This document shows positions 1 to 28,936 of a stretch of DNA of 28,936 nucleotides, piece after piece; the first letter of the stretch is position 1, and every line of letters begins with the position of its first letter. A model generated the notes under the pieces. That model saw only the letters and a program-made list of their open reading frames with translations. It did not search any database and was not told where the DNA came from. Where the stretch lies: positions 1-28,936 of the IMG/VR virus record IMGVR_UViG_3300045885_000279. One strand, written 5' to 3'. The position numbers and the translations under genes were made by a program. Origin of the DNA: a virus.

Positions 1-474
1 CTGCAACTTGAGCCGCCTTGCCCACGCCATCACGTCCGCGGAAAACAGGCTCTGAATTGTCACCGCGCGCGGTGACAATCGCTCGGCTCGCGAACGCGAC
101 TGCACTGACGCCGACGCCGATCTGTGCTCGTTCGGATAGTTGCAGGAGTAGATCCGGACCTGACCCTTCGCGCGGCCCTCGGTTCGCGCCAGACCGTCCG
201 CCTTCAGTCTCCGCATCTCCCGCCCGAAGTGCCGCCGGTCGATCTCGGACTCGTCGCAGAGTTCGCGCGGCGTCAGCGGCACGAGGCGATCACCGACCTG
301 CCGCGCGACCAGTTCGCGGCCAAAAGGGGCAGAATGTGACACGAGGCAGGCGTGCAGACGGCCCGCCGGCGACATTGCCTCCGATCGCATCTCGGCCCTG
401 CGGCGCTGTTTGGTGTCCTGATACCATGCACCGCGTTCATGAATTACCCTCGGTGCGGCTGAACTGTTTGCCAT
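1..474 (-). CDS. Winged-helix replication-type DNA-binding protein (partial, runs off left edge)
   Basis: The minus strand is open from an ATG at 474 to base 1 without a stop (158 codons seen). A good ribosome site (GAGAGGGGA) lies about 8 bases before the ATG. The translation reads as a real protein: a basic N-terminus, then TPRELCDESEIDRRHFGREM followed by a basic wing-like stretch (KADGLARTEGRAKGQVRIYS) at about residues 72-110, then a Ser/Arg-rich linker. This layout (helix-turn-helix plus charged wing near the N-terminus, longer C-terminus to follow) is what phage replication-initiation or helicase-loader proteins (O/DnaD-like) show. The replication role is inferred. It is divergent from the integrase at 705, so the 475-604 gap should hold control signals. 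The C-terminal half, which would decide the family, is missing. Confidence 0.7.
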   Translation of the reverse strand, partial: MANSSAAPRVIHERGAWYQDTKQRRRAEMRSEAMSPAGRLHACLVSHSAPFGRELVARQVGDRLVPLTPRELCDESEIDRRHFGREMRRLKADGLARTEGRAKGQVRIYSCNYPNEHRSASASVQSRSRAERLSPRAVTIQSLFSADVMAWARRLKLQ

Positions 475-534
475 CTTCCAAATCCCCTCTCGCCAACACC
501 CGAAAAAAAGTTGAAGGCAACGGAATTTGGTTGT

Positions 535-551
535 GCTAGGCTATCTCTAGC
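535..551. promoter_or_regulatory. Small inverted repeat in the rep/integrase divergent gap
   Basis: GCTAG, a 7-base spacer and CTAGC form a short dyad in the 130-base gap between the divergent replication-type gene and the integrase. Such a site could be an operator or part of a promoter region. It is only five base pairs, and I could not find a convincing -35/-10 pair with normal spacing on either strand (a TTGAAG at 511 stands 20 bases from TAGGCT). Confidence 0.2.
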
Positions 552-704
552 CGCTTCCACCGTGGCCTTTGTCCTTCCCTTGAAGCTGCATCTACCCTGG
601 AAAAGTTGAGTGCAGCATTAAGAAAAACAATCCTACGGTGGGGGTTTGCCCGCAGAGCCAGCAGTAGGAGCCAAAGTGGCCAACCTTCTGTTTGCACTGG
701 CAAA

Positions 705-1640
705 ATGGGCGGCATGCAACTCCCCGACCTCACCACGACATGTGACCGTCTGGCGAGCGCAGTTCTCGCCGAGCGGACAATCAAGGGTTACGCCGCCGAC
801 TGGCAGCGATACAGCGGCTGGTGCGTCAGCACCGGCAGAGAAGTCCTTCCGTCCACCACAGAGACGATCGCTCTGTACCTCGCGCATTCTCTCGATGATC
901 ACAAGGTCAAAACGATGCGGCGTCATCTGTGTGCGATTCTCTATCATCACCGGCTGCATGGCGTAAACCCTCCTGAACTCAGGCGACCAAAACAAATTCT
1001 AACCGGAACACAACGCCTCCGCGGCGAGCAGCCGGTGCAGAAACACGCGATCTCGGTTCATCAGCTGCGCGAAATGATGCGCCGGATCGACAGCGCCGAC
1101 CCGCACCGCACGCGCGACCGCGCCCTTCTGCTGTTCGGCTTCGCAACTGCGTTGCGGCGGACCAGCATCATCTCGGCGCGGATCGAGCACATCCGGTTCA
1201 CTGAACAGGGAATGATCGTGCATGTGCCGCGGGAGAAGCAGGACCAGAAGGCAGTCGGGCGCGATATCGGCGTGCCGCCGGCGTCCGACCCGTCTGTCTG
1301 CGCGGTTCGCGCGATGCACGACTGGCTGAAGATCCGCGGCCCCGCACCCGGCTACCTGTTCGACGGGCTCTGGCACGGCCAACTGCGGCCCGCCGAGCGG
1401 ATGCATCACAACACCGTCGCGGCAATCGTCAAACGCGCCGCGGCGTCGATCGGACTCGATCCGGCACACTTCGCGGGTCACTCGCTGCGATCGGGATTCG
1501 CCACCGCCGCGCTCGAATCGGGAGCCGGGGAGATCCTGACGGCCCGGCACACCGGCCACCGATCGCTCGAATGTCTGCGGATGTACCTGCGCGGAAATGA
1601 CCCGTTCCGAGGCAATGTGCTCGGCGTGATCGGGCTGTGA
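705..1640 (+). CDS. int: Tyrosine recombinase (phage integrase)
   Basis: Site-specific recombinase that would integrate and excise the phage. With the ATG at 705 it is 311 aa; the frame is open from a TTG at 606 (344 aa). The extra 33 residues look non-conserved, and no start has a strong ribosome site, so 705 (or 714) is preferred. Numbered from the 606 start, an N-terminal SAM-like/core-binding domain (about 48-125) carries ERTIKGYAADWQRYSGWC. The catalytic domain shows the box I arginine in FATALRRTS (R184/R185), the H-x-x-R of GHSLRSGFAT (H292, R295), the TGHRS histidine (H318) and the nucleophile Y327 in LRMYLR, nine residues later as is usual. All key residues are present, so it should be active. 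It is the only large plus-strand gene in this half and ends before a bidirectional terminator. Confidence 0.9.
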   Translation: MGGMQLPDLTTTCDRLASAVLAERTIKGYAADWQRYSGWCVSTGREVLPSTTETIALYLAHSLDDHKVKTMRRHLCAILYHHRLHGVNPPELRRPKQILTGTQRLRGEQPVQKHAISVHQLREMMRRIDSADPHRTRDRALLLFGFATALRRTSIISARIEHIRFTEQGMIVHVPREKQDQKAVGRDIGVPPASDPSVCAVRAMHDWLKIRGPAPGYLFDGLWHGQLRPAERMHHNTVAAIVKRAAASIGLDPAHFAGHSLRSGFATAALESGAGEILTARHTGHRSLECLRMYLRGNDPFRGNVLGVIGL

Positions 1641-1663
1641 GCGACGACGGGTCACCAACATGT

Positions 1664-1678
1664 AACGCTATCAGCGTT
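1664..1678. other. Candidate integrase core site (attP-like dyad)
   Basis: AACGCT-ATC-AGCGTT is a perfect 6-bp inverted repeat with a 3-bp spacer, 23 bases after the integrase stop and before the terminator. Phage attP cores often lie directly beside int and have short dyads around a central spacer. No second copy is seen in the window and no arm sites could be identified, so this rests on position and symmetry alone. Confidence 0.25.
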
Positions 1679-1691
1679 TGCGGACAAAAGC

Positions 1692-1732
1692 AAAAAAGAC
1701 CCGCCGGGATCGCTCCCGCGCGGGCCTTTTGT
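1692..1732. terminator. Bidirectional rho-independent terminator
   Basis: A GC-rich stem (CCCGC/GCGGG outer arms and CGGGA/TCCCG inner arms around TCGC) is flanked by AAAAAAG on the left and CCTTTTG on the right. Read on plus it ends in a T run after the integrase; read on minus it ends in TCTTTTTTG just after the secreted-protein gene that stops at 1759. It separates two convergent transcription units. Confidence 0.8.
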
Positions 1733-1758
1733 CTCGGTCGCTGTTTGTGAACCGACGG

Positions 1759-2244
1759 CTATTTGCCGATGTTCTTCTTTGTCTCCTCGGACTCGTATTC
1801 CACCGTCTTACCGCTGCGTGCCTCGAACGAGGTCAGCGCCGACCGGATCGCGTCCTTGCCGAACTCGATCACCGCGGCGTCGGTTTTGCCCTGATCGTTG
1901 ACCCACGTCACCGACACCATGTGGCGCCGCTTCTTCGACATCAGCGCGAGGAATCCGAGCGGCCCGGCGAGCATCACCAGACCCGCGGTCGCGCCGATCC
2001 GGCGTCCCGCCTTCTGCCCGTACTCGATCGTCTGGATCCTGTCGTAGGGGATCTCGAACGTGTCCTTCTTCTTGCCAGGGTTGAAGACGAACCGGTCGCC
2101 GACGAGCGAGAACTTTTCCTCCGCGCCGTCTTTCATCGCGACCGTGCCGCCGCGGTACGCCGCCTTGTTCGAGCCGATCCCGGCCATCAGCGAGGTCTGG
2201 AACAGCGCCAGACACACGATACCTGCTACAAACTGCTTCAACAT
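1759..2244 (-). CDS. Small exported protein of an Acidobacteria-type family (cargo gene)
   Basis: 161 aa. The N-terminus MLKQFVAGIVCLALFQTSLM is a signal peptide (one Lys, then a hydrophobic core). The mature part has a beta-rich section (AAYRGGTVAM, RFVFNPGKKKDTFEIPYDRI), the sequence IEYGQKAGRRIGA at about residues 73-85, a Gly/Leu hydrophobic segment (about 87-100), then SKKRRHMVSVTW and a C-terminal EARSGKTVEYESEE. I recognise this architecture as a family repeated many times in Solibacter-like acidobacterial genomes, with unknown biochemistry; the fold looks like a small PH-like/beta-barrel domain. It lies between the integrase terminator and the early operon as a monocistronic gene, fitting a host gene picked up by the phage (moron). 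The family call is from memory and not searched. Confidence 0.6.
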   Translation of the reverse strand: MLKQFVAGIVCLALFQTSLMAGIGSNKAAYRGGTVAMKDGAEEKFSLVGDRFVFNPGKKKDTFEIPYDRIQTIEYGQKAGRRIGATAGLVMLAGPLGFLALMSKKRRHMVSVTWVNDQGKTDAAVIEFGKDAIRSALTSFEARSGKTVEYESEETKKNIGK

Positions 2245-2395
2245 TAAACTTCTATGCCTCTGATTCTTTGGTAGATTCCGCGAACCGCTTCCGGCGGGCT
2301 CGCTTTGCCGCTAAGGCCGGCGCACCATTGTGATGCACCGGACCTGATTCGCACACAACTCTCCTGCGGGTAACACCGCATCTCACTTGGGGGTA

Positions 2396-2611
2396 TCAGC
2401 GTCCCGCGCTGCGCCACCCGTAGTTGTCCCGCGGCGTCCAGATCCGCCGATCGGGGATCGCCGGGCTCGGCGCCGCCTTACGCCGCTCATCCTGCTCCGC
2501 GCAGAGTTCCTTCAGCCGCGCCGCTTCCCATTCGGCGACCGGGAGCCCCTGCCAGTCCGGCGGCGCATCGGCCATCCGCGTCCCCGGCCCGAGCAGTTTC
2601 CCGGCGCTCAT
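2396..2611 (-). CDS. Hypothetical protein, 71 aa
   Basis: Start ATG at 2611 has a TTGAGGG ribosome site seven bases upstream and overlaps the stop of the preceding 46-aa membrane gene (ATGA). The frame is open further upstream to 2905, but that part is antisense shadow over the nuclease gene. The protein is hydrophilic: MSAGKLLGPGTRMADAPPDW, then an acidic/basic helix (AEWEAARLKELCAEQDERRK) and a Trp/Arg-rich end with RRIWTPRDNYGW. No family is recognised. It is the last gene of the 5031-to-2396 minus-strand operon. Confidence 0.6.
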   Translation of the reverse strand: MSAGKLLGPGTRMADAPPDWQGLPVAEWEAARLKELCAEQDERRKAAPSPAIPDRRIWTPRDNYGWRSAGR

Positions 2612-2748
2612 ACGGCCCTCAACATCACAAATATCAGGATCAGCATCAGTACCGCCATGAGCCAGTCGGCGGCGTTCGCCCGCCAGCTGGCGGCGCACTC
2701 CCAGAGCAGAGTGCGCCAGAACCGGCTGTTCATCTCGCCGCGTTCCAT
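2608..2748 (-). CDS. Small membrane protein, 46 aa
   Basis: A short gene with coupling signals at both ends: its ATG at 2748 shares a base with the nuclease stop (TGATG), and its stop at 2608 overlaps the next start (ATGA). The first 28 residues are Trp/Arg-rich (NSRFWRTLLWECAASWRANA). They are followed by one hydrophobic segment, DWLMAVLMLILIFVMLRAV, to the end. One membrane span with the N-terminus probably in the cytoplasm is expected. The function is unknown; a holin-like role is possible, but the early-operon position does not favour it. Confidence 0.6.
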   Translation of the reverse strand: MERGEMNSRFWRTLLWECAASWRANAADWLMAVLMLILIFVMLRAV

Positions 2749-3488
2749 CAGGCGACGATCCCGCCAAATTCACCACAGCACCGTTCCCAAAAATTGCAGT
2801 AGCGTTTACTGCAAAATGTCGATCCCCTGTTTGGCGTGTAGTACCCGCCCTCCATCCCGCGCTGTACGTGCGGATATATCCGCTCGCACATCGTGCGGTC
2901 AGCATCCGACACCGTGTAGCCGATCTGCACCAGTTGCGGCTGTTTGGTGCTCACCACCGTGTCGAGCCGTACCTCGCCGGTCGCGCCGGGCGCCAGCGCG
3001 GCGTAGGTTGCGATCTGCAACGCATAATCAGGGCTGATCCCACTCGGCTTGCGCGATGCAGTCTTGAGGTCCACGATGGTCCCGTTCACGTCCATCAGAT
3101 CGATGAAGCCGCGGACCGGCGTGCCGCCGATCTCGCCGGTCACCTGAAGATCGAGCGCCGCCGGTTCGATATCCGGAGCCGCTTCGGTGAGGTACTTCGC
3201 CGCCAGCGCGGCGCCCGATGCCTTGATCTGCTCGATATCGTCGTCGGCTGCGAACGCGGCGGTGTCGCATTCCTCGTCCCACATCCCGTCGTACACCGCG
3301 GCGAGTTCGCCCGGTTCCGGCGTCAGTCCGTCGATCTTCAGCCGGAACCAGTGATTCACCAGCCGGTGTACTGCGCGACCGCGCACCAACGAACCAGACG
3401 GCGGGTCGGGCAAACGCTCGACGTAACGATAAAACCACCGCGCCGAGCAGCTGAGGTAGCAGTTCACACGGGAGGGGGAGAGCGTCAT
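2748..3488 (-). CDS. PD-(D/E)XK nuclease, RecB/Cas4-like with cysteine cluster
   Basis: 246 aa, predicted DNA exonuclease of the RecB/AddB/Cas4 superfamily. The family motifs are visible: VRGRAVHRL with H41 in the N-terminal helix, GFIDLMD (D130), IVDLKTA (D140 and K142), and the QxxxY motif in LQIATYAA (Q158, Y162). Cysteines at 10 and 14 and a C-terminal set in TFCSKRYCNFWERCC (226, 231, 237, 238) match the layout that holds a 4Fe-4S cluster in AddB and Cas4. Next to a conserved unknown (3768-4325) that could bind single-stranded DNA, it is probably the exonuclease of a phage recombination module. Start ATG overlaps the upstream stop by four bases. There are no cas genes nearby, so a CRISPR role is not implied. 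Confidence 0.8.
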   Translation of the reverse strand: MTLSPSRVNCYLSCSARWFYRYVERLPDPPSGSLVRGRAVHRLVNHWFRLKIDGLTPEPGELAAVYDGMWDEECDTAAFAADDDIEQIKASGAALAAKYLTEAAPDIEPAALDLQVTGEIGGTPVRGFIDLMDVNGTIVDLKTASRKPSGISPDYALQIATYAALAPGATGEVRLDTVVSTKQPQLVQIGYTVSDADRTMCERIYPHVQRGMEGGYYTPNRGSTFCSKRYCNFWERCCGEFGGIVA

Positions 3489-3778
3489 TTCGCGCCCTCC
3501 GTGGCCTTGCGCCGCCGCACGTCCTCGATCGACGCCAGCAGGAGCCGCGCGAGGTCCGTCTCGTCGTCCGCCACCGTGCGGATCTGGCTCTCGGTGACCT
3601 CGCGGATCGAGAGCGTGAGCAGTTCGGTCAGCGGCACATGGCGGTCAGCGGCGGTTGCGGCGGGCTTCCGGCGCTCGCGCCGCGGCTTCGGCGCCGCCGT
3701 GCGGATCGCGCGGCCCGTCGGATCGACCGGGCGCTCATCGAAGTCGAAGGGGACATCGTCGCCGACGTTATGCCGCAT
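3485..3778 (-). CDS. Hypothetical protein, 97 aa, charged
   Basis: Coupled in the early operon: its ATG lies inside the end of the preceding gene (11-bp overlap) and its stop overlaps the nuclease start (ATGA). The N-terminal third is disordered-looking and rich in Pro/Arg/Ala (DPTGRAIRTAAPKPRRERRK). The rest is predicted helical (HVPLTELLTLSIREVTESQI, then DLARLLLASIEDVRRRKA). No domain is recognised. The place directly before the nuclease suggests a recombination or replication accessory, which is inference from context only. Confidence 0.6.
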   Translation of the reverse strand: MRHNVGDDVPFDFDERPVDPTGRAIRTAAPKPRRERRKPAATAADRHVPLTELLTLSIREVTESQIRTVADDETDLARLLLASIEDVRRRKATEGAK

Positions 3779-4325
3779 TGCTGATCCCGCCCTTCTGCGC
3801 GTACTGGATGAACATCGTCACCAGAAGTGACTGCACCGTTTCCGGTTTGACGGCGTTGCCGTGCTTCTCGCCGGCGTCCTTCAGGACCGCAGCGTAAACG
3901 TCCACCAGCGTGCTGGTGTGCGCGGCGAGCGTCTCGGCCCACCGGGGACGCGGCGATGCGTCAGCGGCGCTCTGAGCCGCGGGAACGGGCGCAGGAACCG
4001 CAACCGGCCCTTTCGCCTTCACCGGCGGCGGCGGCGCATCCGCTTCCGCGCCGAGCGGGAGCGAGACGATCCACTGAAGCGACTTGCGCCCGCGGCCCGC
4101 ATCGACTTCCGTCTTGCAGATCTCCGCCGGTTCGCCGGCCTTCAGGCCAAGCTTGCGGAACTGAGCGGCGAGGATCCTGCCGACCGCTTCGGAGACGTAG
4201 AACGTGCCTTCCGCCGCGCTGAACTGGTGCTGGACACCGCCGAACTGCGACTCGCGCTCGACGCCCTCGAGCGAGTTGAGGTGAACCAGCTGCGGGACGT
4301 TGGTGCTGAAAGTCAGTTTGCTCAT
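3768..4325 (-). CDS. Conserved phage protein next to nuclease; possible ssDNA-binding partner
   Basis: 185 aa from the ATG at 4325, which has a strong GGAGGGG ribosome site; the longer open frame to 4499 is shadow over the upstream gene. The N-terminal domain (about 1-100) is beta-rich: MSKLTFSTNVPQLVHLNSLE, FGGVQHQFSAAEGTFYVSEA, then LKAGEPAEICKTEVDAGRGR and a strand WIVSLPLG. A Pro/Ala linker (about 103-130) follows, then a helical C-terminal domain (ETLAAHTSTLVDVYAAVLKD). I have seen similar proteins as unnamed conserved genes in phages, often near recombination genes. A single-strand DNA-binding (OB-like) role is a guess from context and shape. Confidence 0.6.
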   Translation of the reverse strand: MSKLTFSTNVPQLVHLNSLEGVERESQFGGVQHQFSAAEGTFYVSEAVGRILAAQFRKLGLKAGEPAEICKTEVDAGRGRKSLQWIVSLPLGAEADAPPPPVKAKGPVAVPAPVPAAQSAADASPRPRWAETLAAHTSTLVDVYAAVLKDAGEKHGNAVKPETVQSLLVTMFIQYAQKGGISNAA

Positions 4326-4327
4326 GG

Positions 4328-4606
4328 TTATTTCCCCTCCAGCGACGGGCAGCAACCCGTCAGGCAGTCTTCGGATTCGGCCATCGGCTGATCGCAATCG
4401 GGGCAGCGCACGTTCTGGAGATCGCGCAGCAGCCCGTCGGCGATCTCGACCGCCTCGCCGATGCTCAGGTGCCGCCCGCGGAACTTCACCGCGATGCACT
4501 CGTGCAGGTTGTGGTCTTTCAGCACCGAGTGCGCCTGATCGAGCGCGTTGACGGCGTCGATCAGGTAGCTCACGGCTTGCTTGTATGTTTCGATCGCGGA
4601 GATCAT
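4328..4606 (-). CDS. Small zinc-finger-like protein, 92 aa
   Basis: The N-terminal part is a helical segment (ETYKQAVSYLIDAVNALDQA) and the C-terminal part carries cysteines in VRCPDCDQPMAESEDCLTGC, with one more Cys just after. The CPDC pair followed by C and CC suggests a zinc ribbon. It starts with ATGA overlap to the 54-aa gene upstream and stops two bases before the next start. No family recognised; a nucleic-acid-binding accessory of the early operon is plausible. Confidence 0.6.
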   Translation of the reverse strand: MISAIETYKQAVSYLIDAVNALDQAHSVLKDHNLHECIAVKFRGRHLSIGEAVEIADGLLRDLQNVRCPDCDQPMAESEDCLTGCCPSLEGK

Positions 4607-4767
4607 GCGGCCCTCCGGAGGTCGGACGCCGGCGCGTCAGTTTCGGCGAGATCGCGCAGCATCAGGTTGTAGTCGGAGTGCGGATCGCAGAGCGGGCATC
4701 CGGCGGCGTCGTAGAGATCGACGTCGATGCGCGTGCACTCGCAGCGAGGTTCGGTGATGGTCAGCAT
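4603..4767 (-). CDS. Small cysteine-rich protein, 54 aa
   Basis: A short gene set exactly between neighbours: the stop TAA of the previous gene is followed at once by its ATG (4767), and its TGA overlaps the next ATG (ATGA). Sequence features: MLTITEPRCECTRIDVDLYD with C-x-C, then AAGCPLCDPH with C-x-x-C, which together could form one zinc site, and a helical tail LMLRDLAE. Likely a mini zinc-binding protein. Function unknown. Confidence 0.55.
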   Translation of the reverse strand: MLTITEPRCECTRIDVDLYDAAGCPLCDPHSDYNLMLRDLAETDAPASDLRRAA

Positions 4768-5031
4768 TTATGCGGCCACCGCCTGATTGATGTGATTGGT
4801 GATGATCTCGGTGATGACGTTCGCCTTACCGCGCGTGGACGGCCCGATCCACCAGAGATTCACGATCTCCTGCGCGGCGTCGGCGATCGCATCGCGGACC
4901 CGCGCGTCGGCGGAAGGATCGACCGGCATCGCCGCGATCATCGTCATCATTGCCTGATCGATCGCGCGGAGCCCCTCGTCGGGATCGGCGATCGCGTGGT
5001 TGAGCACGAGGCGTGCTTCCTGAACTGTCAC
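4768..5031 (-). CDS. Hypothetical helical protein, 87 aa (first gene of early operon)
   Basis: Starts with GTG at 5031, preceded by AAGGGAAAG. The protein is mostly helical and acidic: MTVQEARLVLNHAIADPDEG, AIDQAMMTMIAAMPVDPSAD, and a C-terminal VITEIITNHINQAV. No domain is recognised. It is the first gene of the minus-strand run from 5031 to 2396, so a promoter is expected between 5032 and about 5140, the AT-rich stretch shared with the divergent zinc-ribbon gene; I cannot place the minus-strand promoter. Confidence 0.55.
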   Translation of the reverse strand: MTVQEARLVLNHAIADPDEGLRAIDQAMMTMIAAMPVDPSADARVRDAIADAAQEIVNLWWIGPSTRGKANVITEIITNHINQAVAA

Positions 5032-5068
5032 TTTGAAACTTTCCCTTCGCGCTTTATAGCCTCGCGGC

Positions 5069-5098
5069 TTGTCTACATCACCAGTATATTATTATGAT
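5069..5098 (+). promoter_or_regulatory. Candidate sigma-70-type promoter for the zinc-ribbon gene
   Basis: TTGTCT at 5069-5074 and TATGAT at 5093-5098 are 18 bases apart in an AT-rich island of an otherwise GC-rich genome. Transcription would begin near 5105, about 30 bases before the ATG repeats of the zinc-ribbon gene. The match is partial and untested. Confidence 0.35.
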
Positions 5099-5137
5099 GA
5101 TGATTACCGCAAGCCCCCGCGAAGAAAAAAAAATACT

Positions 5138-5299
5138 ATGATGATGATGATGAGAGAACAGACGGTGAAGTGCCTCAGGTGCGGACACGAATGGGTCAAG
5201 CGCACACCGGGCAGACCGAAATCCTGCCCGAACTGCAAGCAGCCTCGATGGGACCAGCCTAGTCAGTGGTCACGAAAAACCGCGCCAACGAAAAAGTGA
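5138..5299 (+). CDS. Zinc-ribbon protein, about 49-53 aa, opposite strand to its surroundings
   Basis: The coding part is clear from a four-cysteine ribbon: VKCLRCGHEWVKRTPGRPKS followed by CPNCKQPRWDQP (C-x-x-C, 16 residues, C-x-x-C). This type of single ribbon with an HEW and a C-terminal CPxC-W pattern is common in phage and archaeal small regulators, so DNA or RNA binding is likely. Five ATG codons in tandem (5138-5152) make the exact start uncertain; a further in-frame TTG lies at 5069, but it overlaps the candidate promoter. It lies alone on plus between the late terminator and the early operon, in low-GC DNA, suggesting recent gain. Confidence 0.6.
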   Translation: MMMMMREQTVKCLRCGHEWVKRTPGRPKSCPNCKQPRWDQPSQWSRKTAPTKK

Positions 5300-5370
5300 T
5301 GGAGCGCAAAAGGCGGGAAGCCGCGTCAGCCGCGGCCCGCAAGCGGAAGAAGGGGGGAACCGGCAGGTAA
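5299..5370 (+). CDS. Possible basic mini-peptide, 23 aa
   Basis: An ATG sharing one base with the zinc-ribbon stop (TGATG) opens a 23-codon frame, Arg/Lys/Ala-rich (MERKRREAASAAARKRKKGG and three more). It ends six bases before a strong hairpin. The coupling geometry argues for translation; the low complexity argues for chance. Function unknown. Confidence 0.25.
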   Translation: MERKRREAASAAARKRKKGGTGR

Positions 5371-5400
5371 AAGATCGGGGCGGGCGGGTGACCCGCCCCG
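5369..5400 (-). terminator. Terminator of the late (structural) operon
   Basis: A perfect 9-bp stem CGGGGCGGG / CCCGCCCCG with a 7-base loop; read on the minus strand it is followed by ATCTTTTACC. It lies 65 bases after the last tail-region gene (stop at 5465) and closes the long minus-strand structural transcript before the plus-strand zinc-ribbon gene. There is no T run on the plus side. Confidence 0.7.
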
Positions 5401-5464
5401 GCCAGGTACAGAAGGAAAAGAAGGGGAAGTCCGACAGACAAGACGCACGGCGGGAGCCGCGCCG

Positions 5465-5752
5465 TTACAGGGTTCGCGAGAACACGCCCTCGACCGCGGT
5501 CTGAAGCGCGCCGTCGGCGATCGCCGCGCCGGCGGCGTCCACCGCCGGATCGATGACGACCAGCGGCTGTAGTTGCTGCGCCTCGTAATCCGGCTGCGCG
5601 ATCCACTGGATCGCCCGGCGCCAGCGGGCGATGTGCGCCGGCGTTGCCGGATCTTCGGCGAGCACGGCGACGGCGACTCTGAGCGCGGCGATCTTCACGC
5701 GCCCCTGAAACACCAGGTCTTTGGCGAGCGCGGCGGATTCTTCGTATGTCAT
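5465..5752 (-). CDS. Hypothetical tail-end protein, 95 aa
   Basis: Last gene of the structural operon, starting four bases after the stop of the previous gene. Mainly helical: MTYEESAALAKDLVFQGRVK, IAALRVAVAVLAEDP, then ARWRRAIQWIAQPDYEA and a hydrophobic Ala-rich end. The size and position (after the fibre) are typical of small conserved phage genes of unknown role, such as fibre chaperones or tail accessories. No motif identifies it. Confidence 0.6.
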   Translation of the reverse strand: MTYEESAALAKDLVFQGRVKIAALRVAVAVLAEDPATPAHIARWRRAIQWIAQPDYEAQQLQPLVVIDPAVDAAGAAIADGALQTAVEGVFSRTL

Positions 5753-5756
5753 CCGA

Positions 5757-6194
5757 TCACATCCTCGGCTGCGTGAACGCGCCCGCGGGCGACTGCGGAT
5801 TGACTGATCCGTAGCCGTTCTGCGCGTACCAGTTCTCCACTTCCTGATCGCTCACCACTCCCGCGCAGTACGTCGGCATGATGTTGCCGAGCGCGGTGTC
5901 AAGCTGCGCGTCCATCGCGGCCTCGACGGCTTCGGAGTTGAAGGCGTTCAGGTGTTCGCGGATGTTGGTCTGGATGTCCTGACGCGAGGCGACCGCGTTG
6001 ATCGTCTGCCCGACGTAGACATCGGGATTGGTCGCGACCCTGCCCGCAATGATGCGCTGCCTCACGAAGTCCTCCGGCGGTTTCTCCGTCGGCAGAGCCA
6101 GATTCAGCCATCCGGCGGACCAGCGAAGCAGTCCGGTGTACTGCCGGTCGCGGCATACCTGCTGCCGGGGGAATTGCGCGATGAGTGTGTACAT
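5757..6194 (-). CDS. Hypothetical tail-region protein, 145 aa
   Basis: The ATG at 6194 has an excellent AGGGAGAG ribosome site; the longer open frame up to 6512 is a shadow of the fibre gene. Sequence: MYTLIAQFPRQQVCRDRQYT, GLLRWSAGWLNLALP, a helical centre with QDIQTNIREHLNAFN and MDAQLDTALGNIMP, and a Gly/Asn/Pro-rich end (AQNGYGSVNPQSPAGAF). No domain recognised. Lying directly behind the fibre gene in the same transcript, it may be a tail accessory or assembly protein. Confidence 0.6.
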   Translation of the reverse strand: MYTLIAQFPRQQVCRDRQYTGLLRWSAGWLNLALPTEKPPEDFVRQRIIAGRVATNPDVYVGQTINAVASRQDIQTNIREHLNAFNSEAVEAAMDAQLDTALGNIMPTYCAGVVSDQEVENWYAQNGYGSVNPQSPAGAFTQPRM

Positions 6195-6214
6195 GTTTTT
6201 GTCTCTCCCTGGAT

Positions 6215-7495
6215 TCACGCGATCTTGAGAAATCCACTTGCATCCTTGTAGATCTGGTTGCTCGCGGCGGGCGGTACAGTTGTCGTCACGCCGCCCAGAT
6301 ATATACCCGTCGTTCCAGACAGAGTAATATCGCTCGCGTTGATGATCAGTCTCTTGCCCGCGTTTGCTGTACGATCCCAGCTGAACATAAATGCCGTCCC
6401 GCCATTCACGGTCGGGACGTAGTGGAACTCCAGCCCCGACCCGCTCGCGGGCAATGCGCCGGAACCCTCGGCGATGCGGCATCCCTTGCCGCCCCATACC
6501 TCGAGTCTGCAATCCGGCCCGACACTGCCGATGCCGACGTTAACCGGAAACGTGACCTGACTGGAGCGGAACTGCGCCACCGACGCGAGCGCACTTATAT
6601 CTGTGGTCTGCCCGAATTTCACGTCAAGCTGTCCGCCGTATCCGCTGGCAACATCAAGGGACCAGTGCAGCGATGCACGCGCCGATCCGCCGCCCCAGTA
6701 GCTGATGCGAGCTTCTTCTCCTGCGGTCGCTCCCTGACTTCGCAGTACTATCTCCGGTCCTACCCCGCCTGGATTGATCCTGTAGATGTCAATCGGTGCG
6801 TTCGGCGCGTTGTGTCCGACACCGATCCAGCCCGTGTTCAGCAGCCGGAACCCCGCCGCGTCGATATCACTCAACCACGGTGTCTGCGATCCTCCCGCGC
6901 CGCCGCCAGTGGAGTTGATCGTGATGTTCACACGATCGTTCCCGGCGTCGTCCGCGCCGCTGAGAACCACGCTGGCGCCCGCGATCAGGTTGAGCTTTGA
7001 GCGCGTCCCGATCAGTGACCCGTTGACCAGAGCGCCGATCTTCTGGACGCTGGTATTGTCCACCACCGCCAGCGTCCGGTCCCCGCTCAGATCGCCGCCG
7101 CCCGACAGGCCCGCGCCCGCGATCACCTGACGCGATGCCGGAACCCCGCCGCCCGCCGCGATATCAGCCCCGGTGAGCACCACGTCGCCCGTCCGCCCGA
7201 ACACCGTCGTCACGTCGGCGGTCAGCGTCACGTCCGCCGTCAGAGCGCCGCCGCCGCCCAGTCCCGAGCCCGCGATGACCTGCCGCGTCTCAGGAACCGA
7301 AGTCCCGGCGTGCGTGCCGACATGCTGGACGTTCGTCCACAGGTCGATCAGCGCCTGACGGACGACGTTGCCGAAGCCTGTAGACGACACCACCTGACCC
7401 GGCGACACCGGCGCCGGGAACACCGGCGTCACCGGAAACGGCGGGATCGCCAGAGGTCCGATGCCGTTACCCGAGTCCGTTACGAGCGAGTTCAT
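6215..7495 (-). CDS. Tail fibre / receptor-binding protein
   Basis: 426 aa. After a Pro-rich N-terminus (about 12-35) and a helix likely to anchor to the tail (NVVRQALIDLWTNVQHVGTH), two fibre-type repeats appear: TRQVIAGSGLGGGGALTADV at about 71-90 and SRQVIAGAGLSGGGDLSGDR at about 122-141, a pattern known from phage fibres (RQVxAGxGLxGGGxLxxDxTL). The middle and C-terminus are Gly/Asn/Ser-rich beta structure, with GIGSVGPDCRLEVWGGKG like the GIG-x-x-x-P-x-x-x-L-x-V motif common before fibre tips. It overlaps the 78-aa gene upstream by 29 bases. Host recognition is inferred from family and position. Confidence 0.8.
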   Translation of the reverse strand: MNSLVTDSGNGIGPLAIPPFPVTPVFPAPVSPGQVVSSTGFGNVVRQALIDLWTNVQHVGTHAGTSVPETRQVIAGSGLGGGGALTADVTLTADVTTVFGRTGDVVLTGADIAAGGGVPASRQVIAGAGLSGGGDLSGDRTLAVVDNTSVQKIGALVNGSLIGTRSKLNLIAGASVVLSGADDAGNDRVNITINSTGGGAGGSQTPWLSDIDAAGFRLLNTGWIGVGHNAPNAPIDIYRINPGGVGPEIVLRSQGATAGEEARISYWGGGSARASLHWSLDVASGYGGQLDVKFGQTTDISALASVAQFRSSQVTFPVNVGIGSVGPDCRLEVWGGKGCRIAEGSGALPASGSGLEFHYVPTVNGGTAFMFSWDRTANAGKRLIINASDITLSGTTGIYLGGVTTTVPPAASNQIYKDASGFLKIA

Positions 7496-7703
7496 GCGCG
7501 GTTGTCTCCTGTTCCCGCGGCTGCGCGTCCTGACGTACCAGCCGCCGGTTCGGCCAGTCCACCGACCACTGGCCCTCCAGCCCCTCCTGATTCAGCAGGA
7601 GCGACAGGGCGCCGCTGATGCCCTGCTGCAACGTCGCAAGCTGCGCGTACTGCTGCTCGAAAAATGCCAGCGTCTTTCCCTCGAACCGATACTCTGTCTG
7701 CAT
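7467..7703 (-). CDS. Small tail-associated protein, 78 aa
   Basis: Starts at ATG 7703 with GAGGTGTAAAGG just upstream and ends inside the fibre gene (29-bp overlap). N-terminal helices (KTLAFFEQQYAQLATLQQGI, SGALSLLLNQEGLEG) and a short strand QWSVDWPNRRLV. It lies between the tip protein and the fibre, a spot often used for adaptor or fibre-attachment proteins. No family recognised. Confidence 0.6.
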   Translation of the reverse strand: MQTEYRFEGKTLAFFEQQYAQLATLQQGISGALSLLLNQEGLEGQWSVDWPNRRLVRQDAQPREQETTAHELARNGLG

Positions 7704-7713
7704 CCTTTACACC

Positions 7714-10188
7714 TCAGCTATAGCCGTACACAAGACCGTGTTTGATCCGGATCGTCAGCCCGCCGGGAATCGGAATGTCGATGTTGTACGCATTGCCTGC
7801 GCCGCGAATCGCGAACCTCGTCGCATCCACCAGGCCGCTCACACCGGAGAGGACCATCATGATCGTCCCGTTGTTGCGGAGTACCATCTCGCCGCACGTC
7901 GGCGCACCGGGATCGACGTTGATGCTGAACAACTGGTTCGCGCCGTAATAGCCCACAACGCCCTTCGACACCGTCGTCGTCTTGTACATCCCCGACGGGT
8001 CGGTCACGCCCAGGCCGACCGACGAGTAGGTCGGGTCGAACGTCGTCGTTGAGATATTCACGCTGCCGTTCGACGCCGTCGAGATCGTGAAGTCTGCATT
8101 GGTAATCGTGACCTTGCCGAGCGCGTCGGCCTTGATGATCGGCGTGTCCTTGGTCGTCCCGCCGACGCCGAGCGTCTTGAACCACCCGCCCTCTGAGCTA
8201 CCGTTGACGCCGATAAACCCGATCTCGGAGCCGCTCGAGTTGAAGACCGTAAACTTCCCCGGCTTCGAGCCGCCGCCGCCAACGCGGATCTCGGTTGCGT
8301 TCAGCCGGGACGAATCCACCGACCCGATATTGATCGTCTCGCCGCGGAGATTCTCAACCCGCGTCCCCTGCATCACGCCGAGCGTGACGCGGTTCGCGTC
8401 GATGTTCACGCTGGTTCCGGATATGGTCCCCTCGAGCACCGATGTATTGATCACCACGTCCTGACCAGCCGTAACGGTCCCCTGAAGGACCGACGCATCG
8501 ATCGTGATCGACTGCCCCGCGGTGATCGAGCCGATGATGGTTCCGGCGTTGACGCTCCCGATCTGGTTCGCCGCGATCAGACCGATAAACGACTGGACGT
8601 TGACCTTGCCGATGCTGTACAGCTTCATCGTCCCGGCGAGCGCGTCGGGATTCGTCCCCTGATCGGTCGCCGTCGTTCCGCCCGCATCCACGCGATAGAA
8701 GTGACCGTTCGCGTTGTTGAAGAAATAAGCGTTCGCCGGAAGATCAGCGTTCGGAAGCGTCGGCATTCCCTCGTAAACCGGGATCGGCCTTGTGCTGTCC
8801 GCGAACTTGCCGAGATCGTCAATGATGCCGTTGGCTAACTGATCCGAGATGATCAGCCCCTGAAACGTGCCCGTATCGACGTGGACATCGTCGCCGGTGA
8901 TGACGCCCTGAATCGTCCCGGCGTCCACCGTCACCAGTTCGCCGCCGATCTCGCCGATGATCGTTCCCGCCGCTACGGTGACCTCGTCACCCGAGATCGA
9001 GCCGTAGAGCGCGTTCGCGTTCAGTTTGAAGCTCTCATCGAGCATGTCCTCGGTGATCGAGCCCGCCGCCGGCGTCGAGACTCCGGTCATCGACCCGAGC
9101 CCCGCCTCGGCCCGCATGAACCGCTCGAGCACCCGCAGCAGACGCTCGGCATCCGGTCGCCGCGGCCCGAAGCCGTAGGTGTACTGCGTGGTCGTCCGGT
9201 TCAGCTGCTTCATCTCGCAGGAGTGCAGAACGAAGGGATCGTTGATCGCGTAATCCTCGGTCTCGATCTGCACGTAGTCGCCGGCTGAGAACTCGTCCGC
9301 ATACGTCACCAGCGAGCCGTTCGCCAGCGGGTAGGCGTTGGCTTGCACCACCGCCTGAGCTCGCAGGATGGCTTCGTTCGCGTCGGTGAGCCCGCGGTCG
9401 AGGATCGTCGTTGACCACCGGCCATAGGCGTCGATCGAGAGCGGGTCCGAGTACTGCACCGTCAGCGCGTTGCCGTCCGCGAGCACGCCGCCGATCACCA
9501 CCGCGTGATTGACCGGACGCGCGAAGTCTCTCGAGAATCCCTCGAGCGAGAACTTAAACGACGTCACGCCATCCGGCGCATCGTCGGTGAACTTATACGG
9601 CGACAGCACCGCATTCGGGCGCCGGTAGAGCACCTTCGCTTCCGGCGTCACCGACCACCAGGCATTCGACAGATCCGCGATCCAGTCGAAGACCTGCCGC
9701 AGCGTCTGGTTCTCGACCACGCCCAGTGCGACGACCGGCAGGATCTGCTCGATGCCTGATGAGTCAAGCAGCCCCGCCGCGTACTTGTCGATCAGGAACT
9801 TCAGGATGTACTGGTCCGAGTGCGTGACGCCGAAGTCCTCGAACGGGACGAGGATGTGTTCAAGCCACGCCGCATAGCCGGCGCACCGGCATTTCACAAA
9901 AATCCGTCCCGGCTTCGGGCGCGAGTAGTCGATATACGACAACTGCCCGCCGAACCGCTTCCGCCCGGTGTTCTGGTCGAGAATCGTGACGCGGTTCAGT
10001 TCCTCCAGCTGGATTGACCACTCGGCCTGATCCCACCGGTCCTCGTCCCACCGCGCCGGCTGCGCGGCGAGCATCGCGGTGAACTCAGCCGTGGGTACGC
10101 GGCTCTGCGAGTCCTCGTGAATCCGCAGGGACTCGTGCATCACCGCGCCGGATACGTCCGAGCCCTCGATCAGCACCCGCGGGATCAA
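7714..10188 (-). CDS. Tail hub/tip protein with beta-solenoid extension
   Basis: 824 aa. It begins with TTG at 10188 overlapping the tape-measure stop (TTGA), with GGGAG seven bases upstream. Residues 1-345 look like a Dit/hub-type domain: IEGSDVSGAVMHESLRIHED, AQPARWDEDRWDQAEWSIQL, and repeated beta strands ending in the RTTTQYTYGFGPRRPDAERL segment, as in tail-tip proteins behind the tape measure. Residues about 392-450 and 540-625 are two blocks of short repeats (GTI-x-G-x-I-x-G-x-x-V-x-V-D-A-G-T-I-x-G), probably a beta-solenoid shaft. A globular beta C-terminus (640-824) ends with PGGLTIRIKHGLVYGYS. It likely forms the tip that carries the fibre. No lytic enzyme motif seen. Confidence 0.75.
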   Translation of the reverse strand: MIPRVLIEGSDVSGAVMHESLRIHEDSQSRVPTAEFTAMLAAQPARWDEDRWDQAEWSIQLEELNRVTILDQNTGRKRFGGQLSYIDYSRPKPGRIFVKCRCAGYAAWLEHILVPFEDFGVTHSDQYILKFLIDKYAAGLLDSSGIEQILPVVALGVVENQTLRQVFDWIADLSNAWWSVTPEAKVLYRRPNAVLSPYKFTDDAPDGVTSFKFSLEGFSRDFARPVNHAVVIGGVLADGNALTVQYSDPLSIDAYGRWSTTILDRGLTDANEAILRAQAVVQANAYPLANGSLVTYADEFSAGDYVQIETEDYAINDPFVLHSCEMKQLNRTTTQYTYGFGPRRPDAERLLRVLERFMRAEAGLGSMTGVSTPAAGSITEDMLDESFKLNANALYGSISGDEVTVAAGTIIGEIGGELVTVDAGTIQGVITGDDVHVDTGTFQGLIISDQLANGIIDDLGKFADSTRPIPVYEGMPTLPNADLPANAYFFNNANGHFYRVDAGGTTATDQGTNPDALAGTMKLYSIGKVNVQSFIGLIAANQIGSVNAGTIIGSITAGQSITIDASVLQGTVTAGQDVVINTSVLEGTISGTSVNIDANRVTLGVMQGTRVENLRGETINIGSVDSSRLNATEIRVGGGGSKPGKFTVFNSSGSEIGFIGVNGSSEGGWFKTLGVGGTTKDTPIIKADALGKVTITNADFTISTASNGSVNISTTTFDPTYSSVGLGVTDPSGMYKTTTVSKGVVGYYGANQLFSINVDPGAPTCGEMVLRNNGTIMMVLSGVSGLVDATRFAIRGAGNAYNIDIPIPGGLTIRIKHGLVYGYS

Positions 10189-13178
10189 AGCATCACTCCC
10201 TGTAGTTTGAGCGCCACCGCGTCGGCGGTTGCCATCGGGGACGCCGCGCCGCTCACGTTGATCGTGACGGATGCGGGCTTTGCGACGAGCAGATCGCGGA
10301 TCTCGGCGAGCAGCGTGTTTTGCTCGCGCATGACCGAACTGCTCCCGGCGGTGTTGGTCGCGATGTCGTAGAGCCGGTCATTCATGCTTTCGGCGGTGGA
10401 CATGAGCGATGCGAATGCGGGAGTAAATGTGTCCCACAAGTAACCAGCGATCTCCGGAAGCTTGGGCAAGTACTTGTTCACGCCGTCCTCGAGGATGTGT
10501 TTCAGGTGGATCTGCGAATACCGGACCTCGTGCTCGATCAGGTCCAGCGTCTTGTTCATCCCGGCCATTTGAAAATTGCCCACGATGCCGCTGATCGCAC
10601 TCGCGATACTTCCCACCGCACCGACGATCCCGGCCAGACCCGAACCCACCGCGGCTGCTCCACCACCAGCACCGCCCGCGCCACCGGCACCGCCCGCCGC
10701 ACCGGCACCGCCCGACACGATCCCGCCGGCCGCGTCCGATGCGCCGCCGAACACGTCGGTAACCGTCTTGCCGATATCCTTCACCCGGTCGAGCAGCCCG
10801 CCGAACCCCTTACCGCCCATCAGATCGGCGAGCGCGCCGCCGATGAAATCACCGATCGCGGCCGTTGCCGGTTCGATGAACGCGCGCGATACCGCTTGCC
10901 CAAGCGCGTCCAGTGCCGCGCGGCCCTTTTCCGCCCACGACTTGTCACCGTCGAACAGGATGCCGGCGAGATCGCGCCCGAGGTCCGTAACGATGGTCGA
11001 AACCTGTTTGCTCCACTCCGACCACTTATCCTTTTGTTTCTTGCCGGACGTGTCGAGCTGCTCTTCCATCTTTTCGAGCGTCTTTTTCTGCTCTGCGGTG
11101 ATGATGCCGCCCTCAGCAAAGACCGCTTCCTGACGCCGCTTTTCCATCTCTACCCACGCGCGGTCAATGTCGTTCGCGGACGCCGTACCGCTTGCGGTGA
11201 TCTTGTCGTAAGCCTCTTTTGCTTTCAGCCACTGCTTGTCGAGTTCCGCGGACGACGTAACGCCGAGTTCCTTGTAGGCGTTTTCGAGGTCTTTGTTAGC
11301 TTTAATAACCGCCTGAACTTCCGGCGGTATGCGCTTGGTAAGCGGAATTATGACATCGACAGTCTCAGTCGCCGCTTTCCGCATCGCTTCGTGAGCTTTG
11401 CCGAATTCGATCGAGAGTTGCCGCGCGCTCGCCTCCAGTTGCCGGTCAAGCTGCTCGATCTTCTGGTACGCCTGCTCGAACCACTTGCGGTTGGCTTCGG
11501 CATCCTTTGCCGCTTTGTCGTATCGCTTGTACGCGGCATCCCACGCATCGGCGACGGCGCGTGCGTGATCGCCGGCTGCTTTTGCTGCTTTGGCCGCTGC
11601 CGCGGCCGCCTTCTTTTGCGCGGCCTCCGTCTTCGTCGCCGCTTCCGCTGCCTCGCGTTGCTTTTTTGCCATCGCGTCAAGCGCCATTGCGTTCGCAGCG
11701 GCGTCGGAGGCCGACTTCTGATTTGCTTTTTGGAGTGATTCCAGCGCTTTCGTCCCGGCCTTCTCCATGTCGGGAAACACGCCGCGAATCGTGGAGACGA
11801 CCTCGGCTGTATCGCGCAAGAGTTTATTCAACACACCCAGAGGACTGATATAGTCTGTCCAGTTGAACGCTTCCCACTTAAGCCGCAGTTCCTCCAGTTT
11901 GTCGCTAAAGAACTTGGTCAGCCCCGAGCTTTCGGTAACCGTCGCGTTGACCTCTTTCAGCGATTTATTGGCCTGATCCGAAACGCCAAACATGCCCCGC
12001 AGCGATTCACTCAACTGATCAATGATGCCTTTTGAAGCACCACCGGCCTCAGATGTCATGTTGAGCGCATCATAGAGTTCCCGCGCCGCATTGCCGGTAT
12101 CCGTCGCCTGCGTGGTGAGAATCGCCAGTGCCGCAACTGCCAGACCGATAGTTGCCGTCCACGTGCCAAGTCCCGCTACTGATGTGCCGAAGAACAGCGC
12201 CAGCGACGTTAACGCCGGCATCGCAGCGCCGACCGCTGCGGTAAGTCCTCCGACGGCAACAAGCACCGGCCCGAGTGCAGCCGCAAACGCAACAACCGCC
12301 CCTACTGCCGCCTGCACCGGACCCGGCAGATTTCTGAACCATTCGGCCAGACGGACAACCCCCGCCAGCACACCCTCGATTACAGGCGTGAGCTTTTCAA
12401 GCACCGGAATCAGCGACTGTCCGATAGAGGTTAGCGCCGCCTTCGAAGAATCGCTCAGATTCTCCATAGCGTTCTTCACACCGCCGGATACAGCCGGGAG
12501 TCTTTCCAGTCCCGCGATCACCTTATCAGTGAATTCCTTCGTTGACACTCCGAGCTTCTGCAACACTTCCGTATTGATCGTGCCGAATTCCTGCTTCATG
12601 ATCGCGGCGACTTGCGGCACGCGCTCCATGATCGGCTTGAGATCTTCAGCCACGACATTCGTCTTGCTGGACATCTGCACAAGCTGCGAGATGACGGCTT
12701 CAAGATCGGGCGCCCCCTTTCCGACCGTCGCAAGCGCATTGCCGAACGCCCTCATCGTGCGTTCGGCCTGATCTGCCGAAACGCCGACGGATTGCAGTCG
12801 GATCGAACCCTGGACAGCCTCTTCAAGTGCCAGACCCGGCAGTTTCGCGACGTCTTTCAGCCGCGCCATCTGTTTCGCCGCTTCGTCAGACGATCCCGCA
12901 ACGGCCGTCAGGCCTCGCATCAACGAATCCATATCGGCGGCTGCACCAACAGCAAGCGCACCGAGCCCGACCAGCGGTACGGTGATCCCGGCCGTGAGCC
13001 CCGCACCCAGACCCGCTATCTGCGTCCCGATCTCCGTCAGACCGCCAAACTGCTTCTGAACCTCACCCACAGCCTTGCCGGCCTCGTCGCCTACCTTCGC
13101 GAGATCGGTCAGGTAATCGTCGATGTCGGCGCCGATGACAACCGAGAGAGAGCCCAGTACGTTGCTGAATCCACCCAT
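10185..13178 (-). CDS. Tail tape measure protein
   Basis: 997 aa. It sets tail length and may form part of the DNA channel. The N-terminal tape-measure domain (about 50-260) has AAADMDSLMRGLTAVAGSSD and LPGLALEEAVQGSIRLQSVG as in the TP901/lambda H group. Hydrophobic segments lie at about 285-360 (AVGAVVAFAAALGPVLVAVG). An Ala/Lys-rich coiled coil covers about 480-600 (RQLEASARQLSIEFGKAHEA), followed by further helices to about 720, a Gly-rich hinge at 815-850 and a helical end. Length 997 aa predicts a tail near 150 nm by the usual 1.5 Angstrom per residue. It follows the chaperone pair, the canonical order for siphoviruses. The ribosome site is weak, so translation may be coupled to the gene ending nine bases upstream. 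Confidence 0.9.
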   Translation of the reverse strand: MGGFSNVLGSLSVVIGADIDDYLTDLAKVGDEAGKAVGEVQKQFGGLTEIGTQIAGLGAGLTAGITVPLVGLGALAVGAAADMDSLMRGLTAVAGSSDEAAKQMARLKDVAKLPGLALEEAVQGSIRLQSVGVSADQAERTMRAFGNALATVGKGAPDLEAVISQLVQMSSKTNVVAEDLKPIMERVPQVAAIMKQEFGTINTEVLQKLGVSTKEFTDKVIAGLERLPAVSGGVKNAMENLSDSSKAALTSIGQSLIPVLEKLTPVIEGVLAGVVRLAEWFRNLPGPVQAAVGAVVAFAAALGPVLVAVGGLTAAVGAAMPALTSLALFFGTSVAGLGTWTATIGLAVAALAILTTQATDTGNAARELYDALNMTSEAGGASKGIIDQLSESLRGMFGVSDQANKSLKEVNATVTESSGLTKFFSDKLEELRLKWEAFNWTDYISPLGVLNKLLRDTAEVVSTIRGVFPDMEKAGTKALESLQKANQKSASDAAANAMALDAMAKKQREAAEAATKTEAAQKKAAAAAAKAAKAAGDHARAVADAWDAAYKRYDKAAKDAEANRKWFEQAYQKIEQLDRQLEASARQLSIEFGKAHEAMRKAATETVDVIIPLTKRIPPEVQAVIKANKDLENAYKELGVTSSAELDKQWLKAKEAYDKITASGTASANDIDRAWVEMEKRRQEAVFAEGGIITAEQKKTLEKMEEQLDTSGKKQKDKWSEWSKQVSTIVTDLGRDLAGILFDGDKSWAEKGRAALDALGQAVSRAFIEPATAAIGDFIGGALADLMGGKGFGGLLDRVKDIGKTVTDVFGGASDAAGGIVSGGAGAAGGAGGAGGAGGGAAAVGSGLAGIVGAVGSIASAISGIVGNFQMAGMNKTLDLIEHEVRYSQIHLKHILEDGVNKYLPKLPEIAGYLWDTFTPAFASLMSTAESMNDRLYDIATNTAGSSSVMREQNTLLAEIRDLLVAKPASVTINVSGAASPMATADAVALKLQGVML

Positions 13179-13186
13179 AATGGAAC

Positions 13187-13555
13187 CTAATTCTTCACGT
13201 TCAGCCGGTCAGAAACGATGTGCCTGAAGATGGCGAGTTGCTGTTCCGCCGTCTGCCCGCGGCCGCTGCCGGATCGAGCTCCGGCCGGACGCAGCGACAC
13301 GAAGAAATCGGCCGGCTGCAATGGCTTCTTCCGAGTGAAGCCGGACACCATGCAAGCCACGATCGCGGCCCGGTAATCGGCCGCACGTTCAGACTCACGA
13401 TGCCGCTCAGCGAGCAGCCAGAACTGCCGCGGCGTCAGACGCCAGAAATCGGAATCGGTGAGTCCGAGGTTGTATCTGCCGACAGACCAGAGACGGCCCC
13501 AGTCGATACGCCGTTCGTCCCCTCCGGCGCCGTCTCGTTCGTAGGGCGCCCGGCG
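13187..13555 (-). CDS. Tail assembly chaperone, frameshifted extension (GT-type, TIM-like)
   Basis: This open frame, between a stop at 13556-13558 and TAG at 13187, reads as a conserved chaperone: IDWGRLWSVGRYNLGLTDSD, FWRLTPRQFWLLAERHRESE, then RAADYRAAIVACMVSGF and a basic KKPLQPADFF segment. The FW-x-LTP pattern is that of the GTA TIM / tail chaperone group. It has no ATG, GTG or TTG before the domain and is in the -1 frame relative to the gene at 13435-13890. So it is most likely made only as a fusion after a -1 ribosomal frameshift, like lambda gpGT, giving about 234 aa if slippage is at 13517-13522. It ends nine bases before the tape measure start. Confidence 0.75.
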   Translation of the reverse strand, partial: RRAPYERDGAGGDERRIDWGRLWSVGRYNLGLTDSDFWRLTPRQFWLLAERHRESERAADYRAAIVACMVSGFTRKKPLQPADFFVSLRPAGARSGSGRGQTAEQQLAIFRHIVSDRLNVKN

Positions 13556-13890
13556 TCATCCCCCGGCGCCAGATCCGTTCGCAGCGCATCCCTGAGCGCC
13601 TGCGTGACGCTCGCGATATCGGTGAATCGGATGAGCCCGCCGGCCTGTGTCAGCGTCAGATCCGGATCATCGGCCAGCAAACCCGCCCAGATCAGCGCGC
13701 GGATGTTCACCATCGTGAGGTTACGCAACGCCTCAATGACGGATTGCCCGGTTGCGTCCTCAAAGGAACAGATCGCGTTCAGGTCATAAATCAGTTGCCG
13801 CTCGCGATCGAGCGCGATCGTTACCGGTTTCGTTATCCGGCGCAACGGCGCGTATTTACTCGCGCCGTTGACTACCGTCGTTTCGTGCAT
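13435..13890 (-). CDS. Tail assembly chaperone, short form (G-type, GTA gp10-like)
   Basis: 151 aa. The folded part is residues 10-105: ITKPVTIALDRERQLIYDLN, AICSFEDATGQSVIEALRNL, IRALIWAGLLADDPDLTLTQ and AGGLIRFTDI. This corresponds to the G-type or GTA gp10-like chaperone that precedes the tape measure and binds it during tail assembly. Residues 110-151 are Thr/Ser/Gly/Pro-rich and look disordered, serving as the stretch read in both frames before the shift. It sits between the tail tube and the tape measure as expected. Confidence 0.75.
   Translation of the reverse strand: MHETTVVNGASKYAPLRRITKPVTIALDRERQLIYDLNAICSFEDATGQSVIEALRNLTMVNIRALIWAGLLADDPDLTLTQAGGLIRFTDIASVTQALRDALRTDLAPGDDAGRPTNETAPEGTNGVSTGAVSGLSADTTSDSPIPISGV
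13517..13525 (-). other. Candidate -1 frameshift site
   Basis: On the minus strand GGAGGGGAC lies in the zone open in both frames (13437-13555). In the zero frame it is G-GAG-GGG-AC; the tRNA on GGG (codon 124) can re-pair one base back with GGG, after which reading continues as GAC-GAA-CGG into the extension. It is not a perfect X-XXY-YYZ heptamer, and no other better candidate was found by eye. The purine-rich run may also act as an internal Shine-Dalgarno stimulator. Confidence 0.35.
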
Positions 13891-13893
13891 ACG

Positions 13894-14373
13894 TTACGCC
13901 GCCTTTGCCGGCGTTGCCTCAGTTGCCGCGAGCGCGCCCGCTTCCGCGAGCGTGACCGTTCCGGCGACGCGGATCGACACTTCCGCCATCAGCGCGTCGT
14001 CCGGCGTCGCTTGCGGTGTCGGATAGCTCTTAACGAACCCGCTGAACGTCGCCGCATACGGCGGAACCGTCGCCCACTCGATTTTCATATTGGAGACTGT
14101 CCCCTGAATGAACAGATCCCAGAGTCCACCCGCGGCCGGGCCGTGAGACGGCAGCTCCGGGTCCCACACCAGCGTAAGCGGCATCTCGCCGGCATCCTTG
14201 AACGTTTGCAGGAATTCCCTGAACCCGCTTGTGTTGTCCAGCGTCGTCACCTCAGTTTCATCCGCCGTGATGTCGATGGACCCGATCGACTGGACTTGCG
14301 CGACTTCCGTGTATGTCCCCGGCGTTCCGCCCTCAATCGAGAATTTCGCGCCGCGTCCGGTGTATTTCGCCAT
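13894..14373 (-). CDS. Major tail tube protein
   Basis: 159 aa with a strong GGAGGGTAAAGGACAA ribosome region before the ATG. The sequence is beta-rich and follows the siphovirus tube pattern: MAKYTGRGAKFSIEGGTPGT, AQVQSIGSIDITADETEVTT (the D-x-T-x-x-x-x-x-V-T-T-L pattern), LDNTSGFREFLQTFKDAGEM, PLTLVWDPELP, and ATFSGFVKSYPTPQATPDDA, ending with MAEVSIRVAGTVTLA. This resembles lambda gpV-like and GTA-type tube proteins. It would polymerise into the hollow tail tube around the tape measure. Position between the tail terminator and chaperones agrees. Confidence 0.85.
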   Translation of the reverse strand: MAKYTGRGAKFSIEGGTPGTYTEVAQVQSIGSIDITADETEVTTLDNTSGFREFLQTFKDAGEMPLTLVWDPELPSHGPAAGGLWDLFIQGTVSNMKIEWATVPPYAATFSGFVKSYPTPQATPDDALMAEVSIRVAGTVTLAEAGALAATEATPAKAA

Positions 14374-14380
14374 TTGTCCT

Positions 14381-14815
14381 TTACCCTCCAGGTTGATTGT
14401 TGGTGATTGCCGGACGCGCCGAAGCCTCGGCCGGCTGAAACGTGAGCACGCGGAAACGCAGCACGCCGTGCCGCGTCACGCCGTCGGGATCGCGCAGCGT
14501 CTGCGCAAAAATCCAGATCGTATCCACCCACTGCGCGTCTGTGATGGGGAACCGCTGCCGGTCGAGCGTATTGCGGACGGTTTCCATCAGCGTCTGCGCT
14601 TCCGCCATGCCGGGATAACGCGACCAGGTATGGATGGTGGCCTCGAGGTTGACCCCCTGCCCGAGCAGCGGATCGTCCTGATCACAGGTGCACTCGCCGA
14701 TCGTGACGTAGGGGTACATCTGGTCAGGCCCCGCCATGTCGAGCACCGGCACAGGCGCCAGCGCCGGCGTCAGGGCTTCGTAGATCGCGCGTTGTACTGC
14801 GGAGATGGGCAGCAT
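14381..14815 (-). CDS. Tail completion/terminator protein (DUF3168-like)
   Basis: 144 aa. N-terminal ISAVQRAIYEALTPALAPVP followed by YPYVTIGECTCDQDDPLLGQ and a strand LEATIHTWSRYPGMAEAQTL, then a helix and FRVLTFQPAE near the end. This is the pattern of DUF3168/gpU-like neck proteins (VYxxL..A..PYVxxG...HTWS...A..). It caps the tail tube and joins it to the head. Its start shares a base with the previous stop (TAATG). Confidence 0.75.
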   Translation of the reverse strand: MLPISAVQRAIYEALTPALAPVPVLDMAGPDQMYPYVTIGECTCDQDDPLLGQGVNLEATIHTWSRYPGMAEAQTLMETVRNTLDRQRFPITDAQWVDTIWIFAQTLRDPDGVTRHGVLRFRVLTFQPAEASARPAITNNQPGG

Positions 14816-15153
14816 TAGTCGGACATCTCAATCCTGACTACACCCCGCAGAGTGCGCGAGAGTACCCCGCCGTCCGGCGCTTCGATCTCGTATTCAGGCG
14901 GAAGGATCTCCAGCGGAAAGCGTTCCTGAGTCACAAAGATTGTCCGATCGGTCACCATGCTGCCAGCGGCCCAGCGACGAACCCGCTCGATCACCTCAGC
15001 CGGCGCGCCGGTCAGGACCGCGTACGTCTTGACGATGCCGGCGTCCGTGTCGGCGTACCACACTTTCGGGATCTCGCACTCGTCAACGAACACACACGAA
15101 CCCCGGAAGCGCTCGCGCTCCTCGTCTGTCCACGTCCGCACATCGATGATCAT
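14815..15153 (-). CDS. Hypothetical neck-region protein, 112 aa
   Basis: The ATG at 15153 is preferred over the longer frame to 15276, whose first 41 residues are shadow over the neighbour. Sequence: MIIDVRTWTDEERERFRGSC, VFVDECEIPKVWYADTDAGI, TYAVLTGAPAEVIERVRRWA, and a beta end QERFPLEILPPEYEIEAPDG. A conserved unknown of the neck region; a virion role is possible but not shown. Confidence 0.55.
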   Translation of the reverse strand: MIIDVRTWTDEERERFRGSCVFVDECEIPKVWYADTDAGIVKTYAVLTGAPAEVIERVRRWAAGSMVTDRTIFVTQERFPLEILPPEYEIEAPDGGVLSRTLRGVVRIEMSD

Positions 15154-15161
15154 TCGGCGCT

Positions 15162-15398
15162 TCAGTCCGAATAGTGATGCCAGCGGTATCCGAGCAGCGC
15201 CCACGCCCAGAAGCGCCTCCACAGGCCCGGCCGCTTCGCCAGATCCACCCGCCAGTAGCCGACCGGCAGCTTCCATCGCCGCTGATCGGACTCTACCGGG
15301 AACGGATACGGCCCGCTCGGCGGCGCTGCCTCGAACACCGCGTCGGCGGGATCGTCGAGCGTCCGGAACCGATCGCGCAGATCGTCTGAGCGCTTCAT
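15162..15398 (-). CDS. Hypothetical Trp/Arg-rich protein, 78 aa
   Basis: ATG at 15398 has GGGAGCGGAG upstream and overlaps the stop of the preceding gene (ATGA). The N-terminal half is hydrophilic (MKRSDDLRDRFRTLDDPADA), the C-terminal half unusually rich in Trp and Arg: RRWKLPVGYWRVDL and PGLWRRFWAWALLGYRWHHY. That end could be a membrane-interfacial or amphipathic segment. No family recognised; small cargo inserted in the neck gene order is possible. Confidence 0.5.
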   Translation of the reverse strand: MKRSDDLRDRFRTLDDPADAVFEAAPPSGPYPFPVESDQRRWKLPVGYWRVDLAKRPGLWRRFWAWALLGYRWHHYSD

Positions 15399-15859
15399 CT
15401 CCGCTCCCGTATGGCTTCCATGTAAACCAGACCGTCGAATGCTCCCGCCTGCGCGTCCCCGAGCGTGTCGTAGCGCCGACGCGACACTTCCGAACACTCT
15501 CTGTTCTTGTCCTCGATCCGTATCATCCAGCCGCGGGAGACACGATAGACGACGACTACGAAGTTATCAACGCGGACGAAATAGTTGCCTTTAAGAGACT
15601 CATGCCACGTTCGAGTCATCCAGCGTTGCCGCCGCTTGCGCAGCCGGTACTCTTCGCGCCGGCGCATTTGCCGTGCGATCTTCTCTCCGGGTGTTTCTTC
15701 CAGCCTCTCGATGATTTGCCAGTCAGCGGCATGAGGGTGGTGCTTCCGCCAGCTACGAGCCCATATCAACTGCAATCCGTCGCAGCGTGGATCGGCGAGT
15801 ATCGTTCTTGCGGCGAGTTCGTTTACTTCTTCGATCTCTCGGATTTCGGCCGGTTTCAT
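15395..15859 (-). CDS. Hypothetical basic protein, 154 aa
   Basis: Starts at ATG 15859, sharing a base with the upstream stop (TGATG); the longer frame to 16267 is shadow. N-terminal helix KPAEIREIEEVNELAARTIL, then LIWARSWRKHHPHAADWQII, a highly basic centre (KIARQMRRREEYRLRKRRQR) and a beta C-terminal half (NYFVRVDNFVVVVYRVSRGW, MIRIEDKNRE). The central basic run suggests nucleic-acid binding. It is slightly lower in GC than its neighbours and interrupts the usual neck order, so I suspect an accessory gene. Function unknown. Confidence 0.55.
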   Translation of the reverse strand: MKPAEIREIEEVNELAARTILADPRCDGLQLIWARSWRKHHPHAADWQIIERLEETPGEKIARQMRRREEYRLRKRRQRWMTRTWHESLKGNYFVRVDNFVVVVYRVSRGWMIRIEDKNRECSEVSRRRYDTLGDAQAGAFDGLVYMEAIRERR

Positions 15860-16359
15860 CACGCCGTCTTCAGCCGTCCGTTGATCGCCGATGTCACCAG
15901 ATCGCGCAAACGCTTCAGATGCCGGCCCCGCGCCAACTGCACCGCAGGCGCGAAGAACGGCTGTTCCGGTGTGCCGCGCTCGGCGATCTTCCGCGCGATC
16001 GGATACGCCGCCGATTCCGGTATGCCCTTCAGCCGGCACCACTCGCGGATCGCCGACACCGGCGGGAAGTGCGGTCTGGTCCCGTATTCCACATACGGCG
16101 CATACTTCGACGTGGACCCGACGAAGATCCTCAGTCCCTGCTCCTTCACTTCGATGATCATCGACTCGTAGAGTTCGCCGGACGCGTAGGAATCGTTCGC
16201 GACGATGTTGGCACGCGCGGCGCCGAAGATCTCCACCGCGGTTTCTTCGTTCGCCCGGTAAACCCACACCGGAAACTCGCGGCGAAGCATGGCGACGTTC
16301 TTCCTGAGCCCGTCGAGGCCTGTGAGATCGACAGTGAACATGCGGCGAGTGGACGGCAT
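15859..16359 (-). CDS. HK97 gp10-like neck/tail completion protein
   Basis: 166 aa. LDGLRKNVAMLRREFPVWVY, TAVEIFGAARANIVANDSYA and SGELYESMIIEV are followed by the diagnostic STSKYAPYVEYGTRPHFPPV and a C-terminal GTPEQPFFAPAV: the A-x-Y-V-E-Y-G-T...P-x-P-F-x-x-P pattern of the HK97 gp10 family. These proteins sit at the head-tail joint or help tail completion. ATG follows directly on the stop of the upstream 50-aa membrane gene. Confidence 0.85.
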   Translation of the reverse strand: MPSTRRMFTVDLTGLDGLRKNVAMLRREFPVWVYRANEETAVEIFGAARANIVANDSYASGELYESMIIEVKEQGLRIFVGSTSKYAPYVEYGTRPHFPPVSAIREWCRLKGIPESAAYPIARKIAERGTPEQPFFAPAVQLARGRHLKRLRDLVTSAINGRLKTA

Positions 16360-16512
16360 TTACACCTCGTCCCGCTTCTCAAGCGACCAGCAGCACCGGG
16401 CGAACAGCGCCGACCCGGCGGCGGCGACCAGCAGCCACTTCTCGCCCCACACCACGAACAGGCTCAGCGAAACCACCGCCAGCACCGCATACCCGATCGC
16501 TACCGCCCTCAT
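16360..16512 (-). CDS. Small membrane protein, 50 aa
   Basis: ATG at 16512 overlaps the head-closure stop (ATGA) and its stop abuts the next ATG, so it is fully locked in the operon; the longer frame to 16623 is shadow. Two hydrophobic stretches, RAVAIGYAVLAVVSLSLFVV and KWLLVAAAGSALFARCCW, are separated by WGE, then a charged end LEKRDEV. A two-span hairpin with both ends inside is expected, as in small class II/III holins, but no lysis partner is seen. Confidence 0.5.
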   Translation of the reverse strand: MRAVAIGYAVLAVVSLSLFVVWGEKWLLVAAAGSALFARCCWSLEKRDEV

Positions 16513-16844
16513 TGCTGCCCCGCTTCCTTGCGCTCGCAGCGCAGCGTCAGCCACGTATTCGCGTTGTTCACGTTCACGACGTCGATGATGTCGAGCAACT
16601 GATCGCGCCAGAGCACGCGCCACGCAATCGTGATCGCCGGTTCGTAGCGGATGCTGACGTGGTAACGTACGCGGCCGGCGAGCTGGTCCGCGGCGGCGAG
16701 TTCCTGACCGGAGAGGTTAGCGACGTGCGCCGGGCGGTCGGGAACGAGGCCCACCGGCACCTGCTCGGTGAAGCCGCCCTGTCCGTCAGGGACCAGCTCC
16801 ATCTGGAACACGGCAATCCATTCGCTGAGGTCGGAAGCGGTCAT
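16509..16844 (-). CDS. Head closure / head-tail adaptor protein
   Basis: 111 aa. MTASDLSEWIAVFQMELVPD, GQGGFTEQVPVGLVPDRPAH, then ADQLAGRVRYHVSIRYEPAI and WRVLWRDQLLDIIDVVNVNN match the SPP1 gp16 / phage head-tail adaptor fold (D-G-x-G-G..., ...H-x-V-x-x-R-Y...I...W-x-G-x-x-Y-x-I). It plugs the portal after packaging. It lies downstream of the gp6-like connector and upstream of gp10, the usual order. Confidence 0.8.
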   Translation of the reverse strand: MTASDLSEWIAVFQMELVPDGQGGFTEQVPVGLVPDRPAHVANLSGQELAAADQLAGRVRYHVSIRYEPAITIAWRVLWRDQLLDIIDVVNVNNANTWLTLRCERKEAGQQ

Positions 16845-17035
16845 TCCTCGGGATCATCCTCTGGATCAGACTGATCGTCGTCATCCTCGGACACGATGTT
16901 TTCCAGCTCCTCGATCGCGTTGTCAAGCCGCTGCTGCGCCGACTTGAGATACCCGAGCGCCTCGTTCCCTTCGCTTGTGATCGCCGCGCTGATTTCGTTC
17001 AGCGCCGACGCCGCACTGTCACGCCATCCGCTCAT
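16841..17035 (-). CDS. Hypothetical acidic protein, 64 aa
   Basis: ATG 17035; its stop overlaps the head-closure start. It has a helical N-terminal part (SALNEISAAITSEGNEALGY, AQQRLDNAIEELENIVSE) likely to be coiled coil, and a very acidic tail (EDDDDQSDPEDDPEE). Small acidic coiled-coil proteins occur among phage accessory head genes. No family recognised. Confidence 0.5.
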   Translation of the reverse strand: MSGWRDSAASALNEISAAITSEGNEALGYLKSAQQRLDNAIEELENIVSEDDDDQSDPEDDPEE

Positions 17036-17045
17036 AAATCCTCCC

Positions 17046-17618
17046 TCACCCGCCGATCTCGATCTGCTCTCCGCGCCAGAGATCCTCGATCCCGCGCGGC
17101 AGCTTCACCGCGCCGGCACTCGCGTACTTCGTCTCGCGTGCGCCCAGCCGGTCGCAGTAGAGCACCGTCGCGTACTCGAGGATTCCCTCGCGCACACTAT
17201 CCGGCACGTCCGCGGGCTCGTCGCCGTATCCCGACACCCAGACGACGGCCATCCGCGTATAAGGCGCGGACTGCAGTGTGATCACCGGCCCGATCACCTG
17301 ATACGCCGCCGGATCGAGCACCGGCGCACCCGACGCCCCGCTCACCGTCGTCACGCTCTGTACGCGCCCGCGCGGGAGCACGATCGCCGTATCGCACGAT
17401 CTGTGGTCGAGATCCCAGTACCCCTTGAGGGTCTGCGTCATGATCGAGCGCCGCAGATACCGCTCAGCCCGCATCGTGGCCGCAGCCAGTTCGCGGTGGA
17501 TCAGGTCCGGTTGCCGATCGACGGTGAGCCCGTTGAGCCTCGCATGGTCAACGAACTCGTCCACCGTCACCGGGAGATCCGTCGGCCCGGTGATCCGCTC
17601 AATCGCGAGCAGTCTCAT
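17046..17618 (-). CDS. Head-tail connector (HK97 gp6-like)
   Basis: 190 aa. Helical N-terminus with LPVTVDEFVDHARLNGLTVD and IHRELAAATMRAERYLRRSI, then the family signature KGYWDLDHRSCDTAIVLPRG-R-V-x-S-V, a beta part, and DSVREGILEYATVLYCDR near the end. Gp6-like connectors form the ring below the portal. It begins inside the preceding 45-aa gene (20-bp overlap). Confidence 0.85.
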   Translation of the reverse strand: MRLLAIERITGPTDLPVTVDEFVDHARLNGLTVDRQPDLIHRELAAATMRAERYLRRSIMTQTLKGYWDLDHRSCDTAIVLPRGRVQSVTTVSGASGAPVLDPAAYQVIGPVITLQSAPYTRMAVVWVSGYGDEPADVPDSVREGILEYATVLYCDRLGARETKYASAGAVKLPRGIEDLWRGEQIEIGG

Positions 17619-17736
17619 GTTTCGCCGCCTTCTTCGCCGGTTTCCTTTTCGTTGCCGCCGCTTTGTTCTCGTAGCCGCTGAGCGCTTTGTTCTCAGGCGT
17701 CCGCTCTGGCTTCTGCTTCGGTTGATCGTCGGTCAT
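17599..17736 (-). CDS. Short Lys/Ala-rich protein, 45 aa
   Basis: ATG 17736 to TGA 17599, overlapping the connector start by 20 bases. Composition is like a disordered tail: MTDDQPKQKPERTPENKALS, then YENKAAATKRKPAKKAAK. Such small basic genes are often found between capsid and connector genes and are thought to be accessory. The ribosome site is weak. The call is supported by reading frame, overlap and codon pattern only. Confidence 0.4.
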   Translation of the reverse strand: MTDDQPKQKPERTPENKALSGYENKAAATKRKPAKKAAKHETARD

Positions 17737-17749
17737 GGAGCACCAAAAC

Positions 17750-17797
17750 GCCGAACCGGGACGCGCCGGCCATCACCCCGCCGCGCCCGGTTCCGGC
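17750..17797. repeat. Hairpin unit A upstream of the HNH gene
   Basis: Imperfect inverted repeat: GCCGAACCGGGACGCG pairs with CGCGCCCGGTTCCGGC across a short loop. It is closely related to unit B 96 bases further right: both begin GCCGAACCGG and end with CGCGCCCGGT(T/C)CCGGC. It lies in the only non-coding gap of the head block. Confidence 0.55.
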
Positions 17798-17845
17798 ACA
17801 TCCCCGCGGCCCGGAACGTCGCAGGGAACAAGGAGTTCTTATACT

Positions 17846-17892
17846 GCCGAACCGGACACGGCGACTATGGCCTCGCCGCGCCCGGTCCCGGC
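17846..17892. repeat. Hairpin unit B upstream of the HNH gene
   Basis: GCCGAACCGGACACGGCG pairs with CGCCGCGCCCGGTCCCGGC (few mismatches), a second copy of the unit at 17750. No T run follows on either strand, so these are not simple terminators. Confidence 0.55.
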
Positions 17893-17964
17893 GCTTCCCC
17901 CGTGATTCAGCCGTCACGGGAAAAATGGCGTAACGCAATCTCGCAACCTAACGTCACTATATTT

Positions 17965-18672
17965 ATGGGTCAGCGTATCGATTTAGAGGGACTGCGCTTC
18001 GGGAGACTGGCTGTTGTTGCGCCGTTGCATCCGACTGGCAAACGATCCGGCGAGTCCCGCAGCACGAATCCGTTCATCGGAACCGCCGCATGGATCTGCC
18101 GATGCGACTGCGGCTCTGAAGTATTGGTGAGAAGTGCGTCCCTCCGCAACGGTTCGACAAGGAGTTGCGGTTGCCTTCGGATCGATGTTACGCGCGATCA
18201 CTTCTCTACTCACGGACTCTCCAAAACACGCGCATACCGTAGCTGGCTGAGTATGATAGGCCGCTGCCGCTACAAAGGCAATACGGCTTGGGAACGATAC
18301 GGCGGCAGAGGCATCACTGTCTGCGAACGATGGGAGACCTTCGAAAACTTTCTCGCCGATATGGGAGAGCCACCAGATGGCATGACGCTCGATCGCATCG
18401 ACAACATGGGCAATTACTCCCCCGGCAACTGCCGTTGGGCGACCGTCGAGACACAACTTAACAATCGGCGTAATTCCCACTTCCTGACCTATAACGGCAA
18501 GACTCAAACCCTTGCCCAATGGGACAGAGAACTCGGGTTTAGCCAGGGTACGATTCACAACCGTCTCACATCCTTCGGTGACGATCTGGCCAAGGTAATG
18601 CACGTTGGCCGCTTTCCGGGCAGAAGAGGCCGGGGAAGAAAAACCTCGGCCTCTTCTCCATCCGCCGACTAG
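17965..18672 (+). CDS. HNH homing-type endonuclease (free-standing)
   Basis: 235 aa on the strand opposite to all neighbours. An N-terminal zinc-ribbon (residues 44-72: WICRCDCGSE and SCGCL) is followed by the HNH core at about 108-165: AWERYGGRGITVCERWETFE, FLADMGEPPDGMTLDRIDNM, GNYSPGNCRWATVETQLNNR. The LDRIDN...NCRWAT pattern is the signature of this phage endonuclease group. A C-terminal NUMOD/HTH-like region (FLTYNGKTQTLAQWDRELGF) probably reads the target. Start ATG 17965 is first in front of the conserved part and has no strong ribosome site. Codon use is less GC-rich than in the head genes. Its TAG shares CTAG with the capsid stop. Probably a selfish homing gene. Confidence 0.85.
   Translation: MGQRIDLEGLRFGRLAVVAPLHPTGKRSGESRSTNPFIGTAAWICRCDCGSEVLVRSASLRNGSTRSCGCLRIDVTRDHFSTHGLSKTRAYRSWLSMIGRCRYKGNTAWERYGGRGITVCERWETFENFLADMGEPPDGMTLDRIDNMGNYSPGNCRWATVETQLNNRRNSHFLTYNGKTQTLAQWDRELGFSQGTIHNRLTSFGDDLAKVMHVGRFPGRRGRGRKTSASSPSAD
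18622..18657. terminator. Strong hairpin between convergent capsid and HNH genes
   Basis: A 14-bp near-perfect stem, AGAAGAGGCCGGGG / CCTCGGCCTCTTCT, with loop AAGAAAAA, lies inside the last codons of the HNH gene and 12 bases past the capsid stop on the minus strand. No T run follows either arm, so intrinsic termination is uncertain; it could stop or stabilise capsid mRNA ends. Confidence 0.45.
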
Positions 18673-19865
18673 GCGGGCGTAGTGCCTTTTTCAAATGCAG
18701 CCGCGGTGAAGATTAAGAGCGCGAGTCTCTCCTCCACTAAAATTGTTAAAAGATTTTTGACAAAATCGTCTTCTGACTGTTCCGCGACCCGCACATTCAC
18801 TTCCTCGCGATCGAGGATGAGCGAGTTGCCGCGGAACGCGCCGACGAGGAAGTTCCCCGCGGTCATCTGAGACGACATGACCATCCGCGTCCCCCAGAGC
18901 GACAACGACGACGAGTACGCGATCGGATTCGCGAACAGGTAGTTACCCTGGCTGTTTTTCAACATCGCCACGCCGCCCCAGTCTGCCGGATTCATCACGC
19001 TGCCGTCCGCCATGTACCCTTTCGATGCCAGATCAAAGATAGCCGCTCCCACCGCATCGACCAGAGTCGGGTCCGTACCGCCGGGCGCCGGCGCCGCCGC
19101 CGCCACCGTCATGAACCCCCTGAGTTGAGGAGCCACGCCGCTGCCGTTGAGCAGCTGCTGGTCCTCTTTGAGTTGCACACCGTAGATGCCGTTCGACTCG
19201 ATCTGCGCGGCGAGCCCCGGCAGATCCTCGTAGGATTGTCTGGACACCTTGAAAAAATGCGCGATCACCTCCACCGGCTGCGTCGTCGGAGTGAAGACCT
19301 TGTCCGACTTCGGCTTCGCCGTTCCCTCTGCAACCACGTTGGCGTTGTTCGTAAACGACGTCTCGACGACGTAGGTGATCGCGCCCGCCGTCGTATTGCC
19401 CTGCGGAACCAGCGTTCTCACGCCCGTCGCGAGCCGCGGCCCCGATGCGATGCCGGGGAGCGATTCGGGAACGCTCCGCGAGACGCCGGTGATGTCCTTC
19501 GCGCCGCCATACAGCCCGCGCGGGATCGACACCGTGTACCCGTTGCGCGAGCCGCTCTTGATGTGCGCGAGCAGACCCGCGTCGGCGATCACGATGTCGC
19601 CGATCGACTGCATCGGCACCCGCTCCCGCGGTTTCTCGTTCAGTTTGACTTCGAGCGCGTCGGCGCGTCTGGATGCGGCCTCGTGCCGCTCCTGCACCTC
19701 TTTCATCGCGAGGTCGAGTTTGTCGATTCGCTCGAGCGTGGCGGAATCCGCCTTGCCGAGCTTCGCGACTTCCTCGCGGACGTTTTTGTATGCGTCCTTG
19801 AATTCGAGCAGGATCCCTTTTACCTGCTCGCGATCTTCGTTGTTCATCAACGATGTTTCAGCCAT
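18669..19865 (-). CDS. Major capsid protein (HK97 fold)
   Basis: 398 aa. Residues 8-80 form a charged coiled coil (EVAKLGKADSATLERIDKLD, EVQERHEAASRRADALEVKL), the HK97 delta/scaffold domain removed by the protease. The shell domain has SRSVPESLPGIASGPRLATG, VRTLVPQGNTTAGAITYVVE, AEGTAKPKSDKVFTPTTQPV and EVIAHFFKVSRQSYEDLPGL, then YGVQLKEDQQLLNGSG, all hallmarks of the family. An AGGAG-like site precedes ATG 19865; ATG 19847 is an alternative. The last ~25 codons (FVKNLLTILVEERLALLIFT) use TTA, TTT, AAA and ATT codons rarely used elsewhere in the gene and lie right against the convergent HNH gene. Confidence 0.95.
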   Translation of the reverse strand: MAETSLMNNEDREQVKGILLEFKDAYKNVREEVAKLGKADSATLERIDKLDLAMKEVQERHEAASRRADALEVKLNEKPRERVPMQSIGDIVIADAGLLAHIKSGSRNGYTVSIPRGLYGGAKDITGVSRSVPESLPGIASGPRLATGVRTLVPQGNTTAGAITYVVETSFTNNANVVAEGTAKPKSDKVFTPTTQPVEVIAHFFKVSRQSYEDLPGLAAQIESNGIYGVQLKEDQQLLNGSGVAPQLRGFMTVAAAAPAPGGTDPTLVDAVGAAIFDLASKGYMADGSVMNPADWGGVAMLKNSQGNYLFANPIAYSSSLSLWGTRMVMSSQMTAGNFLVGAFRGNSLILDREEVNVRVAEQSEDDFVKNLLTILVEERLALLIFTAAAFEKGTTPA

Positions 19866-19868
19866 TGC

Positions 19869-20555
19869 CTATACTCCTGTCAGCGTGATGTAATCCCGCA
19901 GTTCGCGCAGATCGCGGCTGAACGCCGCCGCATCCGCGCCGTTGCCGCTGCCGTCAGCATCCCGCTGATCGAGAGCACTGAAACCGCGGAGCACGAAACG
20001 CTTCGCGGCCTCCCGTGAGAGCCCTGCTTCCCGCAGGTACTGCTCGTAATCCCGTTCGGTCCATGACTCGCCGGCCTTCACGGCGCTCACCCGCGCCCGC
20101 GGGTTCGCAGGAACGGCGGCGATGGAATATTCGTAGAGGTCGAGATCGTGGAGCTTCCGCGTTCCGGTCGCCTCGTCGTATTCCGCGCCGTTCTTCGCGA
20201 TGCCGTAGCCGATGGACAATCCCGGCTTGTGACCGACTTTCGCCGCGTGTTTCAGCACCGCCCAGGCGTTACGGCCTTCGTCGGACTCGAGTGTCAACTG
20301 TCCGGTGACCTTCAGCCCTTTGTCGTCCTCTTCGGCGGCGATCCCGAACCCGACGATCCGCGCCATCAGATGACCCATGAGGATCGGCACCTTGCCGTGC
20401 GACGACTTGAGCGTTCGCGTGAACGCGCCCGGCATCACGATGTCGGACTGGAGATCCTTGTTCCCGAACGTCGATGCATAGCCGGTGAACCGACCCGCCG
20501 GATCGTCGTCATTGACCGCTTTCAGCGCGAAGTCGAAGTATTTTGTGTATTCCAT
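19869..20555 (-). CDS. Prohead protease (HK97 gp4 / U35 family)
   Basis: 228 aa serine protease that matures the procapsid. AGRFTGYASTFGNKDLQSDI, VMPGAFTRTL, KVPILMGHLM with the catalytic His, KHAAKVGHKPGLSIGYG with the catalytic Ser, and LYEYSIAAVPANPRA are the family pattern. The C-terminal 60 residues (TERDYEQYLREAGLSREAAK) are a helical extension common in this family. Ends three bases before the capsid start. The gene directly upstream is on the opposite strand, so it may need its own promoter within 20556-20582 or read-through. Confidence 0.95.
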   Translation of the reverse strand: MEYTKYFDFALKAVNDDDPAGRFTGYASTFGNKDLQSDIVMPGAFTRTLKSSHGKVPILMGHLMARIVGFGIAAEEDDKGLKVTGQLTLESDEGRNAWAVLKHAAKVGHKPGLSIGYGIAKNGAEYDEATGTRKLHDLDLYEYSIAAVPANPRARVSAVKAGESWTERDYEQYLREAGLSREAAKRFVLRGFSALDQRDADGSGNGADAAAFSRDLRELRDYITLTGV

Positions 20556-20582
20556 GCTATATTACCCTATAGGTGCAAACCA

Positions 20583-20915
20583 ATGACTGAGATCAGTTAC
20601 GAGAACTGGATGGTTGAAGGACAACGTCGCTTCGGCGAAGACTTCATGAACTGGCGATTCGAGTGTCCCGTCTGCCATCACGTCGCGTCGGTGCAGGATT
20701 ACCAGCCATTCAAAGACCGGGGCGCCGATGCCAACTCTGCGACGTGCGAGTGCATCGGACGCTACATCCCCGGCAGCAGGAAGGCTTTCGAGGAGACTGG
20801 AAAAGGACCGTGCGATTACGCCGGATACGGTCTGTTCAGGTTGTCTCCGGTCATGGTGACCGCCGCTCCTGATATTGCCCCGCGGCATTGCTTCGCTTTC
20901 GCGCCGATGGATTAA
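20583..20915 (+). CDS. VVA0879-like phage protein (opposite-strand insert)
   Basis: 110 aa from ATG 20583 with AGGTG seven bases upstream. FECPVCHHVASVQDYQPF (C28, C31), ATCECIGRYI (C55, C57), GKGPCDYAGYGLFRLSPVMV (C77) and HCFAFAP match my memory of the VVA0879 group: C-P-x-C-x-H-V-x-S...N-x-x...C-I-G-R...G-x-x-G-C-x-(W/Y)-A...G-L-F. A zinc-binding small protein is likely; the function of the group is unknown. It sits alone on plus between the minor head gene (stops converge, 20915/20918) and the protease (27-bp divergent gap), so it is an insert in the head operon. Confidence 0.65.
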   Translation: MTEISYENWMVEGQRRFGEDFMNWRFECPVCHHVASVQDYQPFKDRGADANSATCECIGRYIPGSRKAFEETGKGPCDYAGYGLFRLSPVMVTAAPDIAPRHCFAFAPMD

Positions 20916-20917
20916 AT

Positions 20918-21763
20918 TCACGCCACCCGCCGCGGACGCCGCGGCGCCATCCGTTCAGCCGAGCCATAGGCGATATGGCACCGGCACCGCACAACCGTTC
21001 CCGGCGACGCGCCCATCGACACATCGCCGGGGAACATCAGCCGCTCGCCCGACACCAGGAAGGCATCGTCCAGCGTCCGCCGCTGCCCGCCCGCGGCGCG
21101 GTGCGAGTCCCTCACGCGGTCATCCGCCATATGCACCCAGAACTTCGCCATCTGCGCCCGCGTCTGCTGCGCGGCGGATAGCGAGCCGTAGTTCGTCGCC
21201 GCGTGGACCTCGGTATGCCCGATCGTCTCCGACCGCGCCGGCCGTCGCGATCGCACCGACGTGAGTATCCTCATCGCGATCTGGTGCGATGTTTCGCCGA
21301 GCGCGATCCCCTCATCGATGTGACCGGCGATCTCGCGGCGCGATGTGTTGGCGATCTGCGTTGCCCCGCGCAGCCCGTTCATCCGCAGCCACTCGGTCGC
21401 CGCGGCGAGCAGTGCCTCTTCCGGCGTGATCTTCGCCTCAAGCGACTTGCCTGACGGCAGGTACGGCTGGACGACCGCACCCGCCGCCGGTACGGTCGAG
21501 ATCCAGAGCGACCGCAGATAGCGCAGCCACTCCTGATCGTCAACCGATGCGATCGCGGCGCCCTCGCCGCCGGCCTCGTAGGCTTCCGACGCCCTCGATC
21601 CCTCGCTCGACAGGATCGCGCCGGCGCGTCCGATCCACCGCGGGGAATGCGACTCCACAAACGAGTCCATCTCCTGCCAGATCCGGCGTGCGTGACGCGG
21701 CGCGTCCCGCTTCACCTCGATATCGTGGGACCGGATCGCAGGGACCGGCGCAGGAACGGTCAT
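20918..21763 (-). CDS. Minor head morphogenesis protein (Mu F / SPP1 gp7-like)
   Basis: 281 aa. A helical N-terminal half (IRSHDIEVKRDAPRHARRIW...) and a conserved C-terminal module: ARSETIGHTEVHAATNYGSL, AQMAKFWVHMADDRVRDSHR, AFLVSGERLMFPGD and SPGTVVRCRCHI. The R-T-E...W-x-x-x-x-D-x-R-x-x-x-x-H...P-x-D...C-R-C pattern is that of phage head morphogenesis proteins that bind the portal. Start overlaps the upstream stop (ATGA). Confidence 0.85.
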   Translation of the reverse strand: MTVPAPVPAIRSHDIEVKRDAPRHARRIWQEMDSFVESHSPRWIGRAGAILSSEGSRASEAYEAGGEGAAIASVDDQEWLRYLRSLWISTVPAAGAVVQPYLPSGKSLEAKITPEEALLAAATEWLRMNGLRGATQIANTSRREIAGHIDEGIALGETSHQIAMRILTSVRSRRPARSETIGHTEVHAATNYGSLSAAQQTRAQMAKFWVHMADDRVRDSHRAAGGQRRTLDDAFLVSGERLMFPGDVSMGASPGTVVRCRCHIAYGSAERMAPRRPRRVA

Positions 21764-22131
21764 TGCTGCGTTCCGCTTTGCTCGTCAAAGTTGAGCGTCG
21801 ATTGCATCTCTTCCGGCGTCATCGCCGCCTCGCGCACACATTCGCCGGTATCGGCCCGAACGATCGTCTTGGTTCCCGGCTTCGGCATCGACAGATACAC
21901 CACGCACTCCATGTCGCGCATCTCGAAGCCCCGCTCAATCTTCAGCGCCAGGTCGGCGCACCGGCCCTCGGCTTCCTTCTTGTCCGCGGCAAACGCAGCC
22001 ATCGCGATTTTCTTCGCGGCCTCGATCTCGATTGCCTGGCGCGTGGCGCACGCCAGATCGGCGCCCAGCTGCCGGATCTCGGAGGCGCTGAACGGATACC
22101 TGACCGGCTCGATGATGTTTCCCCGCTTCAT
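21760..22131 (-). CDS. Hypothetical protein, 123 aa
   Basis: The start at ATG 22131 overlaps the previous stop (ATGA); an ATG at 22140 and a longer frame exist but lie in the neighbour. KRGNIIEPVRYPFSASEIRQ begins it, with the helical centre IEIEAAKKIAMAAFAADKKE and a strand MECVVYLSMPKPGTKTIVRA; ends TLNFDEQSGTQQ. The TKTIVR-x-DTGE segment resembles unnamed small proteins in phage and plasmid regions. No function assigned. Confidence 0.55.
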   Translation of the reverse strand: MKRGNIIEPVRYPFSASEIRQLGADLACATRQAIEIEAAKKIAMAAFAADKKEAEGRCADLALKIERGFEMRDMECVVYLSMPKPGTKTIVRADTGECVREAAMTPEEMQSTLNFDEQSGTQQ

Positions 22132-22316
22132 TGCGTCCATCCCTCCGGTCTGCTCGCCCACCAGAGCAGCTCGCGCCGGATGCGCACGCCGCGCCGGGAG
22201 AGCTTCATCACCTCGTTCTGGATCAGCTTCTTCCACGCGGCCCGCGCCTCGTCGTCCCAGGTCGCCGGCGAAACGCGGCGTTTCTCCGCTCCCGTCCTGA
22301 TCGTCGCCGCGTTCAT
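22128..22316 (-). CDS. Hypothetical Trp/Arg-rich protein, 62 aa
   Basis: ATG 22316 shares a base with the preceding stop (TGATGA) and its stop overlaps the next ATG. MNAATIRTGAEKRRVSPATW, DDEARAAWKKLIQNEVMKLS, RRGVRIRRELLWWASRPEGW: a basic helical protein. Longer frame to 22382 is shadow. Possibly DNA-binding; unknown. Confidence 0.5.
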   Translation of the reverse strand: MNAATIRTGAEKRRVSPATWDDEARAAWKKLIQNEVMKLSRRGVRIRRELLWWASRPEGWTQ

Positions 22317-22654
22317 CACCGCGTCCCCTCGTAGAGCGTCTGCTGTTTCGCGCTGTGCGAGTACTGCCTCGAGCCGCTGCACCGCGTCACATGCATGATG
22401 CCGTCGCGGTCATACGCCGTGATCGCGCCGGCGCGGTGTCTGATCCAGTAGATCGTCTTCGAACACGCCTTGCAGCGCCCGTCGTCGGCGTGGACCCGCG
22501 CCACCAGCATCGTGAGAGCTTCTGCGGTGATCTCGCGGTCGCGGACGGCGGCATCGCGTTCGGTTTGCAGTTTGGCTTGCCGCGCCAGCGCGGTGTTGCG
22601 CTCGCGGGTTACGGCGTTCAGCTTTTCGAGGAGAACAGAGACATCCTGTTCCAT
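22316..22654 (-). CDS. Coiled-coil plus zinc-finger-like protein, 112 aa
   Basis: Residues 1-50 are a coiled coil (MEQDVSVLLEKLNAVTRERN, ALARQAKLQTERDAAVRDRE). Residues about 57-95 contain DDGRCKACSKTIYWIRHRAG with C-x-x-C and later GIMHVTRC, giving a possible Cys/His zinc site similar to small phage proteins with C-x-x-C-x-x-x-I-x-W. Its first 13 codons are repeated almost exactly before the terminase gene (27718-27761). Role unknown. Confidence 0.55.
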   Translation of the reverse strand: MEQDVSVLLEKLNAVTRERNTALARQAKLQTERDAAVRDREITAEALTMLVARVHADDGRCKACSKTIYWIRHRAGAITAYDRDGIMHVTRCSGSRQYSHSAKQQTLYEGTR

Positions 22655-22658
22655 GACT
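22615..22658 (-). repeat. Start-codon cassette, copy 1
   Basis: 44 bases, 43 identical with 27718-27761. Includes ATG and the codons for MEQDVSVLLEKLN; the sequences differ at once outside it. The ribosome sites are not part of the repeat. Confidence 0.85.
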
Positions 22659-22675
22659 TACTCACCTTCGCTCAA

Positions 22676-23530
22676 CTATTGAAAGTGGCCGTGAATGCAG
22701 CCATGATGCACGCTGCACACTGTCGTCAGATCTTCCATATACAGGGCTTCTGCGCCGTAATGGTCGTAGGAATGATGGTGAACGTGAAATGGAAGGTTGT
22801 TCTGCCAATCGACAACCTTGTCGATTCCATCAGGACTATCCAGATACAAGAGCAATGCGCGGCGATGTCCTTCGTCCTTGATCAGTTCCGCCCATAGCGC
22901 GTTCGGAAAGCACAGTTTGCAAAACGGCATCCGCCGTCGCGTCTGCTCGTCTTTGACTGGTTGCCATAACGCGCTTTTGTAGTACCGACAAGTCCTGCTA
23001 TCGTCTGCCCGCCTTGCATCGTGCATACACCGCGACACAAACTGCTTGTCTGTCGCCATCCGATAATGCAATGCTGCGAAATCTGGCGATGCTTCAGGCA
23101 TTAGCGGACCTTCGGCCCATACCGCTTCTCCCAGATACAGGCGCGGCCATTCATGCGACAGCCACTGCCAATGCATAAACGCTGGTTCACCGAGACGCTC
23201 GCTGATAGCCCTGATCCGCGCTGTTTCCTGCTCATTCCACATGCGGTACAGCATCATCCGCACGTCCTCATCCTGCTTGTCGAGACGATCCGCTTCATCA
23301 TCGATTCGTTTGGCGCGAAACCGATCAAACCAGTCATAGCCTGACTTGGAACAATCAGCACGGTGCTGCACGCATCGATCAAGTCGTTCCTTTTTTATCG
23401 TCACCTCACCATCTGAGCGCCGCAGACGTATAACGCCGTGCCGATGGCACGATTTACACCAGTACTGCGTCGGTATAAGACCATCCTGTTCCTTCAGATC
23501 AAGCCCGCGATACGGTTGATGGTTGGTCAT
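22676..23530 (-). CDS. HNH endonuclease-like protein in the portal operon
   Basis: 284 aa. N-terminal zinc-finger-like part (YWCKSCHRHG, RCVQHRADCSKSG), a helical middle (IDDEADRLDKQDEDVRMMLY, SEWP-like Trp-rich stretch), a second Cys pair (FCKLC, 204-207) and an HNH core at 248-282: LPFHVHHHSYDHYGAEALYM, EDLTTVCSVHHGCIHGHF. The HVHHHSYD...G-x-E-x-x-x-D-L-x-x-x-C-x-x-H-H pattern is the classical HNH. Start overlaps the portal stop (ATGA), so unlike the other HNH gene it is co-oriented and coupled. Lower GC than the portal. It may be a homing gene adapted into the operon or may assist packaging like phage HNH-terminase partners, but it is not beside the terminase. Confidence 0.7.
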   Translation of the reverse strand: MTNHQPYRGLDLKEQDGLIPTQYWCKSCHRHGVIRLRRSDGEVTIKKERLDRCVQHRADCSKSGYDWFDRFRAKRIDDEADRLDKQDEDVRMMLYRMWNEQETARIRAISERLGEPAFMHWQWLSHEWPRLYLGEAVWAEGPLMPEASPDFAALHYRMATDKQFVSRCMHDARRADDSRTCRYYKSALWQPVKDEQTRRRMPFCKLCFPNALWAELIKDEGHRRALLLYLDSPDGIDKVVDWQNNLPFHVHHHSYDHYGAEALYMEDLTTVCSVHHGCIHGHFQ

Positions 23531-24783
23531 TCGTCCCCCGACGCCCTCACATCCGCATCCATCGGCACCAGATTCGCGGGTCCCACAAACTCATCCCCCG
23601 GCTTCGGCGGCGCGTACTCGAGATCGCTCCGCGCCTCATCGCGCGTGATCAGACCCGACGTCCACAACTTCGTCGCCCGGTCGGTCGCTTCTTCCCGCGC
23701 CGCGCTGATCGCATCGAACGAGTCGCGGTCGAATTCGAGCGGCGACCGCAACTCCGCGCCGATCGTCCGGTTCCAGTCGTCCCTGAATTGCGAGAGCAGC
23801 GGAATGATCGCTTCCATGTACAGCCCGCGCCGCGATTCCCGATACGTCGCATACGTCCGCGCCGTGGTGTCGCCAATCAAAGCCGGATCCACATGAAACA
23901 CGCTCGCGATGTCGCGCTTGGTCAGCATCTGCTGATCGGCCAGACCGCTATCGGCGGGCGCGAACCCCATCGGATGCCACTCGGCGTTTTCGAGGAACAA
24001 CTCCTCGCCGTGGTACTTCGACTGCCGAACCCGCTGTTGCAGCTGCGCGACGTGCTCGTCGGTCCATTCGGAGTTCTCGCGGGCCTCGATCCACCCCGGC
24101 GCATACCCGCGTTGCAGGACGCGCTTCATCAGCGTCTGCCCCTCGTTCTGCATATCGACGCGCATCATGGCCGCGGCGAGCGGAGCCATGCCGTACACCG
24201 GATCGAGCGGGTTGAAGAGCTTCGACTGGACGATGTCCTGCGTCCCCTTGCGGTACGGATCGAGCCGCCGCTGGAACCCGTAGCCGTTCTTGACGACCCA
24301 GTAGTTCACCGCCTCATCGGCGTGCATCGCGTCCCGGTTGATCTCGGCGCTCACCAGCGCGGGGTTGTCCAGGTACAACATCGTGATCGTGCGGCCGGCG
24401 CGGATGATCTCGATATAGGCGTTACCCGAGAGCAGGATGTAGGAGAGCCACTGCTCGATGAACGTCGGCCCGCCGACCTGAGCGAGCAGCGCCGCCGATG
24501 CCGCGTTCCGGCCCTCGGCATCCCATTTCACCTGCTTGCCCGCGGATGCGATCAGCGACACGCACGCATACACGTCCGAGTTCCGCATGTAGCCCTCGCG
24601 GGCGGCTTGCGGGAAGCTGTGCGGCGTCCACGATGCCAGCGGCATCCCCGATGCCCACGAGCCGTACACACGCACCGACGGCTCGTTGGAGCCGCCGTCA
24701 TGGATGATCGGCGGCGAATCGCCGTTCGCCTTACGCTGGAGTCCGAGACGGTTCAGGAATTTATCGAGCACTGCGGTAGGCAC
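23527..24783 (-). CDS. Portal protein (HK97 gp3-like)
   Basis: 418 aa from GTG 24783 (the frame closes 12 bases further upstream, so no earlier start). Family features: MRNSDVYACVSLIASAGKQV (stem of the domain), IEQWLSYILLSGNAYIEIIR, YRKGTQDIVQSKLFNPLDPV, YGMAPLAAAM, and FAPADSGLADQQMLTKRDIA, SVFHVDPALIGDTTARTYAT, YRESRRGLYMEAIIPLLSQF. Ends with a short disordered acidic tail. It forms the dodecamer through which DNA enters and leaves the head. The upstream 115-bp gap with a GTTTGC/GCAAAC dyad may hold a promoter. Confidence 0.95.
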   Translation of the reverse strand: MPTAVLDKFLNRLGLQRKANGDSPPIIHDGGSNEPSVRVYGSWASGMPLASWTPHSFPQAAREGYMRNSDVYACVSLIASAGKQVKWDAEGRNAASAALLAQVGGPTFIEQWLSYILLSGNAYIEIIRAGRTITMLYLDNPALVSAEINRDAMHADEAVNYWVVKNGYGFQRRLDPYRKGTQDIVQSKLFNPLDPVYGMAPLAAAMMRVDMQNEGQTLMKRVLQRGYAPGWIEARENSEWTDEHVAQLQQRVRQSKYHGEELFLENAEWHPMGFAPADSGLADQQMLTKRDIASVFHVDPALIGDTTARTYATYRESRRGLYMEAIIPLLSQFRDDWNRTIGAELRSPLEFDRDSFDAISAAREEATDRATKLWTSGLITRDEARSDLEYAPPKPGDEFVGPANLVPMDADVRASGDE

Positions 24784-24816
24784 TTTGCTGGTGTTTCAAA
24801 AACGTGTCGGTTAGCG

Positions 24817-24838
24817 GGCGGTTTGCGGCGTTGCAAAC
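24817..24838. repeat. Small dyad in the gap before the portal gene
   Basis: GGTTTGC and GCAAAC form a short dyad around GGCGTT in the 115-base gap between the 46-aa membrane gene and the portal. The motif GTTTG recurs nearby (24878-24886). It could be a regulator site for the head operon; too short to be firm. Confidence 0.2.
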
Positions 24839-24898
24839 AAACGGCGTCAGGCGGCGGAAATCAGTGTTGCGTAAACCTTCGTTTGTGCAACGGCGGAA

Positions 24899-25039
24899 TC
24901 ACACCGTAATGATCGTGGAAAGCGCCCAGACCGCGAGCCCGAGCGCCAGCAGATTTACTCGAGACGGGACGCCCGCCGCGGCGGCGCCGAAGCACGCGAC
25001 GGCGACCAGAACGAGGATTGTACGAACGTTGATCAGCAT
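24899..25039 (-). CDS. Small membrane protein, 46 aa
   Basis: ATG 25039 to TGA 24899, ten bases after the proline-rich gene. MLINVRTILVLVAVACFGAA and NLLALGLAVWALSTIITV are two hydrophobic segments separated by AAGVPSRV, a typical two-span hairpin seen in many phage genomes. A holin is possible, but no endolysin is adjacent. The longer antisense/frame neighbours (24861-25097) are shadows. Confidence 0.6.
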   Translation of the reverse strand: MLINVRTILVLVAVACFGAAAAGVPSRVNLLALGLAVWALSTIITV

Positions 25040-25048
25040 GGCTCTGCC

Positions 25049-25426
25049 CTATCGCGGTAGTCCGTAGCCGGGGAACGGCTCGCCCGAGCCGCCCCACGTA
25101 CCGGGCGGAATGACGATCGGATGCGCCGGAACACCGGGAGAGATCGAGTCAGGCGGGATCACGATCGGGTGCGCAGGACACGGCGGCGGCAGCACAATAG
25201 GATGCGCTGGCACTCCCGGAGCGATCGATTCCGGCGGAATGATGATCGGGTGCGCCGGATAGACCGGGATGTAGATCGGGTGCGCCGGGACACCGGGCGA
25301 TATCGCATCCGGCGGGATGACGATCGGCGGCGTCGGCATCGGTGCGTTCCCGCCTCCCCAGATCCCCGTCGGCGGCTGCTCTCCCGGCGCGTTGACCGGG
25401 ATGATCCATGCGAGTATGCGGTTCAT
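25049..25426 (-). CDS. Proline-rich repeat protein, 125 aa
   Basis: About 28 percent Pro. After a hydrophobic start (MNRILAWIIPVNAPGEQPPT) and GIWGGGNAPMP, it is built of units around I-x-I-P-P-(D/E)-(A/S)-I-(S/A)-P-G-V-P-A-H-P-I at residues about 35-105, joined by IPVYPAHPI and LPPPCPAHPI, with end PPGTWGGSGEPFPGYG. It should be an extended polyproline-II rod. I have seen similar P-A-H-P-I-V-I-P-P proteins in environmental phages, with no known role. Start overlaps the upstream stop (ATGA); ends ten bases before a membrane gene. Confidence 0.7.
   Translation of the reverse strand: MNRILAWIIPVNAPGEQPPTGIWGGGNAPMPTPPIVIPPDAISPGVPAHPIYIPVYPAHPIIIPPESIAPGVPAHPIVLPPPCPAHPIVIPPDSISPGVPAHPIVIPPGTWGGSGEPFPGYGLPR
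25090..25330 (-). repeat. In-frame direct repeats coding the proline-rich units
   Basis: Diverged units of about 81 bases, each with GATCGG(G/A)TGCGC(C/A)GG and AC(C/A)CCGGG-like stretches on the plus strand; three full units plus shortened ones. Unit length is a multiple of three, so copies can be gained or lost without breaking the frame. Confidence 0.6.
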
Positions 25427-25623
25427 GATGATTGCTCCTTCGGTTCAAGTCTCGCTGTAAACACCACGCGGAACCCGTTCCGCAGTCCTTCCACAAACTC
25501 CGCGAGATCCCCCGGCTGCAAAGTGACGCTGCCGATCTCGCGGCCCTCGAACGCCATCTCCAGTTCGGAGTCCTCGCTCAGCGGGATCGGCGATATCGAG
25601 ATGCGGAGTTCCTTGTCAGGCAT
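25423..25623 (-). CDS. Hypothetical protein, 66 aa
   Basis: ATG 25623 overlaps the end of the previous gene by eight bases and its stop overlaps the proline-rich start; the longer frame to 25686 is shadow. Beta-rich: KELRISISPIPLSEDSELEM, AFEGREIGSVTLQPGDLAEF, then VEGLRNGFRVVFTARLEP. Compact single-domain protein of unknown role. Confidence 0.55.
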   Translation of the reverse strand: MPDKELRISISPIPLSEDSELEMAFEGREIGSVTLQPGDLAEFVEGLRNGFRVVFTARLEPKEQSS

Positions 25624-25945
25624 CACCGTCTGAATTGTCCAGATCGAATTCACGGCGGATCTGGTCCCTACATCCCGCCGCGCCATCCCTCAACCCGGCG
25701 ATAAACGTTGCGGCATCTTTGTCTTCGGCCAACTCTGCCCTCTGATATGCTTCCGCGTGAGTCACAACCAATCCGTTTGCAATCTCGGCACAACGCAGGG
25801 CAGCAGACGCCGCAACAGCGTTGAACTCGATCTCCAGAGCACACCTGGCGGCATCGTGACTCAGACTCTCATATGGAACACCTTCCGGAAAGTATTTCTG
25901 GATGAAAGTGAACGTTCGTATCGACACCGAGTACACTTTGTCCAT
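25616..25945 (-). CDS. Hypothetical helical protein, 109 aa
   Basis: ATG 25945 is chosen because it follows the 35-aa membrane gene; upstream frame to 25996 lies inside that gene. MDKVYSVSIRTFTFIQKYFP, then mostly helices rich in Ala and Glu (AARCALEIEFNAVAASAALR, AYQRAELAEDKDAATFIAGL) and an acidic end FDLDNSDGDA. Codon use is less GC-rich than in flanking virion genes. No family. Confidence 0.5.
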   Translation of the reverse strand: MDKVYSVSIRTFTFIQKYFPEGVPYESLSHDAARCALEIEFNAVAASAALRCAEIANGLVVTHAEAYQRAELAEDKDAATFIAGLRDGAAGCRDQIRREFDLDNSDGDA

Positions 25946-25964
25946 CTTCGTCACCCGAGAGGCG

Positions 25965-26072
25965 TCATCTCCACCAGTCCCGCGGATCGAACCCATACGC
26001 CAGAAACAGCGACACCAGCGTCGCCAGCAGGATCAGCGCCGCGATCCGCTCGGTCGGGCGCGGCGCCGCCAT
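25965..26072 (-). CDS. Small membrane protein, 35 aa
   Basis: ATG 26072 shares a base with the stop of the terminase-tail duplicate (TGATG), with GGGTGGGG upstream. MAAPRPTERIAALILLATLV then SLFLAYGFDPRDWWR: one membrane span with the C-terminus Trp/Arg-rich. Too short for certainty, but coupling and hydrophobic pattern support it. Confidence 0.5.
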   Translation of the reverse strand: MAAPRPTERIAALILLATLVSLFLAYGFDPRDWWR

Positions 26073-26119
26073 CACCCCACCCACAACGCCCTGCCCTGAC
26101 TCCGCGGCTTGAGCATCAC
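26072..26119 (-). pseudogene. Duplicated 3' end of the terminase gene (copy B)
   Basis: Codes VMLKPRSQGRALWVG-stop; the last 13 residues are the same as the end of the terminase (26367-26414), while the DNA is 39/48 identical, so third positions have drifted. It could be translated as a 14-aa ORF from ATG 26116 (TGATG with the previous stop) and hands on to the next gene by TGATG. It marks the right-hand duplicate flanking the 26116-26370 gene. Confidence 0.75.
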
Positions 26120-26370
26120 GCGACGCCCTTCACAACGCGGTCTTTGAAGTCGCGCATCTCATTGTCGAGTTTCGCCATGAGCGCGAGATCGCCGGGAGTA
26201 TCTTCGGTCCCGCCTTCAAGGCGATTCATGATGAGCATATAGAGCGCCCATGAACCCGCGTAGAACGATCGGCGACACTCCGTAAGTTGCGTCGAAGACG
26301 CCTCTTTCGGGATAACCGCATTGCGATAGTTCATCCATTCCGTTTCAAGTAATTTCATGCAATCGATCAT
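26116..26370 (-). CDS. Conserved phage hypothetical protein, 84 aa
   Basis: ATG 26370 overlaps the terminase stop (ATGA); ATG 26358 is a second choice. LLETEWMNYRNAVIPKEASS, TQLTECRRSFYAGSWALYML, then LEGGTEDTPGDLALMAKLDN. The W-x-x-Y-x-x-x-V-x-P...Q-x-x-E-x-x-R-(S/A)-F-Y-A-G pattern recurs in unnamed genes beside phage terminases. It is flanked by two copies of the terminase tail sequence and so looks like an inserted cassette. Confidence 0.65.
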   Translation of the reverse strand: MIDCMKLLETEWMNYRNAVIPKEASSTQLTECRRSFYAGSWALYMLIMNRLEGGTEDTPGDLALMAKLDNEMRDFKDRVVKGVA

Positions 26371-26414
26371 CCCACCCAAAGCGCCCGCCCCTGACTCCGC
26401 GGCTTCAGGAGCAA
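26367..26414 (-). repeat. Terminase 3' end, copy A of the duplicated segment
   Basis: The genuine last 16 codons of the terminase (LLLKPRSQGRALWVG-stop), 39/48 bases like 26072-26119. The two copies bracket the 84-aa gene. Confidence 0.75.
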
Positions 26415-27650
26415 CCACGTCAGCGCCCACACCAGCGCGTCCGCGCGGTCTGGCGACTTGGTGAGTTGCCCCGGCACCCAGTTCACCATCTGGTCTTCCA
26501 GCGCCGGAAAGCTGCCGCAATGATGAACTCGCCGCTGTTCGTAGAGTGCCGCAACCGGTTCGGCCCTCGCCGTCTTGCCGCGCGATGCCGTGATCGTTTC
26601 ATACGGAATGTTGCGTCGCACGGTACGCAGCACCTCTTCGACCAGCGTCCCGCCGAAGTTGATCTCCGCGATGATCTTGTCCGCCTCCAGCGAATCGAAT
26701 ACCGATATCGCCCGGTGCGCCCACTCGCTCGGCGGAACCCTGCATGAAGCGTCACGCAGCACGTATCCCTCGCCGTCGATGCCAAGTCCCGCCGCAACAA
26801 TGCCGATCTCGTCCGAGTCGGCCTTGCCGCTGGACGGGTCGATGGCGACGACGATGCGCCGCAGTTCGGGATGCTCGCGCACCCGAAGCTCGTCAATCTG
26901 GCGGCGATGCCACAACGCGCCCTCGGCCTCGTCCAGCAGCTCGCCCTCGAGTTCCTGACGCCCGATGCGCGTCCCGCCGTAGATCCGCTGCAGTTCCGCG
27001 ATGTAGGCGTCGGGAAGGTTCGCGCGGTTGTCCCAGGTACGCTGCCTCGATACGCGCGTGCCGGGATCGGCGATCAGGTCGTGCAGGAACTTTAATGGCT
27101 TCGGCGTGGTCGATACGATGCGCCGCGGGTTGCGCCCGAGACGCAGGCCGGGGAGCAGGAGATCCCAGACCGCCTTCGGATCGGGATATGCGGCAATCTC
27201 GTCCGCCCAACAAAATTGATGCTGAGGACCTCTGAGACGCTCAGGCTCCTCCGCGCTGTACGTGAAGGCGACCGCGCCGGACGGGAAGGATAGCCGCCTG
27301 ACGGACGGTTGCCAGCGCGGTCGCTCATCGGGCGGGCAGACATTCAGGATCCCGCTCTCTCCCTCGATCATGACCTGACGGACATCAGCCGATGTCGGCC
27401 CGATCAGCGCGATCACGGCGTTCGGATCCCGCGCCCAGTCTCGCACCGCTTCGGCGCACGGCCTGGTCTTGCCCGATCCGCGGCCGCCCAACAGCAGCCA
27501 CGTCCGCCAGTCGTCGCCGGCGGGCGGCATCTGCTGCGGACGCGCCCAGGTCGCCCAGTCCCACCGCATGATCCGCGCCTCGGCGTCGGTGAGCGCGAGG
27601 CCGGCGGCGTAGGCTTGCTGCGGTGTGATGCCGTGGGGGAGGGCGATCAT
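26367..27650 (-). CDS. terL: Terminase large subunit
   Basis: 427 aa packaging ATPase/nuclease. ATPase part: WLLLGGRGSGKTRPCAEAVR with Walker A at 55-62, IGPTSADVRQVMIEGESG, Walker B QFCWADEIAAY (146-154), coupling motif VSTTPKP. Nuclease part: VAIDPSSGKADSDEIGIVAA (D271), IIAEINFGGTLVEEVLR (E329), and SPDRADALVWALTWLLLKPR (D401, D404). This is the Terminase_6/GTA-like class. ATG 27650 overlaps the stop of the 36-aa mini gene (ATGA). 125 bases of its Walker A region are repeated at the right end of the window. Confidence 0.95.
   Translation of the reverse strand: MIALPHGITPQQAYAAGLALTDAEARIMRWDWATWARPQQMPPAGDDWRTWLLLGGRGSGKTRPCAEAVRDWARDPNAVIALIGPTSADVRQVMIEGESGILNVCPPDERPRWQPSVRRLSFPSGAVAFTYSAEEPERLRGPQHQFCWADEIAAYPDPKAVWDLLLPGLRLGRNPRRIVSTTPKPLKFLHDLIADPGTRVSRQRTWDNRANLPDAYIAELQRIYGGTRIGRQELEGELLDEAEGALWHRRQIDELRVREHPELRRIVVAIDPSSGKADSDEIGIVAAGLGIDGEGYVLRDASCRVPPSEWAHRAISVFDSLEADKIIAEINFGGTLVEEVLRTVRRNIPYETITASRGKTARAEPVAALYEQRRVHHCGSFPALEDQMVNWVPGQLTKSPDRADALVWALTWLLLKPRSQGRALWVG
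27392..27516 (-). repeat. Terminase Walker A segment, internal copy
   Basis: Bases 27392-27516 are identical, 125 of 125, with 28812-28936. This copy lies in the intact terminase gene (residues about 45-86). Confidence 0.95.
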
Positions 27651-27757
27651 ACCTCGGCCACCTCGTACCCGTCAGGCACCGCCGAATCCTGTCCGCACTC
27701 GGCGCACTCAATCCGCTCGTTCAGTTTTTCGAGGAGAACAGAGACATCCTGTTCCAT
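27647..27757 (-). CDS. Mini protein, 36 aa, sharing an N-terminus with the 112-aa zinc protein
   Basis: ATG 27757 to TGA 27647, which overlaps the terminase start. Sequence MEQDVSVLLEKLNERIECAE, then CGQDSAVPDGYEVAEV. The first 13 residues equal those of the 22316-22654 protein; then C-A-E-C gives half of a zinc knuckle. Either a trimmed copy of that gene or a cassette carrying a start. Its coupling to the terminase suggests it is translated. Confidence 0.5.
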   Translation of the reverse strand: MEQDVSVLLEKLNERIECAECGQDSAVPDGYEVAEV

Positions 27758-27761
27758 GACT
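27718..27761 (-). repeat. Start-codon cassette, copy 2
   Basis: 44 bases with one difference from 22615-22658; begins three bases upstream of the ATG and stops after the AAC codon for Asn13. Confidence 0.85.
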
Positions 27762-27763
27762 GG

Positions 27764-28186
27764 TTACCCGGCGCGTCGTCGCCCCCGTGTTTTCGGAGGA
27801 ACGGGCCTTCCAGCAATCAACTGCCACGCTGGCAAGTCGCCCTGATTCACTACTTCTTTAGCGAGCACGCCGTCGGCCTCAATTTCCGCCTTCAGCGTCG
27901 CCTCGTCGTCGGCGAGCTTCTCTCGCAGTTTCTCGATCCTGAACTTCCGGTGCTTCTCAAGGCTTTCCGCATATGGAATGTACTGCCACTGATTGGTTTC
28001 AGGATTGAAATAATGGATCATCCTGCCTACTCGCCTGAACTCAGCCAGATTGTAAAAGTCGAAATACCCCTGCCGCTCATCTTCCGGCATCGCATCCGTG
28101 CGTTTGACGTTCTTCAGGAGAGTCTCCGCGATTTTGTAGACTGCGGCATCGCTTACCGCCTCGGGATTCTCCCTGATCGCCTTCAT
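27764..28186 (-). CDS. Hypothetical protein before the terminase; possible small terminase subunit, 5' part frameshifted
   Basis: 140 aa from ATG 28186, but the frame stays coding-like upstream to about 28250 (PLRPLRKLLSADPKTSSADT) with GC-rich third positions, and ATG 28186 has no ribosome site. Content: MKAIRENPEAVSDAAVYKIA, ETLLKNVKRTDAMPEDERQG, AEFRRVGRMIHYFNPETNQW, a coiled coil KHRKFRIEKLREKLADDEAT and a basic end PPKTRGRRRAG. A small terminase is expected here, and a helical, basic, coiled-coil protein fits, but I see no diagnostic motif. The gene probably continues from the 28077-28430 frame by a +1 shift. Confidence 0.5.
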   Translation of the reverse strand: MKAIRENPEAVSDAAVYKIAETLLKNVKRTDAMPEDERQGYFDFYNLAEFRRVGRMIHYFNPETNQWQYIPYAESLEKHRKFRIEKLREKLADDEATLKAEIEADGVLAKEVVNQGDLPAWQLIAGRPVPPKTRGRRRAG

Positions 28187-28430
28187 CGTGTCGGCCGAAG
28201 AGGTTTTCGGGTCGGCGCTCAGCAGCTTCCGCAGTGGCCGTAACGGGCGCGTCAGTCGGCACCTCGGATTCCCCGAGTTCAGCGACCAGCCGAAGTTCGT
28301 GAGAGAGGTCGATCAGCTCCTCTGCGAGTTCGGGATACCGCAGGAGGTAGTTCTCGAGTGTTTGCCGGTCGTGTTTGGGTTCGACCGAAAACGCATATAG
28401 TACGTCTTCTGCGAGTCTTCGGTCGATCAT
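28077..28430 (-). CDS. Sigma-associated hypothetical protein, probably frameshifted in its second half
   Basis: 117 aa as read. ATG 28430 overlaps the sigma-like stop (ATGA). The first ~65 residues are clearly real: MIDRRLAEDVLYAFSVEPKH, DRQTLENYLLRYPELAEELI, DLSHELRLVAELGE. I recall this N-terminus in bacterial genes next to small sigma-like proteins, of unknown role. After about residue 75 the reading turns Arg/Gly-rich (RRPENLFGRHDEGDQGESRG) with poor third-base GC, while the +1 frame becomes coding-like. So bases 28077 to about 28215 are probably not translated in this frame. Confidence 0.5.
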   Translation of the reverse strand: MIDRRLAEDVLYAFSVEPKHDRQTLENYLLRYPELAEELIDLSHELRLVAELGESEVPTDAPVTATAEAAERRPENLFGRHDEGDQGESRGGKRCRSLQNRGDSPEERQTHGCDAGR

Positions 28431-28813
28431 CTGCTTTCCCCTTCACGCGAGAGAAGCTTGCGGAGCGTGGCGTGCGCACGGTCTCGTCGGTTCCGGACGG
28501 TCTTTTCTGCACACCCGAGAACCTTGACCATTGTGACCGTGTCTGGGTCGCATGAATCGATAGGAATGTCCTGTAGTTGCAATTCGATCACCCTTCGCTG
28601 ATCATCCGGCAAAAGATCAATCGCTGCGAGAAGCCGCTTCCGGTAATCCGACTCTTCAAATTCGTAAACTGGATCGCTCTGCAGTCGAACGAATGCTGCT
28701 TCCACTTCGCGCGTGTGCTCGTTGGACTCATCATTCAAGTAGAGTGGTGCGTCGCGGTCCGCATCCCGTTTCACCTTCCGTCGGGCGGTCGATCGCGCCT
28801 TGGCGGTGGCCAT
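28427..28813 (-). CDS. Sigma-70 region 4-like regulator, 128 aa
   Basis: ATG 28813. A basic start (ATAKARSTARRKVKRDADRD), an acidic middle with NEHTREVEAAFVRLQSDPVY, then region-4-like sequence: YRKRLLAAIDLLPDDQRRVI, ELQLQDIPID, and the helix-turn-helix VTMVKVLGCAEKTVRNRRDR with AHATLRKLL. No region 2 is present, so it cannot act as a complete sigma factor; it may bind the -35 element or RNA polymerase as a partial sigma or anti-sigma-like factor. Its ATG lies exactly at the inner edge of the 125-bp terminase repeat, so the upstream sequence may not be its real one. No promoter or ribosome site can be judged. Confidence 0.7.
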   Translation of the reverse strand: MATAKARSTARRKVKRDADRDAPLYLNDESNEHTREVEAAFVRLQSDPVYEFEESDYRKRLLAAIDLLPDDQRRVIELQLQDIPIDSCDPDTVTMVKVLGCAEKTVRNRRDRAHATLRKLLSREGESR

Positions 28814-28936
28814 GTCGGCCCGATCAGCGCGATCACGGCGTTCGGATCCCGCGCCCAGTCTCGCACCGCTTCGGCGCACGGCCTGGTCTTGCCCGATCCG
28901 CGGCCGCCCAACAGCAGCCACGTCCGCCAGTCGTCG
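28812..28936 (-). repeat. Terminase Walker A segment, terminal copy
   Basis: Exact 125-base copy of 27392-27516 reaching the last base of the window. On minus it encodes residues about 45-86 of the terminase in the same orientation and stops at the sigma ATG. With no differences at all, a contig-end artefact or very recent duplication are the two options. Confidence 0.95.

Follow-up and report, generated by a model that had tools for sequence, protein, structure and literature searches.

A probable C_CCU slip site for -1 frameshifting in a phage tail assembly chaperone pair and its recurrence among relatives

Judged from its sequence, a pair of overlapping frames on the minus strand of a virus contig, analysed here over its whole length of 28,936 bases (hereafter the window), is very probably a tail assembly chaperone of the lambda gpG/gpGT kind, with the longer GT protein made by -1 frameshifting. 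The probable explanation for the locus as a whole is such a chaperone pair with a slip on a C_CCU and a stem-loop behind it. The G/GT pair itself is of a known kind, and the slip at C_CCU is likely what is new.

The minus-strand gene order in the window is tail tube, G, -1 extension, and tape measure. The tail tube gene (13894..14373, minus strand; PF16461, E 1.2e-9) lies directly upstream of G (13435..13890, minus strand), which starts with ATG, encodes a gpG-like tail assembly chaperone of 151 aa, and matches the tail protein family phrog_2115 (E 4.5e-17). Directly downstream of the extension, or T part (13187..13555, minus strand; 122 codons), the tape measure gene follows (10185..13178, minus strand; PF20155 TMP_3, E 5.6e-21). 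G and its extension are thus flanked by the tail tube and tape measure genes as in gpG/gpGT-type pairs, and the gene order bears out a sequence-only reading of this DNA that had placed the extension between a gpG-like gene and the tape measure. The extension frame is open between TGA 13558-13556 and TAG 13189-13187 and overlaps G by 121 bases; with codon starts modulo 3 of 0 for G (13890) and 1 for the extension (13555), it lies in the -1 frame. Its earliest in-frame ATG, GTG, or TTG is the GTG at 13360-13358, downstream of FWRLTP (13447-13430), and no start codon precedes the domain. This confirms the start-less -1 frame, the FW-x-LTP pattern, and the overlap of about 120 bases with the gpG-like gene that the same reading had described. 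The distance to the first in-frame start is the same in the relative L005, whose extension is identical.

In profile searches, PF09550 Phage_TAC_6 matches the extension above its curated cut-off (E 2.2e-6, 28.4 bits vs. 23.4), whereas the lambda gpT family PF06223 Phage_tail_T stays below it (E 1.9e-4, 22.3 bits vs. 25.9). In a 42-member extension alignment, which omits L005 as identical to the window, PF09550 is matched by 26 and PF06223 by 15 extensions (E 0.01). All 43 G cluster representatives match phrog_2115 and 26 of them match PF11836 Phage_TAC_11 (GTA-gp10) at the same threshold; the PF11836 HMM gave no match to the window's own G at E 0.01. The remaining similarities were taken as chance, namely a HemN_C match to G (19.3 bits, cut-off 24) and matches to PDB sequence profiles at E <=1, of which there were nine distinct sequences for the extension (best 9zem_A 'HeliScrew4', E 6.4e-6, no stretch passing alone) and one for G (3jqh_A, E 0.006). 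In the AlphaFold2 model of G, a confident core at about residues 21-107 gives way to a low-confidence tail, in which residue 116, the slip position, lies. The extension model has a helical domain that starts at residue 15 counted from the joint, and the predicted joint is in a low-confidence linker of both models. Foldseek searches with the G and extension models gave no match in the PDB at E 0.001 and a single one among viral models, a 247-aa protein (E 8.3e-5).

Searching viral contigs with the G alignment identified 59 loci, and searching with the extension alignment identified 116 relatives, of which the best 80 were used. The closest are L005 (extension identical to that of the window; best tblastn segment of G 86% identical), L006/L007 (G 76%, extension 72-73%), and L026 (extension 52% and G 45% in the alignment). 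The frame count rests on the best 80 of the 116 relatives, with the extension placed by tblastn and G by HMM, because the slip-site counts in a 43-cluster set presuppose the -1 frame. An extension overlapping G in the -1 frame was found in 79 of these best 80 of 116, supporting the claimed lambda-type pair. No case of the extension standing apart as a gene with a start of its own came up, all of the best 80 of 116 overlapping a G frame. In 70 of the same 80, the extension frame contains no ATG, GTG, or TTG before the G stop; the other 10 contain at least one, as do 6 of the 43 clusters, and an internal start is possible in these 10 relatives by sequence alone. With the 20 codons at the start of G set aside, the window and L006 differ at 11 of 115 aligned overlap bases vs. 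138 of 523 bases in the single-frame flanks (Fisher p 5e-5), as would be expected if both frames are used. The sole +1 extension among the best 80 of 116 occurs in L085 (1544-2303), where G ends in TCC TCC CCT TAG, and may reflect either a +1 frameshift or an indel. L005 (1950-2720) is identical to the window (13170-13900) from late G through the extension, but the earlier part of G is clearly diverged, which looks like recombination within the gene. Searches among phages by tblastn gave no match to the window's extension or that of L012 at E 0.01, nor to parts of the L121 and L124 extensions or to the L121 G at E 0.001, and genome-contig scans confirmed no relative.

Defining a classic heptamer as any X_XXY_YYZ in register with all bases allowed, we found none in the usable G/extension overlap of the window, consistent with the earlier view that the slip site is non-canonical. 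Taking as X_XXZ sites those codons at which the bound tRNA could pair again after moving back by one base, we count two in the window, C_CCT 13546-13543 and G_GGG 13522-13519. L006 contains only C_CCT and L026 contains C_CCT plus one A_AAC, so that C_CCT is the one X_XXZ site that the window, L005, L006, and L026 all possess. All four share GCGCCCTAC, which L026 keeps unchanged amid a diverged linker. CCT makes up 19 of the 223 proline codons in 13 window genes. We therefore propose G_CGC_CCU (GCGCCCU, 13543..13549, minus strand) as the slip site, with slippage probably occurring at its C_CCU, where the proline codon CCU 13545-13543 would shift to CCC 13546-13544; the predicted joint is ...GDDAGRP|YERDG... 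in a fusion of 234 aa (116 + 118). In our reading of the codon-anticodon rules, a GGG anticodon fits CCC perfectly after the shift from CCU, while a shift from CGC to GCG gives poor re-pairing.

The RNA following the site offers evidence that is mixed outside the window. A perfect 8-bp stem is predicted to begin 6 nt 3' of C_CCU in the window (spacer 13537..13542; 5' arm GAGACGGC, 13529..13536; 3' arm GCCGTCTC, 13490..13497; all on the minus strand), with z -2.53 for the 60 nt fold (3 of 200 shuffles as good) and z -1.63 for the 80 nt fold; a Watson-Crick stem of 8 bp at this exact distance is found at 26 of 13398 positions. Both arms are kept in L006, in which the loop is changed and the fold is no better than shuffles (z -0.37). 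At this spacing L026 has a different stem, also of 8 bp and including one G-U (60-80 nt folds, z -0.9 to -1.7), and a stem like it is found at 2.8% of positions there. Using the best site where a cluster has several, and treating the background likewise, 16 of the 43 clusters have Watson-Crick stems of at least 7 bp located 4-8 nt 3' of the site, against a mean of 1.17 and a maximum of 6 in 300 background draws. Within the C_CCT class, such stems of at least 7 bp follow 7 of 19 sites (background 0.51, maximum 3), three of the 7 being the window, L005, and L006, and 12 of the 19 clusters lack a 7-bp stem. The 7-bp stem of one sister clade is 98.2% paired with one compensatory change, a weak covariation matched by 231 of 500 shuffles. 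An Rfam scan of 12900-14100 gave no match at E up to 1. Stem counts and folds thus lend the site some backing within the window and for some members of the family, and not for all.

In a 58-locus set (43 clusters), which omits L034, L044, and L049 with extensions running off the contig, 34 of the 43 clusters have a classic heptamer in register vs. 10 and 8 for the two remaining registers, and an upstream control has 3 of 40. We extended the census to 137 loci in 98 clusters at 90% G identity, omitting L085 with its +1 extension and leaving L004, L007, L018, and L156 uncounted. A classic X_XXY_YYZ heptamer is present in 76 of the 98 clusters. Exactly one in-frame C_CCT is found in 19 of the 22 clusters without it, among which the window, L005, and L006 form three separate clusters by G identity though they are related, compared with 1.15 expected from the upstream rate in the same genes (3 of 2114 codons vs. 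19 of 843 in the overlaps). C_CCT occurs 0 and 2 times in 821 codons of the other two registers and in none of the 2104 codons of the extension-only part. It ranks first among the in-frame tetranucleotides enriched in those overlaps (p 2e-8), followed by CTGA, which contains the G stop codon. The frequency of C_CCG is little changed (5/843 vs. 9/2114 upstream), indicating that the C_CCT signal is codon-specific and not a general preference for proline. The three non-heptamer clusters without C_CCT (L038, L039, and L058) have G_GGG, within GGGGGAA in L038 and L039. In these three, stems of 7-9 bp lie downstream of G_GGG (L038 2737-2788, L039 2719-2830, L058 682-706).

The 19 sites read G_GAC_CCT (n = 12), G_CGC_CCT (n = 4; window, L005, L006, and L026), and A_GAC_CCT, C_CGC_CCT, and A_TCC_CCT (n = 1 each). 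C_CCT without a classic heptamer occurs at seven or eight places on the G tree, three of which adjoin sisters with classic sites: L050/L088 (A_AAC_CCT) next to L114-L139, L047/L106 (GGGAAAC) next to L043/L124/L138/L143, and L094 (GGGAAAC) next to L090. We grouped the tree into ten lineages, in which many deeper forks are weak, the bootstrap is unsettled, and L026 is unplaced; if L026 is grouped with the window, C_CCT is present in seven of nine lineages. In one sister clade, A_AAC_CCT and G_GAC_CCT alternate ahead of conserved downstream sequence, and the sequence downstream of the site is largely common to L050 and L121, GAC taking the place of AAC while CCT stays constant. On balance, we lean towards C_CCU being a distinct, repeatedly evolved -1 slip class of GC-rich phages in this chaperone family, in which the shift of one proline tRNA from CCU to CCC would be enough, often helped by a hairpin, and the preceding codon would be free to lose its re-pairing (A_AAC and G_GGC, then G_GAC, then C_CGC, A_TCC, and G_CGC). 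The window's G_CGC_CCU is an extreme case, leaving the proline tRNA as the sole one able to re-pair. If the site works despite a preceding tRNA unable to re-pair, it bears on whether -1 slippage requires one tRNA or two.

In the mechanism that we infer, including its efficiency and the ribosomal site that would hold the proline tRNA at the slip, most ribosomes would finish G, and a fraction would slip back one base with the proline tRNA on CCU 13545-13543. This tRNA would re-pair with the overlapping CCC 13546-13544 and reading would continue in the -1 frame to yield the 234-aa GT fusion, while the stem-loop 6 nt downstream would hold the ribosome at the site. By analogy with lambda, G may bind the tape measure protein and the T part may bring in tail-tube subunits, in which case the ratio of G to GT would matter.

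The lambda slip site is a classic one, GGGAAAG, unlike the G_CGC_CCU of the window. Lambda-type frameshifting of chaperone genes is established, as described in the portions available of three studies (PMC5009743; PMC10885494; PMC3711429), one of which gives frameshifting of 6-7% for two phage chaperone genes (PMC3711429). The window resembles the lambda gpG/gpGT system, as presented in the accessible part of PMC5009743, in gene position, the -1 frame, and the combination of a short chaperone with a longer fusion, whereas the Phage_tail_T similarity of its extension is below the curated cut-off. A homologous G (28% over 72% of the query, E 2e-5) is found in Paenibacillus larvae phages (for example phage Bob, BOB_12/BOB_13), in which the extension is also in -1 and is annotated as a two-piece join; unlike the window, these phages have a classic A_AAA_AAC site. 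Available sections of PMC11409702 describe two chaperone genes in RcGTA, g10 (pfam11836) and g10.5. The presence of PF11836 in 26/43 G relatives and of PF09550 in 26/42 extensions resembles GTA-type chaperones, and the window's own G differs from RcGTA g10 in lacking a PF11836 match. Non-classic motifs are known from PRFect, among them GGGGGAA and 'twoonefour' (excerpts of PMC10885494), and imperfect P-site codons (GGA, GUU, and GGU) from RNA viruses (excerpts of PMC3542737). Imperfect re-pairing of one of the two tRNAs is a feature shared with these motifs, and the G_GAC_CCU of 12 relatives is of the GGA kind (PMC3542737, as excerpted), whereas the window's G_CGC_CCU is not among the non-classic kinds in the available text of PMC10885494 and PMC3542737. 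CCZ in the A site is called rare in the accessible part of PMC7618472. No description of C_CCU as a -1 site appeared among the papers listed, where the 2004 survey of phage chaperone frameshifts by Xu, Hendrix and Duda figured only as a reference, and the motif is likely novel.

The sequence-only reading had favoured another slip site, a P-site slip on a glycine GGG codon within GGAGGGGAC, which indeed lies at 13525-13517 and contains G_GGG 13522-13519. Besides C_CCT, G_GGG is the one remaining place in the window and L005 where the same tRNA could re-pair, and it is also what L038, L039, and L058 have, with the GGGGGAA of L038/L039 being a motif reported in the available portion of PMC10885494. 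However, L006 lacks GGAGGGGAC, which is partly deleted and otherwise changed there, and G_GGG is not listed for L026, yet both keep the -1 overlap; in the window, moreover, G_GGG sits in the apical part of the hairpin predicted after C_CCU. A frameshift at G_GGG instead of C_CCU is thus unlikely. The G run at 13567-13563 was rejected as a slip site because TGA 13558-13556 follows in the -1 frame. Its sequence context, GGGGGAT at 13567-13561, is similar to the slip motif GGGGGAA, but a ribosome slipping at this point would stop immediately, and the L006 equivalent is GGCGGAT.

Translation of the extension alone from a non-AUG start, ATC 13507-13505, is still less probable than a slip at G_GGG. 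The PF09550 match begins exactly at this ATC (13505..13507, minus strand), which is kept in L006 and L026 and lies behind GGAGGGG, ending 11 nt upstream in the window. As a start codon, however, ATC is very weak, GGAGG is missing from L006 and L026, and the corresponding position in the extension family alignment is not always an ATC-encoded isoleucine but also L, V, P, T, and others; this start was therefore rejected. The in-register classic heptamers of 76/98 clusters likewise point to frameshifting for the family. A sequencing or assembly indel that splits one gene is hardly credible, since the contigs L005, L006/L007, and L026 from other metagenomes keep the frame relation, as do 79/80 homologues (best 80 of 116), and both frames look constrained. 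Slippage of RNA polymerase instead of the ribosome usually needs a long A or T run, and with a longest single-base run of four bases (GGGG) in the overlap, it can be given next to no weight. Slippage of the ribosome on C_CCU thus remains the reading that we prefer.

Chaperone frameshifts without a classic heptamer are easily missed or misannotated, and the C_CCU rule provides a definite, testable slip site for such overlaps. The accessible part of PMC10885494 mentions 22 annotated phage genomes with none of the PRFect motifs anywhere in the overlap. Within the present family, the public records of two Bacillus plasmids and of a Syntrophomonadaceae phage present the extension as a gene of its own with an internal start. 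The loci so recorded are L019 (1599-1835), L020 (1554-1817), and L156 (1923-2135), whose overlaps carry classic slip sites, A_AAA_AAC in L019 and L020 and C_CCA_AAC in L156.

Follow-up and report, generated by a model that had tools for sequence, protein, structure and literature searches.

WHO elements of Torulaspora and Lachancea yeasts home into FBA1 (Coughlan et al. 2020, PMC7282813), and in fungal mitochondria mORF gene hybrids have been described for atp6, atp9, cox2 and nad3 (Beaudet et al. 2013, PMC3630166). Phage homing endonucleases cluster near essential genes (PMC10448857). Here we analysed a virus record of 28,936 bases (the window, meaning the whole of this stretch of DNA), in which an HNH endonuclease gene adjoins the 3′ end of a major capsid gene. 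We consider it probable that the window holds a free-standing homing element in which an HNH endonuclease gene is paired with a replacement 3′ end for the capsid gene. The direct evidence for this is the anatomy of the locus, the HNH family, a synonymous change in the end of the capsid gene, the joint transfer of that end and the HNH gene, a remnant of the native gene end and purifying selection.

Several phage systems resemble this locus in part. As far as the excerpted account of SegG, SegH and MobE from T4-type phages goes, these too are free-standing nuclease genes with co-conversion of their flanks and a sporadic distribution among relatives, but they are described there as lying between genes, with no duplicate, recoded target-gene end (PMC2988022). 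At T4 gene 39/60, a phage homing endonuclease likewise adjoins target-gene sequence that may protect from cutting, although there it is a 50-nt translational bypass insert that may protect, rather than a synonymous replacement 3′ end (PMC5009743). The ShiLan element is also an HNH gene that homes into a phage gene, encoding a methylase, with neither intron nor intein; unlike the element considered here, it lies inside its target and is read through in frame, and no 3′ end is replaced (PMC11855218). In the open-access literature searched, we found no phage precedent for an element that brings a replacement gene end with it.

An HNH endonuclease gene convergent with the major capsid gene

The window contains a GC-rich late operon on the minus strand, encoding terminase, portal, Mu F-like protein, protease, major capsid protein, connector and tape measure (Pfam and PHROG profiles). 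One plus-strand gene, at 17965-18672, sits between capsid and connector and encodes the HNH endonuclease. The features of the locus are as follows, with relatives given by L numbers.

17600 to 17923: L003-like flank to the right of the element (blastn, 95% identical over 325 bp)
17930 to 17964, plus strand: leader of the HNH gene (junction comparison of the window, L006, L003 and L005)
17965 to 18672, plus strand: HNH endonuclease gene, 235 aa (phrog_374, E=5.3e-68)
18622 to 18657: 14-bp stem-loop in the 3′ coding end of the HNH gene (-31.1 kcal/mol, z -3.9), an inverted repeat also present in L006
18669 to 18672: CTAG, the overlapping stop codons of the capsid and HNH genes (read directly)
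18669 to 18770, minus strand: putative element-borne, synonymously diverged capsid 3′ end, codons 366-398 plus stop (codon alignment, GC3)
18669 to 19865, minus strand: major capsid protein gene, HK97 type, 398 aa (PF05065 Phage_capsid, E=4.5e-38; phrog_10, E=5.4e-49)

The major capsid gene is the target and host gene of the element. The first-pass annotation had placed the HNH gene tail to tail with it, with a CTAG stop in common, and this motif was seen at 18669-18672. A group I intron and an intein were both ruled out, because the capsid ORF is uninterrupted as far as its own stop codon and the HNH gene lies on the opposite strand. The stem-loop near the convergent stops is not a typical terminator because it has no T-run and the terminator scan was negative; terminator and promoter scans together returned nothing convincing.

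In addition to phrog_374, the HNH protein matched phrog_3377 (E=1e-50), while a Pfam search gave no match. Its AF2 model (pLDDT 87.8) shows a Cys-rich N-terminal part, an HNH domain at about residues 85-171 and a helix-turn-helix-like end at about 172-209. When the HNH domain was compared using VIA-align, PacI (3ldy) topped the second-look list with a Z of 6.2, which is below Z 8, and an rmsd of 2.2 over 73 residues, unrelated rows reaching at most 4.5; the C-terminal part matched the I-TevI DNA-binding domain (1i3j) with a modest Z of 3.4. A Foldseek search of the model against the PDB found nothing at E <= 0.001, and comparison of the protein with the sequences of solved structures gave no match. 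These structural scores are modest, and it is the profile match that carries the family assignment. Comparison of the HNH gene of the window with that of L006 gave a dN of 0.091 and a dS of 0.883, indicating purifying selection and thus a gene that has been kept functional. Judged by its family, its sporadic presence at the site and its transfer with flanks, it probably encodes a free-standing HNH homing endonuclease, which is predicted to cut the HNH-free allele site-specifically.

A synonymous shift at the end of the capsid gene

Within the capsid gene, GC3 drops from 0.82 in codons 137-365 (hereafter the body) to 0.48 in codons 366-398 (the tail), where the codons from 366 onward to the stop read CTT TTA ACA ATT TTA ... 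GCA TTT GAA AAA. The first-pass annotation had described an AT-rich end against a GC-rich rest; its shift is borne out by GC3, but the end spans about 33 codons and not the roughly 25 proposed. The capsid protein of the window ends in NLLTILVEERLALLIFTAAAFEKGTTPA, one residue apart from an HNH-free relative (L005), and near-identical C-terminal residues are encoded by the window, L003, L005, L006 and L004. The change at the capsid end is therefore almost purely synonymous. The C-terminus of the window is 10-12 residues shorter than those of L003, L005 and L006.

Elsewhere in the window, a GC3 of 0.48 or less over 33 codons was found in 59 of 3874 stretches from ten other genes. Two of these genes (22676-23530 and 20562-20921), which are AT-richer overall, dip to 0.42, and the other eight bottom out at 0.52. 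Such a stretch is therefore not unique in the window; within the capsid gene family it is exceptional. The two low-GC3 genes (0.58 and 0.54), both on the minus strand, matched nothing in Pfam or PHROG and lack homologues in the related loci; they are likely recent additions to the head operon.

Relatives of the capsid gene were taken from IMG/VR. Two lack the HNH gene and are closely related to the window, with capsid proteins 93% (L003, of which L002 is a copy) and 86% (L005) identical in amino acids; two others, L006 and L004 (the latter cut by its contig end), carry it at the same site as the window. Tail GC3 was 0.48 in the window and 0.36 in both L004 and L006, compared with 0.88 in both L003 and L005. 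Subtracting body from tail gave -0.34, -0.42 and -0.47 for the HNH carriers and -0.11 to +0.14 for distinct HNH-free relatives down to 34% identity, with L009 (-0.35) as the sole outlier. The first-pass annotation had named HNH-free relatives with the same AT-rich end as the finding that would count against its proposal; the close ones, L003 and L005, have a GC-rich end. When IMG/VR was searched for the exact DNA pattern of the tail, it returned L004 and L006 only, and a capsid scan of bacterial genomes found distant relatives only, all without the element. Beside this capsid family, only two different sequences of such an element turned up, one in the window and one in L006 and L004.

The outlier, L009 (7060-7194; copies L010 and L051), is an HNH-free contig with a capsid of 56% identity, in which GC3 falls from 0.80 to 0.45. 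Its AT-rich end begins near the same codon and differs in sequence from the element tails, and L053, a 72% relative of L009, has a normal capsid end. The L009 end may be what a lost element left behind, or it may be a resistant allele. It also fits a quite different explanation, namely that AT-rich gene ends arise locally, through translation termination, mRNA structure or mutational bias, and that the HNH gene is a mere neighbour; some other genes of the window, too, reach a GC3 of 0.42. We regard this as very improbable, given that the remaining HNH-free relatives, the two nearest included, show no dip and that local effects leave unexplained a switch of partners at codons 362-367, described below.

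The tail and the HNH gene share a history distinct from that of the capsid body

Four-taxon informative sites gave contradictory groupings for the two parts of the capsid gene. In codons 1-365, 65 sites grouped the window with L003 against L005 with L006, and 8 grouped the window with L006 against L003 with L005; in codons 366-398 the corresponding numbers were 1 and 10 (Fisher p=1.6e-7 against the body). The switch falls between codons 362 and 367. Since the window sides with L003 in the body and with L006 in the tail, we conclude that tail and HNH gene moved jointly between phage backbones. On the far side of the HNH gene, the last sequence common to the window and L006 is the end of the leader at 17930-17939 (ATTGCGTTAC, capsid sense), which therefore marks the right boundary of the element. 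Beyond it the window returns to an L003-like sequence and L006 tracks L005 (93% over 99 bp), indicating that a block of about 840 bp, made up of tail, HNH gene and leader and ending in ATTGCGTTAC, sits in two different backbones. These comparisons bear out the earlier proposal that the AT-rich end arrived with the HNH gene from another phage: near HNH-free relatives are without it, HNH carriers have it, and the partners switch at codons 362-367.

The tail is also far more diverged than the body. Where residues are the same, the codons are identical at 76% of positions in the body and 36% in the tail between the window and L003, and at 78% and 39% between L006 and L005. Synonymous differences per site reach 0.93 (window and L003) and 0.84 (L006 and L005) in the tail, against 0.31 and 0.30 in the body. 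The window and L006 tails have 16 codons in common, compared with 10.5 under within-tail shuffles, whereas element and native tails match at the random level of such shuffles. At codons 376 (CTC to TTA), 380 (CGG to AGA) and 390-393 (GCG TTC GAG AAG to GCA TTT GAA AAA), the two native tails are alike and the two element tails are alike but different from the native ones, which makes these positions candidates for the recognition site. The element tails are therefore of common ancestry, and their divergence from the native ends is saturated. A test for recoding beyond saturation was negative, so that directed recoding against cutting is not demonstrated; that the tail was altered to escape cutting, as the first-pass annotation had offered as an alternative, is plausible. 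The donor was not an AT-rich phage, because the tail residues are those of the same GC-rich capsid group and the HNH gene, with a GC3 of 0.62, is less AT-rich than the tail. The AT enrichment of the tail opposes the composition of these genomes.

This joint movement also bears on what the HNH protein does. Some HNH proteins act in phage packaging (cited in PMC12724721), and the gene is placed among head genes, so it might encode a packaging or host-takeover nuclease of the late operon rather than a homing enzyme. We find this hardly credible: the gene is missing in near-identical relatives and lies on the strand opposite to the late genes, its family is scattered, with members beside portal, terminase, tail and integrase genes, and it changes backbones together with the tail.

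A displaced native capsid end beyond the HNH gene

Directly after the element, L006 carries ACTGAGGCTTCGGCGCGCCGGCGGTAA, which encodes TEASARRR-stop, the native capsid 3′ end as found in L005. This remnant lies inside the 99-bp block that is 93% identical to the capsid end and downstream region of L005 (E=9e-34). The capsid gene proper of L006 ends in TESAARRR-stop, in other codons, from the element. Because the native end persists past the HNH gene, the gene end carried by the element is a duplicate that has diverged synonymously. The arrangement thus amounts to more than incidental co-conversion, with a replacement end belonging to the mobile unit. In the window no trace of a native L003-type capsid end was found beyond the HNH gene, where the remnant has been lost; the window's insertion history is therefore read from L006.

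L004 combines both types. It equals L005 over its first 3605 bases (512/512 informative sites) and L006 from 3656 on (327/327), through tail and HNH gene, a pattern to be expected after homing if the converted tract extended some 350-390 bp upstream from the capsid stop. The L005 and L006 types are identical over a 50-bp stretch at the switch, and L007, an L005-type contig from the L006 sample, has its right end exactly at the position corresponding to L004 3605, hinting at a recombinant in the L006 sample too, or at an assembly fork. Because of the shared stretch and the L007 end, L004 could be a chimeric assembly; the main case is independent of it. The same two observations could be extended into the view that the whole mosaic results from metagenome assembly joining unrelated phages, to which we give almost no credence. 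The window and L006 are separate contigs that differ in sequence (tails 77% identical in nucleotides, HNH proteins about 85%), with intact reading frames under purifying selection, and no single misassembly therefore yields both.

A more serious alternative is that the endonuclease is a free-standing homing enzyme of the ordinary kind and the tail a passive co-conversion tract that hitchhikes by linkage, diverges neutrally and confers no protection. Co-conversion is standard for phage homing endonucleases (PMC2988022), L004 resembles just such a tract, and the synonymous divergence of the tail is saturated and does not go past saturation. We nevertheless judge it unlikely. The native end retained past the HNH gene in L006 makes the tail an element-borne duplicate without which the capsid gene would be incomplete, divergence is much greater in the tail than in the body although the protein is unchanged, and a second locus, L080 (see below), repeats the same anatomy.

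L006 has about 2.4 kb between capsid and connector (5000-7468) that is missing from L005, with genes for 85 and 735 aa, and in L053 this spot is occupied by a possible DNA methylase gene. The position between capsid and connector is thus one that takes up extra genes.

Gene ends at other loci of the HNH family

To address generality, 91 loci of the phrog_374 HNH family were assembled. GC-rich genes convergent with HNH genes (n=10; the excluded locus is given as L040 or L006) showed a mean tail GC3 drop of 0.19, compared with 0.04 in 142 controls (p=1.6e-4), and the tail shift of same-strand genes upstream of HNH genes was not significant. The convergent genes encode portal, a second, unrelated capsid (L086), head-tail adaptor, head closure and terminase. 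In L086 the last 20 capsid codons have a GC3 of 0.50, against 0.70-0.90 in HNH-free relatives.

Displaced gene ends were sought by a stop-anchored test, which replaced a protein-level repeat scan of the HNH flanks that GC-rich compositional matches had swamped. It recovered L080 (7/8 residues) and L006 (6/8), while 3774 mismatched pairs reached at most 4/8. L080 is an unrelated phage contig in which a terminase gene convergent with HNH ends in ESSLVSVG-stop, and ETSLVSVG-stop follows past the HNH gene in different codons. It shows the same anatomy as the L006 element, with a displaced native end beyond the HNH gene. In isolate phages that carry this HNH family, 11 neighbour genes were tested and none had a remnant, and most HNH genes there lie in same-strand operons; this is therefore not the arrangement of most genes of this HNH family.

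Three further loci are of note. On a jumbo contig (L134, 2628-4169) a same-family HNH gene has an intact small gene on one side and, on the other, a second copy of that gene with a frameshift, which looks like another displaced-copy arrangement. In L050 (4893-6421) a gene convergent with HNH ends in LAFLEALT-stop, and IIAQEALT-stop on the far side of the HNH gene is a possible weak remnant. In L138 (833-2995) a portal gene is followed directly by an HNH gene on the same strand, and over the last 30 codons of the portal gene GC3 falls to about 0.5 from 0.93; an HNH-free relative was looked for and none was found.

Discussion

The two-part element suggests the following route, in which we infer that the native end is cut, that the recoded end resists and how repair proceeds. 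During mixed infection, the HNH protein would cut the capsid gene of an HNH-free relative in its native 3′ end. The HNH-bearing genome would then serve as the template for repair, with the capsid body as one flank and the sequence immediately past the native gene end as the other. In this way the recipient would gain the HNH gene together with a chimeric capsid gene, in which the last 33 or so codons are the element version, specifying nearly the same amino acids with other codons and presumably uncut. The native end would be displaced past the HNH gene as a remnant, retained in L006 and lost in the window.

If true, a selfish nuclease can settle harmlessly in the essential, conserved major capsid gene by means of a spare synonymous gene end. 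Capsid-gene ends may then differ in history from the remainder of the gene, which calls for caution in phage phylogenies. An abrupt synonymous shift at a gene end, a convergent HNH gene and a displaced native end would together provide a search signature. We see about an even chance that there is a widespread phage class of gene-end-replacing homing elements, independent counterparts of the yeast WHO elements, each consisting of a convergent HNH nuclease and, for a single essential late gene (capsid, terminase, portal or head-tail adaptor), a 3′ end that is recoded and resists cleavage, so that structural-gene ends are repeatedly swapped between phages.

The fungal systems are the closest in anatomy. 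In WHO elements, as here, the endonuclease gene adjoins the 3′ end of its target, the diverged 3′ end of the element replaces the native one, and the body and end of the target gene are contradictory in their relationships; the native 3′ fragment is displaced past the endonuclease gene, as is still seen in L006 and L080 (PMC7282813). Membership in the WHO family proper was rejected, the protein being an HNH nuclease (phrog_374): the WHO nuclease is intein-derived with a zinc finger and homologous to HO, whereas here an HNH protein is read convergently. The setting also differs, with a phage host and a major capsid gene as target, and resistance, predicted here, was tested in yeast (PMC7282813). 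In the mORF hybrids, too, an endonuclease ORF supplies a mostly synonymous foreign C-terminus and the native C-terminus stays downstream, but the enzymes are of the LAGLIDADG or GIY-YIG type and are transcribed with or fused to the target gene, unlike the opposite-strand HNH gene of this phage (PMC3630166).

Taken together, the anatomy suggests that the element in the window may work like a WHO element while standing outside the WHO family. The same trick is already known in yeast and fungal mitochondria, and what would be new is an element with a replacement gene end in a phage, which, if true, extends the WHO and mORF mode of homing from fungi to phages.
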